From Synechococcus sp. CS-1330 (lineage in GTDB: Bacteria; Cyanobacteriota; Cyanobacteriia; PCC-6307; Cyanobiaceae): a stretch of DNA of 64,000 nt. The notes under the pieces were generated by a model. The model did not search any database. It had not been told where the DNA came from and saw nothing but the letters and a program-made list of their open reading frames with translations. Positions 1-64,000 of the stretch are shown one piece after another; the first letter of the stretch is position 1, and every line of letters begins with the position of its first letter. The stretch is from contig JAHLYR010000018.1 of the NCBI GenBank assembly GCA_025128025.1, positions 62,001 through 126,000 on the forward strand. The letters run 5' to 3'. The translations under genes were made by a program, and so were the position numbers.

Positions 1-1178
1 ACCACCACCGCCTCGCCCTTGGCCAGCAACTGAGCCACCAGGGCCCGGGTGGCTGGAAGTTTGTAATCGGAGCCGATCTGGCGCAGGGCAGTGAGCACGG
101 CCAGCAGCTCGGCATCGCGGCGCACCTCACCGAGGGCAGCCCGACGGCGGTAGTCGTCAACCTTGGCCTGCAAGCGGTGCTGAAAGCCGCGGGCCGAAGG
201 CTCATCCAGCTCCACGGGCCACAGCTGGCGCAGCTTGGGGGGCAGGTCGAGGCAATCCTGCTTTCGGCGATGCAGCACCAGGGGCCGCACTAGCCGCTGC
301 AGGTCTTCCAAGTGGCTGGCCCCATTCGCCTGCCAGAGGCGCCGTCCGCCCTGCTCGCGCCAGTGGCCCTGGCAGAAGAGTTCCTCAAAGGCCCGTTGGT
401 CTCGGGCGAGGGGGTGGCCGATCGCCGCCAGCAGGGGAAATAACTGGGCTGGGCGGCCATTTTTCATCGGCGTGCCGGTCAGTAGCCAGATGGCTCGCAG
501 CCGGGGGTGGCGGGCCAGGCGCAGCAGCCCCTGGCTGCGGCGGGTATGGCCGTTTTGGGCGAAGTGGGCCTCATCGGCGATCAGCACGGTGCCGGCGGGT
601 GGCAAGGCGTCGGGAAGCCGGGCCCAGCTGTGCAGCTCCAGATGCAGGCCAAGGCTGGCCGCCTCGCCCTGCCAATGGTCGTGCAGACCAACCGGGGCAA
701 TCACCAGGATGCGGCAATCGGCTTGGCGCACCATGGCCCGGGCCGCCATCAGGGCCGTGAGCGTCTTACCCAAGCCCATGGCATCCGCCAGCACGGCGCC
801 GCGACGGGCCAGCAGCCAGCGCACCGCGGCCCGCTGATGGGCAAAGAGGAGCCGGCCATCCAGCAGGGGCTGCTCCAAATCTGCCGACGCCACCAACTGC
901 CGATGGGGCGGCAGGGGGGGCAGGGGCTGCTCCAGCCAGGCGAGCCACTGGGCCAGCTCGGGCTGCACAGGAAACCGACCCGCCAGGGCGTGCTGCAAGG
1001 CGGCGGCAGCTTCTAGGGGAAACGACCAGCAACGCTGCCGACCCGACCAACTCCCCCGGGGGCGGATCGCCCGCAACTGGGCCTGGGTGACCGCGTCGTA
1101 GGGGCTAACCACCTCAATCAAACCCGTCGCCCCCAGCCGCAGCAGACAGCGCATCCGCGGAAGTGCAATCGTCGACAC
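1..1178 (-). CDS. SNF2-family DEAD/DEAH helicase with HARP-like N-terminus (3' part off window)
   Basis: About 392 codons of the N-terminal part are present and the C-terminal helicase lobe lies beyond the left edge. The first ~60 residues (around SPYDAVTQAQLRAIRP and CWSFPLEAAAALQ) resemble the HARP domain of SMARCAL1-type annealing helicases. The SNF2 ATPase lobe follows, with a Walker A motif (DAMGLGKTLTALM), a DEAH box (LIADEAHFAQN) and motif III (LTGTPMKN). It probably acts as an ATP-driven dsDNA translocase or fork-remodelling enzyme; that role is inferred. The start is uncertain: GTG at 1178 (MSTIALPRM) or ATG at 1154. It is divergent from an HNH nuclease gene with only 29 bases between the start codons, so the two probably share a promoter region. 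Confidence 0.88.
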   Translation of the reverse strand, partial: MSTIALPRMRCLLRLGATGLIEVVSPYDAVTQAQLRAIRPRGSWSGRQRCWSFPLEAAAALQHALAGRFPVQPELAQWLAWLEQPLPPLPPHRQLVASADLEQPLLDGRLLFAHQRAAVRWLLARRGAVLADAMGLGKTLTALMAARAMVRQADCRILVIAPVGLHDHWQGEAASLGLHLELHSWARLPDALPPAGTVLIADEAHFAQNGHTRRSQGLLRLARHPRLRAIWLLTGTPMKNGRPAQLFPLLAAIGHPLARDQRAFEELFCQGHWREQGGRRLWQANGASHLEDLQRLVRPLVLHRRKQDCLDLPPKLRQLWPVELDEPSARGFQHRLQAKVDDYRRRAALGEVRRDAELLAVLTALRQIGSDYKLPATRALVAQLLAKGEAVV

Positions 1179-1207
1179 ATTGACACCCCAGGTGGTGGGG
1201 GCAAACT

Positions 1208-1651
1208 TTGCTCAACCGAGTCGCGCTGATGCAGGCCAGGGATGGGGTGTTCCTTGAGGATCTCTGTCCCAAATTGCGCGTCAGACGCTGGCGCCAATCC
1301 CTACATCGAATCACCGACCAACACTGCATTTATTGCGGTGAGCGCTCGGAATCAATCGACCACGTGCACCCCCAGAGTCGGGGCGGGCTCAGTGTCACCG
1401 AGAACTGCGTGCCAGCCTGTCTGGCCTGTAATGGCGATAAGGGAGATACGGATGCCTTTGCCTGGTACCGGCGGCAGCCCTTCTACGACCCCCGCCGCTC
1501 CATGGCGATTCGTGCCTGGACCGATGGAGACCTGCGCCTAGCGATGCGGCTGCTGCAGTGGGTACATCCCGGCCAATTGGAAGAACTGGTGGAACCTCAC
1601 CAGACCCGGCAGGCCTCGGCGCCGTTGTGGCGCTGGCAGATGGCCTCCTGA
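1208..1651 (+). CDS. HNH endonuclease (McrA-like)
   Basis: A 147-residue protein with a zinc-binding HNH core: CIYCGE near residue 40, IDHVHPQSRGG near 50-60 (catalytic His in DHVHP), then NCVPACLACNGDKGD near 66-80. The two CxxC pairs and the H-N-H order are all intact. The family are metal-dependent nucleases of many roles (restriction, repair, mobile elements); nothing here decides among them. I start at TTG 1208, which has a G-rich run just upstream; ATG 1229 is the alternative and leaves the domain unchanged. It is divergent from the SNF2 helicase and its 3' end overlaps the convergent small membrane-protein gene by 55 bases. Confidence 0.85.
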   Translation: MLNRVALMQARDGVFLEDLCPKLRVRRWRQSLHRITDQHCIYCGERSESIDHVHPQSRGGLSVTENCVPACLACNGDKGDTDAFAWYRRQPFYDPRRSMAIRAWTDGDLRLAMRLLQWVHPGQLEELVEPHQTRQASAPLWRWQMAS

Positions 1652-1884
1652 ACCTGGGGTCCCTCGGGGGCAACCACCAAAGCCAGCAGCAGCAGCACCC
1701 CCGCCAACACCGCCGGCACGGTGATCTCACGACCACTGGAGCGGGACCGTTGCCTTGGGGAGACCGGCGTCTTAGAGATTGGTGCCGGGAAGTCAAGAGC
1801 AGCCCGCAAGCCCGGCGCAATTGAGCTTGCAGTAAGGCAACCAGTAACAGGAAAGGCTGAGACCGGAAAAGCTGAGACCGTCAT
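1597..1884 (-). CDS. Small single-pass membrane protein, conserved picocyanobacterial type
   Basis: A 95-residue product. Residues ~1-50 are polar and low in complexity, followed by one hydrophobic segment (TVPAVLAGVLLLLALVVAP) and a short C-terminal tail containing ICQRHNGAEACRVW with two cysteines. I believe tails of this form recur in small picocyanobacterial proteins, but this is from memory and has not been searched. The start is ATG 1884; the frame stays open further upstream, but that part lies antisense inside the SDR gene and reads as non-protein. The last 55 bases overlap the end of the HNH gene. Function unknown. Confidence 0.5.
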   Translation of the reverse strand: MTVSAFPVSAFPVTGCLTASSIAPGLRAALDFPAPISKTPVSPRQRSRSSGREITVPAVLAGVLLLLALVVAPEGPQVQEAICQRHNGAEACRVW

Positions 1885-1917
1885 GGCGATCACTTCAGGA
1901 ATAATACAGGTGTACTC

Positions 1918-2844
1918 ATGATCCAGGCACTTGTCAAGCCAGCCCGCCAGCTGCTGGTTATCGGCGGCGGATTCACGGGCCTGCGGCTCGCCCAGGCCGC
2001 CCGCCGCAGCGGCATGGCGGTTCGCCTGACCAGCCGCCAACCACGCTCCAGCGGCGGCGGCCTGGAGTGGCTCCCCTTCAACAGCTCTCCAGAGGGCGCC
2101 TCCCTGCCAGCCCCTGGCGCCCTGGCCGGCATCACGGATGTGGTGGTGTGCGTGCCCCCAGATCCAAGCCAGGGAGATCCGGCGCTGCGCTTGCTGGGGC
2201 CAAGCCTGCAAGAGCTGCCCCTGCAATGGCTGGGCTATCTCTCCACCACTGGCGTCTATGGCGACACTGCTGGGGCCTGGGTTGACGAAACCGCCCCAAC
2301 CCCAGCCCGCGCCGGCCGCAGCCAGGCCCGGGTTGCGGCGGAGCAGGCGTGGCTGGCTACAGGACTACCCGTGCAAATTTTCCGGCTGCCAGCCATCTAC
2401 GGACCCAACCGCTCGCCATTTGCGGCCCTGCAAGCGGGGCAGAGCCGTCTCATCCACAAGCACGGTCAGGTGTTCTGCCGGGTGCATGTCGACGACATCG
2501 TCGGCTGCCTGCTGCACTGCCTGGCCCGGCCGCAGCGGGAGCGCCCGACCGTGGTCAATGTGACCGACAACTGCCCCTGCCCCTCCAGCGAGACCCTGGG
2601 CTATGCGGCCCACCTGCTAGGGCACAAACTGCCAGCAATGGAGCACTACGCAGAGATCGCCGGCAGCATGAGCCCCATGGCCCGCAGCTTCTGGAGCGAA
2701 AACCGGCGAGTCAGCAACCAGCTGCTGACCCAACAGCTGGGCTACGAGCTGCGCTATCCCAACTACCGGGAGGGCTACCGGGCCTGCTTAGTGGAGGAGC
2801 TAGGTGGCGAGCAGTCCCGCAGATCCCCAGGATCAATCACGTAG
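1918..2844 (+). CDS. NAD(P)-binding SDR-family epimerase/dehydratase-like protein
   Basis: A 308-residue extended or atypical SDR protein. The Rossmann dinucleotide-binding loop is at residues ~14-22 (VIGGGFTGL). The active-site region contains YLSTTGVYGD near residue 105, followed by RLPAIYGP near 155, typical of nucleotide-sugar epimerase-like proteins such as the YeeZ group. The substrate cannot be predicted. The start is ATG 1918, 33 bases from the divergent small-protein start at 1884; the spacer contains TAATACA, a possible -10 element. Its last 70 bases overlap the convergent small ORF at 2775-2954. Confidence 0.85.
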   Translation: MIQALVKPARQLLVIGGGFTGLRLAQAARRSGMAVRLTSRQPRSSGGGLEWLPFNSSPEGASLPAPGALAGITDVVVCVPPDPSQGDPALRLLGPSLQELPLQWLGYLSTTGVYGDTAGAWVDETAPTPARAGRSQARVAAEQAWLATGLPVQIFRLPAIYGPNRSPFAALQAGQSRLIHKHGQVFCRVHVDDIVGCLLHCLARPQRERPTVVNVTDNCPCPSSETLGYAAHLLGHKLPAMEHYAEIAGSMSPMARSFWSENRRVSNQLLTQQLGYELRYPNYREGYRACLVEELGGEQSRRSPGSIT

Positions 2845-2954
2845 GGCAGGCCCAAATCAGCCAGCAACCGCCCCCAACGCAGCTCGATCCAGCCCTTGCT
2901 GAGCCCCGTGCCCAGACCCAGCAACAGACCCCCCAGCAACAACCAGCGCAGCAT
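2775..2954 (-). CDS. Small hypothetical protein, 59 aa, one hydrophobic segment
   Basis: A 59-residue ORF starting MLRWLLLGGLLLGLGTGLSK, a likely membrane anchor or uncleaved signal, followed by a basic/aromatic stretch (GWIELRWGRLLADLG) and a polar tail. The hydrophobic N-terminus with positively charged residues after it looks protein-like rather than a shadow. However, it overlaps the SDR gene by 70 bases at its 3' end, and its ATG shares the CATG palindrome with the pdxA ATG. I do not recognise a named family. It should be treated as probable only. Confidence 0.42.
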   Translation of the reverse strand: MLRWLLLGGLLLGLGTGLSKGWIELRWGRLLADLGLPYVIDPGDLRDCSPPSSSTKQAR

Positions 2955-3978
2955 GGGCTCCACCACAAGCGGCCAGGCCCCATCCAACCCCACCCCAGCC
3001 CGGCTTGCCATTGCCCTAGGGGATCCTGCCGGCATCGGCGCTGAGGTAACTCTCAAGGCCCTAGCCAGAGAGGAATGGCGCTCCCAACAGCCCCTGCTGG
3101 TGGGTTGCCGCCGCTGGCTGGAAACCAGCTACCAGCTGCTCAATCCCAGCAGCAGCGAACCGCTGCGGGATCCGGCAGAGCTGGAAATTGTCGATCTGCC
3201 CCTACTGGAGAGCTGCCAGCAAGGACGCAGCACCCCGGCCTGCGGAGCAGCGAGCTTCAACTGGCTCACCGCCGCCGTCGAGCTGGTGCAAAGCGGCCGC
3301 TGCCGGACCCTGGTGACAGCGCCAATCGCCAAGGCCAGCTGGCACGCTGCCGGCCACCCCTACCCGGGCCAAACCGAGCGGCTGGCGGAACTCAGCGGCA
3401 GCCCCGAAGCCTCGATGCTGTTTACCGCGCTAGCACCCGCGGGCCACTGGCGCCTCAACACCCTGCTGGCCACCACCCACATTCCCCTGGCCGCCGTACC
3501 CCAACATCTCAATGGAGCCTTGGTGCAACGCAAACTGGATAAGCTCCTGGCCTTCTGCCAGCGCTTCAACCCAGCCCCCCACCTAGTGGTGGCAGGACTC
3601 AATCCCCATGCCGGCGAGGCGGGGCGCCTGGGGCAGGAGGAGAGCACCTGGTTGGAAGCAGCCCTGGACGCCTGGCGCCAGCAGCATCCAGAGGTGCAGC
3701 TCGAAGGGCCGTTACCACCAGACACCTGCTGGCTTAGCGCGGCCGCCGCCTGGCAGGGCCCTAGACCAGGCCCCGATGGCTACCTGGCGCTGTATCACGA
3801 CCAGGGACTGATCCCGGTGAAATTGCTGGCCTTTGATGCCGCCGTCAACACCACCTTGGGTTTGCCGTTTATGCGCACCTCACCAGATCACGGCACAGGC
3901 TTCGCGATCGCTGGCCAAGGCCTAGCCAGGGCCGACAGCATGGCTGCTGCCCTCATTACGGCAAGGGATCTGGGCTGA
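2953..3978 (+). CDS. pdxA: 4-hydroxythreonine-4-phosphate dehydrogenase
   Basis: A 341-residue PdxA, the NAD-dependent enzyme that oxidises 4-phosphohydroxy-L-threonine in DXP-dependent pyridoxal phosphate synthesis. Family signatures are complete: ALGDPAGIGAEV at the N-terminus, VTAPIAKASWHAAG with a metal-ligand His, TTHIPL with a second His, GLNPHAGE, ALYHDQGLIPVK with a third His, and TSPDHGTGF near the C-terminus. The start is ATG 2953, shortly upstream of the conserved [11 protein letters not shown] strand; an upstream in-frame ATG at 2896 would add a Pro/Ser-rich extension atypical of the family. It is convergent with accB, 18 bases away. Confidence 0.95.
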   Translation: MGSTTSGQAPSNPTPARLAIALGDPAGIGAEVTLKALAREEWRSQQPLLVGCRRWLETSYQLLNPSSSEPLRDPAELEIVDLPLLESCQQGRSTPACGAASFNWLTAAVELVQSGRCRTLVTAPIAKASWHAAGHPYPGQTERLAELSGSPEASMLFTALAPAGHWRLNTLLATTHIPLAAVPQHLNGALVQRKLDKLLAFCQRFNPAPHLVVAGLNPHAGEAGRLGQEESTWLEAALDAWRQQHPEVQLEGPLPPDTCWLSAAAAWQGPRPGPDGYLALYHDQGLIPVKLLAFDAAVNTTLGLPFMRTSPDHGTGFAIAGQGLARADSMAAALITARDLG

Positions 3979-3996
3979 GGATTCCAGCCCAACCGA

Positions 3997-4476
3997 TCAG
4001 GCCGGCCGCACCCGCATCAACACCTGACCGAATTCCACGGGGGTGCCGTTTTCCACCAGGATTTCAACCACCTCACCGCCCACCTCAGACTCCAGCTCAT
4101 TCATCAGCTTCATTGCCTCAAGTATGCAGACGGTCTGGCCGACTTTGATGCGGGCACCAACTTCCACAAAGGGGGCTTCGCCAGGAGCGGCAGCTCTATA
4201 GAAGGTGGCCACCATCGGTGCTGTGACCTCAAGCAGGTCGCCGCGGCTGGCAGCAGCCGGTGGCGGTGGAGCCGAGGGTGCAACGGGCAGGGGGGTCGCT
4301 GCCTGCAGCACCTGGGCCGGAGCGGCACTGGCTTGAAAAACAGTTGTGGGAGCGGCACTGGGAAGGTTGCGACGCACCTCCAAGCGGAAGTCGTCTCCTT
4401 CGAGCTTCAACTCCTGGATATCGCTCTCGCCAAGCAGGGCGAGAAGGTGCTGAAGCTGGTCGTGGTTGAGCTGCAT
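3997..4476 (-). CDS. accB: Acetyl-CoA carboxylase biotin carboxyl carrier protein
   Basis: A 159-residue BCCP that carries carboxybiotin between biotin carboxylase and carboxyltransferase in the first step of fatty-acid synthesis. Layout: an N-terminal helical segment (~1-40), a Pro/Ala-rich flexible linker (~40-80), and the biotinyl domain (~85-159) with the biotinylation motif ILEAMKLMNELES, the modified Lys at 123, which is 36 residues from the C-terminus as usual. It is encoded five bases downstream of efp on the same strand, a pairing common in cyanobacteria, so the two are probably cotranscribed. Confidence 0.96.
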   Translation of the reverse strand: MQLNHDQLQHLLALLGESDIQELKLEGDDFRLEVRRNLPSAAPTTVFQASAAPAQVLQAATPLPVAPSAPPPPAAASRGDLLEVTAPMVATFYRAAAPGEAPFVEVGARIKVGQTVCILEAMKLMNELESEVGGEVVEILVENGTPVEFGQVLMRVRPA

Positions 4477-4481
4477 GGCGA

Positions 4482-5042
4482 TCAGTTCTCCCTGCCCAGA
4501 TAGCTGTCGGTACGAGTATCGATCTTGATTTTCTCCCCGATCGACAGGAACAGGGGCACCATCACTTGGGCTCCCGTTTCAACGATCGCAGGCTTGGTGC
4601 CGCCCGTGGCCGTATCGCCCTTGACACCCGGATCGGTCTGGGTGATCGCCAGCACCACCGAGTTGGGTAGTTCCACCTCCAAGGGTTTGCCGTTCCAGGC
4701 CACCACGTTCACCTCCATGCCCTCCTTGAGGTATTTGCGGCTGTCACCAATCTGTTTGGCGGTCAGCCGGGTTTCCTCGTAGCTGCCCATATCCATGAAC
4801 ACGTAGTCGTCGCCCTCCATGTAGGTGTGTTGGAGGGTGCTCTTTTCGAGAATGGCTTGGGGCAGCATCTCGCCGGCGCGAAAGGTCTTCTCCACGACGT
4901 TGCCGCTCTGCACCGCCTTGAGCTTGGTGCGCACGAACGCCGATCCCTTACCGGGCTTGACGTGCAAAAACTCAACGACCCTCCAGACCTGGCCATCGAG
5001 CTCAATTGAGGTACCGGTTCGAAAGTCGTTGCTGGAGATCAT
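4482..5042 (-). CDS. efp: Translation elongation factor P
   Basis: A 186-residue EF-P of usual length with the KOW-like domain I, OB-like domain II and C-terminal domain III ([14 protein letters not shown] signature at the end). It rescues ribosomes stalled on polyproline. The loop reads [12 protein letters not shown] with Lys32 at the tip (PGKG), the position modified or left bare depending on lineage; I see no epmA/earP-type modification gene nearby. It starts at ATG 5042, 114 bases from the divergent cyclophilin gene, and is followed directly by accB. Confidence 0.97.
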
Positions 5043-5156
5043 TCCGGCGGTTCAGATCTGGGGGATTGTAAGGCTGGCTACCGGAACGGGCCTCTGCGGA
5101 GCCATTCCGGAGGCCCTGAAGTTGTGCCAAAGTCCGCTCAACGACAGGGTGTTGCC

Positions 5157-6260
5157 ATGGCACGGGGCCAATCCAGCTGGGCTAATGGCTCAACGTGGGC
5201 GCGCTGGTTTGCTGGCGTGGCCAGCTTGATGCTGGTTGTGCTGCTCACTGCCCCCACCGCCTGGGCTGCCCTGCCCCAAGGCAACGCCGTAACCGACCCG
5301 GCAGCGCTGCTGCGCAATGCCTTGCCAATCAAGGCCCCCGACCTGCAGGAACTTCAGCATCGCCTCGAGGCCACCAGCGACGACCTGCGCGCTAAGCGCT
5401 GGCCAGCCCTAGCCAGCTCCGTGCGGCGCTGCATATCCCTACTGGGCAGCCGCAAGGCAGCCATGCTCGAAGGCTTCGATGCCCCAGCGAAAACCGAGGC
5501 CGCAGCTCTGCTGGAGCAGGTCGGAGAGCAACTGCAAGTGCTCGCCGCCGCCACCGAAGACCAGGAGCGCGACCCCTTCCTGGCAGCCCGCCGTGAAGCC
5601 CTCAACAGCATCGGCAAAGCCGAAGACCTGCTGGTGGGGCCGTTCCCTTATCAAATCCCAGCCGAATTTGCAGATTTGCCCAGGCTGCTGGGCCGGTCAA
5701 CCGTGCAGCTCACCACCACTAAGGGCGACCTAATCGCGGTTGTAGACGGTTACAACGCGCCCCTCACCGCCGGCGCCTTTGTTGATCTGGTGCAACGCGG
5801 CTTCTACGACGGACTGCCATTCATTCGCGCCGAAGATTTTTACGTGCTCCAAACCGGCGATCCGGAAGGCCCAAATGATGGCTACATCGACCCGAAAACC
5901 AAAACGGAGCGCAAGGTGCCTCTAGAAATCAAGGTGCCAGGCCAGAGCGAGCCCTTCTACAACCAAACCTTCGAGGACCTCGGCATGTTCAAGGCCGCAC
6001 CAGAACTACCCTTCTCCACCAAGGGCACCCTGGGCTGGGCCCACTCCGATGAAGTGCTAGACGACGGCTCCTCCCAGTTCTTCCTCTTCCTGTTCGAACC
6101 TGAACTGACCCCTGCCGGCCTAAATTTGATCGACGGCCGCTATGCCGCTTTCGGTTATGTGGTGGATGGTTTTGATGTTCTCGAAGAGCTCACCGCTGAC
6201 GACGGCATCGTCAAAGCACGAGTGCTATCAGGATCCGAGAATCTCCAGCCCCACAGCTGA
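5157..6260 (+). CDS. Exported cyclophilin-type peptidyl-prolyl isomerase (TLP40-like)
   Basis: A 367-residue protein. The N-terminus has a Tat/Sec-like signal peptide (basic start, hydrophobic WFAGVASLMLVVLLTAPT, cleavage probably after AWA). Residues ~40-170 are helical, like the PsbQ-like regulatory part of the plant thylakoid-lumen protein TLP40, and the cyclophilin domain occupies ~180-360 (TTKGDLIAVVDGYNAPLTAG, GWAHSDEVLDDGSSQFFLF, FGYVVDG). The canonical catalytic Arg region is divergent (PFIRAEDFYVLQTGDP), as is usual in this subfamily. The start is ATG 5157 with AGGG upstream; an earlier GTG-type start at 5124 would only lengthen the leader. It probably acts in the thylakoid lumen or periplasm. 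Confidence 0.88.
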   Translation: MARGQSSWANGSTWARWFAGVASLMLVVLLTAPTAWAALPQGNAVTDPAALLRNALPIKAPDLQELQHRLEATSDDLRAKRWPALASSVRRCISLLGSRKAAMLEGFDAPAKTEAAALLEQVGEQLQVLAAATEDQERDPFLAARREALNSIGKAEDLLVGPFPYQIPAEFADLPRLLGRSTVQLTTTKGDLIAVVDGYNAPLTAGAFVDLVQRGFYDGLPFIRAEDFYVLQTGDPEGPNDGYIDPKTKTERKVPLEIKVPGQSEPFYNQTFEDLGMFKAAPELPFSTKGTLGWAHSDEVLDDGSSQFFLFLFEPELTPAGLNLIDGRYAAFGYVVDGFDVLEELTADDGIVKARVLSGSENLQPHS

Positions 6261-6284
6261 GTTTCTGATCTCAGCATTAAAAAA

Positions 6285-6302
6285 GCCGCCCACCAGGGCG
6301 GC
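6285..6302. terminator. Bidirectional intrinsic terminator between cyclophilin gene and gap2
   Basis: A perfect 7-bp stem GCCGCCC/GGGCGGC with an ACCA loop, preceded by a run of As (6279-6284) and followed by TAATATTTT. It lies in the 66-base gap between two convergent genes and so can stop transcription from both directions. Confidence 0.88.
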
Positions 6303-6326
6303 TAATATTTTGATGCTTAACTCAGC

Positions 6327-7349
6327 TCACTTCCATTGCTTGGCAACAATTTCGGCCAGATCAACAACGCGCTGGCTGTAGCCCCACTCGTTGTCGTACC
6401 AAGCAATTACCTTCAACATGTTGCCGCCCATGACCAGTGTGAGCTCTGAGTCGATGATCGCCGATTCATCGGTGCCGGCATGGTCGCTGGAAACCAATGG
6501 CAGGTCGCAATACTTGATGATGCCCTTCATGCCATTTTCCGATGAAGCCTTGAGCAGGGCATTCACCTCCTCCTTGGTGGTGTTACGACTGATATCGAGC
6601 ACCATGTCAACCACCGACACGTTCGGGGTGGGCACGCGCATAGCGATGCCGCTGAGCTTGCCCTTCATCGGCGGATAGACCAAAGCCACAGCCTGGGCAG
6701 CCCCAGTGCTGGTAGGCACGATGTTCACCGCAGCGGCCCGGGCACGACGCAAGTCGCGGTGAGCCGCGTCCAAGATGCGCTGGTCACCGGTGTAGCTGTG
6801 GGTGGTCGTCATCGTGCCCTTGACGATGCCGAACTCCTGATCCAGCACCTTGATCACCGGGGCCATGCAGTTGGTGGTGCAGCTGGCGTTGCTGAGGATG
6901 TCCCAATCTTCGTGGCGGTATTGATCAGCGTTTACGCCCACCACAAAGGTGCCAACTTTTGCCCCCTTGCCGGGTGCCGTGAGAATTACCTTTTTGGCAC
7001 CAGCTTCGAAGTGCTTACTGGCGCCAACATCGTCGTTGAAGACGCCGGTGGACTCAATCACCAGATCAACGCCCCACTCCTTCCAGGGCAAGTTGGCTGG
7101 ATTGCGGTCGTAAAAGGTTTTGATTGTCTTGCCGTTAACAACAATCGTGTCCGATGTGGTCGTCACCTCCACATTCCGGAGCGGGCCCAACATTGAGTCG
7201 TACTTGAGCAGGTGGGCGTTGGTATTGGTATCGCCGGAGCCATTGATGCCCACCAATTCGATGCCAGTATTCGCTCCGCGGCTGAGCCAGCAGCGGGTGA
7301 AGTTGCGACCAATTCGGCCAAATCCATTGATCGCAACGCGCAGAGTCAT
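6327..7349 (-). CDS. gap2: Glyceraldehyde-3-phosphate dehydrogenase, photosynthetic type
   Basis: A 340-residue type I GAPDH. It has the Rossmann start [12 protein letters not shown], the catalytic SNASCTTNC motif with Cys157, and the C-terminal [13 protein letters not shown] signature. Similarity of the whole sequence to cyanobacterial Gap2 (rather than glycolytic Gap1) is my recognition: Gap2 works with NADPH or NADH in the Calvin cycle and gluconeogenesis. The start is ATG 7349, giving the usual [12 protein letters not shown]-terminus; an upstream in-frame start at 7364 adds five residues only. It is transcribed divergently from murC across a ~180-base promoter region and ends at the shared terminator. 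Confidence 0.95.
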
Positions 7350-7528
7350 GGCCGATTGCGGCAAAAGCCGCTAGCGAAGGTGGTTTTGGCTGCCGATCAT
7401 ACAGAAATTGGTCCGCGGGCTCCCCTTGCCGGCAGGCGCAAGGCCATGGACCATGCGCAAACGCGCAGCAACTCGTAAAGGTTTTCGGGCTGTTGTCAGC
7501 TTAATTTTGTACTCACCTGAACCTTGAT
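7350..7528. promoter_or_regulatory. Divergent intergenic region between gap2 and murC
   Basis: 179 bases with no ORF I can support. It must hold the promoters of both gap2 (leftward) and murC (rightward). The part nearest murC contains the AT-rich stretch CAGCTTAATTTTGTACTC, a plausible promoter core. I see no riboswitch-like structure and no clear operator. Confidence 0.45.
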
Positions 7529-9001
7529 TTGGAGTTGCCCTTGGCGCCCCTGCTCGATCGTCACCAACCGCTCCATTTCATTGGGGTTGGCGGCATCGGC
7601 ATGTCTGCCCTGGCAGGGATCCTGGCGGAACGGGGCTACGCGGTAAGTGGCTCCGACCCCCGGGACAACGCCGTGCTCGACCGCTTGCGGCGGCTGGGTG
7701 TGCGGGTGTTCTTAGAGCAGAACGCCGCCACGGTTGCTGCTATCCGCAGTGGCACCTCGGTCTCTCCTCAAGTGGTGATCAGCTCCGCCGTGCCAGAGAC
7801 CAACCCGGAGCTGCTGGAGGCCCGTCGCCTGGGTCTGGCGATCTGCCACCGCTCCGACGTTCTGGCCGCCCTGATCAATAGCCAGGACTCCATCGCCGTA
7901 GCTGGGAGCCATGGCAAAACCACCACCAGCACCCTGATCGCCACCCTGCTGGCGGCCACCCAACACGACCCCACCGCAGTGATAGGCGGCATCGTGCCCG
8001 CCTTCGGTAGCAACGGTCGCCATGGCAAGGGACGGCTGCTGGTCGCGGAGGCGGATGAATCGGACGGCTCCTTGGTGAAGTTCTGCTCATCCCTCGGCGT
8101 GCTCACCAACATCGAACTCGACCACACGGACCACTACCCCGACCTCGAAGCCCTGATCACCACCCTGCAGAGGTTTGCCGGCAACACATCAAGGCTCCTG
8201 GCAAACCACGACGACCCGGTGCTGCGCGAGCGGTTCAAAGCCAGCCACTGGTGGTCGATCGAAAGCGCTGCAGGCGTCTCCTTTGCGGCGATTGCCATTG
8301 AGCAGAGGGGTGATGGTACCGTCGCCGACTTCTTTGAAGACGGTGAGCTGGTAGGACGCTTTGAACTGCCCCTGCCCGGTCGTCACAACCTCAGCAACGC
8401 GGTTGCGGCCATGGCCGCCTGCCGGCTGGAAGGAGTTTCATTTGCCGAGCTGGGCGAGGCGGTAGCCGCCCTCCAGGCCCCAGGACGGCGCTTTGATTTC
8501 CGCGGCTTATGGCAGGGCCGACTGGTGGTCGATGACTACGCCCACCACCCCAGCGAGGTTGCCGCAACCTTAGCCATGGCCAGGCTGATGGTTGACAGCG
8601 GCCGCTGCGCCCTACCCGTGGCGCCACGGCGTTTGGTGGCAGTGTTTCAGCCCCATCGCTACAGCCGCACAGCTCAGTTTCTTGACGGCTTTGCAGCGGC
8701 ACTGTCGGAAGCCGATTCAGTACTGATCGCGCCCCTCTACGCCGCTGGTGAAGCACCGATTCCAGGCATCTCCAGCGCCGCCATGGCCGAGGCGGTGCGG
8801 CAGCTAGCACCCAACCTGCCGGTGGCGGTGGCCCACACTCTCGACGAACTCACCGCCCAGGTGGCCGCCAAGAGTCAAGAGGGTGATCTGGTGATCGCCA
8901 TGGGGGCTGGGGACGTCAACAGCCTTTGGGAACGCCTCGAACATCACCAGCAAGCAGTTGACAGCGCCATCGCTGCCTCTGCCGCGCCCCTGGCGGCCTG
9001 A
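7529..9001 (+). CDS. murC: UDP-N-acetylmuramate--L-alanine ligase
   Basis: A 490-residue Mur ligase that adds L-Ala to UDP-MurNAc in cytoplasmic peptidoglycan precursor synthesis. The three domains are visible: an N-terminal Rossmann-like UDP-binding domain ([14 protein letters not shown]), a central ATPase domain ([14 protein letters not shown]-loop, then EADESDGSL and [11 protein letters not shown]), and a C-terminal domain with [11 protein letters not shown] and FQPHRYSRT. The probable start is TTG 7529 (another TTG at 7535 is possible); no ATG or GTG sits before the conserved HFIGVGG. murB follows after five bases, so the pair forms an operon. Confidence 0.95.
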
Positions 9002-9006
9002 GCCTG

Positions 9007-9918
9007 ATGATTGCGGCCCCCAGCTGCCACCCCGCCCTACGCCAAGGGGTGGGACTTCAGCAGTTCACCACCTGGAAGGTGGGAGGTCCGGCGGAATGGT
9101 TTGCCGAGCCTGGAGAGCGCGATGAGCTGGTTTCTCTGGCGGCCTGGGCCCAAGCCCAGGGCCTGTCCTTGCGCTGCATCGGTGCAGGCTCCAACCTGCT
9201 GATCGCAGATAGCGGCCTGCCCGGCCTCACCATCTGCAACCGACGGCTGCAGGGGAGCCGGCTCGACGCCGCCAGCGGGCTGGTGGAAGCGGAAGCCGGA
9301 GAACCGATCCCCAGCCTGGCCCGCAAAGCGGCCCGGCTTGGCCTCAGCGGGCTGGAGTGGGCCGTGGGCATCCCAGGCACCGTAGGGGGCGCGGTGGTGA
9401 TGAATGCGGGCGCTCAGGGCGGCTGCACGGCCGAATGCTTGCACTCGGTGCGGCTGCTGGACCCGGCCAATCCCGCAAAGCCCTTCGAGCTGGAGGCAAG
9501 GGAACTGGACTTCGCCTATCGCCACAGCCGCCTCCAGGCGGAGGCCTGGATCGTGCTGGCAGCCACCTTCCAGCTGGAGGCCGGCCACGACCCAGCAGCC
9601 ATCACCTCGCGCACAAGCGCCAATCTGCACAGCCGCACGAGCAACCAGCCATACCAACAACCCAGCTGCGGCAGTGTTTTTCGCAACCCAGAACCACAAA
9701 AAGCGGGGCAGCTGATCGAGGCGCTAGGCCTAAAAGGACTGCAGATCGGTGATGCCCAAGTCTCGCCAATCCACGCCAATTTCATAGTCAACATCGGCCA
9801 GGCCAGCGCCAGCGACATCGATGCCCTGATCGCTGAAGTACAACGCCTGGTGCTGGCCAGCCACGGCCTGACCCTCCACCCTGAGGTAAAGCGGCTGGGC
9901 TTCGGGCTGGAGCACTAG
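9007..9918 (+). CDS. murB: UDP-N-acetylenolpyruvoylglucosamine reductase
   Basis: A 303-residue FAD enzyme that reduces UDP-GlcNAc-enolpyruvate to UDP-MurNAc, the step before MurC. It shows the VAO-type FAD-binding motifs IGAGSNLLI and [19 protein letters not shown], the FAYRHSRLQ segment, the catalytic-serine region [11 protein letters not shown], and a C-terminal Glu in [12 protein letters not shown] 9007 is five bases from the murC stop, indicating translational coupling; ybaB follows 35 bases downstream. Confidence 0.96.
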
Positions 9919-9953
9919 CTGACCCTTAGCCTGAGCCGAGCAACTTCCAGGGC

Positions 9954-10295
9954 ATGGCTGGCTTCGGACTCCCCAACTTCGGTCAGCTCACCGAGGCCTT
10001 CAAGAAGGCCCAGGAGCTGCAGCAAAACGCCCAGAAGCTCCAGGAAGAACTTGATGCAATGGAACTGGAGGGCCGCAGCGCCGACGGCCGAGCCAGCATC
10101 TGGCTCACGGGCAACCAGCAACCGCTGCGAGTGCAGCTGGCCCCCGAACTGATAGCCGAAGGGGCTGCCGCCAGCGAGGCCGCCGTGCTTGAAGCATTGC
10201 AAGCCGCCTATGAGCTATCCACCGGCACGATGAAAGGCCGCATGGAAGAGCTCACCGGAGGCCTAAATCTCAATCTTCCGGGTCTGGGCGGCTGA
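9954..10295 (+). CDS. YbaB/EbfC-family nucleoid-associated protein
   Basis: A 113-residue small DNA-binding protein. It has an N-terminal amphipathic coiled-coil helix ([21 protein letters not shown]), a central beta region, and a C-terminal helix ([15 protein letters not shown]) ending in a Gly/Leu-rich tail. The YbaB family forms dimers that bind DNA broadly; a role in nucleoid organisation is known for the family, not shown here. It is third in the murC-murB-ybaB unit. Its final 26 bases overlap the end of the convergent rsgA. Confidence 0.92.
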
Positions 10296-11367
10296 AATCC
10301 GTCGCTTTTCCAGTGCCAGCCTGGCCGTCCTCTTCCCCATCCAGTAGCTGCTGACGCTGGCGACGCCGGGAGAGCTGCCGCAATCCGGGCGCCAGGCGGG
10401 GCTCTAGACCCTGACCGCGGCGCCGCAGCCCCGACCCGTCAAGGGAGTCCGCAACCCGGCCCGTTCGCTCACCATCCAGCAGCAGGTCGGTCAGGCACTG
10501 GGCATAAAGGGGGTAACGCTCCCAGTCGGAGCCAACGGCGCAGCCGGGATCGCCCTGGTGCAAGCAGTTGCTGAAGCGGCAGCAGCCCAAGCCCAGGCGT
10601 TGCCGAATCTCCGGGAACAGGGGGCCTAGGGCAAAGGGGTCGGAAGGCAGCCGCGGCCTATTGAAGCCAGGCGTGTCGGCCAGCAGGGCTCCGGGTGCCA
10701 AGGGGAAAAGCTCCACGTGGCGGGTGGTGTGGCGGCCCCGCTGCAGCCGCCCTGACACCGCCGCCACCCGCAGGCCCAGCTCCGGGCACAGGCCATTGAG
10801 CACGCTGCTCTTCCCCACCCCAGAAGGTCCACAAAGCACGGCGATGCCTGGCTGGACGAGCCGCTGCAGCAAAGGCTCCATACCTGCGCCACTGCTGGTA
10901 GATACCGCCAGGGCGTCGTAACCCCAGCCTGCAGCTCGCTTGCACCAACTAGCCACCTCGTCAGGGGAAACCAGATCCGCCTTAGAGAACACCAACTGGA
11001 CAGGCCGCTCCGTCGCCTCGGCCGTCAATAAAAAGCGTGTGAGCTGGAGCAGGTCCAGCTCTGGCTCCGCCAGGGCCACCACCACGACCACCAGGGCAAC
11101 ATTGGCCACGGCGGGCCTCTCCAGCAGGCTCTGACGCGGCTCCAGCGCCGCCACAGCCGCCCGGCCAGCAGGCCAGTCGATGCCATCCACCCAGACGCGA
11201 TCCCCCACCGCAATTGTTTGGCCGCTTTTACCAAGGCGGGTGCGCCGGGTGCACAAAAGTCGACTCAAGCCGGTAGGCCCTACCTGATCCAGTTCCACCC
11301 AGCAGTAATTGGCCAGCAGAGCCACCACCTGCCCCACTAGGCGCAATCGCCCAGGCTCAACCCTCAT
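10270..11367 (-). CDS. rsgA: Ribosome small-subunit-dependent GTPase A
   Basis: A 365-residue circularly permuted GTPase that helps late maturation of the 30S subunit. Order seen: N-terminal OB fold (~1-75), then the permuted G domain with G4 VFSKADLV, G1 [12 protein letters not shown] and G3 DTPGFNRP, then a C-terminal zinc-binding element [17 protein letters not shown] with Cys and His ligands. The start is ATG 11367, which lies inside the tusA 3' end (11-base overlap), a typical coupled arrangement. It is last in the grpE-dnaJ-tusA-rsgA unit. The C-terminal ~40 residues are Arg/Gln-rich. Confidence 0.95.
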
Positions 11368-11617
11368 GACAACGAACCAACAGCCGCACAGCCCCTTGTT
11401 GCTCCGGGTGATCGCAGCAGCTAACGCCATGACCTGCGCTCTCCAGACCCTGGCTCACCTGCTGCTGGGGCTCTCCCCGATCTAAATCCACCTGCAGGAT
11501 CTGACCAGGAACCAAACGCTCCAGGGCCAGCTTGGTGCGAATGAAGTTGAGCGGACAAGCAATACCGCGTAGATCAAGCTGGGCATCTGGATTGCCGTCT
11601 GCCCAACCGGCGCTCAA
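11357..11617 (-). CDS. TusA-family sulfur-carrier protein
   Basis: An 86-residue SirA/TusA fold with the signature [20 protein letters not shown], the active Cys at 21 in a CPLN motif. TusA proteins relay persulfide sulfur for tRNA thiolation and molybdenum cofactor synthesis; which pathway applies here is not clear. The likely start is TTG 11617, which overlaps the dnaJ stop as TTGA. It sits between dnaJ and rsgA with overlaps on both sides. Confidence 0.88.
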
Positions 11618-12729
11618 CCGAAGAGGCCCCCAAACAAGCCGCTCTTGTGGGGATGCTTGTGGCCCTTGTTGGTGTGGTGGCCCGCCAGTTGCTCCAGCAA
11701 CTCCCGCTCCTCAGCATTGAGCTTGGTGGGCAACTGCACCTTGATGCTGACCAGGTGGTTGCCTCGAGCCACCGGATTGCCCAGCTTGGGCACCCCCTTG
11801 CTTTGCAGGGTGAGCACGGCTCCCGGCTGGGTACCGGCTGGAATCTCCAACGACTCCTGGCCGTCCACCGTGTCTACCTCAATGGTGTCGCCCAAAATGG
11901 CCTGGAGGTAATTGAGGGTTACCTCCGAGTGGATGTGGATGCCATCGCGGCGCAAGCCGGCAGCCGATTGAACGCTCAGAAACACATAGAGATCGCCGGC
12001 GGGACCACCCCGCTGGCCGGCATTGCCCTCATTTGCCACCCGCAGCCGGGTGCCGGAATCAACCCCAGCTGGGATGTTGATCCGCAGTTTCTTACGGACC
12101 TGCTGCAAACCCTGGCCACCGCAGGCGCCGCAGGGGTCGGCAATCACCTGACCGCTGCCCTCGCAAGTGGGACAAGCCGCCACCTGGGTAAAACTGCCAA
12201 ATGGGGTGCGGGTGGCCCGACGCACCTGGCCGGCGCCGCCACAGGTGCCGCAGCTTGTGGGTCCACTGCCCGCCTTGGCACCGGACCCCTGGCAGGTGCT
12301 GCAGGTTTCTAGGTGGCGAATCTGCACCTCCTTCTCGATACCAAACACCGCTTCTTGGAAGTTGATGGTGAGGTCGAGGCGCAGGTCATCGCCTTGGCGG
12401 GGACCACGCCGCCGCGGTCCTGCGCCAGCACCCGCCCCGCCAAAGCCACTGAAGAAGGTCTCAAACAGGTCGGCAAAGCCGCCCATGTCGCCCATATCAG
12501 GGGCGCCGCCACCTCCTAGACCCGCCTCACCAAACTGGTCGTAACGGGCGCGAGTTTGGGGATCGCTGAGCACCTCGTAGGCACGGCCGATCTCCTTGAA
12601 TTTGTCTTCAGCGCCAGGATCCTTGTTGACATCCGGGTGGTACTGACGGGCCATCCTCCGGTAGGCCCGCTTCAAAGTGTCTTGATCGGCGTCGCGGGCA
12701 GTGCCCAGCAGGTCGTAGTAGTCGGCCAT
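11614..12729 (-). CDS. dnaJ: Chaperone protein DnaJ (type I Hsp40)
   Basis: A 371-residue co-chaperone. The J domain is at ~1-70 with the HPD motif in QYHPDVNKD, the Gly/Phe-rich linker at ~75-115, a zinc domain with four CxxCxGxG-type repeats ([32 protein letters not shown]), then the client-binding C-terminal domains. All modules of a full-length type I DnaJ are present. Its ATG shares the A of the grpE stop (TGATG), showing coupling. The partner dnaK is 42 kb away in this window. Confidence 0.97.
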
Positions 12730-13412
12730 CAGCCGTCCTGCCCCTCAGCCTGGCCATTGTCAGCTTCCTGGGAACCAGCAGCGGGGGCACCAGAACCAGG
12801 CCCCATCGACACCTTGACCAGGGCGTGGCGCAGCACCCGACCGTTTAGGTGGTAGCCGCGCTGCAACTCCTCGATCACCACATCTTCGGCATGGGCATCG
12901 CTGGGTTCACGCAAAACAGCCTCATGCAGGCTGGGATCGAACGGTTCACCCTCTACCCGCATCGGTGAAACCCCCAGCTGCTTGAACACATCCACCAGCT
13001 GCTTGTAGAGGCCCTGATAGCTGCGATGCAGCGCCTGGGCTTCCTCATGCTGGGGATTCAACTGCTGCCGCGCCCGGTCGAAGTTATCGACCACCGGCAA
13101 AATCTCACCCAAGGTGGAGCAGGTGATCTGGAGGCGTAGGTCTTCGCTATCGCGGCTCTGGCGTTTGCGGAAGTTGTCGAAGTCGGCAGCCAGGCGCATG
13201 TATTGGCCATTGAGGCCCTCATGCTCTGCCTTAAGTGCCGCCAGCTGGCCAGCCAGATCCGAAACCTGATCAGAAATCTGGTCAGAGCCGGACTCCTGCG
13301 GGGGATCTAGTGCAGGGGTGGCTGAAATCTCGGTGGGATCAACGACCTTGGAAGGCATGGCTTCCAGGTTGCTGTCACCGCTCATCGAGGTGTCACCGCT
13401 CATGGCTGACAA
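12729..13412 (-). CDS. grpE: Nucleotide exchange factor GrpE
   Basis: A 227-residue DnaK exchange factor. It has an acidic, low-complexity N-terminus (~1-60), a long coiled-coil dimer stalk ([20 protein letters not shown], then [11 protein letters not shown]), and the beta-rich head ending [16 protein letters not shown], a strong family signature. The start is probably ATG 13412, with in-frame ATGs at 13403 and 13385 as alternatives. It is first in the grpE-dnaJ-tusA-rsgA unit and divergent from pilB (79 bases between starts). Confidence 0.96.
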
Positions 13413-13491
13413 GGTCGGGCATTGGTTCTAGACATGTTGAAGCTCCAGGCCGACCTCCCACAAGCGGCGGAAGCCCGCACCTTCTGGCTTC

Positions 13492-15321
13492 ATGACCCTC
13501 ACCCCAACCCGTCCCGTCCCTGAAGCGAGCAGCGAAAAGCAGCAGCGTCTTGAAGTGGAGCTACTGGTTGGCGAGCCGGTGCTGCAAGCATTCGAGTTGC
13601 AGGGCCTAGGTCAGGAGCTACTTCTGGCGGGCAAAGGCCTGCCAACGGCAAGATGGCTCGAACTGGGCGCCTTACCCCTCCAAGAAGTTAATGGTCGACT
13701 GGTCATCGCCGTACCAAGCAACTGGGGAGACCAACAACGCCAGGGTTTAAATGAGGAGTTGCAACGTGCTGGATTCGAGGCCGAGCTGAAAATTGCATTG
13801 GCGACAAATCTCACAGCAGCGCTCACGGGTAAACCTCCAACTTCCCCAGCTCCATCCACCAGACCAGCCCAACTGCAACCGCCTGGAAGCTTCAACGCCC
13901 CCCGATCTCTAACCAAAGATCTGGACATCCCGGTCAACTCAGAAGGGCGGCCGCAGGAAGTCACCGATATCGAAGATCTGGAGATCAATGCGGCGGCAGC
14001 CAGCAACAGTAGAAATGCCTCACCAGTCGTCAGCCTGGTGGACCGAATCCTGATCGAGGCGCTCAGCTCGGGGGCAAGTGATATTCACGTGGAACCCCAG
14101 GAAAACACCCTAGAAATCCGCTTTCGCCAAGACGGTGTACTGCAAAAGCACTTCGAGGACCTGCCGAAGAGCCTGACACCGGCAGTCACTTCACGCATCA
14201 AAATCATGGCCGAACTAGACATCGCCGAAAGACGCCTACCTCAGGACGGCCGAGTACGACGCATGTTCCGAGGGCGGATGATGGACATCCGAGTAAGCAC
14301 ACTTCCCAATCGCAATGGCGAAAAAATCTGCCTACGGTTGCTCGATAGTGGCGCCACCCAACTCGGATTAGAAACGCTAATTACCGACGAAAATACACGA
14401 ATAACACTGCGGGAGTTGGGATCGAAACCCTACGGCATGATTTTGGTCACCGGTCCAACCGGCTCGGGTAAATCGACAACACTCTACGCCCTACTAGCGG
14501 AGCGCAACGACCCCAGCATCAACATTTCAACTGTTGAAGACCCGATCGAGTACACCCTCCCCGGCATCACTCAGACCCAGGTCAATCGTGAAAAAGGTCT
14601 TGATTTTAGTACAGCCTTGCGAGCCTTCATGCGTCAAGACCCTGACGTACTGTTGGTAGGAGAAACTCGCGATTTAGAGACTGCGAAAACAGCAATTGAG
14701 GCCGCGCTTACCGGTCACTTATTGATGACGACCCTGCACTGCAACGACACAGCCAGTGCTATAGCCAGGCTTGATGAGATGGGCGTAGAGCCGTTCATGG
14801 TGAGCGCCTCCCTCTTAGGCATCATTTCCCAACGGCTGGTGCGACGGGTCTGCACAAATTGCCGAATTAGTTACAAGCCCAGTCATGAGGAGCTTGGCCG
14901 GTTTGGCCTTTTAAGCAGCCATGAAACAGATGTAACCTTCTTCAGAGCTAATGCTCAGCACAAAAATGAAGATGGGTGCTGCCAAGCCTGTAACGGTTCT
15001 GGTTACAAGGGACGGGTAGGCGTATACGAAATTCTAAGGATGAACGACACCATTGCTGCGGCTGTTGCCAAAAGAGCCTCTACCGACGTGATCCGCCGTA
15101 TGGCCCTTGAAGGTGGCATGAAAACCCTTTTAGGCTATGGGCTCCAGCTGGTTCGAGAGGGACTCACAACTCTGGCAGAGGTAGAACGCATGTTGCTTAC
15201 CGACTCCGGGTTGGAATCGGAACGGAGGTCGCGATCGCTGAGCACGCTCACCTGCAGCTGTTGCGGTGGAGGACTACAAGACGAATGGCTTGAATGTCCC
15301 TACTGTCTAACAAGCCGCTGA
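13492..15321 (+). CDS. pilB: Type IV pilus extension ATPase PilB (GspE family)
   Basis: A 609-residue secretion ATPase that powers pilin assembly at the inner membrane. A divergent N-terminal domain (~1-165) is followed by the PAS-like N2 domain and the ATPase core: Walker A GPTGSGKSTT, Asp box STVEDPIEY, Walker B DPDVLLVGETRD, and HLLMTTLHCNDT His box. The usual zinc-binding loop is present (VCTNC and CQACNGSGYKG). Unusually, the last ~25 residues contain a second cysteine set, CSCCGGG and CPYC. It is followed eight bases later by pilT. Confidence 0.95.
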   Translation: MTLTPTRPVPEASSEKQQRLEVELLVGEPVLQAFELQGLGQELLLAGKGLPTARWLELGALPLQEVNGRLVIAVPSNWGDQQRQGLNEELQRAGFEAELKIALATNLTAALTGKPPTSPAPSTRPAQLQPPGSFNAPRSLTKDLDIPVNSEGRPQEVTDIEDLEINAAAASNSRNASPVVSLVDRILIEALSSGASDIHVEPQENTLEIRFRQDGVLQKHFEDLPKSLTPAVTSRIKIMAELDIAERRLPQDGRVRRMFRGRMMDIRVSTLPNRNGEKICLRLLDSGATQLGLETLITDENTRITLRELGSKPYGMILVTGPTGSGKSTTLYALLAERNDPSINISTVEDPIEYTLPGITQTQVNREKGLDFSTALRAFMRQDPDVLLVGETRDLETAKTAIEAALTGHLLMTTLHCNDTASAIARLDEMGVEPFMVSASLLGIISQRLVRRVCTNCRISYKPSHEELGRFGLLSSHETDVTFFRANAQHKNEDGCCQACNGSGYKGRVGVYEILRMNDTIAAAVAKRASTDVIRRMALEGGMKTLLGYGLQLVREGLTTLAEVERMLLTDSGLESERRSRSLSTLTCSCCGGGLQDEWLECPYCLTSR

Positions 15322-15328
15322 GCATCCC

Positions 15329-16408
15329 ATGGCCGTACTTATCGAAGACCTGATGACCCAGCTGGTTACAGATGGCGGCAGCGATCTTCACATCAGCGCC
15401 GGGCTGCCGCCCTTCGGACGCTTCAACGGCCAACTAAGACCGCTTCAGGACGAAGCCCTTACGGAAGAAGCTTGCAACAAGCTGATATTCTCGATGCTAA
15501 ACAATTCACAGCGCAAACAACTTGAACAAACATGGGAGCTTGACTGCGCCTACGGGCTTAAAGGAATCGCTCGGTTCAGAGTAAACGTTTATCGCCAGCG
15601 TGGCACTTATGCAGCCTGCCTTAGAGCCCTAGGAAATAATATACCCACCCTACAAGAACTCGGACTACCTCCAATAGTGGAGGAGATAAGCCACATGCCG
15701 AAGGGCCTAGTCCTGGTCACCGGCCCCACCGGCTCAGGCAAAACAACGACCCTTGCTGCCATACTGGAGCACATCAACCAAACCCGAAATGAACATATCC
15801 TTACGATCGAAGACCCAATCGAGTTCGCCTACAAATCACTCAAAAGCATAATTCATCAGCGACAGCTCAATGATGATACCCGCAGCTTTGCCAACGCCCT
15901 AAGAGCTGCATTACGCGAAGATCCAGATGTGATTCTTGTAGGAGAGTTGCGCGATCTTGAAACCATCCAGTTGGCGATTACTGCGGCGGAAACTGGTCAT
16001 CTAGTGTTCGGCACCCTACACACCAGTTCCGCAGCTCAGACGGTGGACCGCATGGTCGATGTCTTCCCCCCAAGCCAGCAGACACAAATTCGTGTGCAGC
16101 TAAGCAGCAGTCTTGTAGCAGTTTTCGCCCAGACCCTATGCAAACGCCGCAATCCAAGTCCGGGACAATTTGGCAGAGTGATGGCTCAGGAAATCATGAT
16201 CAACACGCCGGCTACCGCCAATTTAATTCGGGAAGGAAAAACAGCTCAGCTTTACTCCCAGATCCAGACCGGTGGCCAACTCTCCATGCAAACCCTGGAG
16301 AAGGCGCTAGGCGATCTGGTACTCAGCAATCAGGTGAGTATGGACGAGGCCCTACTGAAAACATCCCGGCCAGAGGAACTAAAACGCCTTGTATCGCAAC
16401 TGAGCTGA
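15329..16408 (+). CDS. pilT: Type IV pilus retraction ATPase PilT
   Basis: A 359-residue hexameric ATPase that depolymerises pili for twitching, natural competence or surface contact. It shows the N-terminal SDLHIS strand, Walker A VTGPTGSGKTTT, Asp box LTIEDPIEF, Walker B DPDVILVGELRD, the His box HLVFGTLHTSSA, and the PilT-specific QEIMINTPATANLIREGK segment (AIRxLIREGK-type motif). The gene starts at ATG 15350-class region boundary given by MAVLIEDLM at 15329, eight bases after pilB, and pilC follows 21 bases on. Confidence 0.96.
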   Translation: MAVLIEDLMTQLVTDGGSDLHISAGLPPFGRFNGQLRPLQDEALTEEACNKLIFSMLNNSQRKQLEQTWELDCAYGLKGIARFRVNVYRQRGTYAACLRALGNNIPTLQELGLPPIVEEISHMPKGLVLVTGPTGSGKTTTLAAILEHINQTRNEHILTIEDPIEFAYKSLKSIIHQRQLNDDTRSFANALRAALREDPDVILVGELRDLETIQLAITAAETGHLVFGTLHTSSAAQTVDRMVDVFPPSQQTQIRVQLSSSLVAVFAQTLCKRRNPSPGQFGRVMAQEIMINTPATANLIREGKTAQLYSQIQTGGQLSMQTLEKALGDLVLSNQVSMDEALLKTSRPEELKRLVSQLS

Positions 16409-16429
16409 GTTCCGGCCACCCCCTGAGCC

Positions 16430-17689
16430 ATGGCAAATTTCGTAGCAACTTATATCAATCGTCAGGGTGCTTCAGCGCTGATCGACATTGAGGCAGCCGA
16501 TCTGATCCAGGCTAGACGCAGTCTACGTCTGCGGGGAATCAGAGCCACTGAAATCAAAGTCAAGCAAAAAGCAACAGCAACTAGCTCAAGTGCGGCGACC
16601 CAACTGCACGACAAGCTGAAGCTCTCCAGGCTGAACGAACTGCTGGAAGCCAAACCGGGCATTAAGGAGAAAGCTATATTTGCCAGCAAAATGGCAGCTC
16701 TAATCAATGCCGGCGTACCTATTGTCCGCAGCATCGACTTGATGGCATCTCAGCAAAAAATGCCCCTATTCAAACGTGCTCTGGAATCGGTAAGCCTAGA
16801 AGTAAACCAAGGAATTTCCTTGGGTGAAGCACTGCGCCGCTGGCCCAAGGTATTTGACAAGCTGAGTATCGCCATGGTGGAAGCCGGCGAGGCCGGCGGC
16901 GTACTCGATGAATCCCTTAGGCGACTAGCCAAACTACTAGAAGACAATGCCAAGTTGCAAAACCAAATCAAAGGCGCTCTGGGCTATCCAGTGGCAGTGC
17001 TTGTCATCGCTGTTACTGTTTTTCTGGGAATGACCATTTTTCTCATTCCAACCTTTGCTGAAATATTTGACAGCTTGGGGGCCGAACTACCCTGGTTTAC
17101 CCAAATGATGGTGGATCTAAGCAGTCTGCTTCGTTCAAGTTTTTCGCTTTTTCTGCTTCTAGGATTAATTATTTTTGCATATTTATTTGGCAAGCTCTAT
17201 GCAACTCCAATCGGTCGTCGTCGAGTGGATGGCCTAATCCTAAAACTTCCCCTATTTGGTGAATTGATTCAGAAAACGGCTATAGCCCAGTTTTGTCGAA
17301 CATTCAGCTCGCTAACAAGAGCTGGGGTACCAATCCTGATGTCGCTGGACATTGTGCGAGAGATTACCAACAACTCCATCATTTCAGACGCCATAAGCAA
17401 CAGCCGCGAAGACGTCCTCCAAGGCATCCCCCTAAGCATAGCGCTTGGCCAAAAGAATGTCTTTCCTGATATGTCAATAAGCATGATATCAATCGGCGAG
17501 GAAACTGGTGAAATGGACGCCATGATGTCCAAAGTTGCCGATTTCTACGAGGATGAGGTTGAAGCGATCGTCAAGGCACTTACCTCCATGCTGGAACCAG
17601 CCATGATCGTATTAGTGGGGGGAATAGTGGGGTCAATCCTTCTTGCAATGTATATGCCTATGTTTGCTGTTTTTGAAAATATTAAATAG
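16430..17689 (+). CDS. pilC: Type IV pilus inner-membrane platform protein PilC (GspF family)
   Basis: A 419-residue platform protein on which PilB and PilT act. Two GspF repeats are visible: residues ~85-205 (FASKMAALINAGVPIVRSID and later VEAGEAGGVLDESLRRLAKL) and ~285-410 (FCRTFSSLTRAGVPILMSLD and ISIGEETGEMDAMMSKVADF). Three strong membrane segments lie near residues 185-210, 235-255 and 385-405. Base composition is markedly more AT-rich than the neighbourhood, for example 22 G/C of 60 in line 17161-17220. It is last in pilB-pilT-pilC and tail-to-tail with a flavoprotein gene. Confidence 0.96.
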   Translation: MANFVATYINRQGASALIDIEAADLIQARRSLRLRGIRATEIKVKQKATATSSSAATQLHDKLKLSRLNELLEAKPGIKEKAIFASKMAALINAGVPIVRSIDLMASQQKMPLFKRALESVSLEVNQGISLGEALRRWPKVFDKLSIAMVEAGEAGGVLDESLRRLAKLLEDNAKLQNQIKGALGYPVAVLVIAVTVFLGMTIFLIPTFAEIFDSLGAELPWFTQMMVDLSSLLRSSFSLFLLLGLIIFAYLFGKLYATPIGRRRVDGLILKLPLFGELIQKTAIAQFCRTFSSLTRAGVPILMSLDIVREITNNSIISDAISNSREDVLQGIPLSIALGQKNVFPDMSISMISIGEETGEMDAMMSKVADFYEDEVEAIVKALTSMLEPAMIVLVGGIVGSILLAMYMPMFAVFENIK

Positions 17690-17704
17690 TTTTTTGGGGT
17701 GCTT

Positions 17705-18961
17705 TTAAGTAGCCAGAGCCTGGCCAGCCAGCCAGCCGCTGCTCCAACAGTGCTGGAAGTTGAACCCCCCCGTCACCCCGTCCACATCCAAGAGTTCACC
17801 CACCAAATAAAGACCAGGCTGCTGGCGGCTCTCCATTGTGGCGAGGTTCACCTCACCTAGAGGAATGCCCCCTGCCGTCACGAATTCTTCGCCGAAGGGG
17901 CCCCGCCCGGTAATGACCAGCCGAGTATCACGCAAAGCCGATACCAACAGCTGCTGGTGCCGCTTAGCAAGGTCAGCCCAGCGCTGCTGAGGGTCTACCC
18001 CGTGACGCTGCAACAGGGCCAGCCACAGGCGCCGGCTGAGGGCGGGCCAGGGGCGCCAGTTGGCTAGTTGCCGCTTGGCCTGGTCTCGCTTGGCCTGGGC
18101 AAACAAGCCCTCAAGATCCTGCTGGGACAGGCCGCCACTCCAATCAAGGCGCAGCTCGCCCCGATAGCCGCTGGCCTTGAGGGCGCGGGCAGCAAAAGCC
18201 GTGAGCCTCAGGGTGGCTGGACCGGACAGACCCCAATGGGTGATCAGCACCGGGCCCCGCTGGCGAAAAGGCTGGCCAGCCCGAGCGGCCTGGGGCTCCT
18301 GGGGTAGGTGCAAAGCCAGCTCCACCGGATCCATCACCACTCCGGCCAGCTCCAGCAGGGGATCGCCGGCCAAAGCCAACGTGAATAGGGACGGCACAGG
18401 CGCCACCAGACCATGACCTAGAGCGGCCGCCAGCTGACGGCCGCTGGGATGGCTGCCGGTGGCAAGCACCAACCGATCAGCTCTGATCGCCCCGCCGCCC
18501 CGTACCAGCAGGTCAAAACCACCGGCAGCAGCTGCCGCGGCCCGCTGCAAGCTCACCCCCGTGTGCAGCTGCACCCCGGCCTGGAGGGCCGCTCGGCGCA
18601 GGGTGGCTGCCACCGATTCGGAACGGTTTGAACGGGGAAACAGGCGGCCGTCCGGCTCCTCCACCAGCTCGAGGCCATGGTCAGCAAACCAGGCGACGGT
18701 ATCGCCGGGAGCAAAGCGCGAAAAGGGACCCCGCAGGGCTTGGCCGCCCCGGGGATAGTGCCCCACCAACGCCCGAGGATCCCAGCAGGCATGGGTGACA
18801 TTGCAGCGCCCACCGCCACTGATCAACACCTTGTGCAACGGCTCGGTGGTGGCTTCCAGCAGGGCGATATCGCCAAGGCCGGCCTCAGCAGCACAGATGG
18901 CGGCCATAAAGCCGGCGGCACCGCCACCGGCCACGACAACGGCAGCATGAATTGGCAGCAT
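17705..18961 (-). CDS. NAD(P)/FAD-dependent oxidoreductase, HI0933/BaiN family
   Basis: A 418-residue flavoprotein. It has the FAD-binding Rossmann loop VVVAGGGAAGFMAAICAAE at the N-terminus, the family hallmark HKVLISGGGRCNVTH, the second signature [19 protein letters not shown], and a C-terminal FAD segment TAGGIPLGEVNLATMES with LYLVGELLDVDGVTGGFNFQ split around it. Family members are mostly of unknown substrate. I start at ATG 18961; the frame is open upstream but that part is antisense to dusA. The divergent dusA start is six bases away, so promoters must lie inside the coding regions. Confidence 0.88.
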   Translation of the reverse strand: MLPIHAAVVVAGGGAAGFMAAICAAEAGLGDIALLEATTEPLHKVLISGGGRCNVTHACWDPRALVGHYPRGGQALRGPFSRFAPGDTVAWFADHGLELVEEPDGRLFPRSNRSESVAATLRRAALQAGVQLHTGVSLQRAAAAAAGGFDLLVRGGGAIRADRLVLATGSHPSGRQLAAALGHGLVAPVPSLFTLALAGDPLLELAGVVMDPVELALHLPQEPQAARAGQPFRQRGPVLITHWGLSGPATLRLTAFAARALKASGYRGELRLDWSGGLSQQDLEGLFAQAKRDQAKRQLANWRPWPALSRRLWLALLQRHGVDPQQRWADLAKRHQQLLVSALRDTRLVITGRGPFGEEFVTAGGIPLGEVNLATMESRQQPGLYLVGELLDVDGVTGGFNFQHCWSSGWLAGQALAT

Positions 18962-18967
18962 GGGGAG

Positions 18968-19993
18968 ATGGGCCAGATCGATCCAGCCAGTTATCGCTTC
19001 AGTGTGGCCCCGATGATGGACTACACCGATCGGCACTTCCGGGTGCTGATGCGGCAGATCAGCCGGCGCAGCCTGCTTTACACCGAAATGGTGGTTGCCC
19101 AGGCTCTGCACCACGCCAGGCGAGCACCTGATGCCAGCGCACCGGGGGGACGGCTGGAGCGGCTATTGGGCTTCGATCCGATCGAAAAACCACTAGCTCT
19201 GCAAGTGGGCGGCGACGATCCCACCTTGCTGGCTGAGGCCGCCGCCCTGGCGGCTGAATGGGGGTACGACGAAATCAACCTGAATGTGGGGTGCCCCAGC
19301 GAGAAGGTGCAAAAAGGCCGCTTTGGAGCCTGTCTGATGGCCGATCCCCACCAGGTGGCCCGCTGCGTTGCCGCAATGGCCGCCGCCTGCCCCCTGCCGG
19401 TAACGGTGAAACACCGCATCGGCATAGATGAGCGCGACTCCTACGCCGAGTTGCTGGCCTTCGTGGATGCGGTGGCGGCAGCGGGGGCCCAGCGCTTTGC
19501 AGTACACGCGCGCAAAGCCTGGCTGGAGGGGCTCGATCCCAAACAGAACCGCACGATCCCGCCCTTGCGCTACGACGTGGTGCACGCCCTCAAGCGCGAT
19601 CGACCGCATCTGAGCATCGAATTAAACGGCGGTCTGGAAAGCCTGGACGCCTGCGTGCAGCAGCTCGAATTGGTGGACGGGGCCATGGTGGGTCGGGCTG
19701 CTTATGCCCATCCCCTCCAATGGAGGCAGGTGGACCAGCAGATCTACGCCGACGACAGCCAGCCGCTGGCCACAGCCGCCAGCGTGGTGGGGGGTTTGGT
19801 TGCCTACGCCGAGCAATGGCGCAGTCGGGGCGGGCGGCTGTGGCCAATCGCCCGCCACCTAGTGCATGTGGTGGAGGGGGTAAGCGGCGCCAAACGCTGG
19901 CGCCAGCGACTCACCGAAAAAGCGGGGGCAAGGGACGCGGATGCTGGCGTGCTGGCAGCCGCGGCCCAGGCCCTAGTGGAGCAGGGCTACTAG
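18968..19993 (+). CDS. dusA: tRNA-dihydrouridine synthase A
   Basis: A 341-residue FMN enzyme reducing uridines in the tRNA D-loop. Signatures: SVAPMMDYTDRHFR at the start, YTEMVVAQA, LQVGGDDP, INLNVGCPSEKVQKGRFGA with the catalytic Cys, VKHRIGID, and HARKAWLEGLDPKQNR, the DusA-type motif that separates it from DusB and DusC. The start is ATG 18968, preceded by GGGGAG; an in-frame ATG at 18947 would overlap the divergent flavoprotein. Its TAG stop is in a CTAG palindrome shared with the stop of the convergent rbp gene. Confidence 0.94.
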   Translation: MGQIDPASYRFSVAPMMDYTDRHFRVLMRQISRRSLLYTEMVVAQALHHARRAPDASAPGGRLERLLGFDPIEKPLALQVGGDDPTLLAEAAALAAEWGYDEINLNVGCPSEKVQKGRFGACLMADPHQVARCVAAMAAACPLPVTVKHRIGIDERDSYAELLAFVDAVAAAGAQRFAVHARKAWLEGLDPKQNRTIPPLRYDVVHALKRDRPHLSIELNGGLESLDACVQQLELVDGAMVGRAAYAHPLQWRQVDQQIYADDSQPLATAASVVGGLVAYAEQWRSRGGRLWPIARHLVHVVEGVSGAKRWRQRLTEKAGARDADAGVLAAAAQALVEQGY

Positions 19994-20562
19994 CCCTCGG
20001 CGCCACCGTAGAAGTCGCCGCCACCGCTATCGCCACCGCCACTGCGGCGGCGGCGGGTGCGCCCAGCGTCGAAGCTGTCGCCACCAGCAGGATTGCCGGC
20101 GCCATAGCTGCGATCTTCCCAGCCGCGAGCACCGGATCCCCGATCGCCGCCACCTGCGTAACCACCACCACCGCCTGCTCCGCCACCACTGCCGCGGTTG
20201 TAGCCACCGGCGCCGCCGCCACCTGCATAGCCACCTCCACCACCTCCTCCTCCGTAACCACCACCGCCCGCGCCATAACCACGGCGGGGACCACCACCAC
20301 CAGCTCCGCCACCGCCACCGGTGCGGGGCTCGGCTTTGTTGATGCGCAGGGGGCGACCCATCAGCTCAGCACCCTGCAATGCCTCAACGGCCTTTGCCTC
20401 TGCTGCTTCATCGCCCATCTCAACAAAGGCGAAACCGCGCTTGCGCCCGGTATCCCGTTCGAGGGGTAGGGAACAGCTAGACACCTCACCGAAGGGTGCA
20501 AACAATTCCGCCACGTCTTCCTGCTCAGCGCGGAAGGGAAGGTTGCCGACAAAAATACTCAC
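19990..20562 (-). CDS. RRM-type glycine-rich RNA-binding protein
   Basis: A 190-residue cyanobacterial Rbp. One RRM occupies ~1-80, with RNP2 IFVGNLPF and RNP1 KRGFAFVEM both intact. The rest is a low-complexity tail of Gly, Tyr and Arg (many GGGG, GGYGGGG and RR blocks) ending in a Gly-Ala-Glu-Gly tip. Such proteins in cyanobacteria are linked to cold response and mRNA localisation; here that is inference. The start is GTG 20562 because the RRM begins at once (MSIFVGNLPF); earlier in-frame codons would add an unrelated leader. It is convergent with dusA and 90 bases downstream of argH's stop side. Confidence 0.92.
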   Translation of the reverse strand: MSIFVGNLPFRAEQEDVAELFAPFGEVSSCSLPLERDTGRKRGFAFVEMGDEAAEAKAVEALQGAELMGRPLRINKAEPRTGGGGGAGGGGPRRGYGAGGGGYGGGGGGGGYAGGGGAGGYNRGSGGGAGGGGGYAGGGDRGSGARGWEDRSYGAGNPAGGDSFDAGRTRRRRSGGGDSGGGDFYGGAEG

Positions 20563-20652
20563 GAACTGAAGATCGGCCGCGGGACCGATGCATGTGGGCC
20601 AGTGGGCCACTAACCGATCCACCCTAAGACGACTAACGAAAGCTGGCTGCTC

Positions 20653-22047
20653 TCAGCAGGCAAGTCGCGTCCGAATTCGCTGCAACTGCTGCTCAACCTG
20701 ATCAAAGCCCGTGCCCCCCTCGCTGCGCCTGGCCGCCACCACCTGCTGGGGAGTGATGGCCTCATAAATGTCAGCTTCAAAGGCAGGGTGCAGCTGCTGC
20801 CAGCGCCCCAGGGGCAGATCGCGCAGCAGGATTCCCTCTGCTAGGCAGCCCTTCACTAAGCCGCCCACCAACTGGTAGGCCTCGCGGAAGGGCACCCCCT
20901 TAGCCACCAGGTAGTCGGCCACATCGGTGGCGTTGGAGAAATCAGCAGCCACTGCCGCCTCCAGGCGCTGGGGCCGAAACTCGAGCCCCTCTTCAAACAG
21001 GATCGCCATGGCCTCGAGGCAATCAAGGCAGGTGCGCACCCCGTCAAACAGGGCCTCCTTGTCTTCCTGAAAGTCCTTGTTGTAAGCGAGGGGCAGGCCC
21101 TTGATCATGGTTAGCAAGCCCATCAGGTGGCCAAACACCCGGCCGCTCTTGCCCCGCACCAGCTCGGGCACATCCGGGTTCTTTTTCTGGGGCATCAGGC
21201 TGCTGCCCGTCGCACAGCGATCGGTGAGGCCGATAAAGCCAAACTCTTCGCTGGCCCAGAGGATCACCTCCTCGCTGAGCCGGCTTAGGTGCACCAGCAC
21301 CAAGCTGGCGGCAGCCATGAACTCGACCGCAAAGTCCCGGTCACTGACCGCATCGAGGCTGTTGGCGTAGATGGTGTCAAAGCCCAGCTCGGCGGCGGTC
21401 TGGCGCCGATCGATGGGCACCGGCGTGCCCGCCAGGGCCGCGGCCCCCAGGGGACAGATATTCACCCGGCCGCGCACATCGGCCAAACGGGCCCGATCCC
21501 GCTCGGCCATCTCGATGTAAGCCAGTAGGTGGTGGGCCAGACACACCGGCTGGGCCCGCTGCAGGTGGGTGTAGCCGGGGATTAAGACCGTGCTGTGCAG
21601 CTCAGCCTGAGCCAGCAGGGCCCGCTCGAAGCGCAGCAAGCCTGCGTCAATGGCATCAATTTGGCCGCGTAGCCACAGACGCAGGTCGGTGCCCACCTGG
21701 TCGTTGCGACTGCGGCCGGTATGCAGTTTCTTGCCCAGGGGGCCGAGCAACTCAATCAGACGCCGCTCAACGGCGAAGTGCACATCTTCAGCCTCCAGGC
21801 CGGGGTTGAACTCGCCCCTGGCTGCCTCGGCTCTGACATTCTCCAGGCCCTCGATCAACTGGGCCGCCTCGCTCTCGCTGATCACAGCGCAACTGCCCAA
21901 CATGCGGGCATGGGCGATGGAGCCGTCCAGGTCTTGCTGCAGCAGGGTGATGTCAAAACCGATCGAAGCGTTGAAGCGCTCGATAGCCGGATGCAGGCCC
22001 TGCTCGAAGCGCTGGCTCCAGGTAGACGCGGTGGAATCAACAGCCAT
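20653..22047 (-). CDS. argH: Argininosuccinate lyase
   Basis: A 464-residue member of the fumarase/aspartase superfamily that cleaves argininosuccinate to arginine and fumarate, the last step of arginine synthesis. Seen: the [19 protein letters not shown] motif, [12 protein letters not shown], and the signature loop [20 protein letters not shown] with the catalytic Ser. Length is normal. The partner argG lies at 50.9 kb in the same window. It is 32 bases downstream of the phosphatase gene on the same strand. Confidence 0.97.
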
Positions 22048-22079
22048 TCGGGGCTCGGCGGGCGGCGCTAGGCAGGGAA

Positions 22080-23471
22080 TCAGCTTGGCAGGGAGGGCAG
22101 CATCAGCTCCTCCTTCACCTTGAGCACCACCATCGAAGCGTCATCGTCGAGCTGCCGGTCTGCCCCCACGAAGCGATCCAGCCGGGCAAACAGCTTGTCG
22201 AGAATCCCCTGAGCGCCGATGCCGGAGCGGCAGGCCGCCTGCAACTGGCGCACCAACCGCTCCTCGTCGAAGCGCTCGCCGCTAAAGCCGGTGGCCTCGG
22301 TCACCCCGTCTGTGTAATAGAGCAGCACATCGCCTGGATCCAGCACGATCTGCTCAAGGCCGTAATCGGCTTCGCTCTGCAAACCAATCAGCAGACCTGG
22401 GGCATCAAGGCGCTCCACCTGGTTGCGCTGGCGCCGCCAGATCAAGGGCGGATTGTGGGCCGCATTGGCGTAGCGCAGCAGGTGGGTGCGGGGGTCGTAA
22501 TCGGAATAAAAGAGGGTCACAAACCGGTGCGACTGGGCCAGATCTTCCTGGGCCAGCTGGTTGAGGTCGTGAAGGATGCGCTCAGGGGAATGGCCGCTCA
22601 GCACCTCGGCCCGCAACATGCCGCGCAGCATCGTCATCAGCAGACTTGCCGGCACGCCCTTGCCCATCACATCGCCCATCACCAGCGCCCAGCGGGCCTG
22701 TTCGCGGCGGCGGCCCAGCAGCTGGGGGCGGGTGGGGATGAAATCGTAATAGTCCCCGCCCACCTGAAAGGCAGGGCGGCAACGGGCTGCCAGCTCAACG
22801 CCAGCGATCACCGGGCAGTGGTCGGGCAGCAGCTGGGCCTGAATTTCAGCACCGATGCTGAGCTGGCGATCGAGCCGCTCATGGCGCCGCATGGTCTGGA
22901 GCAGGGTCTCGTTTTCCAGAGCCACGGCACTGAGATCAGCCACCAGCTGCAGGTGGCGGCGATGCACCTCGCTCCAGGCAAAGCCCTGCCGATTGCTGAA
23001 GATATAGAGGCGGCCTCGCTGCAGGCTGCGGGAAACCACCGATGTGGCCACCACCTGGGCTCCGCCAAGCAACCGGCCCACCCGCTGATCAAGCAAGGCC
23101 GCCACAGCCGCATCACCGCTGAGAGCGGCCAAATCCCCATCCGCCAACGCCGCCAACTGGCGCACCAGCTCGGCGCAGGGCTCCGCCGGCGTGGCCTGTA
23201 GATACTCGCGCCAGAGGCGGCCATCTTCGTGGAACACCACCAGCAGAGCCCCCTCGGCTTCCACCAGCCGGGCCGCCACCAGCGGCACCAGCTCAAGAAA
23301 GCGGCCCAGATTGGTGAAACTGCGCAGGGCAAAAGCCAAGGAAGCCAGCAGCTCCTGGTTGCGCCGCTGCTCCCGGCTGAGGCTGTCGAGCAGCTGCCTC
23401 AGCGAGGCTGCAGCCGACAACAGGGCCGGACCCTGGGGAGAAACCGAATGGGGGGGCGGCTTGTTGCTCAC
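22080..23471 (-). CDS. GAF-containing SpoIIE/PP2C-type serine phosphatase
   Basis: A 463-residue regulator of the RsbU type. A short N-terminal coiled coil ([15 protein letters not shown]) precedes a GAF-like domain (~50-205), a linker helix, and a PPM/SpoIIE phosphatase domain (~235-455). Metal-binding motifs are intact: [33 protein letters not shown] and [10 protein letters not shown]. It probably dephosphorylates an anti-sigma-antagonist type protein in a partner-switch pathway, but no RsbV/RsbW partner is encoded in the window. It lies between ftsY and argH on the same strand. Confidence 0.92.
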
Positions 23472-23537
23472 CGATTGGGCACGGTGCGGCCGCGGCGGTT
23501 TCGCAAGATAGCGGTACCTGCCTGGGCAAGCAGGACC

Positions 23538-24986
23538 TCAGCGAGCCAGCAAGGCCTCAACAAACTCAAAGCTGTTAAAGGGCCGCAGGTCGCGAATACC
23601 CTCACCGGCGCCAATGAAACGGATTGGCAGCCTGGCTTCAGAGGCAACGGCCAGGGCCACACCACCGCGGGCGCTGCCATCGAGCTTGGTGAGCACCACG
23701 CCAGTTAGGCCGGCGGCCTTGGCAAAAGCCATCGCCTGACGCAGGCCGTTCTGACCCTGGCTGGCATCCAGCACCAACAGCGACTCCACCACCGCCTCCG
23801 GCGCCAGCTTGTCGACAATCCTGCGCACCTTGCTGAGCTCCTCCATCAAGTTGTGCTTGGTCTGCAGCCGGCCAGCCGTATCCACCAGCACCAGCTCAGT
23901 GCCCTTGGCCTGGGCAGCACCGATAGCGTCATAGACGACGGCCGCTGGATCGGCATTGGCGCTGGGATTGGAGATCACCGGCACCTTGCTGCGCTCACCC
24001 CACACCTGCACTTGCTGCACCGCCGCGGCCCGGAAGGTGTCAGCAGCAGCGATCAGGCAGCTGTAGCCGCTGCGCACCGCCAAGTTGGCCAGCTTGCCGA
24101 GCGTGGTCGTCTTACCAACGCCGTTTACCCCCACCAACAGCCACACGTTGAGCTGCTCGCGGCGGGGGGCTAGCAGGGGCTGGCCACTAGCCTCGATCGG
24201 TTGGTCGAGGATGGCGCGCAGCTGCTCCTTGAGGAAGCGCAGGCCCTCGGCGGGATCCACCACCTCCTGGTTGAGCCGCTGGCGCAGGGCGCCCAGGGCC
24301 CGTTCGGTGGCCTCCACCCCAACATCTGCCCGCAGCAGGGTGGTTTCCAGACCATCAACCACCTCAGGCGTGAGCGGGTCATCACCGAGGTTGTCGAGCA
24401 GCTGGGTGACCAAGCCCTGGCGGGTTTTCTCGAGGCCCTGGCGCAAACGAGCCAGCCAGTCGATCTCCTCAAGCGAGACCTGATCAACCCGCTTGCCCTG
24501 GGCGGCGAGCACCTCAGCCGACCAGGTGAAGGTGGTGTCAAAAGCGCCCAGGCTGGGCTCAGCTATTTCTGGCGCTGCAGGAGCAGGAGCCTCTGGCGCC
24601 GTGATCGCCTGTTGGCGTTCGGCCCGCTGGGCCGCTGCCTGCTCCAGCAGGGAAAGGGGCGCGGCCACTGGAGTGGCCGCTTGGGCAGCCTGCTGAGAAT
24701 CCCGCTCAAGGCCCTGTTCGGGCTGCTGAGTATTGATCTCTACAGGCTGTACGGAATCCGGGAGAGGGGGCCTAGTGGCAGATTCGGCCTCAAGCTGCAG
24801 CCGCTTTTGCTCCTCCTGCTGGGCCTTGAGGCGGGCATAGGCCTGGCGGGCCCATTCCAGGGCCTCAGCGTTTGGATCGGACGAACCCTCAACCGGCTGT
24901 TCTGGAGCCTGTTCAGAAGCTGGCGGCGGGGTTGCTGATGGGTCGGCTGGGGAGGGGCCGGTGCGATTAAACCAGTCGTAGACCAT
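23538..24986 (-). CDS. ftsY: Signal recognition particle receptor FtsY
   Basis: A 482-residue SRP GTPase that docks ribosome-nascent chain complexes at the membrane. The first ~170 residues are an acidic, Gln/Pro/Ala-rich A domain, longer than minimal FtsY and typical of membrane-tethering extensions. The NG domain (~180-482) has G1 GVNGVGKTTTLGKLA, DTFRAAAVQQ, G3 VLVDTAGRLQTK, G4 TKLDGSARGG and the C-terminal GAGEGIRDLRPF motif. The gene follows nusB by seven bases on the same strand. Confidence 0.96.
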   Translation of the reverse strand: MVYDWFNRTGPSPADPSATPPPASEQAPEQPVEGSSDPNAEALEWARQAYARLKAQQEEQKRLQLEAESATRPPLPDSVQPVEINTQQPEQGLERDSQQAAQAATPVAAPLSLLEQAAAQRAERQQAITAPEAPAPAAPEIAEPSLGAFDTTFTWSAEVLAAQGKRVDQVSLEEIDWLARLRQGLEKTRQGLVTQLLDNLGDDPLTPEVVDGLETTLLRADVGVEATERALGALRQRLNQEVVDPAEGLRFLKEQLRAILDQPIEASGQPLLAPRREQLNVWLLVGVNGVGKTTTLGKLANLAVRSGYSCLIAAADTFRAAAVQQVQVWGERSKVPVISNPSANADPAAVVYDAIGAAQAKGTELVLVDTAGRLQTKHNLMEELSKVRRIVDKLAPEAVVESLLVLDASQGQNGLRQAMAFAKAAGLTGVVLTKLDGSARGGVALAVASEARLPIRFIGAGEGIRDLRPFNSFEFVEALLAR

Positions 24987-24993
24987 GGCTTGC

Positions 24994-25632
24994 TCAGGCC
25001 TCCGCCACGGAACGAGCAGCCGTGAAGCGCCGCAGCACCCCGTTGATCATGCGGCGGCCCTGCTCATCGCTATAGCGATTAGCTAGCTCCACAGCTTCGT
25101 TACAGGCCACGGCAGGAGGGGTGCGGAAGCTCTCGAGGTCTACGGCGGCTAGCCGCAGGATGTCCCGATCGATGCGGGGCAGGCGAGTAAGACGCCACCC
25201 CTCCATCACACGATCGAGCCGCACATCGATCGCCTGACGGTCGCGCAGCACGGCCTCAACCCGGGCAATTGCGCCGAGGCGCACCTCTTCTTGGTCGGCC
25301 AGCATCAGCAGCCGGGGCAACTCCAGGCTTGCAGAGAGGCGGTTAAGGGCCTGTTCAGCCGCGACTAGGCCGGCGTTGAGGTGCTGGCGCACCCGGGGCA
25401 ACTGCTGCTCACCCTGCTCCTGCAACTCGCTATCAAGCAGTTGCTGCTGGGCGGCCTGCAGGTCCTCGGCGGAGCGATCCAGAGACTCACGCACATCCTG
25501 GCTGAGGGTGGCGAGCACCTGCTGCAGCAAGCCCTCCATACCTGTTGGCAGGGCCGGGGCAGACGAGCCGCGATCACTGGTCTGACCAAGCATCAGCAGG
25601 GCCAGTTCACGGGAGAGGGTGCGGCTCTGCAT
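24994..25632 (-). CDS. nusB: Transcription antitermination factor NusB
   Basis: A 212-residue NusB, which with S10 forms part of the rRNA antitermination complex. Longer than the E. coli form because of an insertion after helix 1 (~20-90, Gln/Glu-rich), as in other cyanobacteria. The core shows SRELALLMLGQ at the N-terminus, RIDRDILRLAAVDLES and the C-terminal NEAVELANRYSDEQGRRMINGVLRR signature in two parts. It lies 15 bases downstream of the DUF502 gene and seven upstream of ftsY, so it is in an operon. Confidence 0.95.
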   Translation of the reverse strand: MQSRTLSRELALLMLGQTSDRGSSAPALPTGMEGLLQQVLATLSQDVRESLDRSAEDLQAAQQQLLDSELQEQGEQQLPRVRQHLNAGLVAAEQALNRLSASLELPRLLMLADQEEVRLGAIARVEAVLRDRQAIDVRLDRVMEGWRLTRLPRIDRDILRLAAVDLESFRTPPAVACNEAVELANRYSDEQGRRMINGVLRRFTAARSVAEA

Positions 25633-25647
25633 CAGATGGGTTCTGCC

Positions 25648-26403
25648 TCAGGAAAGTTGGGGAGTGCGCAGCTGGGCCAGCAGGCTGGAGAAGCTGCGAT
25701 TGGGGGTGGAGCGCTCGTCGGGGTTGACGATGCCGGCGGAAATGATTGTGCGGAAAGCATCCTCCACCGAGATCTCGAGATCCTTAACGGAACCCTCTGG
25801 CACAACGGTGTACCAGCCGGTGGTGGGATTCGGCGCGGTGGGAATGAACACACTCAGCATGGGCTCGGTGAAGCCTGCCTGCAGGGCAGAGCCGATAGCT
25901 CCAGTCACAAAACCCAGGGCGTAGAGACCCTCGCGGGGATACTCCACCAGCACGACCCGACGAAACTTGCTGGAGTTGCCCTGGAGGAAAGTTTCCAGCA
26001 GCTGCTTGAGGGTTTTGTAAACCGACCCAGCTAGGGGGATGCGCAGCAGGGTTCCTTCGCCAAACTCAAGCAGCCAGCGACCAACAATGTTGCGGGCCAT
26101 CAGGCCGATCAACAGGATGCCGAGCAGGGGCACCAGTAGACCAACACCCAGGTTGATCAGCTCCTGCAACACCGGATTGAGGGTATTGAAGGGATTGAAC
26201 TGCTTAGGGATAGAGGTGAGAAACGCCAGCACAAAACGGCTCACCGTGGTGCCCAGCCAGATCGTGGTCGCCAGTGGAATAACCACCAGCAAACCAGCGA
26301 TCAAATCATTCTTGAGATCGGATTGAAGCCGATCCCCTAGGGGCTGATCCGATCTGGGGCTGGATTGAACCAAGTGACAATCCGGAGATCCGGCCTGCAG
26401 CAA
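25648..26403 (-). CDS. DUF502-family membrane protein
   Basis: A 251-residue protein. A hydrophobic segment at ~32-56 (IAGLLVVIPLATTIWLG) and another at ~85-110 (GVGLLVPLLGILLIGLMA) flank a short loop, followed by a soluble beta-rich domain with RIPLAGSVYKTLKQLLE and MLSVFIPTAPNPTTGWY, hallmarks of DUF502 (related to plant COV proteins). The function is unknown, probably membrane-associated. The start is ambiguous between TTG 26403 and TTG 26373; both precede the conserved region. It starts the DUF502-nusB-ftsY run. Confidence 0.9.
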   Translation of the reverse strand: MLQAGSPDCHLVQSSPRSDQPLGDRLQSDLKNDLIAGLLVVIPLATTIWLGTTVSRFVLAFLTSIPKQFNPFNTLNPVLQELINLGVGLLVPLLGILLIGLMARNIVGRWLLEFGEGTLLRIPLAGSVYKTLKQLLETFLQGNSSKFRRVVLVEYPREGLYALGFVTGAIGSALQAGFTEPMLSVFIPTAPNPTTGWYTVVPEGSVKDLEISVEDAFRTIISAGIVNPDERSTPNRSFSSLLAQLRTPQLS

Positions 26404-26429
26404 TCTGCTTTCAACTTAGCCAGCCGGCC

Positions 26430-27080
26430 TCACAGCAGGGCCACTAAGGCCAAAACCACGAAGCCGATGGCAAGCACCACTGCCGTGCCGGTGCCGCCGT
26501 AGCGACGCTGGTTGACCGTGAGATCGCGAGCCCGCTGCTGCTGCTGCAGCTGACCTTCAGCCTGCTGCAACTGGCGCTGCATGAAGGCCTTGGCGGCCGC
26601 CTGCTGCTGCTCCGGAGTGGCATCAGCGGGGATCTGACCAGCCTGGGCCGCCTGGGCAATCAATTGGTCGATGACCTGGGGATTATCCATTTGGGCGCGG
26701 GCCATTTCCAGCTGACCCTTGCGCGCAGCCAGCTGCTGGTCTGCCTGTTCGGAAAGGCTGCGGTCGCCACTGATTGAAACCGGCACCGCCACTACCAAGG
26801 CAAGGGCCAGCAGGATGCTCACTACAGCCACAAGCCAACGCAGCGGGGTGCGGCCAGCGGCGGGATGGTCGAGGCGACTGCCAAATAGCATCAGCAGCAA
26901 ACCAACCAAGGCCATCGGCGACTGGTTGACCAGTCGATCCATCAGCAGCTGGCGATATCCCTCCTCAGCCCAGTTCCAAGAGCCCAAAAGCACCAGCAAC
27001 TGCAGGGCCAGCAACACAACCAGCGTCAGACCGAGCCAACGCAACAGGTGGCCCAGGCGGCCGAAGGAAGCAGTGCTCAC
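26430..27080 (-). CDS. HpsJ-like membrane protein
   Basis: A 216-residue protein with hydrophobic segments near residues 10-33, 58-72, 82-104 and 198-216, and a Gln/Ala-rich coiled region between the last two (MARAQMDNPQVIDQLIAQAA, then many Q). The layout resembles cyanobacterial HpsJ-family proteins, named from the Nostoc hormogonium polysaccharide locus; the match is from memory and only moderate. The start is GTG 27080 (MSTASFGRLG); the frame upstream is antisense to queG. It is divergent from queG with 47 bases between starts. Confidence 0.62.
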   Translation of the reverse strand: MSTASFGRLGHLLRWLGLTLVVLLALQLLVLLGSWNWAEEGYRQLLMDRLVNQSPMALVGLLLMLFGSRLDHPAAGRTPLRWLVAVVSILLALALVVAVPVSISGDRSLSEQADQQLAARKGQLEMARAQMDNPQVIDQLIAQAAQAGQIPADATPEQQQAAAKAFMQRQLQQAEGQLQQQQRARDLTVNQRRYGGTGTAVVLAIGFVVLALVALL

Positions 27081-27127
27081 AGAATGGTCTCGCGGCAGAT
27101 TTAGACAACGGCGCAACTGTACGGGCG

Positions 27128-28075
27128 ATGACGCTGCACGCCCACCACGACCTTGCACTCCGTTTAAAACAGCAGGCCCAGCAGCTTGGCTTTGACCCTG
27201 TGGGCCTCGCCGCCGTACCAGCCGGAGAGCGCCTAGGCCTGCGAACGGCGGCCCTGGAGCGCTGGCTGGCAGCGGGCTATCAAGCCGACATGGCCTGGAT
27301 GGCCGACCCGCGCCGGCGCGCGGTGGAGCAACTGCTGCCCGGGGTGCGCAGCCTGCTGGCGGTGGGCCTCAACTACTACGTAGAGGCCGATCGTGCACCG
27401 GGGGCGCTCAAGGTGGCCCGCTACGGCTGGGGGCGGGACTACCACCGGGTGATCGATGGCCGCCTGCGCCAGCTGGGTCGCTGGTTGGAGCAGCAGGTGC
27501 CTGGGGTGGGTTGGCGGGCCTGCGTCGACAGCGCACCGCTGATGGATAAGGCCTGGGCCGAGCAGGCCGGCTTGGGCTGGATCGGCAAAAACGGCAACCT
27601 GATCAATCGCGAGCGTGGCTCCTGGCTACTGCTGGGCCACCTGCTCACCACCTTGGAGCTGCCTGCCGATGCAGCTGCCACACCCCTTTGCGGCAGCTGC
27701 AGCCGCTGCCTGCCTGCCTGTCCCACCGGCGCCATCAGCGAGCCCTTCGTGGTGGACAGCCGCCGCTGCCTGGCCTTTCACACCATCGAAAACCGCGATC
27801 CCGAATTGCCGCAAGCGATCAGCAGTAAATTGGAGAGCTGGGTCGCCGGCTGCGACATCTGCCAGGACGTGTGTCCCTGGAATCAACAGCCGCTGCGAAG
27901 CAGTGAAGATGCGGATCTGCAGCCGCGGCCCTGGCTGCTGAACCTGCAGGCCGAGGAAGCCCTGGGCTGGAGCGACGCCGACTGGGATACCAAGCTGCGG
28001 GCCTCGGCCTTGCGCCGACTCAAACCCTGGATGTGGCGGCGCAACCTGCGGGCCAGCCGGAGCGGCACTGCCTAG
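27128..28075 (+). CDS. queG: Epoxyqueuosine reductase
   Basis: A 315-residue cobalamin- and Fe-S-dependent enzyme performing the last step of queuosine synthesis in tRNA. It contains the DUF1730 N-terminal domain (YGWGRDYHRVI, LMDKAWAEQAGLGWIGKN) and two 4Fe-4S sites: CGSCSRCLPACPTGAI and CDICQDVCPWN. A truncated C-terminus without the HEAT repeats of some homologues is normal for the short class. ATG 27128 is a good start. The TPR gene follows 24 bases downstream. Confidence 0.95.
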   Translation: MTLHAHHDLALRLKQQAQQLGFDPVGLAAVPAGERLGLRTAALERWLAAGYQADMAWMADPRRRAVEQLLPGVRSLLAVGLNYYVEADRAPGALKVARYGWGRDYHRVIDGRLRQLGRWLEQQVPGVGWRACVDSAPLMDKAWAEQAGLGWIGKNGNLINRERGSWLLLGHLLTTLELPADAAATPLCGSCSRCLPACPTGAISEPFVVDSRRCLAFHTIENRDPELPQAISSKLESWVAGCDICQDVCPWNQQPLRSSEDADLQPRPWLLNLQAEEALGWSDADWDTKLRASALRRLKPWMWRRNLRASRSGTA

Positions 28076-28099
28076 GCTGGCCAAACCCGTCTGCCCGTA

Positions 28100-29008
28100 A
28101 TGGCTCCGCGCTGGTCGCGCCCTGATTTCAGAACTGTCCTGCTGCCCGTTGCCCTCGGGCTGCTGCTGACATTGGGGCTGCCCGCCCGGGCGTTAGTTCC
28201 CTACGTGTACGTGCCCCAACGGCAGGAACTCGAAGCTGCCGGTCTGGGCATCGCCCAGGCGGCGGCCCGGCTGCTGCGACTTGGTCAAGCCAGGGACGCC
28301 GCCAGGCTGGCGGCCCTGACGGTGCAGCTGCTGCCAGAAGATCCCCGCGGCTGGGTGTTGCTGGCCGAGGCCCAGCTGCGCAGCAACCAGCTGGAACAGG
28401 CCGGCATATCTTTGGCCAAGGCCAAGCAACTCGATCCACGCAACCCTGGGATCTGGTTTGCCGAGGGTTCCTTAGCCCTACGAGCCAGCAAACCCAACGA
28501 GGCCATCGGCCTGCTGGAGCAGGGCCTGAAACTGGATAAGCGCAACGCCGGCGCCTATTTCGACCTGGGTAACGCCCGCATCCTGCTAGGCCAGAGCGGC
28601 CAAGCCTTGGCGGCCTTTGAGCGGGCCTCTTCCCTGCGCAAAGGCTTCTGGGAAGCCCTCAACAACCAGGGGCTGGTGTTGTTCGAGCAGGGCAACTCAA
28701 AGGCGGCCATCAGCCGCTGGCGCGAGGTGTTGAAGATCAAGCCAGATGCGGCTGAACCAACCCTGGCCCTGGCAGCCAGCCTGTTTGCCAACGGTCCGGA
28801 AAATCGCAGCGAAGCTGTCGAATTGGTTGGCAAGGCCCTCGACACCGAACCCAACTACGTGCTCGATAGCCACCAGAAGGAGCAGCTCTGGGGACCGAAG
28901 CTGCGCAACACCACAGCCGAACTCTTAAAGCTGGCCGAACTCAAACCCGTGGTGGATCGGGCCCTTGCCAATGCCAGCCCGGAGGGCGAAAGCAGCGACG
29001 AGGAGTAA
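28100..29008 (+). CDS. Secreted or membrane-anchored TPR protein
   Basis: A 302-residue protein with an N-terminal signal (basic MAPRWSRPDFR, then LLPVALGLLLTLGLPARA with a probable cleavage after ARA). TPR repeats span ~45-235, with units visible at PRGWVLLAEAQLRSNQLEQA, PGIWFAEGSLALRASKPNEA, AGAYFDLGNARILLGQSGQA and FWEALNNQGLVLFEQGNSKA. The C-terminus is acidic (EGESSDEE). It is likely a protein-interaction scaffold in the periplasm or lumen; no partner can be named. It sits between queG and the gyrA-like gene on the same strand. Confidence 0.9.
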   Translation: MAPRWSRPDFRTVLLPVALGLLLTLGLPARALVPYVYVPQRQELEAAGLGIAQAAARLLRLGQARDAARLAALTVQLLPEDPRGWVLLAEAQLRSNQLEQAGISLAKAKQLDPRNPGIWFAEGSLALRASKPNEAIGLLEQGLKLDKRNAGAYFDLGNARILLGQSGQALAAFERASSLRKGFWEALNNQGLVLFEQGNSKAAISRWREVLKIKPDAAEPTLALAASLFANGPENRSEAVELVGKALDTEPNYVLDSHQKEQLWGPKLRNTTAELLKLAELKPVVDRALANASPEGESSDEE

Positions 29009-29073
29009 ACGGGGAGGCCTGGACAGCATCTGTAGGCTGAGCCCCAGCTTGCTGCCCCAGACCCCAACACCGG

Positions 29074-31587
29074 ATGGCCGAGGAGCGATCAGGCGAATCC
29101 ATCGAACCGGGCAACGACGCCCGCATCGAACCGATTGCGCTGCACCTGGAGATGCAGCGCTCCTACCTCGAATACGCCATGAGCGTGATCGTTGGTAGGG
29201 CCCTGCCAGACGCACGCGACGGCCTCAAGCCAGTGCAGCGCCGCATCCTGTTTGCGATGCACGAGCTGGGGCTCACCCCGGATCGTCCCTACCGGAAATG
29301 CGCCCGGGTCGTCGGCGACGTGCTCGGCAAGTACCACCCCCATGGTGATCAGGCCGTCTACGACGCCCTGGTGCGCCAGGTGCAAACCTTCGCCAGCCGC
29401 CATCCCCTGCTGGATGGCCACGGCAACTTCGGCTCCGTCGACGACGACCCGCCGGCGGCGATGCGCTACACCGAAACCCGCCTGGCTCCGATCGCCAACG
29501 AAGCGCTGCTCGATGAAATCGGCGCCGACACCGTTGACTTCGCGGCCAACTTCGATGGCTCCCAGCAGGAGCCGACGGTGCTGCCAGCCCAACTGCCCTT
29601 CCTGCTGCTAAATGGCTGCACCGGCATCGCCGTGGGCATGGCCACGAACATCCCGCCCCACAACCTGGGCGAGGTGGTGGATGCCCTGATCGCCTTGGTG
29701 CGCAAACCGGAGCTGAGCGACGAAAAGCTGCTGGAGCTAGTGCCAGGCCCCGACTTTCCCACCGGCGGCGAAGTGCTGGTGGGGCAAGGGGTCCGCGATA
29801 CCTACCTCGTGGGACGCGGCAGCATTCCGATGCGGGGCGTCGCCCACATCGAGGAGGTACAGCCAGGGAAAGGACGCCATCGCCGCGGCGCGGTGGTGAT
29901 CACCGAGCTGCCCTACCAGCTCAGCAAAGCCGGCTGGATCGAGAAACTGGCTGAACAGGTAAATGACGGCAAGATCGGCGGCATTGCCGATATCCGCGAC
30001 GAAAGCGACCGGGAAGGCATGCGGGTGGTAGTTGAACTCCGCCGCGACGCCAACGCCGAAACCGTGCTGGCTGACCTGCAGCGCCGCACCGCCCTGCAAA
30101 GCAACTTCGGCGCCATCATGCTGGCCCTGGTAAATGGCCAGCCGGTGCAGCTGAACCTGCGGCGCCTGCTGCAGGAATTCCTGGATTACCGGGAACTGAC
30201 CCTGATCCGCCGCACCCGCCACGCCCTCAAGCGCTGCGAAGACCGCCTGGAGGTATTGGAGGGCCTGCTCAAGGCGCTCCACGCCCTGCAGCAGGTGATC
30301 GCCCTGATCACCGCGGCGCCCGATGCCGCCAGTGCCCGAGCGGCCCTACAGGTGCAACTCGACCTGAGCGAGCGTCAGGCCGATGCGGTGTTGTCGATGC
30401 CACTGCGGCGCCTCACGGGCCTTGAACAGGAAAGCCTGCGCAAGGAAGCTGCCGAACTGGCCGTGGAGCGGGAGCGACTGCGCCACCTGCTGGACGACCG
30501 CACCGTGATGCTCGACACCCTGGTGGCCGAACTCAAAGCCCTGCGCAAGCGCTTTGCCACGCCCCGGCGCACCCGGCTGGTGGAGGGCGGCGATGCCCTG
30601 GTGGCCCAGCGAGCCGCAGCCATCCGCCCCAACGCCGAACTGCAGCGCCAGCAAGCCTTTGGTGCCCTAGCCCCCGAAAGCCGGCTGCTGATCCAGGCCG
30701 ATGGAGCCGTAAAAATCATTAGCTCCCAAATGCTGGGGCGCCTGCACCTGGATGAGGCCATAGAACTAGGGGATCACCCCTCGCCAGCACGCTTAATCCT
30801 GCCGATCGCCGAGCAACCGCTGCTGCTGGCCTTCACGGGTAGTGGCCGGGTGGCCTTACTGCGCTGGGAATTCGCCGGTCAACAACCGGGGAAGCTGGAG
30901 CGCTTCCTGCCCGACAGCATCGAAGGCGAAGCGGTTGTACAGGTGCTTCCCCTACCCAGCCAAGGCAGCCTGGGACTGCTAAGCAGCGACGGGCGCTTCA
31001 AACGGCTGCCGATTGAGGAGTTTCAGGAACTTTCTGGCCGGGCCACCACCGTGCTCAAGCTCAAGGAGGGCGTGACCCTGCGGCGGGTGGTGGCCGGCCA
31101 GGAAGGAGACACCCTGGTGGTGGCGAGCAGCACCGGCCGCTTGCTGCGGCTAAGCCTCGATGAAACCCAGCTGCCCCTGATGGGACGCGCTGCCCAAGGC
31201 CCCCTATTGATGCGCCTGTTGCCGGGTGAGCAGCTGGTGGGTGCCGCCTGCCTACCTGCAAAGGAAGCGGAAACCAACGACGCAAACCAAAGCTCGGTGG
31301 TGCTGGCAACTGCCAGTGGTCAACTGAAGCGGCTGCTGGTATCAAGCCTGCGGCCCTGTCAACGGGGCGACATGGGTCAAATCGGCCTGCGGCTGCAACA
31401 GCGGGGCGATTATCTAGTCGACCTGCAAACCCCAACCAGTGCCGTACTGGGACTACTGACCGATAAGGGCTGGAGCTGCCGCATCGGCTTAAACGAGCTG
31501 GAAAGAGAAGACACCAGCGGCACTGGCATCAGCCTGAAGCTGCCCTTAGGCCAGCAAATTCAAGAACTGGTACCCCTGATCAACTAA
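29074..31587 (+). CDS. Type IIA topoisomerase subunit A, GyrA/ParC-like paralogue
   Basis: An 837-residue breakage-reunion subunit. The N-terminal winged-helix domain has [20 protein letters not shown], the quinolone-determining region ([15 protein letters not shown]) and the catalytic Tyr in [10 protein letters not shown]. The tower and coiled-coil follow to ~500, and a beta-pinwheel C-terminal domain covers ~530-830. I find no canonical GyrA box (QRRGGKG) in the pinwheel; only a weak [10 protein letters not shown] near the end. This suggests a relaxing or decatenating paralogue rather than a true gyrase subunit, and picocyanobacteria commonly carry two GyrA-like genes. It ends 23 bases from the convergent purF. 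Confidence 0.9.
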
Positions 31588-31610
31588 CTGCCAAGGGCAC
31601 CAGGCAGCCC

Positions 31611-33098
31611 TTAGAGCTCTTGCAGCACCTTGGCGGCGATGCCAGCCGGCTCAAGCATCAGCTTGCTGGAGCGCACCTGCTCGGCCATTTCGATCGGATA
31701 GGCGCCGTCAAAGCAAGCGGTGCAGAAGTGGGCGGAATTGGCATGGGCCGCATCCACCATGCCTTGCTTGCTCAGGTAGGCGAGCGAATCGACGCCAAGG
31801 TGGGCGGCAATTTCTTCCAGGGTGAGGCGAGCAGCAATCAACTGGTCCTGGGTATCGGTATCGATGCCGTAGAAGCAGGGATGGGTTACTGGCGGCGAAC
31901 TAATCCGCATATGCACCTCGGTGGCACCGGCGTCCCGCAGGGCTTGCACCAACTTGCGACTGGTGGTGCCCCGCACGATTGAGTCGTCGATCACCACAAC
32001 GCGCTTGCCGGCGAGCACATCTGGCAGGGGGTTGAGCTTCACCCTGATGCCGGCCTCCCGCATCGCCTGGGTGGGCTGGATGAAGGTGCGGCCCACATAG
32101 CGGTTCTTGATCAAGCCGTCAGCAAACGGAATACCGCTGAGCTGGGAATAGCCAATCGCCGCCGGAATACCGGAATCGGGAACGCCGATCACGATGTCGG
32201 CTTCAACCGGTGTTTCCCGGGCCAGGGCCTCGCCAATTCGCACCCTGTAGCTGTAGAGAGATTCGCCGAAAAAGCGGCTATCAGGCCGGGCGAAATAGAT
32301 CATCTCGAAGACGCACAGCTTGGTGGGCTGCTCGCACCAACGGCTGCGGCTGGGTTCGGCTTCGCCTGGACGGAAATGGATGATTTCGCCGGGCGCCACA
32401 TCGCCATCAAAGGCGGCGCCAATGATGTCGAGCCCGCACGACTCACTGCTCACCACCCACTGGGCTTGCTCCGTTTCACCGATATGACCAAACACCAAAG
32501 GCCTGATGCCATGGCCATCCCGGAGGGCGAAAAGCCCATCAGGCGTGCCGATCACCAGGCTGAAGGCACCGCGGCAGCAATCGGCCGCGGCCCGAATCGC
32601 CCCATCCCAATCCAGGCCCCGGTTCACGGCCTGCTGAATCGCAAAAGCGATCAGTTCAGAGTCGGTGGTGGAGGTGAGCTCACTGGCAATGGACGCCAGG
32701 TCGTGTCGAAGCTCGGCTGCATTGACCAAATTGCCGTTGTGGGCAAGGGCGAAAGGGCCAATGCGGGTGTTGAGCACCACCGGCTGGGCGTTACAAACCT
32801 TGCTGCTGCCGGTGGTGGAATAGCGGTTGTGGCCGATGGCTAGATCGCCAGTGAGGCGCTCCAGCACGGCCTGATCAAATACCTGGCTCACCAGGCCCAT
32901 GTCCTTGTGCAGGCGCACCTTGCGCTCTGCATCAAACACGGCAATACCGGCCGATTCCTGGCCGCGATGCTGCAGGGCGTATAGGCCGAAGTAGGTGAGG
33001 TTGGCCACCGGTTGCCCCGGCGCCAGCACGGCATAGACGCCGCAGGCTTCCTCGGGCTTGTCCGGACGCATCACCAGCACAGGCCCATCAACAATCAC
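31611..33098 (-). CDS. purF: Amidophosphoribosyltransferase
   Basis: A 495-residue first enzyme of purine synthesis, making phosphoribosylamine from PRPP and glutamine. The N-terminal Ntn glutaminase begins at Cys19 (EEACGVYAV) after an 18-residue leader that is probably removed. Further hallmarks are LQHRGQESAGI, HNRYSTTG and the C-terminal PRTase domain with PDSGIPAAIGYS and the PRPP loop VVVIDDSIVRGTTS. Fe-S cluster cysteines typical of the Bacillus-type enzyme appear in the C-terminal region (SSPPVTHPCFYG and FCTACFDG). It lies nine bases downstream of purL. Confidence 0.97.
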   Translation of the reverse strand: MIVDGPVLVMRPDKPEEACGVYAVLAPGQPVANLTYFGLYALQHRGQESAGIAVFDAERKVRLHKDMGLVSQVFDQAVLERLTGDLAIGHNRYSTTGSSKVCNAQPVVLNTRIGPFALAHNGNLVNAAELRHDLASIASELTSTTDSELIAFAIQQAVNRGLDWDGAIRAAADCCRGAFSLVIGTPDGLFALRDGHGIRPLVFGHIGETEQAQWVVSSESCGLDIIGAAFDGDVAPGEIIHFRPGEAEPSRSRWCEQPTKLCVFEMIYFARPDSRFFGESLYSYRVRIGEALARETPVEADIVIGVPDSGIPAAIGYSQLSGIPFADGLIKNRYVGRTFIQPTQAMREAGIRVKLNPLPDVLAGKRVVVIDDSIVRGTTSRKLVQALRDAGATEVHMRISSPPVTHPCFYGIDTDTQDQLIAARLTLEEIAAHLGVDSLAYLSKQGMVDAAHANSAHFCTACFDGAYPIEMAEQVRSSKLMLEPAGIAAKVLQEL

Positions 33099-33107
33099 GG
33101 TGAAATT

Positions 33108-35462
33108 TCATTCTGCACGAGCGCCCTCGCCCATTCGCCGCGGGATGGCCTGCTCGTAGCAGGCCTCCATTGCCGCCAGGCTCTGCTCAAGCAAAGGCTG
33201 GCCTGCTTGGCGAATTACCAGGCTGGCAGCGGCCGTAACCACACCAAGCCGCTCAGCTGGCACCGCTTCCGCCGCCAGAGTCTGCTGCCAGGCAGCATCC
33301 TGGTCGGCGGGCACGCTCACCAGGATGCGGGCACCACCCTCGGCAAACAGCAACCGATCCAGCCTGGCGCTACTGGCCGGGATCTCCAACTCAGCACCCA
33401 GAGGTATTAAAGCCATGGTGGCGATGCAGCCCTCGGCGGCAGCCACCGCCAGGCCGCCATCGCTGAGGTCGTGGGCGGAGGCCACCAGGCCATGGGCAAT
33501 GGCCTGGCGCAGGAAGGCCTGCACCGAGCGCTCCAGCACCAAATCAATCTCGGGTGGGCGCCCCGTGACGGCTCCATGCAGCCGCTCCAGATAGCTGCTG
33601 CCGGCCAGGCTCAGGCGGGGATCGGCTGGAGCTTCGCCCGTTTCCAGCGGCACCCCCAGCAGCCAGATGGCATCGCCGGCCGCGCACCAGGCCTGACCGC
33701 GCACCTGGGCCAGATCGTGCACCAGGCCCACCATGCCCACCACCGGGGTGGGGTGAATCGGCTGCATGCGGCCATCGGGCAGGCGGGTCTCGTTGTAGAG
33801 AGAGACGTTGCCGCCAGTGACAGGGGTATCCAAGGCGCTGCAGGCGGCCGAGAGGCCTCGGCAGGCCAGCGCCAGCTGCCAGTAGCCGGTGGGGGTTTCC
33901 GGCGAGGGGAAGTTGAGGTTGTCGGTGATCGCCAGGGGCTCAGCGCCGACGCAGCTGAGGTTGCGGGCCGCCTCAGCCACCGCCGCCATGGCGCCGCGCT
34001 CGGGGTCGAGGGCCACCCAGCGGTTGGGGCAATCCACCACCGCGGCCACGCCACGGCTAGCGGCCGCCATGGCGCCCTCGCCCTGCTGGGGCCTCAGCCG
34101 CACCACGGCCGCATCAGCGCCGCCAGGGGGCACCACGGTGTTGGCCTGCACCTGGTGGTCGTACTGGCGGTACACCCAGCGCTTGGAGGCGATGGTGGGA
34201 TCATCCAGGAGCGCCAGCAAAGCGTCATTCCAGCTGAAGGGCAGATCGGCAGGCAGCTGGGCCTCGCTCCAGCGCCAGTGGGCCTGGATCTCGGCCGGGG
34301 GTTCGCTAATCAGGTCGTGGTGATTAATGGGGGTGTCGTCGGCCAGGGCGCTGGCGGGCACCTCGGCCGCCACCTGGCCGTGCTGCAGCACCCGCACGAT
34401 GTTGTCCTCCAACACCCGGCCCACCACGGCTGCCTGCAGGCCCCAGCGGCTGAAGCGCGCCATCAGCGCCTCTTCCCGGCCGGGCTTGACCACAAACAGC
34501 ATCCGCTCCTGGGATTCGCTCAGCAAAAACTCATAAGCGGTCATGCCGGCCTCGCGTGCTGGCACCTTGTCGAGGTCGAGCTCGATGCCCAGGCCGCCCT
34601 TAGCGGCCATCTCCGAGCAACTGCAGGTGAGGCCGGCAGCGCCCATGTCTTGGGCGGCCACCACATCACCGCTCTGGAAAGCCTCCAGGCAAGCCTCGAT
34701 CAGGCCTTTTTCGAGGAAGGGATCTCCCACCTGCACGGCGGGGCGATCGTCGAGAGAAGCCTCGGTGAGCTCGGCGGAGGCAAAGCTGGCACCGCCCATA
34801 CCATCGCGGCCGGTCGTGCTGCCCACGTAGATCACCGGGTAGCCCACCCCCTCGGCGCCGGAGCAGACGATCTCCTCGGTTTCCATCAACCCCAGGGCCA
34901 TGGCATTCACCAGGGGGTTGCCGGAGTAGCTGGGGTCAAACGCCACCTCACCACCCACGGTTGGCACGCCCACGCAGTTGCCGTAGTGGGCGATGCCGGC
35001 CACCACGCCCTCCATCAGGCCCACGTTGCGCTCATCCTCCAAGGGCCCGAAGCGCAGGGCATTGAGCAGGGCGATGGGGCGCGCGCCCATGGTGAAAATG
35101 TCGCGCAGGATGCCGCCCACCCCCGTGGCCGCCCCCTGGAACGGCTCCACCGCCGAAGGGTGGTTGTGGCTCTCGATTTTGAAGGCCAGGCGCTGGCCCT
35201 CGCCAAGATCCACCACGCCGGCGTTCTCGCCCGGGCCCACCAGGATGCGCGGGCCGGTGGTGGGGAAGCCCTGCAGCAGCGGCCGCGAGTTGCGGTAGCA
35301 GCAGTGCTCAGACCACATCACCCCAAACATGCCCAGCTCGGCGCGATTGGGAGCGCGGCAGAGGCGGCGGCAGATCTCGTCGTAGTCGGCCTGGCTGAGG
35401 TTCTCCTTCTTGAGGGCATCGGGCACCGAATAGGCCGGTGCTTCGAAAGAGGCGGCAACCAC
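33108..35462 (-). CDS. purL: Phosphoribosylformylglycinamidine synthase subunit II
   Basis: A 784-residue small-type PurL that works with separate PurS and PurQ to convert FGAR to FGAM. The AIR-synthase-like halves show [58 protein letters not shown] and the repeat-half [11 protein letters not shown] and [14 protein letters not shown]. The start is GTG 35462 ([13 protein letters not shown]), closest to the family N-terminus; a start at 35507 adds 15 residues. It is between the PRC-barrel gene and purF on the same strand, leading away from the putative origin. Confidence 0.96.
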
Positions 35463-35534
35463 GCGCAGCTGGGCAAGATCTCTGCAGTCTCGCCGAGCGG
35501 GCCTCAAAGCAACCGGAACTGATCTAGGCGTGGT

Positions 35535-36245
35535 TCAAATCCAGGGATCTTCCTCTTCAGCAGGAGGACCAGAACGGCGGCGGCGAGGGGGGGCATCGGT
35601 TTCGTAGGGCTGATCTAACTCCTCTGGCTCCTGCCAGGGCGGCTCCTCAAGCCAACCCTCCAGCCTCTCCTCAAATCGGTTGCCCGCCTCCTGCACCTGA
35701 TCGCGCCACCGCCTTGAACGACGCAAAAACTCTTGCCGCACACTTGCCCGGGCTAGGGGCAAGTCGTCGATGCTCTCTAGGGCGGTGAGCACCTGGCCGG
35801 GCTGCTGATCCAGCAGGCGATCCAAGCTCAATCGCCAACGGCTACTGCCCGGCAGGCGTGGATCACTGCGACTCACCAGGTAGTGGCGAATACGGCCGCT
35901 ACGCAACTCGATGGCGGCATCGGCCAAGGTACCGATCGGTTGCTGGCGGCGATCCAGCACAGCCGCATCGATCAAGGTCGGCAGCTTCTCCAACACACCA
36001 AGCTCCGCTTCAGCTGGTTCGCCCTGCACAAGTACTTCCAGCTCGGCAATGCCCCGCAACTGGTTGAGACGCCACACCTCCCGGCGATTGCCAAAAGCTG
36101 ACGGCTTTGAAACCCAACCCAGCACCCGATGAACAGGGGGATGCATCCAAACCTGCATGCCCGCACCGTGATCGAGCCCCTGATCGCAGCGGACATGACG
36201 GCGCAGCAACTCACTCAGCAGCACCTGCTCCGGAAGGGGAGCCAC
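35535..36245 (-). CDS. PRC-barrel domain protein, picocyanobacterial
   Basis: A 236-residue protein. Two PRC-barrel-like segments are seen: residues ~5-85 (LLSELLRRHVRCDQGLDHGA and VHRVLGWVSK) and ~95-175 (DAAVLDRRQQPIGTLADAAI then RHYLVSRSDPRLPGSSRWRL). A coiled, charged C-terminal region (QEFLRRSRRWRDQVQE) and an acidic Pro-rich end follow. The start is GTG 36245, two bases past the dnaN stop. Genes of this type lie between dnaN and purL in other picocyanobacteria, from memory. The role is unknown; position suggests coupling to dnaN expression. Confidence 0.8.
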   Translation of the reverse strand: MAPLPEQVLLSELLRRHVRCDQGLDHGAGMQVWMHPPVHRVLGWVSKPSAFGNRREVWRLNQLRGIAELEVLVQGEPAEAELGVLEKLPTLIDAAVLDRRQQPIGTLADAAIELRSGRIRHYLVSRSDPRLPGSSRWRLSLDRLLDQQPGQVLTALESIDDLPLARASVRQEFLRRSRRWRDQVQEAGNRFEERLEGWLEEPPWQEPEELDQPYETDAPPRRRRSGPPAEEEDPWI

Positions 36246-36247
36246 CG

Positions 36248-37393
36248 TCAGCTGCGGATCTGAACGGGCATCACCAGGTAGGTGAATTGATCCCCTTCCG
36301 CAGGAGTCAAAATCGCCGGCGTGGTGGGGGCGTTGCACTGCAGCAGCACCCGATCACAGGCCATGGCCTTGAGGCCATCGAGCAGGTAACGCACGTTGAA
36401 GGCAATCTGAATCGCTTCACCCTCGATTGTGGCTGCGAGTCCTTCAGAACCACTGCCCACGTCCTGGGCATCGGCCTGAATCAATATTTGACCGGTGGCA
36501 GGCTCGGCGCTGAGCTTGACGACATTGTTGTGCTGATCAGCAAGCACCGCTACCCGCTCAAGAGCTGAAACCAAAGCTCGGCGCTCGAGGTTGATCGTGC
36601 GAGTGAAGCTCTCTGGAATCAGCTGGCGGTAGTTTGGGTAGGTGCCATCCAGGCTGCGGCTGGTGAGCACCTGGTCGGCCCACAGGAAGACCACCTGGCC
36701 GCGATCGCAAAACAGGCTCAAGGGCTCTTCAGATTGACGTCCTGAGAGCAGACGCTCCAGCTCCCGCAAGGAGCGAGCTGGCACGGTGACGGCAAAAGGT
36801 TCCTCAGCTTCGTTTTGGCCAGAGGCTGTTGCATGGGCTAGCCGGAGCACGGCCAGGCGATGGCCATCGGTTGCCGCACATTCCAGTCCGGCCGGATCAA
36901 GGCCCAGGTGCACACCAGTGAGCAGTTGCTTGGCTTCGTCGCCACTGCTGGCAAAAAGGGTGGCGCGCAAACCCTTAACAAGGGCTTCCGCTTCCAAACG
37001 GATCGGCGTACCGCTCTGCACTAGGGGCAGATCGGGAAAATCATCGGCAGGCATACCCCGCATCTGGTAGCTGCCCGAAAGGCTGGTGAGCTCCACCTGC
37101 TCGGAACCCTCAGTGCAATTGAGTGTGATCGGGCTATCACTCGAGAGGCGCGAAACAATTTCACCAAACAACCGGGCTGGCAGGGTGATGGCGCCGCTGG
37201 TCTCAACGCTGGCGCTGATGCTGGTCTGAATGCCCAGGCTGAGGTCAAAACCGGTGAGGCTGAGTCGACCCGTGCCCGCATCAGCGGTGAGCAACACGTT
37301 GGCCAGCACCGGATGGGTGGGGCGACTGGCCACGGCCCGGCTCACCAGCTGCAGGCTGGAGCTGAGTTCAGACTGGGAGCAGACCAGCTTCAT
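36248..37393 (-). CDS. dnaN: DNA polymerase III beta sliding clamp
   Basis: A 381-residue sliding clamp of three similar domains. Seen: MKLVCSQSELSSSLQLVSRA at the N-terminus, the central EALVKGLRATLFASSGDEAK region, and the C-terminal VRYLLDGLKAM with VMPVQI ending in RS, a typical clamp C-terminus. It threads DNA and holds the replicative polymerase and repair enzymes. Cyanobacterial origins are usually next to dnaN rather than dnaA, and no dnaA is in this window. It is transcribed away from the adjacent 425-base gene-free region. Confidence 0.97.
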   Translation of the reverse strand: MKLVCSQSELSSSLQLVSRAVASRPTHPVLANVLLTADAGTGRLSLTGFDLSLGIQTSISASVETSGAITLPARLFGEIVSRLSSDSPITLNCTEGSEQVELTSLSGSYQMRGMPADDFPDLPLVQSGTPIRLEAEALVKGLRATLFASSGDEAKQLLTGVHLGLDPAGLECAATDGHRLAVLRLAHATASGQNEAEEPFAVTVPARSLRELERLLSGRQSEEPLSLFCDRGQVVFLWADQVLTSRSLDGTYPNYRQLIPESFTRTINLERRALVSALERVAVLADQHNNVVKLSAEPATGQILIQADAQDVGSGSEGLAATIEGEAIQIAFNVRYLLDGLKAMACDRVLLQCNAPTTPAILTPAEGDQFTYLVMPVQIRS

Positions 37394-37818
37394 GGCGTTT
37401 GTGCTGGGGAGCCTGACGGCTTGATCAAGGGCGACCCCACGCTTCCACAGGGCGGCTGATTCCGCAACGCCGGTGATCCGTCTTGCGGCGCTCTTCTAAA
37501 GGTTTGATTGATCAAGTTCAAGAAAGAAATTAAAACCGTTGTAGTAGGGGGTGAGGAAACCGGGGAAAACCGAAAACCTCTTTGCTGCATCTGGGTTTGA
37601 TCTGGATCAGGGCTGGGGTTTGGCCTGGGACATCTGGGGTAAAAATCAGCTTTTCCGCCGTTTCCAGTGGCTGGGGAAAACTTTGAAGCCGAGGAGCTTG
37701 GCTAAGGCGAGAGCTTCTCCGCGATTTTTATCCCCTTTTCCCCAGCTGTTCAGCAGACGCTTTGCTGATTGGTTGAAGCTTTTGGCTATGCCCGGGCTTG
37801 GGCTAAGCCTGGGCTTGT
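37394..37818. other. Putative chromosomal replication origin (oriC) beside dnaN
   Basis: This is the only stretch over 300 bases without a supported gene. It holds several sites one or two mismatches from the cyanobacterial DnaA box TTTTCCACA: TTTTCCCCA at 37736-37744 (+), TGGGGAAAA at 37672-37680 (the minus-strand form), CGGGGAAAA at 37561-37569 (minus), TTTTCCGCC at 37651-37659 and GCTTCCACA at 37441-37449. An AT-rich part lies near 37495-37545. Strand G/C bias appears to switch here: sampled lines to the left are C-rich on the top strand and those to the right G-rich. The dnaN promoter must also be here. Origin status is inferred. Confidence 0.7.
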
Positions 37819-38937
37819 TTAAAAACCCATCACTTCGGCCACCTTGGCGGTGTCCGCCTCCAGTCCGGTATAGAAGCGGGCGTCATTGTTTTCGATGGCG
37901 GTGGTTGGATCTTTGAGGCCATTGCCGGTGAGCACACAAACCACCGTGGCTCCCTGGGGCACCTCTTGGTGGTGCTTGAGCAGGCCTGCAACCGAGGCAG
38001 CACTAGCTGGCTCGCAGAACACGCCCTCGCCGCTGCCCAGCAGCTTGTAGGCGTCGATGATTTCAGCGTCGGTGACGGCCATGAAGCTGCCTCCGCTTTC
38101 GCTGCGCACGTTCAGGGCCTTTTCGCGATTCACCGGGTTGCCGATACGGATCGCCGTGGCGATGGTGTCTGGCTGCTCAACCGTGTGGCCCAGCACCAAA
38201 GGAGCAGAACCAGCAGCTTGAAAGCCCATCATTCGGGGCAGCTTGCGGCAATGGCCCTCTTTTAAGTACTCGTTGAATCCCATCCAGTAGGCGCTGATGT
38301 TGCCGGCGTTGCCAACTGGGATGCATAGCCAGTCCGGCGCTTCACCAAGGGAATCCACCACCTCGAAGGCGGCGGTTTTTTGCCCCTGCAATCGGTAGGG
38401 GTTCACCGAATTCACCAGGGTGACCGGATATTTGTTGGCAACTTCCTGCACTATCGCTAGGGCCCGGTCGAAGTTGCCCTGGATGGCGATTACCTCGGCG
38501 CCGTAGAGCAGGGCTTGGGCCAGTTTCCCCTGGGCTACATAGCCATCTGGGATCAGTACAAAGGCCCGCATGCCGCCGCGGCGGGCGTAGGCGGCCGCAG
38601 CAGCAGAGGTGTTGCCGGTGCTGGCGCAGATCACTGCTTCAGAACCGGCTTCCTTGGCTTTGGAAATCGCCATGGTCATGCCCCGGTCTTTAAAGGATCC
38701 GGTGGGGTTGAGGCCGTCGTATTTCAGGTAGACCTTGACGCCGCGGCCGATCCTCTCGGCAATCACCGGGGCTGGGATCAGGGGTGTGGAACCCTCCCGC
38801 AGGGTGATTACGGGTGTGCGCTCTGAAACAGGCAGCCAGCGCCGATAGGCCTCGATCAGCCCAGGCCAGTCCTGCATGGTGGGACGGGCAGCAAATGGGC
38901 CCTTGCTCAAACGCTGCAGAGAACGGAGCAAGGACAC
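37819..38937 (-). CDS. thrC: Threonine synthase
   Basis: A 372-residue PLP enzyme converting O-phosphohomoserine to threonine. The PLP lysine lies in GLNPTGSFKDRGMT (Lys83), and the phosphate-binding loop is PVGNAGNISAY. Also seen: VICASTGNTSAAAAAYA and VFCEPASAASVAGL. The length and the short N-terminus place it in the class 2-like bacterial group. It is transcribed toward the putative origin; a 25-base gap separates it from the DUF1400-like gene upstream. Confidence 0.96.
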   Translation of the reverse strand: MSLLRSLQRLSKGPFAARPTMQDWPGLIEAYRRWLPVSERTPVITLREGSTPLIPAPVIAERIGRGVKVYLKYDGLNPTGSFKDRGMTMAISKAKEAGSEAVICASTGNTSAAAAAYARRGGMRAFVLIPDGYVAQGKLAQALLYGAEVIAIQGNFDRALAIVQEVANKYPVTLVNSVNPYRLQGQKTAAFEVVDSLGEAPDWLCIPVGNAGNISAYWMGFNEYLKEGHCRKLPRMMGFQAAGSAPLVLGHTVEQPDTIATAIRIGNPVNREKALNVRSESGGSFMAVTDAEIIDAYKLLGSGEGVFCEPASAASVAGLLKHHQEVPQGATVVCVLTGNGLKDPTTAIENNDARFYTGLEADTAKVAEVMGF

Positions 38938-38962
38938 GATCTAGACAGTGGCTTCAGTGAAT

Positions 38963-39568
38963 CTACGGCGCAGCAGCAGGGGCGTCGCCGCGCAACCCAT
39001 CAAGCGGTGATTCGGAGAAGAAGCGCACCAGCTCGGTGATCGAGCTGGCTTTGCTGAGCAGGTTCATCAAGGCTGGGATGCTCACTTCCATCTCCTGGAC
39101 GGGGTAAGCGCGCAAGAAAGAAAGGGCAGATATCGAACCGTTGCCTTCAACGACCCCCAGAACCATGGCGGACCGCATGGCTGGAATCCCGGCCTGGGAT
39201 GCCTTGAGCGGAAACACGATTACAGCTAGACGCTGCAGGATTGCCTCGCCGATTCGGGTGTTGATCAGCCTGCTCACCAGGGTTACCGGCAGGCTCACCG
39301 ATTGATTCAGCAGCTTGGCGATCTCCTGGGGATTTTGGCGGCTGAAGCTCAATACATCGGCTAGCAGGCCCCGGGCCTGGCCGGTCTTGGCCAGATGCTC
39401 CAGGTCGGCAACGGCGATGGAGCGGCGAAAGGCACCGCTAACAAACACCAGATTTTCCGCAGCAACAGCTGGCGGCAGGCTGACCGCAGGCAAGGGAATG
39501 ACAAGGCTTAGGCCCAGGGCGATGCCAACAAGGGCCTGACGGTGACGGCCTATCGACGCTTTTTGCAT
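38963..39568 (-). CDS. Exported protein with DUF1400-like (alpha/beta hydrolase-associated) domain
   Basis: A 201-residue protein. The signal peptide is clear: basic MQKASIGRHRQ, hydrophobic ALVGIALGLSLVIPLPAVS, and a cleavage site probably near AVAA. The mature part contains VFVSGAFRRSIAVADLEHLA, a DUF1400-like strand, and a helical region LNQSVSLPVTLVSRLINTRI. DUF1400 often precedes an alpha/beta hydrolase domain, but no hydrolase catalytic region follows here, so it is a stand-alone form. Start ATG 39568; it lies 31 bases after the ABC1 gene. Confidence 0.68.
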   Translation of the reverse strand: MQKASIGRHRQALVGIALGLSLVIPLPAVSLPPAVAAENLVFVSGAFRRSIAVADLEHLAKTGQARGLLADVLSFSRQNPQEIAKLLNQSVSLPVTLVSRLINTRIGEAILQRLAVIVFPLKASQAGIPAMRSAMVLGVVEGNGSISALSFLRAYPVQEMEVSIPALMNLLSKASSITELVRFFSESPLDGLRGDAPAAAP

Positions 39569-39599
39569 GGCTCTAAGCCTAAGGCGATTGCTTTGAAAT

Positions 39600-41474
39600 T
39601 CAGGCGGCGACGAGCACATCTCGCACCAGGCGCACCATGCTGCGCTCGGCCAGCCCCTTGGCTAATTGAACTCCCATCTGTCGTAATTCCGGCTCCCCCA
39701 CAAGGCGTGGCAGGCGGCGCAGCAGCATCTGGGGCTCGAAGCCGGGCAGGGCTTTGAGTATGCCCATCAACTGCCGTACCGGCTCGAGGTCGAGGAGGGG
39801 TTCACCCGCCTCGCTCAAACGGTGACGGCGCAGACCTGGAGGTTGGAACCGCTCAGGTAGGCGTTTGCCGATACGCAGGGTGGTTTGCCAGGCCATGGCA
39901 TCCATGCGGCCCACCATGGCGTCTACCAGCTGTTGGCGCAGCAGCCCGCCGTTGACTGAGAAAAGAAAGCTCAGCACCTGATCGAGCAGGCCTTCGAGAT
40001 CGAGCTGGGCTCCTTGGGAGGCGCTAGCGATCAGGTTGTCGAGCCGTTGCCAGCGGAAGATGTCGCCGTCGAAGAGCATTTCCTTAAGGCTCTGGCGCAG
40101 GGTGGGATCGGGGTCTTCCATCAGCCGCCTGGCGAAGTAGGGGTAGGCGGCGCCAAGGATCTTGAACTCGGGATCAACGCTGAGGGCGATGCCCTCCAGG
40201 GTCACCAGGGAGCGGATGATTAGGGCGTAGTAGGGCGGCACCTGGAAGGGGAAGCGATACATCACGCCGGAAAGGTCATCTGTGACTGCCTTGAAATCCA
40301 TGCGGCTGACTCCCTGTTCGATCGCTTGCCCGAACACCTTTTCAAAAGCCGGCACTATCGGCTCGAGATTTACGTCTTCGGCCAGGAAGCCCAGGCTGAC
40401 GAAATCCTTACTCAGCTTGCCGAAACTGCGATTTACCAGGTGTACAACCGCCTGAATCAGGCCGGTGCGTGACTCGCGGCTCACCTCGCTCATCATGCCG
40501 AAGTCGAGGTAGGCGAGCCGGCCATCTGCCATAGCCAAGAGGTTGCCGGGGTGGGGGTCGGCGTGGAAAAAGCCGTGCTCCAGTAATTGCTGCAGGCTGC
40601 AGTTAACACCGACGTTCACCATGTCGTCGGGGTCTACGCCGATACCGCGCACCGCTTCGAGATTGGTGAGTTTCACCCCCTCCATCCATTCCATGGTGAG
40701 CACCCGGCGGCTGGTGGCCTGGTGGTAGATGCGTGGAACGGTGATCCGGGGATTGTGGGCGTGTAATTCGGCGAAGCGCTCGGCGTTGGCGGCTTCGTTG
40801 AAGTAGTCCATCTCCTCAAACACCCGCTTGCCCAGTTCATCGATCAGGGCCACCAGGTCGGAGCGGATTAGGCCGACGTTTTGGTTAAGCCAGGAAGCGA
40901 TGTTGCGCACGATGTAGAGGTCGAGCGTGATCTGCTCCCGCAGGCCCGGGCGCTGCACCTTTACGGCCACCGTCTGACCCCCCTTGAGCACGCCCTTATG
41001 CACCTGGCCTAGCGAAGCGGCCGAGATCGGCTCGGTGTCCAGTTGCTCGTAGATATCTAGTACTGCAGCGCCCAGGTCCTCTTCGATGCAGGCCATCGCC
41101 AGGGCGGAGTCGAAACCCGGCAGCTGGTCTTGCAGCTGGGCAAGTTCCTCCAGCAGCAGCGGCGGCACGATGTCGGGCCGGGTGGAGAGGGCCTGGCCGG
41201 CCTTGATGAAAGCGGGGCCGAGCGAAGCCACTAGATCCGCTGCCTCCTTGGCTCGGGACCTGGCTACCTCCGAAGCCTTTAGGCGCCCGGTAAGCCAGTC
41301 AAATCCCACTCCAAGTAGGTAGAGCCCAATTGGCACCAGGGTTTGCCACAGGCGCCGGAATAGCCGTTGCGGGTGGCCTGTGTAAATCCGGGTGATGGCG
41401 GCCGGGTCGTAGCTCAGCAGGCCAGCGGCCTCCAGAAAGTCACCCAACTCGGCTTGGTTGTTGTCGGGATCCAT
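39600..41474 (-). CDS. ABC1/UbiB-family atypical kinase
   Basis: A 624-residue protein of the ADCK/UbiB family, linked to quinone and prenyl-lipid metabolism. Motifs: the family-specific KxGQ loop in FIKAGQALSTRPD, VKVQRPGLREQI with the ATP-binding Lys, the Ala-rich segment SAASLGQVHKG in place of a P-loop, the catalytic HADPHPGNLL and the DFG-like YLDFGMM. C-terminal hydrophobic helices may bind membranes. Specific substrate unknown; plastoquinone or tocopherol metabolism is plausible in cyanobacteria. Divergent from recN, 108 bases between starts. Confidence 0.93.
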   Translation of the reverse strand: MDPDNNQAELGDFLEAAGLLSYDPAAITRIYTGHPQRLFRRLWQTLVPIGLYLLGVGFDWLTGRLKASEVARSRAKEAADLVASLGPAFIKAGQALSTRPDIVPPLLLEELAQLQDQLPGFDSALAMACIEEDLGAAVLDIYEQLDTEPISAASLGQVHKGVLKGGQTVAVKVQRPGLREQITLDLYIVRNIASWLNQNVGLIRSDLVALIDELGKRVFEEMDYFNEAANAERFAELHAHNPRITVPRIYHQATSRRVLTMEWMEGVKLTNLEAVRGIGVDPDDMVNVGVNCSLQQLLEHGFFHADPHPGNLLAMADGRLAYLDFGMMSEVSRESRTGLIQAVVHLVNRSFGKLSKDFVSLGFLAEDVNLEPIVPAFEKVFGQAIEQGVSRMDFKAVTDDLSGVMYRFPFQVPPYYALIIRSLVTLEGIALSVDPEFKILGAAYPYFARRLMEDPDPTLRQSLKEMLFDGDIFRWQRLDNLIASASQGAQLDLEGLLDQVLSFLFSVNGGLLRQQLVDAMVGRMDAMAWQTTLRIGKRLPERFQPPGLRRHRLSEAGEPLLDLEPVRQLMGILKALPGFEPQMLLRRLPRLVGEPELRQMGVQLAKGLAERSMVRLVRDVLVAA

Positions 41475-41582
41475 GGGAGTTGGGCGGGCTAAGCACCGCT
41501 AAGGCGCACCGCCCCCCTTCTAAACGAATCCCACTGCCGCTACGGTCTGGCCGTTACCCCAGTCCGGTTAGCGGAGACCGAC

Positions 41583-43271
41583 GTGCTCACGGGACTGCGC
41601 CTCATCAACATCGCCCTGATTGAGCGGCTGGAGCTCAGCTTCAGCGAGGGCTTCACGGTGCTGACCGGTGAGACGGGAGCAGGTAAATCGATCCTGCTTG
41701 ATGCCCTCGATGCCCTTTTAGGTGGTGCCCAGGGCAGCGCCGGCGCCCGGCTGCTGCGCCGCGGCGCTGAGCGCGGCACGATCGAGGCCAGCTTCAGCCT
41801 TTCGCCCCCTTTGCAGGCCTGGTTGCACCAGCAGGAGCTGGAGGTTGAGGAGGGCGAACTGCTGCTTTCGCGCGAGTGGCGTCTCACGGAAGAGCGCTTT
41901 AGCAGCCGCAATCGGCTTAATGGCGTGGTGGTGAGCCGGGCCCAGATCCAGGAGCTGCGCCCTCTGCTTCTCGATCTCACCGTTCAGGGCCAAACCCAGC
42001 AGCTGGCGCGGCCCGGTCAGCAGCGCCGCTGGCTGGATCGCTTTGGGGGCGAAAGCCTTCCGCCTCTGCTGGAGCCGGTGGCGGCGGCCTGGCGCCATTG
42101 GAAACAGGCGGCGGCGGCGTTGGAGAAGGCCCGCAGCGACTGGGATCAGCTACAGCAGCAGCGCGCTGCCCAGGAGCAATTGCTGGCCGACCTGGAGGCG
42201 GCCCAGCTGCAAGATCCCCAAGAGCGTCAGCAGCTCCAAAACGAGGAGAACCGCCTCGCCCATGGGGTGCGGCTGCAGGAGGGGGTGATGGTTTTGCTGG
42301 GCCGCTTGCTGGAGGGTGCAGAGCAGGCGCCATCGGTGCTGGATCACTTGGCAGCTTGCGAACAGGAGCTGCTGCAGATGGAGGCCTTAGATGGCGGTGT
42401 CAGTGAGCTGCGCAGTTGCTGCAGCGATGGTTTGGCGGCTTTGCAGGATCTGGCCCGAGATCTGGATCGCTACGGATCTGGTCTTGATAGTGACCCAGAA
42501 AGCTTGGCGGAGCTGCAGGAGCGCATGGCCCAGCTCAAGTCCCTGGAGCGTCGCCATGGCCAGGAGTTGGCTGGCTTGATCGCCCTACGCGATCGCCTGC
42601 GCCAGCAACTGGCCCCAGGCGGTGGCGAAGCTTCCCTGGAGGCCCTGGAGCTGGCGGAGCAGCGTGCCCGCCAGCTTCGCGATCATGCCAATGCCTCGCT
42701 CAGCGCTGCCCGCCGCCAGGCCGCCTCTGCCCTGGAGCAGCAACTGATGCAGGCTTTGCGACCCATGGGATTGGCCAATGTGCGCTTCGCGGTGGCGATT
42801 GCACCGGCGCCAGCAGGGGAGGAGGGAGCCGATGCCGTGCAGTTTCAGTTTTCCGCCAACCCGGGTGTGCCCCTGGCGCCCCTGGCTGAGGTGGCTTCAG
42901 GCGGTGAGATGTCGCGCTTTCTGCTGGCTCTGAAAACCTGTCTGGCCGCGGCAGACCAGCACGTCACCCTGCTTTTCGATGAGATCGATACGGGCGTGAG
43001 CGGTCGGGTGAGCGGCGCCATGGCCGAGTTGCTGGCCCGCCTGGCTAAGCAGCGCCAGGTGTTTTGCGTCACCCACCAACCCCTGGTGGCTGCGGCGGCA
43101 GACCACCACTTCCGCGTCTCCAAGCAGGTGTTTGAGGGTGTCACCCATACGCGGGTGTCCCAGCTGCGGGACACCCAGGCCCGTCAGGCGGAGCTGGCTG
43201 AACTGGCGGGTGGCGATTCCGGCGAGGCCCGCAGCTATGCCGCCAGCCTGCTGGATCAACACGGTCGCTAA
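41583..43271 (+). CDS. recN: DNA repair protein RecN
   Basis: A 562-residue SMC-like ATPase for double-strand break repair. Walker A is at the N-terminus (GETGAGKSILLDALDALLGG), the middle ~150-400 is coiled coil rich in Gln, Glu and Ala, and the C-terminal half has the ABC signature ASGGEMSRFLLALK, Walker B LLFDEIDTGVSG and the H-loop CVTHQPLVAAAA. Length is typical. The start is GTG 41583 just before LTGLRLINIALIE. uvrA follows 74 bases later, making a repair-gene pair. Confidence 0.95.
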   Translation: MLTGLRLINIALIERLELSFSEGFTVLTGETGAGKSILLDALDALLGGAQGSAGARLLRRGAERGTIEASFSLSPPLQAWLHQQELEVEEGELLLSREWRLTEERFSSRNRLNGVVVSRAQIQELRPLLLDLTVQGQTQQLARPGQQRRWLDRFGGESLPPLLEPVAAAWRHWKQAAAALEKARSDWDQLQQQRAAQEQLLADLEAAQLQDPQERQQLQNEENRLAHGVRLQEGVMVLLGRLLEGAEQAPSVLDHLAACEQELLQMEALDGGVSELRSCCSDGLAALQDLARDLDRYGSGLDSDPESLAELQERMAQLKSLERRHGQELAGLIALRDRLRQQLAPGGGEASLEALELAEQRARQLRDHANASLSAARRQAASALEQQLMQALRPMGLANVRFAVAIAPAPAGEEGADAVQFQFSANPGVPLAPLAEVASGGEMSRFLLALKTCLAAADQHVTLLFDEIDTGVSGRVSGAMAELLARLAKQRQVFCVTHQPLVAAAADHHFRVSKQVFEGVTHTRVSQLRDTQARQAELAELAGGDSGEARSYAASLLDQHGR

Positions 43272-43345
43272 AACATCTCCAGCACTGGTCCATGCCCATG
43301 GCAAGGGGGAGCATCCGTAGACTTGCTAGTTCATGAGCCGTCTGG

Positions 43346-46300
43346 ATGCCCCGCGCCAAGAGCTCTGCAGCCTCTAGCTCTGCCACCAACGGTGCAGCCG
43401 CTAGCAGAACCCTCGCCCAGACCGTTCACGAAAAGGCCCTTGACCCGAGCCGTGTGCTCAACGGCGGCTCTTTTGAGGATGTGATTCGGGTGCGGGGCGC
43501 CCGTCAGCACAATCTCAAAAACGTCGACCTCACCATCCCGCGCAATCGCCTGGTGGTGTTTACCGGTGTGAGTGGCAGCGGTAAGAGCTCGCTGGCTTTT
43601 GACACGATCTTTGCCGAGGGTCAGCGCCGCTACGTCGAGAGCCTGTCGGCCTATGCGCGCCAGTTTCTGGGCCAGGTTGATAAGCCTGATGTGGATGCGA
43701 TCGAGGGGCTCTCACCGGCTATTTCGATCGATCAGAAATCCACCAGCCACAACCCCCGCTCCACCGTTGGCACGGTGACGGAAATCCAGGATTACTTGCG
43801 TCTGTTGTTCGGCCGGGCTGGCGAACCCCATTGCCCCCAGTGCGATCGCTCGATTCGGCCCCAAACCATCGACGAGATGGTGGATCAGATCCTGGCCCTG
43901 CCCGAGGGCACCCGCTACCAATTGCTGGCGCCGGTGGTGCGGGGCAAGAAGGGCAGCCACGTGAAGCTGCTGGGCGGCCTGGTGGCCGAGGGCTTTGCGC
44001 GGGTGCGCATCAATGGCGAAGTGCGTGAGCTCGCCGACAACATTGAGCTAGATAAAAACCACGCCCACAACATTGAGGTGGTGGTGGACCGGCTTGTGGC
44101 CCGCGAGGGGGTGCAGGAGCGGCTCACCGATTCGCTGCGCACCGCCCTTAAAAGGGGCGATGGTCTGGCGCTGGTGGAGGTGGTGCCCAAGGCGGATGAG
44201 GAGCTGCCCGAGGGGGTGGAGCGGGAGCGGCTTTATTCGGAAAATTTCGCCTGCCCGGTGCACGGCGCCGTGATGGAAGAGCTGTCGCCCCGGCTGTTCT
44301 CCTTCAACAGCCCCTACGGCGCCTGCCCCGACTGCCACGGCATCGGCCACCTGCGCAAGTTCACCGCCGAGCGGGTGTTGCCAGATCCCTCCCTGCCCGT
44401 TTATGCGGCGATTGCGCCTTGGGCTGATAAGGACAATTCCTATTACTTCTCCCTGCTTTATTCGGTTGGGGAGGCGTACAAGTTTGAGATTAAGACGCCT
44501 TGGAATCAGCTCAGCGCTGAGCAGCAGGAGGTGCTGCTGCATGGCAGCCAGGAGCCGATCACCATTCAGGCCGACAGTCGCTATCGCAAGAGCGCCGGCT
44601 ACGAGCGGCCGTTTGAAGGCATCTTGCCGATCCTGGAGCGCCAGTTGCGCGACGCCAGCGGCGAATCGGTGCGCCAAAAGCTGGAGAAGTTTCTCGAGCT
44701 GGTGCCCTGCGCCACCTGCCACGGCCTGCGACTACGGCCGGAAGCGCTGGCGGTGCGGGTGGGCCCCTATGCCATCCACGAACTCACGGCGGTGAGCGTG
44801 GGCGAAACCCTGCGCCGGATTGAGTCGCTGATGGGGGTGGGTGAGAGCGATGGTACTGATCCGTTGCTGAGTCCTCGCCAGATCCAGATCGGTGATCTGG
44901 TGTTGCGGGAGATCAGGCTGCGCTTGAAGTTTCTGCTGGATGTGGGGCTCGATTATCTGAGCCTGGATCGGCCCGCCATGACCCTCAGCGGTGGTGAAGC
45001 CCAGCGGATTCGGTTGGCAACCCAGATCGGCGCGGGCCTCACCGGAGTGCTCTACGTGCTGGATGAGCCCAGCATCGGTTTGCACCAGCGTGACAACGAC
45101 CGGCTGCTTAATACCCTGCTGAAGTTGCGGGATCTAGGCAACACCTTGATCGTGGTGGAGCACGACGAAGACACGATTCGTGCTGCCGACTACGTGGTGG
45201 ACATCGGCCCGGGGGCGGGGGTGCACGGCGGCCACATTGTGGCTGAGGGCAGCTTTGAGGATCTACTTGCCGCAGAGGATTCCCTTACCGGGGCCTACCT
45301 CAGTGGCCGCCGCTCGATTCCAACTCCAGCCGAGCGGCGCAGTACCGGTAGCCGCAGGCTCACGATGGTGGACTGCGAGCGCAACAACCTTGCCGGCTTC
45401 GATGTGGAGATTCCACTGGGGCGGCTGGTGTGCGTCACCGGGGTGAGTGGCAGTGGCAAGAGCACCTTGGTGAATGAGCTGCTGCATCCGGCCCTGGAGC
45501 ACCAGCTGGGCATGAAGGTGCCATTTCCACCTGGCTTAGGCGAGCTGCGCGGTATCAAGGCGATCGACAAGGTGATCGTGATCGATCAATCACCGATTGG
45601 TCGTACGCCCCGCTCCAACCCCGCCACCTATACGGGCGCTTTTGACCCGATCCGTCAGGTGTTTGCGGCCACGGTGGAGGCCAAGGCTCGCGGCTATCAG
45701 GTGGGTCAGTTCAGTTTCAATGTGAAGGGTGGCCGCTGTGAGGCCTGCAGTGGCCAGGGCGTCAATGTGATCGAGATGAACTTCCTGCCAGATGTGTATG
45801 TGCAGTGTGATGTATGTAAGGGAGCCCGCTACAACCGCGAAACGTTGCAGGTGACCTACAAGGGTCACACGATTGCTGATGTGCTGGAAATGACGGTGGA
45901 GCAGGCCGCCGATGTGTTTTCAGCTATCCCGCAGGCTGCCGATCGATTGCGCACCTTGGTGGATGTGGGCCTGGGCTACGTGAAGCTCGGCCAGCCAGCC
46001 CCCACCCTCTCAGGCGGTGAAGCCCAGCGGGTGAAATTGGCCACCGAACTTTCCAAGCGCGCCACTGGTAAAACCCTCTATCTGATCGACGAACCAACCA
46101 CCGGTCTCAGCTTCTTTGATGTGCACAAGTTGATGGATGTGATGCAACGGCTGGTGGATAAGGGCAACTCGATCCTGGTGATCGAGCACAACCTCGATGT
46201 GATCCGCTGTGCCGATTGGATCGTTGACCTTGGCCCAGAAGGGGGAGACAAGGGAGGAGAGATCGTCGTGACGGGCACCCCTGAGGAGGTGGCTGAGCAT

Positions 46301-46372
46301 CCCACCAGTCACACGGGCAGGTATCTCAAGCAGGTGCTGGAGCAGCATCCGCCTGAGGTGGTGTTTGGTTGA
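43346..46372 (+). CDS. uvrA: Excinuclease ABC subunit A
   Basis: A 1008-residue damage-sensing ATPase of nucleotide excision repair. It has two ABC modules: Walker A GVSGSGKSSLAFDTIFAEG and GVSGSGKSTLVNELL, and signatures LSGGEAQRIRLATQI and LSGGEAQRVKLATEL. Zinc-binding elements are intact: CPVHG with CPDCHGIG, and CEACSGQG with CDVCKGARYN. The N-terminus carries ~48 extra Ser/Ala-rich residues before VIRVRGARQHNLKN. Its 3' end is 13 bases from the convergent LCP gene. Confidence 0.98.
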   Translation: MPRAKSSAASSSATNGAAASRTLAQTVHEKALDPSRVLNGGSFEDVIRVRGARQHNLKNVDLTIPRNRLVVFTGVSGSGKSSLAFDTIFAEGQRRYVESLSAYARQFLGQVDKPDVDAIEGLSPAISIDQKSTSHNPRSTVGTVTEIQDYLRLLFGRAGEPHCPQCDRSIRPQTIDEMVDQILALPEGTRYQLLAPVVRGKKGSHVKLLGGLVAEGFARVRINGEVRELADNIELDKNHAHNIEVVVDRLVAREGVQERLTDSLRTALKRGDGLALVEVVPKADEELPEGVERERLYSENFACPVHGAVMEELSPRLFSFNSPYGACPDCHGIGHLRKFTAERVLPDPSLPVYAAIAPWADKDNSYYFSLLYSVGEAYKFEIKTPWNQLSAEQQEVLLHGSQEPITIQADSRYRKSAGYERPFEGILPILERQLRDASGESVRQKLEKFLELVPCATCHGLRLRPEALAVRVGPYAIHELTAVSVGETLRRIESLMGVGESDGTDPLLSPRQIQIGDLVLREIRLRLKFLLDVGLDYLSLDRPAMTLSGGEAQRIRLATQIGAGLTGVLYVLDEPSIGLHQRDNDRLLNTLLKLRDLGNTLIVVEHDEDTIRAADYVVDIGPGAGVHGGHIVAEGSFEDLLAAEDSLTGAYLSGRRSIPTPAERRSTGSRRLTMVDCERNNLAGFDVEIPLGRLVCVTGVSGSGKSTLVNELLHPALEHQLGMKVPFPPGLGELRGIKAIDKVIVIDQSPIGRTPRSNPATYTGAFDPIRQVFAATVEAKARGYQVGQFSFNVKGGRCEACSGQGVNVIEMNFLPDVYVQCDVCKGARYNRETLQVTYKGHTIADVLEMTVEQAADVFSAIPQAADRLRTLVDVGLGYVKLGQPAPTLSGGEAQRVKLATELSKRATGKTLYLIDEPTTGLSFFDVHKLMDVMQRLVDKGNSILVIEHNLDVIRCADWIVDLGPEGGDKGGEIVVTGTPEEVAEHPTSHTGRYLKQVLEQHPPEVVFG

Positions 46373-46385
46373 ATCCTTACCAGTT

Positions 46386-47393
46386 TTAGGGTTGGGGCTG
46401 GCTGCTGCCAACCCCGGCGTAGTGGCTATTGCCGTTGGGCATCCAGTAGCTGAGGTCGTTGTGCCAGAACAGGCGACCCGGAAGTTGCTGGGTGCTCAGT
46501 TTGGTGCTGGCCATCGCCGAGATCAGTTGGCCCATCTCGACTGGCGAAAGATCGGTTTTGACGTCTTCGCCGGCGACTTTCAGCAGTTCCGGTAGCTGGG
46601 CCAGGGTGGATGGCTGGGCCAGTTTGCGAAATACTTGCGAGAGCACTAGCTTTTGACGTTCCATACGACCCAGATCGCCCATCTCGTCATGGCGGAAGCG
46701 CAGGAAGCCCTCGAGTTGCTCCCCTTTCAGCACCTGGATGCCTGGATATAGGTCGATGTAAAGGTTCTGGGCATTATCGACGTAATACATCCGCTTAGGC
46801 ACATCAACTTCCACGCCACCAATGGCATCGGCTAAGTGCTCCACAGCGCGCATATTCACCCGCACATAGCGATCAACCGGTGCATTCAGCAGGCTGGTCA
46901 GCTCCTGTTTCAGGGCACTTATGCCACCAAATGCATAGAGGGCATTGGCTTTAACTACGCCGAACTCGACCGATTCCACGAAGGTGTCTCGCGGCACCTG
47001 TGTGAGCTGGGTGACCCCATCTTTGAGCTGCACCGTGAACATCACATCGGTGTTTTCGCCCACCTTGTCTGTGCCGATCACAACAACGCGCCGGTTGCCG
47101 CCCCCGAATGGGTTGATCAGGCTGGTGAGCTGGCTGGGTCCGCGCAACATGGCCGCCCAAGCCCCTGAGGCTATTTGCGGCAGGGGCCCGGCTAGTCCAT
47201 AGCCCAGGCTGATGCCCAGTAAGAAAGCCAGAACAGGCGGTTTGCGTCGTCGAGGGTTTGGAGCTGTTTGAGGTTTGGCGTTGGTGGTTGGCTCTGCTTG
47301 ACGCAGCTCGCGACGGTTGCGCAGGTCGGTGACCACAGCCCCGCGGCTGCTTTCGCGTCGGCTGCGACGCGGGCGGGGCTGGGCTTGGCTCAT
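46386..47393 (-). CDS. LytR-CpsA-Psr (LCP) family glycopolymer transferase
   Basis: A 335-residue membrane-anchored enzyme. The cytoplasmic N-terminus is very basic (many Arg in residues 1-75), then one TM segment near 80-100 (PVLAFLLGISLGYGLAG). The extracytoplasmic LCP domain (~105-300) has the polyprenyl-phosphate and metal residues VVIGTDKVGENTDVM, VPRDTFV, and FLRFRHDEMGDLGRMERQ. LCP enzymes attach lipid-linked glycopolymers to peptidoglycan; in cyanobacteria the acceptor is not settled. It is downstream of purT by 67 bases on the same strand. Confidence 0.93.
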   Translation of the reverse strand: MSQAQPRPRRSRRESSRGAVVTDLRNRRELRQAEPTTNAKPQTAPNPRRRKPPVLAFLLGISLGYGLAGPLPQIASGAWAAMLRGPSQLTSLINPFGGGNRRVVVIGTDKVGENTDVMFTVQLKDGVTQLTQVPRDTFVESVEFGVVKANALYAFGGISALKQELTSLLNAPVDRYVRVNMRAVEHLADAIGGVEVDVPKRMYYVDNAQNLYIDLYPGIQVLKGEQLEGFLRFRHDEMGDLGRMERQKLVLSQVFRKLAQPSTLAQLPELLKVAGEDVKTDLSPVEMGQLISAMASTKLSTQQLPGRLFWHNDLSYWMPNGNSHYAGVGSSQPQP

Positions 47394-47460
47394 ATCTTCT
47401 CCTATTCAACGCACCCTAAGGGCCGGATCCCTGCTGCACCAGGGGGTGAGCGCCGCTTAT

Positions 47461-48678
47461 TCAGCTGGAGGTTCGCACCTGGATGTGGGCTGCGGCCGTG
47501 TCTGCCTTGCGGCGCGCTTCCGCCTCACTACTGCCGCGGGCCAGGGCTACGCCCATGCGTCGCTGGGGCCGGGCGTGCTGCTTGCCGAAAAGCAGTACCT
47601 CGATATCGGTTTCGCTCAGGGCCTGCGCCATGCCGTCATAGGAGACCGCCGCTCCCTCGCTGTTGGCCAGAATTACCCGGCTGGCAGCGGCTCCCAGGCT
47701 GTGGATCGACGGGATCGGCAGGCCCAGCACCGCCCGCAGGTGCAGTTCGAATTCGCTCAGGTTCTGGCCAACCATCGTCACCAGGCCGGTGTCATGGGGG
47801 CGCGGTGAGAGCTCGGAGAAAATCACCTCAAGCTGATCTGGCTGAACGGAGCTACTGCCGGGCTTCTTGCATAGGAAAAATTCAACGCCAAATAGGCCAG
47901 CGCCGCCCAGGTTGTCCGTGAGGCTGCGGGCCATGGCTTCTGCCTCCGCCAGAGCGGCGGCTGGCATCTGGGCAGGCTGCCAGCTGCACTGGTAGTCGCC
48001 GCGCTCCTGGATGTGGCCGATCGGCGGGCAGAAGAGTGTTGGCCCTTGCCATTGCTTCACGGTGAGCAGGGTGATTTCGAGCTCGAAGTGCAGGAACTCC
48101 TCCACGATCACCAGCTCGCCGGCACCTCGGGCACCCGCCAGTGCTGCCTCCCAGGCAGCGGCAATTTCTTCTGGACCCCGCACCACGCTTTGGCCCTTAC
48201 CCGAGGAGCTCATCACCGGCTTGACCACCACGGGCCAGCCCAGGCCGGCAGCAGCGCTTGCCAGTTCACTGGCGCTGCTGGCGTAGGCAAAGCGGGCGGT
48301 GCGCAGCCCCAGCTCGGTGGCCGCCAGGTCGCGGATGCGGTCGCGATTCATGGTCACGGCCGTGGCCCGAGCGGTGGGAATCACGCAGATGCCTTCCGCC
48401 TCCAGCTCCGCCAGGGCATCCACCGCGAAGGCTTCTATCTCTGGAATCACCAGATCGGGCCGATGCTGGCGCACCACCGCCTTGAGGGCTTCTGGGTCGG
48501 TCATGGCGACCACCTCAGCGACATCAGCCACCTGCATGGCCGGGGCGTTGGCGTAGCGATCCACTGCGATCACTCGGCAGCCGAGGCGCTGGGCTGCGAT
48601 GGCAACCTCCTTACCCAGCTCGCCGCTGCCGAGCAGCATCAAGGTGGCGGGAAGAGTGGCAGGGGTGGGAAAGGTCAT
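47461..48678 (-). CDS. purT: Formate-dependent phosphoribosylglycinamide formyltransferase
   Basis: A 405-residue ATP-grasp enzyme that formylates GAR using free formate and ATP. Motifs: N-terminal LMLLGSGELGKEVAIAAQRL, the ATP-grasp loop MSSSGKGQSVVRGP, FELEITLLTVKQW and the C-terminal SPRPHDTGLVTM, all typical. The start is ATG 48678 (MTFPTPATLP); the frame is open upstream to 48735 but that region is a shadow of the small divergent gene. It complements purN-type activity and uses formate that PurU (59.3 kb) can supply. Confidence 0.96.
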   Translation of the reverse strand: MTFPTPATLPATLMLLGSGELGKEVAIAAQRLGCRVIAVDRYANAPAMQVADVAEVVAMTDPEALKAVVRQHRPDLVIPEIEAFAVDALAELEAEGICVIPTARATAVTMNRDRIRDLAATELGLRTARFAYASSASELASAAAGLGWPVVVKPVMSSSGKGQSVVRGPEEIAAAWEAALAGARGAGELVIVEEFLHFELEITLLTVKQWQGPTLFCPPIGHIQERGDYQCSWQPAQMPAAALAEAEAMARSLTDNLGGAGLFGVEFFLCKKPGSSSVQPDQLEVIFSELSPRPHDTGLVTMVGQNLSEFELHLRAVLGLPIPSIHSLGAAASRVILANSEGAAVSYDGMAQALSETDIEVLLFGKQHARPQRRMGVALARGSSEAEARRKADTAAAHIQVRTSS

Positions 48679-48711
48679 GGTGGTCGCCCGTATCGCGGGC
48701 AGGACAGCAAG

Positions 48712-48921
48712 ATGGAACTGATGTTTTTTGCACACCGGGGCGCGTTGATGGTTTGGCTGTTGGGATTGCCCTTGGGTTTCAGTACGGCTGGGGACGCTGC
48801 CAATGGCCTGTTATTCGGCTGGGATATCGCCACCTTGCAGAAATGGGCCCTGATCTACCTAGGTCTTTCCTCCCTGGCTTTTGTGGTGGTGTGGCTGGTG
48901 GGCTATCTGCGTCGCAACTGA
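48712..48921 (+). CDS. Small two-helix membrane protein, 69 aa
   Basis: A 69-residue ORF with two hydrophobic segments: ALMVWLLGLPLGFSTA near residues 11-26 and WALIYLGLSSLAFVVVWLVG near 45-64, ending in Arg-Arg-Asn. The start is ATG 48712 or, less likely, ATG 48721. It is divergent from purT with 33 bases between starts, and its stop abuts the convergent 78-residue gene. The membrane pattern and codon use look real. Function unknown. Confidence 0.6.
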   Translation: MELMFFAHRGALMVWLLGLPLGFSTAGDAANGLLFGWDIATLQKWALIYLGLSSLAFVVVWLVGYLRRN

Positions 48922-49158
48922 TTAGTTCAGCAACGTCAGCTGCCGCACCGGCGATTCCTCGTTGATGAAGCCATAGGCCTCAAATACGTTGGGATCTGGG
49001 TGGGTGATGTGCTGGCCATCGCTGTGGCGCTCTAGCTGAAAGCCCTCGCTGGCCATCCGGCGCATCAGGGCAGCGGCCTCCTCGAAGCGGGCAGCCATGG
49101 CGGCCAGGCTGGCGCAGTCGGAGCTGAGGCCGGTGTCCTTCCAGGTGAAGTAAGCCAT
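48922..49158 (-). CDS. Conserved hypothetical protein, 78 aa
   Basis: A 78-residue soluble protein: MAYFTWKDTGLSSDCASLAA start, a helix RFEEAAALMRRMASEGFQLE, and a C-terminal strand-rich tail with HITHPDPNVFEAYGFINEE. I recall small cyanobacterial proteins of this type near mraY, but not a named function. Its stop is one base after the stop of the convergent 69-residue gene, and mraY lies 22 bases further upstream on the same strand, so the two may be cotranscribed. Confidence 0.72.
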   Translation of the reverse strand: MAYFTWKDTGLSSDCASLAAMAARFEEAAALMRRMASEGFQLERHSDGQHITHPDPNVFEAYGFINEESPVRQLTLLN

Positions 49159-49180
49159 GGGTGTGAGTCGAGGGCAGGGC

Positions 49181-50251
49181 TTAGGGCAGCAGCACTAAAC
49201 CCAATCCCACCAGTAGCAGGCTGGCGAGCCAAAAGCGGATCACGACCACCTGTTCGTTTAGCCCACCAAGCTCGAAGTGGTGGTGCAGCGGCGCCATCTT
49301 GAACAGGCGCCGGCCCTGGCCCGTGGCTGGGTTTTTGGTGGCCTTGAACACCCACACCTGCAGGATCACCGAGAGCGATTCCGCTAGGAACACCCCACCC
49401 ATAAGCAGCAGGGGCCAGAGGCTATTGGAGAGCAGGGCGACGGCGCTGAGGGCTGCGCCCATGGCCAGCGAGCCGGTGTCGCCCATGAACAGCCGGGCCG
49501 GGTGGCGGTTGTGGACCAGAAAGCCCAGCCAGCAGCCAGCCATCGCGGCGCAGAAACCGGCCATAGCCGCATCGCCTTCATGGCCGCGCAGCATCAGCTG
49601 CAGCCCCATGCCTGTGAACACCACGGCGCCGCAGCCTGCGGCCAGGCCGTCGAGGCCATCGGTGAGGTTGGTGGCGTTGCTTTCGGCCATAAACACAAAC
49701 AACCCCAGCGGCCAGATCAGCAAGCCGATCGGCAGCACCCAGCCCAGGGGCAGGGCGATGTCGCCGGGGGAGGCCCCACCCAGCCACTGGCCTGCTGCGG
49801 CCCAGATCAGAAACAACAGGGCGGCCCCGGCCTGGAGCAGCAATTTGCCCCGGGGCATGAGGCCCGTGTTGGTGCGGCGGGTGAGGCTGCGCCAGTCATC
49901 GATGGCGCCGATCGCCATGTAGGCCAGGGTTACGGCGGCAACAGCAAGCAGGCGGGGATCGCTTGGGCTCAGCAGGCCGCCCACCAGCACCCCCACGGGC
50001 ACCACGAGCAGGCCGCCCATGGTGGGAGTGCCGGCCTTGCTGAGGTGGCCCTGGGGCCCCTCTGCGCGAATCACCTGGCCGAGCTTGAGCTGGCGCAGTC
50101 GCGGCACCCCCCAACCGGTGACGGCCGCGCTGATCAGGCCGGCAACTAGCAGCGGCACGGTGAGCTGGGGAGCGCCGGTAAGCCAGTCGCACAGCAGACA
50201 GGCCAGCAACAACAAACCGCTGAGTAGGGCAGCCGGGGTCGAAACAAGCAA
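49181..50251 (-). CDS. mraY: Phospho-N-acetylmuramoyl-pentapeptide transferase
   Basis: A 356-residue polytopic enzyme making lipid I from UDP-MurNAc-pentapeptide and undecaprenyl phosphate. Family motifs are intact: [44 protein letters not shown] with catalytic Asp residues, [15 protein letters not shown], and [10 protein letters not shown] near the C-terminus. About ten TM helices can be read. The start at 50251 may be one of several; the N-terminus is hydrophobic from the start ([16 protein letters not shown]). Confidence 0.96.
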
Positions 50252-50291
50252 GGGAAAGGGACGGCGACCGCCCCAGTTTCCCCTGCGGAAC

Positions 50292-50567
50292 TCAGTCTTC
50301 CCAGTCTTCGTCCTGTTGTTCGTCGTCCTTGTTGTAGTCCTCCTTCTCGCCCATCAGGGCGGAAAGCTCCTCCTCTTCCACCGTGCTCACTTCGGTGCTG
50401 GCGGTTTCTTCATCCGCTACCAGGCGGCCAGTGCTCTCCAGCCAGCTCAGCAGATCGGGTTCATCGCGCAGGGGCAGAACCGGGGCTGGATCGCTGCGCC
50501 GGTAGCGGGTCAGCGAGGGATTGATCGTGTCAAGTCGACTGCTGTCACTGGTTGCGAGTGTGCTCAT
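50292..50567 (-). CDS. DUF3134-family protein
   Basis: A 91-residue cyanobacterial protein. The conserved core is [20 protein letters not shown] followed by [13 protein letters not shown], which I recognise as DUF3134. The C-terminus is very acidic ([11 protein letters not shown]), with no membrane segment. Function unknown. Upstream of mraY by 40 bases on the same strand, and divergent from the 77-residue ORF at 50658. Confidence 0.88.
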
Positions 50568-50657
50568 GCGTGCGCCTACCGGTAGCTAGGTCTGGGGCTA
50601 GGCCCATACAGACCAATCAGTCACCATAGCTGCAAAGCAAATGCACCCCTCCAGCCC

Positions 50658-50891
50658 ATGACCACCAGCAGCCAAAAGGCCAGCCCCCTAGCCGGGGTGC
50701 TGAAGGTCTGGGCCCTGGCCCTGGCCATCAGTGCCGCACTGGCCGCAGCGGGCGAGCGCTGGCCCCAGCCGTTGCCCCTGCAGCAGGGGGTGGTGTGGCT
50801 GCTGGTGGGCCTGCCACCCCTGCTAGTGGGGTTGTGGTTGCTGACCCACTGGTCCCTGCCACACCCCGACAGGGGAGAATCGAGCAACTAA
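50658..50891 (+). CDS. Small two-helix membrane protein, 77 aa
   Basis: A 77-residue ORF with hydrophobic segments VLKVWALALAISAALAAAGE (residues ~14-33) and GVVWLLVGLPPLLVGLWLLT (~44-63), then a polar C-terminus. It starts at ATG 50658 and ends 18 bases before argG on the same strand, consistent with an operon. I recall small membrane proteins in this position in picocyanobacteria but cannot name a family. Confidence 0.65.
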   Translation: MTTSSQKASPLAGVLKVWALALAISAALAAAGERWPQPLPLQQGVVWLLVGLPPLLVGLWLLTHWSLPHPDRGESSN

Positions 50892-50909
50892 ACGCATGGA
50901 GAGGCGTTG

Positions 50910-52118
50910 ATGGGTCGGGCGAAGAAGGCGGTGCTGGCCTACTCCGGTGGCGTAGACACCAGCGTCTGCATTCCCTACTTGATGCAGGAGTGGGGCGTGG
51001 AGGAGGTGATCACCTTCGCCGCCGACCTAGGCCAGGGCGACGAGCTGGAGCCAATCCGCCAGAAGGCGCTCGATTCGGGGGCCAGCCAGTCGATCGTGGG
51101 CGACCTGATTCATCCCTTCATCATCGAATTCGCCTTCCCGGCGATCCGGGCTAACGCCCTCTATGAAGGCCGCTATCCCCTCTCCACCGCCCTGGCCCGG
51201 CCCCTGATCGCGCGGCGACTGGTGGAGATTGCCCGTGAGGTGGGCGCCGATGCGGTGGCCCACGGCTGCACCGGCAAGGGCAACGATCAGGTGCGCTTCG
51301 ATGTGGCCATCGGCGCCCTCGCCCCCGACCTCAAGGTGCTCACCCCGGCGCGGGAGTGGGGCATGAGCCGCGAGCAAACCATCGCCTACGGCGAGCGTTG
51401 CGGCATTCCTTCGCCGGTGAGCAAGAAATCGCCCTATTCGATCGACCTCAACCTGCTGGGCCGCTCGATCGAAGCCGGCCCCCTGGAGGATCCCAACGTG
51501 GAGCCGCCCGAGGAGATCTACGCCATGACCGTGTCGGTGGATGCGGCGCCGGATCAGGCTCAGATCGTTGAGATCGGCTTTGAGCAGGGCAATCCGGTGA
51601 GCATCGACGGCCTGCGCCTCGATCCGGTGAGCTTGATCCGCCAGGCCAATGCCCTGGCCGGCAGCCACGGCTTCGGTCGCCTCGACATGGTCGAAAACCG
51701 GGTGGTGGGCATCAAGAGCCGAGAGATCTACGAAACTCCTGGACTACTTCTGTTGATCAAGGCCCACCAAGAGCTGGAGAGCCTCACCCTGGCGGCCGAT
51801 GTGCTGCGGACCAAACGCCAGCTCGAGCAGCAGTGGGCGGATCTGGTGTATCAGGGCCTTTGGTACGGCCCGCTCAAGGATGCGCTTGATGGCTTCATGG
51901 ATCGCACCCAGCAAACCGTGAACGGCACGGTGCGGCTGAAGTTGCACAAGGGCAATGCCACCGTGGTGGGCCGCAGTAGTGCTAGCCACAGCCTCTATGT
52001 GCCCGATATGGCCACCTACGGCGCCGAAGATCAGTTCGACCACAAGGCTGCCGAGGGCTTTATCTACGTGTGGGGTCTGCCCACCCGTCTCTGGGCGGCC
52101 AACCAGCGCCGGTGTTAG
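50910..52118 (+). CDS. argG: Argininosuccinate synthase
   Basis: A 402-residue enzyme joining citrulline and aspartate with ATP in arginine synthesis. PP-loop motif [19 protein letters not shown] at the N-terminus, then [14 protein letters not shown] and [20 protein letters not shown]. Length is normal. The start is ATG 50910; an in-frame TTG lies directly before it. The partner argH is at 20.7 kb. The TAG stop overlaps the stop of a convergent coiled-coil gene by four bases. Confidence 0.97.
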
Positions 52119-52501
52119 GGCTCCTGGCTAGGGCTGAAGCCGAAGGCATGGAGTAGGGCTTGGCGCAGTCGTGGTCTGGTGGGCTCTTGCTGGGGCAGGA
52201 GGAGTAGTTGGGCACTGGCGTCACTGCCAGAGCGCATCTGCAGCAGGTGCTGGCGCAGGTTGGCGTTGTCGCTGAGCAGCCGCTGTTGCTGGTCGAGCAT
52301 GGGCTGCAATCGCTGTCGAAATTTGTCTTCAAAAAGGCCGGGTAGGTCTTCGAGCAGGGCCTGCATGGCCTGAAGTTCCTCCCGAGTTTTGGCAAGTTCC
52401 TGTTCCAGCTCGTTTTGGCGCTCTTGCTGCTGGTGCCACGAAAAAACCGAAGTAACAGAGGGCTGCCACTTCGGTGCTGGTGGTATGGCGTCAGGCTCCA
52501 T
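52115..52501 (-). CDS. Coiled-coil hypothetical protein, 128 aa
   Basis: A 128-residue protein dominated by a long heptad-rich helix ([20 protein letters not shown], then [20 protein letters not shown] and [20 protein letters not shown]), with a short Pro-rich N-terminus. It has no membrane segment or catalytic motif. It could be a small structural or regulatory coiled coil; no family recognised. It starts at ATG 52501 and its stop overlaps the argG stop. Confidence 0.75.
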
Positions 52502-52578
52502 GGGCGGAGATTACGAGTGGGCCCGATTTTTTACAAGCCAGGCCTGTATTAGCTCCGCAGCTATATGCAGGCCCTAGA

Positions 52579-52620
52579 TCAAGCTGAGTCTTTGGGTCAA
52601 GCTGAGTCCTTGAGTCAAGC
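52579..52620. repeat. 18-bp tandem repeat, 2.3 copies, spanning the rpsF stop
   Basis: TCAAGCTGAGTC recurs at 52579-52590 and 52597-52608, and its first six bases at 52615-52620, a strict 18-base period. The third, partial copy contains the rpsF stop codon. Read on the minus strand, each unit restores GCT TGA in the rpsF frame, so the duplication creates three consecutive in-frame stops. Confidence 0.9.
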
Positions 52621-52977
52621 GGTGGCCGGTTCCATGGGAGCGGCTTCAGTGCTGGCGCCGGGCAGGGTGCGTGGTGCCGGCATCGGACCGTCTTGCTTGA
52701 CGGTGAGATAGCGAATTACATCTTCTGAGAGACGCATGGCCCGCTCCAGCGGACCTACCTGCTGGCCGTCGCCGTTGTGGTTGAGCTGCACATAGATGCC
52801 CTCGCGGTGCTTGGCGATCGAATAGGCCAGGCGGCGTTTGCCGCGCATCTGGCAATCCAGCACTTCACCACCAGATTCAGTGACCAGATCGCGGTACTTG
52901 GCGACATGGGTTTCGACCTCTTCTTCCGGAATATCCGGACGAAGGATGTACATGGTCTCGTAATAGGGCTGCGTCAT
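52615..52977 (-). CDS. rpsF: 30S ribosomal protein S6
   Basis: A 120-residue S6, a central-domain protein that pairs with S18 on the small subunit. The fold is clear: [20 protein letters not shown], a middle [40 protein letters not shown] and the C-terminal [10 protein letters not shown]; the last ~20 residues are a Pro/Ala/Glu-rich tail, as in cyanobacterial S6. Starts at ATG 52977. No rpsR or rplI is adjacent here. The 3' end runs into an 18-bp tandem repeat. Confidence 0.96.
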
Positions 52978-53055
52978 GGTCGCTTCGGGTTTGTCGCCTC
53001 AGGAATTGGGGCAGCGGCCGGCGGGCTGATGCCCACCAGCGACGGATCAAACACC

Positions 53056-53517
53056 TTACAGCTGCATCCGAACGGCTTCCGAGAGGCTGGGAATATCGGC
53101 TTCCTTACCCCGCAGGTTTTGCACCACCGCAAACAGCACCAGCACCAAAATGCCGATAAAAACTGTGTTGCTGAGGGTTTTGCCGACGAAGTCCAGGGCG
53201 CCCAGCTGCAGCACCTGGAAGGCCAGGCTCACCAGCACCACCACGATGTCGATCAGGATCGCCTGCAGCACGTTGAAGCGGATCACGTAGGGCACCTTGC
53301 TGTTGCGCACCACCGCCAGGAACAGCACTAGGAACAGCACCAGCCCGCCAAAGGGCACCGCCTGCTCCAGCAGGGCGATCGGCAGGATCGGCACCCCAAG
53401 CCACTGCAGTGCCGGGAACAGGCCGAACAGCCCCCGACCGAAGGAGAAGGCGTCGCTCCAGGGCAACAGGTAGGCCAGGGCCGCCAGCACTCGCTGCCAG
53501 ATCGGGGGATCCTGCAT
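53056..53517 (-). CDS. Tic20-family membrane protein
   Basis: A 153-residue protein with four hydrophobic segments (~9-20, 40-75, 82-108, 120-140) and conserved polar positions such as YLLPWSDAF and NSKVPYVIRFNVLQAIL, characteristic of cyanobacterial Tic20 homologues. In plastids Tic20 is part of the inner-envelope import channel; the cyanobacterial role is unclear. It lies between rpsF and aroE on the same strand, 28 bases from the aroE stop. Confidence 0.9.
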   Translation of the reverse strand: MQDPPIWQRVLAALAYLLPWSDAFSFGRGLFGLFPALQWLGVPILPIALLEQAVPFGGLVLFLVLFLAVVRNSKVPYVIRFNVLQAILIDIVVVLVSLAFQVLQLGALDFVGKTLSNTVFIGILVLVLFAVVQNLRGKEADIPSLSEAVRMQL

Positions 53518-53545
53518 GGATGGATAAACTTCCAGAGCCTTCAGG

Positions 53546-54442
53546 CTAGGGGCCCAGCTGGGCTAGGGCTGCCGCGCGCATTGCCGCCACCGGCACCTGC
53601 TCAAGCCCGCTCCAGCGCCGCAGGGAGGCCGCCCCCTGCTGCACCAGCATCTCCAGCCCATCCAGGGCCCGGCAGCCCCGCTGGCTCGCCGCCAGCAGCA
53701 GGGCGGTGGGCCTGGGTGTGTAAATCAGGTCGTACATGGTGGCGCCGGGTTGCAGGACTTCCAGTTCGCCGGGGCTGAGTGGGCAGTGTCGGGCCGCATC
53801 CGGATTGCCGGCGCCAGCCATGCCCACGGGTGTGGTGTTGACCACGAGGTCTGCCAGGGCCAGGGCCTCGGCTAGGGCCGCGCTGCCCTCAGCCCATGCG
53901 AGTCCTCGCAGTTGGGGCGCCCAGCTGTGGCAGGTGGCCAGCAGGGCTGCAAGGCGCTCGCTGCTGCGGCCTGCCATGGCGATCGAGCTGCAGCCCAGTT
54001 CCACCAGGGCGGCCACCACCGCCCGGGCACTGCCGCCACAGCCCAGCAGCACCGCTCGCCGCCCCTTCCAGTTCTGCTCAGTGCTGCGTAGGGGCGCCAA
54101 GAAGCCCTCCACGTCTGTGTTTTCCCCCAGCCAGCCCCCCTGCTGGTGCCGCACCAGGGTGTTCACCGCACCCACCCGTTGCGCCAGGGGCGAGAGGCTG
54201 CGGCAGAGACCAGCCACTGCCTGCTTGTGGGGCAGGGTCACATTGAGGCCTCGGCAGTCAATGGCCTCAAGCCCTTGCAGCACCACCGCCAGCTGGTCGG
54301 CCCTGGTGGGTATGGCCAAGTACACCCAGTTGAGCCCCAGCTCCGCCAGGGCCGCGTTGTGCATTGCCGGCGATAGGGAGTGGCGCACCGGATCCCCGAG
54401 AACCCCAGCTAGGGCAGTGCTTCCGGAGATCGGCTGGGGCAT
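53546..54442 (-). CDS. aroE: Shikimate dehydrogenase
   Basis: A 298-residue NADP enzyme that reduces dehydroshikimate to shikimate. Motifs: HSLSPAMHNAAL at the N-terminus, GLNVTLPHKQAV with the catalytic Lys, ENTDVEGFLAPL, the nucleotide-binding loop VLLGCGGSARAVVAAL, and VNTTPVGMAG. The start at 54442 (MPQPISGSTALAG) fits the usual N-terminus; starting at 54535 would add 31 residues of low-complexity leader. Divergent from dnaK, 112 bases apart. Confidence 0.93.
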   Translation of the reverse strand: MPQPISGSTALAGVLGDPVRHSLSPAMHNAALAELGLNWVYLAIPTRADQLAVVLQGLEAIDCRGLNVTLPHKQAVAGLCRSLSPLAQRVGAVNTLVRHQQGGWLGENTDVEGFLAPLRSTEQNWKGRRAVLLGCGGSARAVVAALVELGCSSIAMAGRSSERLAALLATCHSWAPQLRGLAWAEGSAALAEALALADLVVNTTPVGMAGAGNPDAARHCPLSPGELEVLQPGATMYDLIYTPRPTALLLAASQRGCRALDGLEMLVQQGAASLRRWSGLEQVPVAAMRAAALAQLGP

Positions 54443-54554
54443 GAAGGTGGGCTGGCTGGCTGGACCTGTTCGGGAACCACCCCTCGCCTGGGAAGGCCCC
54501 AGCTGCTGAAGATGCTTCCAGTCAGATCCACTCACCGTAAGGAGTTAGTAACCC

Positions 54555-56462
54555 ATGGGCAAGGTCGTTGGCATTGATTTAGGCACCACAAACAGCTGTG
54601 TCGCCGTTATGGAGGGCGGCAAGCCCACCGTGATTGCCAACGCCGAAGGGTTTCGAACCACACCCTCCGTGGTGGCATACACCAAAAACCAGGATCAACT
54701 GGTGGGCCAAATCGCCAAGCGTCAGGCGGTGATGAACACCGAAAATACCTTTTATTCGGTGAAGCGGTTTATCGGTCGTCGCGTTGATGAGGTCACTGAA
54801 GAGTCGAAGGAAGTCAGCTATGGCGTTGAGAAGTCTGGCGCCAATGTGAAGGTGAAGTGCCCGGTGCTGGGCAAGCAATTTGCGCCTGAGGAAGTGAGTG
54901 CCCAGGTGCTCCGCAAGCTGGCCGAAGACGCTGGCAAGTATCTCGGTGAGACGGTGACCCAAGCGGTGATCACCGTTCCCGCCTATTTCAACGACTCCCA
55001 GCGTCAAGCCACCAAGGACGCCGGCAAGATCGCTGGCCTTGAGGTGCTCCGCATCATCAACGAGCCGACTGCGGCTGCCCTGGCCTACGGCCTCGATCGC
55101 AAGAGCAATGAGCGCATCCTGGTGTTCGACCTGGGCGGCGGCACCTTCGACGTGTCCGTGCTCGAGGTGGGCGACGGTGTGTTCGAGGTGCTCTCCACTT
55201 CTGGTGACACCCACCTAGGCGGTGATGACTTTGACAAGGTGATCGTTGATTACCTGGCCGCCAGCTTCAAAGCCAATGAGGGCATTGATCTGCGCCAGGA
55301 CAAGCAGGCGCTGCAGCGTCTCACCGAAGCTGCAGAGAAGGCAAAAATCGAGCTCTCCAGCGCTACCCAGAGCGAAATCAATCTGCCTTTTATTACGGCC
55401 ACCCCGGAGGGCCCTAAGCACCTCGACCTCACCCTCACCCGGGCCAAGTTTGAGGAGTTGGCATCCACACTGATCGACCGTTGCCGCGTGCCGGTGGAGC
55501 AGGCCCTCAAGGACGCCAAGCTCTCCTCTGCTGAGCTCGATGAAATCGTGATGGTGGGTGGCTCCACCCGCATCCCGGCGGTGCTTGAGCTGGTTAAGCG
55601 CGTTACCGGTAAGGATCCCAACCAAACCGTCAACCCTGATGAAGTGGTTGCCGTTGGTGCCGCGATCCAGGGCGGTGTGTTGGCCGGTGAGGTCAAGGAC
55701 ATCCTGCTGCTGGACGTCACCCCCCTGTCTCTTGGCGTTGAGACCCTCGGCGGCGTGATGACCAAGATGATCACCCGCAACACCACCATCCCCACCAAGA
55801 AAACCGAGGTGTATTCCACGGCGGTTGATGGTCAGACCAACGTGGAGATCCACGTGCTTCAAGGTGAGCGCGAGATGGCCAGCGATAACAAGTCGCTCGG
55901 AACCTTCCGTCTCGACGGCATTCCTCCTTCACCCCGCGGCGTGCCCCAGATCGAGGTCACCTTCGATATCGATGCCAATGGCATCCTCAGCGTCACCGCT
56001 AAGGACAAGGGCAGCGGTAAGGAGCAGAGCATCTCGATCACCGGAGCCTCCACCCTCAGTGATAACGAGGTGGAGAAGATGGTCAAGGATGCCGAGACCA
56101 ATGCTGTTACCGACAAGGAGAAGCGCGAGAAGATCGACCTGAAGAACCAGGCTGAAACCCTCGTATATCAGTCGGAGAAGCAGCTCGGCGAGCTCGGCGA
56201 CAAGGTGGGCGCTGAGGACAAGGCCAAGGTGGAATCCTCCTCAGCCAAGCTCAAGGAGGCGATCGCTAAGGAAGACTTCGACACCATGAAGTCTGAGCTC
56301 GAGACCCTGCAGCAGGCCTTGTATGCCGCTGGTGCCGCCGTGTATCAGCAGGCTGCAGGGGCTGAGGCCGGCGGCGCTGCCCCTGGTGGCAATGGTGCCG
56401 ATGCGGCTAGCTCGGCCTCCAGTGACGACGTGATCGACGCTGAATTCACCGAGAGCAAGTGA
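54555..56462 (+). CDS. dnaK: Chaperone protein DnaK (Hsp70)
   Basis: A 635-residue Hsp70. ATPase domain (~1-385) with [33 protein letters not shown] and [16 protein letters not shown]; substrate-binding domain (~390-505) starting [17 protein letters not shown]; then the lid and a Gly/Ala-rich tail ending [14 protein letters not shown]. The end matches the EEVD-like region of bacterial homologues. A GGAG ribosome-binding site lies nine bases before ATG 54555. It is monocistronic, with a strong terminator downstream, and works with the DnaJ/GrpE encoded at 11.6-13.4 kb. Confidence 0.97.
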
Positions 56463-56494
56463 TCAGATTTATTGAGCGCCTTTAGGTGATCTTT

Positions 56495-56518
56495 AGCCCC
56501 CCGTTAGGGGGGCTTTTT
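56495..56518 (+). terminator. Rho-independent terminator of dnaK
   Basis: A perfect 8-bp stem, AGCCCCCC/GGGGGGCT with a GTTA loop, followed by TTTT. It lies 32 bases past the dnaK stop and a few bases from the end of the convergent pstS, so it serves dnaK and may also act on the other strand. Confidence 0.92.
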
Positions 56519-56524
56519 AATGGC

Positions 56525-57514
56525 TCATGGGCCAACGCTGGCCAGGGCATCCTTCGCTTTGGCCAAGACAGGAGCGGGCAGGGGGATGTAGCCCAGAGAT
56601 GGAGCCTGCTTTTGGGCTGCCTCGCTGAGGGCGTAGTTGAAGGTGCGCTGCAGGGCGGGCAGCTTGGCTGCATTGCCATTTTTGTAGAGCAGCACCCAGG
56701 TGAAGGTGACGATTGGATAGCCAGCGCTGGGATTGGGATCGCTGCCGGTGAGATCGTCTCCCAAGTTGATCGTGGCCAGGGCCTGGCTGGCGTTGGCGGC
56801 ATCGGGCAGGCTGAAGCTGCCGGTGCGATTGGCGATGGCGGCGGCCTGGAGGATGCCCCGCACATAGGCCGCTTCCACGTAGCCAATGCTGCCTTTGGTT
56901 TGCAGCAGGCTGGCGGCGACGCCCTCATTGCCTTTGGCGCCCACTCCCGTGGGCCAGTTCACCGACTTACCAACGCCGGGCCCTTTCTTCCAGCTGGGGC
57001 TGAAGGTGGCCAGTGAATTGGTGAAGTTGTAGGTGGTGCCGGAGCCATCTGAGCGCACCACCACCTGGATCGGCTGGTCGGCGCAGCCCTGCTGCTTGAA
57101 GTTCCTGATTTTGCCCTCGAAGATCTTCACCAGCTGCTCCTGGCTGAGCTTGAGCTTGCAACCAGGCAGGTTATAGGCCACGGCGATGGCGCCAGCGGTG
57201 AGGGGTAGTTGCACTACACCGCGTTTGATCGCTGCAGCATCTTGTCCGTCCAGGGGTTTGTCGCTGGCGGCGAAATCCACCGTGCCGGCTTGGAACTGGC
57301 GGACGCCGGCACCGGAGCCCACCGACTGGTAGTTGACCCGAATCTTGTCCTTGCTTGCCAGGTCTGCAAACCAGCGTTGGTAAAGGCCCGCCGGGAAGCT
57401 GGCGCCGGCGGCTTGCAAGGTCTGGCCGTTGCTGCAGCTGCTCAGGCTGATTAGGGCAGCCAAGCCGAGGGCGCTCCTCAACAGGCTGTTGGGGCGAAAG
57501 CGGCTGACGGCCAT
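56525..57514 (-). CDS. pstS: Phosphate ABC transporter substrate-binding lipoprotein PstS
   Basis: A 329-residue periplasmic phosphate-binding protein. A lipoprotein signal is present with lipobox LSSC (Cys27). Mature signatures: GASFPAGLYQRW, YQSVGSGAGVRQF, VDFAASDKPLDG, VVRSDGSGTTYNFT and GSIGYVEAAYV, all phosphate-binding loops of the PstS family. It is not followed by pstCAB in this window; it stands alone. A two-repeat Pho box lies 32-50 bases upstream of the start codon, so induction by phosphate limitation through PhoB is likely. Confidence 0.95.
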   Translation of the reverse strand: MAVSRFRPNSLLRSALGLAALISLSSCSNGQTLQAAGASFPAGLYQRWFADLASKDKIRVNYQSVGSGAGVRQFQAGTVDFAASDKPLDGQDAAAIKRGVVQLPLTAGAIAVAYNLPGCKLKLSQEQLVKIFEGKIRNFKQQGCADQPIQVVVRSDGSGTTYNFTNSLATFSPSWKKGPGVGKSVNWPTGVGAKGNEGVAASLLQTKGSIGYVEAAYVRGILQAAAIANRTGSFSLPDAANASQALATINLGDDLTGSDPNPSAGYPIVTFTWVLLYKNGNAAKLPALQRTFNYALSEAAQKQAPSLGYIPLPAPVLAKAKDALASVGP

Positions 57515-57545
57515 GGAGGTAGCTGGTGAAGGGTGGCGTCCCGGC

Positions 57546-57564
57546 AGGTTAGGGCTTGATTAAG
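57546..57564 (-). promoter_or_regulatory. Putative Pho box (two repeats) upstream of pstS
   Basis: On the minus strand the site reads CTTAATCA-AGC-CCTAACCT: the first 8-mer matches the cyanobacterial PhoB repeat (Py-TTAA-Py-Py-T/A) exactly and the second matches 7 of 8, with the usual 3-base spacer. A third repeat is not evident on either side. It overlaps the stop codon of the upstream ThiO-like gene. Confidence 0.65.
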
Positions 57565-58687
57565 AAGGTGTTTGCAGGCTGGTTTGTAAGCCTTGATCCA
57601 GTTGGTCGGCCACCCATTCCGCTGTCGCCGGTGCCAGCAGCACGCCATTGCGGTAGTGGCCACTGGCCACCACTAGGCCCGGCTCCAGCTGCTCGAGCAG
57701 GGGCGCTGGGCGGCCGATCGGATGGGGCCGGTGGCCCTGCCACTTTCTCACTACGGTGGCCTGTTGCAGCCAGGCTGGCGCGGCACCACACAGCTGTTGC
57801 AGGTTGGCAAGGGCGGCGGGATCGGCTTGATCGCCAGGCTCCAGGGTGGCCCCCAGCCAAAGCTTGCTGCTGGCACGCGGCACCAGGTTGAGCCCCTGCC
57901 ACACCACTGCCCCTGGCCAGGGGCAGGCGCTGCGCCAGTTTGTGGGGAGTGGCAACTCCAGTTCCAGGGCCTGGCCTAACACCGGCTCCATGGGTATTTG
58001 GTGGCCTAGGTCCGCCAGCAGAGCGCTACTGGCTACCCCGGCGCTCAGCACCACCGCTTCCACCTCCAGATTTTCGCCGCAGCGAGTGTGCACGCTCCAG
58101 CCACCTGGGCGTTGCTCGAGGTGCTCAACCTGATCGCAGCAGGTCTGCAGACCCAGCCGCAGGCCATCGGCTAGCAGGGCTGCGAGGGCGGGGCCGGGAT
58201 CCTGCTGCCCGTCGGCCGGGGAGTAGAGCCCGCCCAGGGCTCCGATCGGCAGGGCTGGTGCCAGGGCGTCAAGCCGGGGCTGCTCCCAGAGCTCCAGGGC
58301 AAAGCCCTGCTGCCGCCGGCTTGTCACCAACTGGCGCTGGCGCTCCAGTTCCTCAGGCGTGCTGGCCAGCAGCAGCAAGCCATGCCGCCAGGGCAGAGCT
58401 GAGCCCTGGGCCTGCAACTGCTGACGCCATTGGCCCCAGAGCTCCAGGCTGCGTTGGCGCAAGCGCCAGGCCCGGCCGCTGTTGCGGTGAAACACCTGGG
58501 CCATCAGCACCCCCAGGGCCGCCTTGCTGCCTGAGCTGGGGTCGCGCTGGCCGTCCAGGCCTGGATCGATCAGCAAAACGCTGTGGCCACGCTGCAGCAG
58601 TAGCCAGGCGCAGGCACGGCCCACTAAGCCGGCTCCGATTACAGCGATCGAAAGGCGCCTAACGGCTGATCCGACGGGGTTGCTCAG
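57560..58687 (-). CDS. FAD-dependent amino-acid oxidase-like protein (ThiO/DadA type)
   Basis: A ~375-residue glycine/D-amino-acid oxidase-family flavoprotein. The FAD loop AVIGAGLVGRACAWLLLQRG is encoded at about 58645-58590, but the first ATG/GTG/TTG in frame is GTG 58624, in the middle of that loop. I therefore place the start upstream, tentatively at CTG 58687 (giving SNPVGSAVRRLSIAVIGAG after the start), five bases after the psbQ stop. C-terminal HRPHPIGRPAPLLE and ASGHYRNGVLLAPAT are typical of ThiO. The substrate is unproven. The gene is downstream of psbQ, and its stop overlaps the pstS Pho box. Confidence 0.82.
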   Translation of the reverse strand: MSNPVGSAVRRLSIAVIGAGLVGRACAWLLLQRGHSVLLIDPGLDGQRDPSSGSKAALGVLMAQVFHRNSGRAWRLRQRSLELWGQWRQQLQAQGSALPWRHGLLLLASTPEELERQRQLVTSRRQQGFALELWEQPRLDALAPALPIGALGGLYSPADGQQDPGPALAALLADGLRLGLQTCCDQVEHLEQRPGGWSVHTRCGENLEVEAVVLSAGVASSALLADLGHQIPMEPVLGQALELELPLPTNWRSACPWPGAVVWQGLNLVPRASSKLWLGATLEPGDQADPAALANLQQLCGAAPAWLQQATVVRKWQGHRPHPIGRPAPLLEQLEPGLVVASGHYRNGVLLAPATAEWVADQLDQGLQTSLQTPS

Positions 58688-58692
58688 CTGGA

Positions 58693-59217
58693 TCAGATCT
58701 GCTTGAGGTCTTCTTGCACTTGGGTGGGCAACACCTGGGCATAGAGACCAAAACCGCTCGCCACCTTGATGTAGCCCTTACGCAGCTTGTCGCCGTCTTG
58801 AAGGCGGGATGCTTCATCGAGCTGGGCTAGGGCCGTTTTTAGGGCGGTGGCGCGCTTCTCGGCCTCGGGACGGTCGGCGGGCAGCAGCCTTTGGTTGATG
58901 TAGCTCATTTCCCGGCCCACCTCCTGCATGGGGCCGTGGATCAAGTTGGCAGTGAATACCCAGTTGCGGTCATTTACTAGGGCGGCCAACTCGGGTAGGC
59001 GGTTGCGAGCTGCCAGGAAGCCCTCCGCTTGGCGCTCGATCAGGGCCATGTCCTCTGGGCTGATGGTCGGCGGCTTCTTGCCCTGGCTGCCGTCACAGGC
59101 GCTCAGGCCGAGGCAGAGCACGGTGGCAAGGCAGAGCACCAGTAAACGGCGCAGCTGCTGGCTGAAAGTGGTTTGGCCAAAAGCAGTGAAAACCTCAGGA
59201 ATCCGCGCAGAAGCCAT
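58693..59217 (-). CDS. psbQ: Photosystem II lipoprotein PsbQ (CyanoQ)
   Basis: A 174-residue protein. Lipoprotein signal: basic segment, then LLVLCLATVLCLGLSAC with the lipidated Cys at 41. The mature part is a four-helix bundle pattern (EDMALIERQAEGFLAARNRL, VFTANLIHGPMQEVGREMSY, RATALKTALAQLDEASRL, KGYIKVASGFGLYAQVLP), consistent with CyanoQ, which stabilises the lumenal oxygen-evolving side of PSII. Start ATG 59217; the frame runs further upstream but is a shadow. It is divergent from purU, 129 bases between starts. Confidence 0.88.
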   Translation of the reverse strand: MASARIPEVFTAFGQTTFSQQLRRLLVLCLATVLCLGLSACDGSQGKKPPTISPEDMALIERQAEGFLAARNRLPELAALVNDRNWVFTANLIHGPMQEVGREMSYINQRLLPADRPEAEKRATALKTALAQLDEASRLQDGDKLRKGYIKVASGFGLYAQVLPTQVQEDLKQI

Positions 59218-59346
59218 CAGCAGGTACCAAAACCTTTTCGTGGGGGTGAGTTTATCGGGGCGGGCTGGCTCTTCCGGCCTGTCTGTTGCCCCTCGCAACC
59301 TGGCCCTAAATGCCGCCGAGGTGCTACGTCTGAACTGACGTTGACC

Positions 59347-60225
59347 ATGGCCATGACTACCGCCACCGCCATCCTGCAGATGATCTGCCCGGATCAACCC
59401 GGACTGGTGCGGGAATTGTCTGGCTGGGTGGCAGCTAACGGCGGCAACATCGTGCACGCCGACCACCACAGCGATCAAGGCGCCGGCTTGTTTTTGAGCC
59501 GGATTGAGTGGCAGCTTGAGGGTTTCGGGCTGCCGCGGCAGGCGATCTGTCCCACGGCCAGCGCCCTGGCGGAGCGTTTGGGCGGCCAATACAAGGTGAA
59601 CTTCTCAGATGTGCGCCCGCCGGTGGCGATCTTCGTGAGCAAGCAGGACCACTGCCTGCTGGATTTGCTGTGGCGCACGCGCACGGGCGAGTTGCCGATG
59701 CAGGTCCCGCTGGTGATTTCCAACCATCCCGACCTTGGTCCCATGGCCGAGGAATTTGGGGCCCGCTTTGCCCATGTGCCCATCTCAGCCGCCAACCGGG
59801 AGGAGGCTGAAGCCCGGCACCTGGAGCTGCTTGCCGAGCACGGCATCGAGCTGGTGATCCTGGCCAAATACATGCAGGTGCTGACGCCGGCATTTTTGGA
59901 GAGCTTTGATCCACCGGATGCTTTCCATCGAGTGATCAACATCCACCACTCTTTCCTGCCTGCCTTCCAGGGCGCCCAGCCCTATCACCGGGCCTGGGAG
60001 CGGGGCGTGAAGCTGATCGGTGCCACCGGTCACTACGTGACTGAGCAGCTGGATGGGGGGCCGATCATTGCCCAGTCCACCGTGCCCGTGGGCCATCGCG
60101 ACGAGGTCGCTGACCTGATCCGCCTCGGCCGCGACTGCGAACGCCTGGCCCTAGCCCGGGCCGTGCGCCTGCACCTCAAGCGCCAGGTGATGGTCTACCG
60201 GGGGCGGACGGCGGTGTTTGCTTGA
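59347..60225 (+). CDS. purU: Formyltetrahydrofolate deformylase
   Basis: A 292-residue enzyme releasing formate from 10-formyl-THF. The N-terminal ACT domain (~5-85) has ILQMICPDQPGLVRELSGWV; the formyltransferase-like catalytic domain has VISNHPDLGPMAEEFGARFA, VILAKYMQVLTPAFLE, the catalytic NIHHSFLPAFQGAQPYHRAW and GATGHYVTEQLDGGPIIAQ. Start ATG 59347 (a second ATG is at 59353). It ends three bases before the convergent radical SAM gene. The formate produced can feed PurT. Confidence 0.95.
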   Translation: MAMTTATAILQMICPDQPGLVRELSGWVAANGGNIVHADHHSDQGAGLFLSRIEWQLEGFGLPRQAICPTASALAERLGGQYKVNFSDVRPPVAIFVSKQDHCLLDLLWRTRTGELPMQVPLVISNHPDLGPMAEEFGARFAHVPISAANREEAEARHLELLAEHGIELVILAKYMQVLTPAFLESFDPPDAFHRVINIHHSFLPAFQGAQPYHRAWERGVKLIGATGHYVTEQLDGGPIIAQSTVPVGHRDEVADLIRLGRDCERLALARAVRLHLKRQVMVYRGRTAVFA

Positions 60226-60228
60226 GCT

Positions 60229-61842
60229 TCAGGCAGCTTCGCCGAGAGCATCAAGCCTGTGTTTGGTGAGAGTTGCCGCAGGCAGCGGCCCCTCCAAGTG
60301 GGCCCAGGGCAACACCCGCTCCGGGCTCCAGGTTGCGTGGATCACTTCCTCCCAGGCTGGTGGGCTTTGGGGGCCTGAGGTTTGCTCCCGCACCGCCCGA
60401 TGGGCCTGCTTCCAGCCCCCCAGGCTCTCGTGCTTGCCGCGGGCGGCAGCGATCACCGGGGCTAGGCGCCGGTCACTGCGCGACAGCAGCGCCTGGATCA
60501 CGCTCCAGCCGTAGCTCTCGGGGCGCAGCTCGATGCCCTTGGGCTTGAGGCGTTTGGCCAGCTGCTTCAGGCGTTTTTCCGCTTCCGGGCGCACCCCCTG
60601 CCATTGGAACGGGGTATGGGCCTTGGGCACGAAGCTACTCACTCCCAGGGTGAGCCTCAGGCCGGGAGTGGCTTTTTTCAGGGCCAGCAGCAGCTCGGCG
60701 GTGGCTTCCACATCGACGTCTTCTTCGGTCGGCAGGCCCACCATGCCGTAGAGCTTCAGGCCCGTGAGCCCGCCCTCCTTGGCATAGCGGGCTGCTGAGT
60801 AGATCTCTTCGGTGGCCAGTTTCTTGTTCACCACCCGGCGCATGCGCTCGCTGCCGCTTTCAATCGCAATCGTGAGCGATTTGCTGCCGCGCTTGGCCAG
60901 GATGCGGCTCAGCTCCGGCGTCACGGTGGCGGCCCGCACCGAGCTCACGCTCACGCGGGTGCCGTCGAAGCGGTCCTGGTCGAGCCAGGCCAGCAGGTCG
61001 GCGAACTGGGGGTGCTGGGTCACCGAGGCTCCCAGCAGCCCCAGGCGCTGGGTGGCGCCGAGCCCTTTCTCCACGGCCGGGATCAGGCCATCGTCGAGGC
61101 TGGGGGTGCGGAAGGGCAGGGTGAGGTAGCTCGCCAGGCAGAAGCGGCACAGCTCCGGACAGCTGCGCACCACTTCCACCATGTGGATGGAGGGCCAGGC
61201 CGCTTCTGGGGTGATCACAGCCGAATGGCTCAAGGTGTTGCCGCGCCAGGTCTGCTTGGCAACCGTGGCCGGGATACCCGCTTCTGTTGGCTCCACCGCG
61301 AGCAGATCGCCTTCGGGGCTGTAGCGGGGGGCATAGAGACAGGGCACATACACGCCGGGCACCTGGGCTAGTTGGCGTAGCCGTTCTGCCCGGGGAGCGT
61401 CCCGGCCTGCCTGCAGGGCATCGATGAAGGCTGGCAGCAACAGTTCGCCATCGCCCAGCAACACCACATCAAAAAATGGCGCCAGCGGCTCGGGGTTGGC
61501 CGTGAGCACCGGCCCACCGCCGAAAACGATTGGATCGTCGTCGCCGCGCTCATGGGCCCAAATGGGGATGCGCTGCTGCTCGAGCAGATCCAACAGCACG
61601 GGGCCATCGAGCTCCCAGCTCAGCGACAGGCCAAACAGGTCGCAGTGGCGATGCGGTGGGTCGCCCTGGTCGGTGAATAGGCGCCGCACATCTACATCGG
61701 CCCGCTGGGCCAGGGTGGCCCACACCACCTGGTAGCCCAGGCTGGTGATGCCCACCGTGTAAGTGCTGGGGAAGGCCAGCACGGCACGCAGGGCACCGGC
61801 CTCAGCTGGGGCGGGCTCGAACAGCAGGATTTCCTGGTTCAG
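60229..61842 (-). CDS. B12-binding-type radical SAM protein (TIGR03960-like)
   Basis: A protein of 517 residues from the first standard start (GTG 61782), and probably ~537 with the upstream extension. A B12-binding-like domain (~1-190) with LTANPEPLAPFFDVVLLGDG precedes the radical SAM barrel with the cluster motif CPELCRFCLASY (CxxxCxxC). The C-terminus holds KLYGMVGLPTEEDVDVEATA and FVPKAHTPFQW. Because the conserved ILLFEPAP and ALRAVLAFPSTYTVG region begins before GTG 61782, I extend the gene to CTG 61842; the exact start is uncertain. The stop is three bases from the purU stop. Confidence 0.87.
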   Translation of the reverse strand: MNQEILLFEPAPAEAGALRAVLAFPSTYTVGITSLGYQVVWATLAQRADVDVRRLFTDQGDPPHRHCDLFGLSLSWELDGPVLLDLLEQQRIPIWAHERGDDDPIVFGGGPVLTANPEPLAPFFDVVLLGDGELLLPAFIDALQAGRDAPRAERLRQLAQVPGVYVPCLYAPRYSPEGDLLAVEPTEAGIPATVAKQTWRGNTLSHSAVITPEAAWPSIHMVEVVRSCPELCRFCLASYLTLPFRTPSLDDGLIPAVEKGLGATQRLGLLGASVTQHPQFADLLAWLDQDRFDGTRVSVSSVRAATVTPELSRILAKRGSKSLTIAIESGSERMRRVVNKKLATEEIYSAARYAKEGGLTGLKLYGMVGLPTEEDVDVEATAELLLALKKATPGLRLTLGVSSFVPKAHTPFQWQGVRPEAEKRLKQLAKRLKPKGIELRPESYGWSVIQALLSRSDRRLAPVIAAARGKHESLGGWKQAHRAVREQTSGPQSPPAWEEVIHATWSPERVLPWAHLEGPLPAATLTKHRLDALGEAA

Positions 61843-61886
61843 ATGAGACGACGGCTGTAGGCCTCCAGCGTCTCACCACGGCAGGC

Positions 61887-64000
61887 TCACACCCCCGCCA
61901 GCACCTTCGCCTCTTCTTCGGTGCTCAGCACCCGGCCGCTGTGTTCGAAGCCCTCGATCTGATCGAAGTTGAGGTAGCGGTAGAGCTCGGCGCCGTAGGG
62001 ATCGATCTTTTCGGCGGCGACTTTTAGGTATTCGTTTCTGGAGGGGATTCGGCCCAGCTGGGCGCACACCGCCGCTAGTTCGGCGCTACCTAGGTAGACC
62101 TGGGCGCCGTTTCCGAGGCGGTTGTTGAAGTTGCGGGTGCTGGTGGAAAACACCGTGGTGTCGTTTTCCACCCGGGCTTGATTGCCCATGCACAGGGAGC
62201 AGCCCGGCATCTCCATGCGCGAGCCGGCCGCTTCGAAGATGGCGTAGTAGCCCTCTTCTTTAAGCATCTCCTCGTCCATACGGGTGGGGGGACATACCCA
62301 GAGCCGCGCGGCATTTTCGCCCTGGCCTTTGAGCACGTTGGCTGCGGCGCGGTAGTGGCCGATGTTGGTCATGCAGCTGCCGATGAACACCTCATCGATG
62401 GCTGCGCCGGCTACTTCGGAGAGGGTTTTGACGTTGTCGGGGTCGTTGGGGCAGGCCAGGATCGGCTCTGTGATCTGATCGAGATCGATTTCGATCACGG
62501 CCGCATATTCGGCATTGGTATCGGCCTCCAGCAGCACCGGGTTGGCCAGCCAGGCCTCCATCGCCTTGATGCGGCGGGCCAGGGTGCGCCCATCGCCGTA
62601 GCCGCGGGCAATCATGTTTTTGAGCAGCGCCACGTTGCTGCTTAGGTATTCGCTCACCGTCTCGACGCTGAGTTTGATCGTGCTGCCGGCACAGGAGCGC
62701 TCGGCGGTGGAGTCCGTCAGTTCAAAAGCCTGTTCCAGCTTGAGGTCGGGTAGGCCTTCGATCTCCATGATCCGGCCGTTGAATACGTTTTTTTTGCCTT
62801 CTTTGGCCACCGTCAGCAGGCCCTCCTGGATCGCCACGTAGGGGATGGCGTTCACCACATCGCGCAGGGTCACGCCTGGCTGCAGCGAGCCGGTGAACTT
62901 CACCAACACCGATTCGGGCATATCGAGCGGCATGGCGCCGATGGCGGCAGCGAAGGCCACCAGGCCTGATCCGGCCGGGAAGGAGATGCCGAGCGGGAAG
63001 CGGGTGTGACTGTCGCCGCCGGTGCCCACGGTGTCGGGCAGGAGCATGCGATTGAGCCAGCTGTGGATGATGCCGTCGCCGGGGCGCAGGGCCACGCCGC
63101 CGCGCGACGCCATGAAATCCGGCAGCTCGGCGTGGGTTTTCAGATCCACCGGCTTGGGATAGGCGGCGGTGTGGCAGAAGCTCTGCATCACCAGATCGGC
63201 GGAAAATCCCAGGCAGGCCAGCTCCTTCATCTCATCGCGGGTCATGGGCCCGGTGGTGTCCTGGGAACCCACGGTGGTCATCAGCGGCTCGCAGCTGCTG
63301 CCGGGGCGCACGCCCGCCAGGCCGCAGGCCTTGCCCACCATTTTCTGGGCCAGGGTGTAGCCCTTGCCGGTGTCGGCCGGGGCCACTGGGCGGATGAACA
63401 GCTCGCTGGCGGCCAGCCCCAGCTGGGCGCGCAACTTATCGGTGAGCGAACGGCCAATCAGCAGCGGAATGCGGCCGCCGGCGCGTACCTCATCGGTGAT
63501 CGTGCTGGGCTTGAGCTCGAAGCGGGCCACGATCTCGCCGGCATTCGCTTCGCCGCTGGCCCGCTCGATCGTGCCGGCGTAAGGGCGGATCGTGATCACA
63601 TCGCCGGAGTTGAGCGCCGTTACGTCGCACTCGATCGGTAGGGCGCCGGAATCCTCGGCGGTGTTGAAGAAGATCGGCGCGATCTTGCCGCCCAGGATTA
63701 CACCGCCGCCGCGCTTGTTGGGCACGTGGGGGATGTCGCTGCCGGTGTGCCAGAGCACCGAGTTGATGGCGGATTTGCGCGAGCTGCCCGTGCCCACTAC
63801 ATCGCCCACGTAGGCCACCGGGTGGCCCTTGGTTTTGAGCTGGCTGATCAGCTCCAGGCCTCCGGGCATGCGGGTTTCCAGCATCGCCATGGCGTGCAGG
63901 GGGATGTCGGGCCGGGTGGTGGCGTGGGTGGCGGGGGAGAGGTCGTCGGTGTTGGTTTCACCCTCCACCTTGAACACCGTCACGGTGATTTCTGCGGGTA
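61887..64000 (-). CDS. acnB: Aconitate hydratase B (5' end beyond right edge)
   Basis: About 704 codons of AcnB, the TCA-cycle aconitase B, are in the window; the N-terminal ~160 residues are missing (bacterial AcnB is about 860 aa). Seen are the swivel-region [20 protein letters not shown], the domain with [21 protein letters not shown], and the 4Fe-4S ligands in [11 protein letters not shown] and CSLCMGNQ. The C-terminus ends VLAGV as in the family. Translation of the last bases at the right edge still reads as AcnB ([13 protein letters not shown]), so no frameshift is present at the edge. Confidence 0.95.

Follow-up and report, generated by a model that had tools for sequence, protein, structure and literature searches.

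The thrC-dnaN spacer as the very probable chromosomal replication origin of a Cyanobium-like picocyanobacterium, and DnaA-type box arrays upstream of cyanobacterial DUF2811 genes

The locus raises the question of whether the intergenic spacer ahead of dnaN, put forward as a candidate replication origin in the initial annotation, is the chromosomal oriC of this picocyanobacterium, and by which elements DnaA would act there. The window, i.e. the whole 64-kb stretch of DNA that was analysed, corresponds to G000:C35:62001-126000 of a 2.5-Mb genome present in 72 contigs; the interval under study coincides exactly with the 425-bp spacer that separates dnaN from a thrC-like gene; the two genes are encoded on the minus strand (positions refer to the window):

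36248-37393, minus strand: dnaN, DNA polymerase III beta clamp (Pfam PF00712, PF02767, PF02768)
37394-37818, strand not applicable: oriC candidate, thrC-dnaN spacer (three of the four TTWTCCMCR sites of the window, skew switch, 76 spacers compared)
37819-38937, minus strand: thrC-like gene, PLP-dependent, threonine-synthase-like (Pfam PF00291)

Cyanobium usitatum str. Tous has a dnaN product 99% identical to the one encoded here. Eighty relatives were retrieved via dnaN, resulting in 81 upstream stretches including that of the window; the thrC-like neighbour was located upstream of dnaN in 76 of these (the window counted), some of the remaining stretches being short contig ends. The dnaN/thrC neighbourhood is conserved. 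Several complete public chromosomes start approximately 170 bp ahead of dnaN. The dnaA gene is sited elsewhere in the genome (contig C1) and encodes a DnaA protein with domains III and IV and an intact recognition helix. A box cluster at dnaN, a skew switch and a distant dnaA gene are likewise found in Synechococcus elongatus PCC 7942 and in other cyanobacteria with an oriC next to dnaN (PMC7198777, PMC4674748), whereas the predominance of TTTTCCCCA/G over TTTTCCACA among the boxes and a partly eroded trio run distinguish the window from them. The spacer is an expected place for an origin; the shift in the box letter and the erosion of the trios are its two informative departures.

The cumulative GC skew, calculated for one 140-kb contig and not for the chromosome (the 72 contigs are unordered), reached its minimum at window position 36231, about 1.2 kb from the spacer. 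To the left of the region 22 of 24 windows of 4 kb were negative (mean −0.050), to the right all nine were positive (mean +0.043). The skew was positive also across the minus-strand genes on the right side; in consequence, gene strand alone does not account for the switch, and the earlier claim of a bias change despite differing gene strands holds at this larger scale (the four hand counts of G and C on which it was based were letter-exact; 60-base lines prove little). In 51 of 57 relatives, the GC skew was likewise greater on the side of thrC than on that of dnaN. The skew also bears on the possibility that the spacer is a former origin, whose signature persists in a species that now initiates replication without DnaA: Some cyanobacteria, e.g. 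Synechocystis PCC 6803, do replicate independently of DnaA, but such species show an irregular skew (PMC7198777), in contrast to the clean skew of the contig examined here, and the boxes and the trio-like core described below are conserved across the group. A former origin is accordingly regarded as highly improbable.

The potential DnaA-binding sites of the spacer are as follows:

37736-37744, plus strand: DnaA box TTTTCCCCA, aligned with boxes of close relatives
37672-37680, minus strand: DnaA box TTTTCCCCA, aligned in close relatives
37651-37665, plus strand: weak tandem box pair TTTTCCGCC-GTTTCC (block GGAAAN GGYGGAAAA of the other strand conserved in close relatives)
37552-37569, minus strand: tandem boxes TTTTCCCCG (37561) and GTTTCCTCA (37552), adjoining the trio run; layout shared by relatives
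37435-37449, minus strand: conserved TGTGGAAGCGTGGGG, including the weak box GCTTCCACA (plus strand, 37441-37449)

A motif scan of the 64-kb window revealed four TTWTCCMCR sites, three of them inside the 425-bp spacer (shuffle mean 0.066; none of 5000 shuffles reached three). The two sites reported previously at 37736 (plus) and 37672 (minus) are present and both read TTTTCCCCA; TTTTCCCCG at 37561 (minus) was found in addition. The box had, however, been given as TTTTCCACA, the published cyanobacterial DnaA box (PMC4674748), and this has to be corrected to TTTTCCCCA/G: Exact TTTTCCACA, a feature common but not universal in cyanobacteria, has no copy in the window, and its one-mismatch matches across the whole 64 kb (10 observed versus 7.7 expected) do not exceed chance, so that the motif fails the excess test proposed for it, while the local excess of TTWTCCMCR in the spacer stands. 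The relatives provide the same picture: The 76 spacers contained 110 TTWTCCMCR boxes versus no reversed-motif control, compared with 118 boxes in the whole loci (approximately 954 kb); the strict box was absent from 20 of the spacers, and GCTTCCACA was present in 46. As 90 of the 110 boxes carry C at position 7, the origin box of the group is TTTTCCCCA/G, and the spacer of the window mostly uses this box as well.

In 31 Cyanobium-type genomes (L002, L089-L118) the recognition helix of DnaA has the sequence GGKDHSTV, which coincides with a more frequent C at position 7 of the box; 12 genomes from other cyanobacterial families (L350-L361) have GGKDHTTV. The change from DHTTV to DHSTV may have caused the A-to-C change of the box; GC drift explains it equally well. 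Seven other exact TTTTCCACA sites exist in the genome, six within long open frames and one intergenic (L363:1658-1666, i.e. G000:C22:13157-13165), about 650 bp ahead of a response-regulator gene. Beside the weak box near dnaN, a conserved block consisting of a CGTTGCGC-type element and TGTGGAAGCGTGG (37435-37471 in the window) is found in many relatives.

The AT-rich part mentioned in the initial annotation was recovered (about 70% A+T around 37494-37540); the probable unwinding core at 37501-37569 had not been singled out there. Besides the boxes, this core comprises:

37536-37551, minus strand: GC spacer and degenerate DnaA-trio run CCCCCTACTACAACGG, with CTACTAC at 37541-37547
37501-37537, minus strand: AT-rich, probable unwinding stretch (70-73% A+T in 30-bp windows, the maximum of the spacer; assigned by composition only)

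On the minus strand, the segment contains TTTTCCCCG-GTTTCCTCA-CCCC-CTACTAC-AACGG-TTTTAATTTCTTTCTTG, i.e. tandem boxes, a GC spacer and a CTACTAC trio run leading toward the AT-rich stretch, in the same order (box, box, GC spacer, CTA repeats, AT-rich DNA) as in the basal unwinding system of Bacillus subtilis and others (PMC6669920, PMC8287927). A pattern describing this layout matched 111-200 bp ahead of the dnaN start in 63 of 76 relatives, and likewise in 25 of 30 further genomes (28 genera); all these matches fell on the sense strand and none, in either set, on the antisense strand. As the pattern was composed after the sequences had been seen, these counts are descriptive only. The AT-rich relative G031 possesses perfect trios (ATTTCCACA-ATTTCCACA-GTAA-CTACTACTACTA), whereas in many GC-rich Cyanobium genomes (CTACGACTACGG) alternate trios are devoid of the middle adenine of the 3'-GAT-5' strand, a trio type already suspected in PMC8287927. 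AT-rich relatives have perfect trios, and more of them than the orthologous run of the window, and the run is eroded in GC-rich Cyanobium. Unlike the B. subtilis system, the window contains two strict trios, and its GC-rich relatives alternate strict with middle-adenine-less ones; since the published search rule assumes at least three trios with the middle adenine, strict membership in the basal unwinding system is not claimed for the window. The origin element of picocyanobacteria is hereby mapped finely with respect to the box-letter shift and the trio run eroding in GC-rich genomes, and the natural variants of the latter allow testing of DnaA-trio tolerance.

The features established computationally, namely a box cluster above chance in the window and its conservation in 76 relatives, an AT-rich stretch flanking the boxes, a switch in strand composition (on one 140-kb contig), dnaN/thrC synteny with the spacer adjoining dnaN, a trio-like core and an encoded DnaA with domains III and IV, all indicate an oriC. 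The spacer is thus with high confidence the chromosomal oriC of this Cyanobium-like picocyanobacterium, used via the DnaA-oriC route, in support of the original proposal. By analogy with known origins, DnaA would bind to the TTTTCCCCA/G boxes, and a DnaA filament would grow from the tandem pair (37552-37569) across the GC spacer onto the degenerate trio run (37536-37551) and open the adjacent AT-rich stretch (37501-37537); the helicase would be loaded at the opened stretch and two forks would depart.

A scan of the 2.5-Mb genome identified 52 TTTTCCMCR sites; clusters of three occur at just two places, in the origin and in an array at C24:55695-55803 (L084:2695-2804) upstream of a gene encoding a DUF2811 protein. 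The same motif is hence plainly used off-origin, and the box cluster by itself is no proof of an origin: The spacer boxes might represent a mere operator, by which DnaA or a protein of the same motif regulates dnaN transcription while replication starts elsewhere. This reading is nevertheless very unlikely given that the skew switches at the dnaN spacer and not at the C24 array, and that the trio-like core and the AT-rich stretch are origin features. The converse assumption, that the C24 array is the true origin, could refer to its TTTTCCMCR boxes being as numerous as those of the dnaN spacer; it was rejected and retains a practically negligible probability, since no skew switch occurs along 120 kb of C24 and a single genome bears such arrays at several distinct DUF2811 loci, which is regulatory behaviour. 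The dnaN spacer remains the preferred origin.

The arrays outside the window constitute the more novel result and the one of larger value. In this genome, each of the four DUF2811 genes (L245-L248) is preceded by boxes, which lie 228-361 bp ahead of the domain, and boxes were found near the best DUF2811 locus in every one of 30 named relatives; conversely, a search among 399 genomes of the order for box pairs with a 22-bp spacing led to a DUF2811 gene at 28 of the 30 loci retrieved. The 600 bp upstream of 101 DUF2811 genes (60 from Cyanobiaceae and 41 from other families) were scanned, and 95 of the genes possess a box within this distance. These upstream zones (60.6 kb) contained 197 boxes versus four reversed-motif matches, the flanks (97 kb) nine. 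The boxes are mostly in forward orientation (174 versus 23 inverse); 51 pairs of adjacent forward boxes show a spacing of 21 or 22 bp, an inverted box follows 44-45 bp further on in 16 cases, and the distance from the last forward box to a TTGAC element amounts to 65-70 bp in most Cyanobiaceae and 172-175 bp in most others. Neighbouring genes were rejected as the cause of the arrays, as the upstream neighbours vary (41 loci fall into 27 neighbour groups). No credible Rfam match to a structured RNA was obtained between the boxes and DUF2811. Neither DUF2811 nor any cyanobacterial DnaA regulon was encountered in the literature searched, which included little subscription material; a phylum-wide set of DnaA-type boxes ahead of DUF2811 genes is apparently unreported.

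Based on the motif, the arrays would be bound by DnaA, and across the cyanobacteria DnaA is considered a likely, conserved regulator of DUF2811 transcription, acting via TTTTCC(A/C)CA arrays at a fixed TTGAC distance. An alternative binder, e.g. DUF2811 itself as an autoregulator sharing the motif, appears rather unlikely: The arrays track the DUF2811 paralogues and not the neighbour genes, and the strand-helix-helix pattern of DUF2811 resembles small DNA-binding proteins (by eye only; searches of Pfam and PDB yielded no remote match indicating function or fold), but the motif is the one published as the DnaA box of cyanobacteria, TTTTCCACA (PMC4674748), and the boxes are lost in the single DnaA-less genome that retains DUF2811. 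Indeed, DnaA domain IV was undetected in three of 232 Cyanobacteriia genomes (G471, G473, G475) and DUF2811 in four (G471, G475, G501, G582; the last two are fragmented drafts), i.e. two of the three genomes without detected DnaA also have no detected DUF2811. The third, G473 (L325), has kept DUF2811 and the TTGACA element at −115; its 600-bp upstream zone contains neither a box nor a one-mismatch box, and its DUF2811 gene is the only boxless one among the 41 from other families. The concurrence of DnaA loss with the loss of DUF2811 or of its boxes is suggestive of DnaA as the binder and no proof, as three DnaA-less genomes reflect few, perhaps non-independent losses.

In cyanobacteria replicating without DnaA, the role of the protein has been called unclear (PMC7198777); the same paper gives dnaA deletions as viable in PCC 6803, PCC 7002 and Nostoc 7120. 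Regulation of DUF2811 may be the function retained by DnaA where replication no longer needs it, and the arrays provide a concrete candidate target for DnaA that is accessible in standard laboratory strains; DUF2811 may in turn couple some process to DnaA activity. With their boxes off oriC, near a promoter and in close pairs, the arrays resemble the DnaA-regulated promoters of Escherichia coli and B. subtilis (PMC8203912, PMC11317965). They differ from these in that no description of DUF2811 as a target of DnaA was found, and in the phasing of the boxes at 21-22 bp and about 68 or 174 bp from TTGAC, which extends over many cyanobacterial families.
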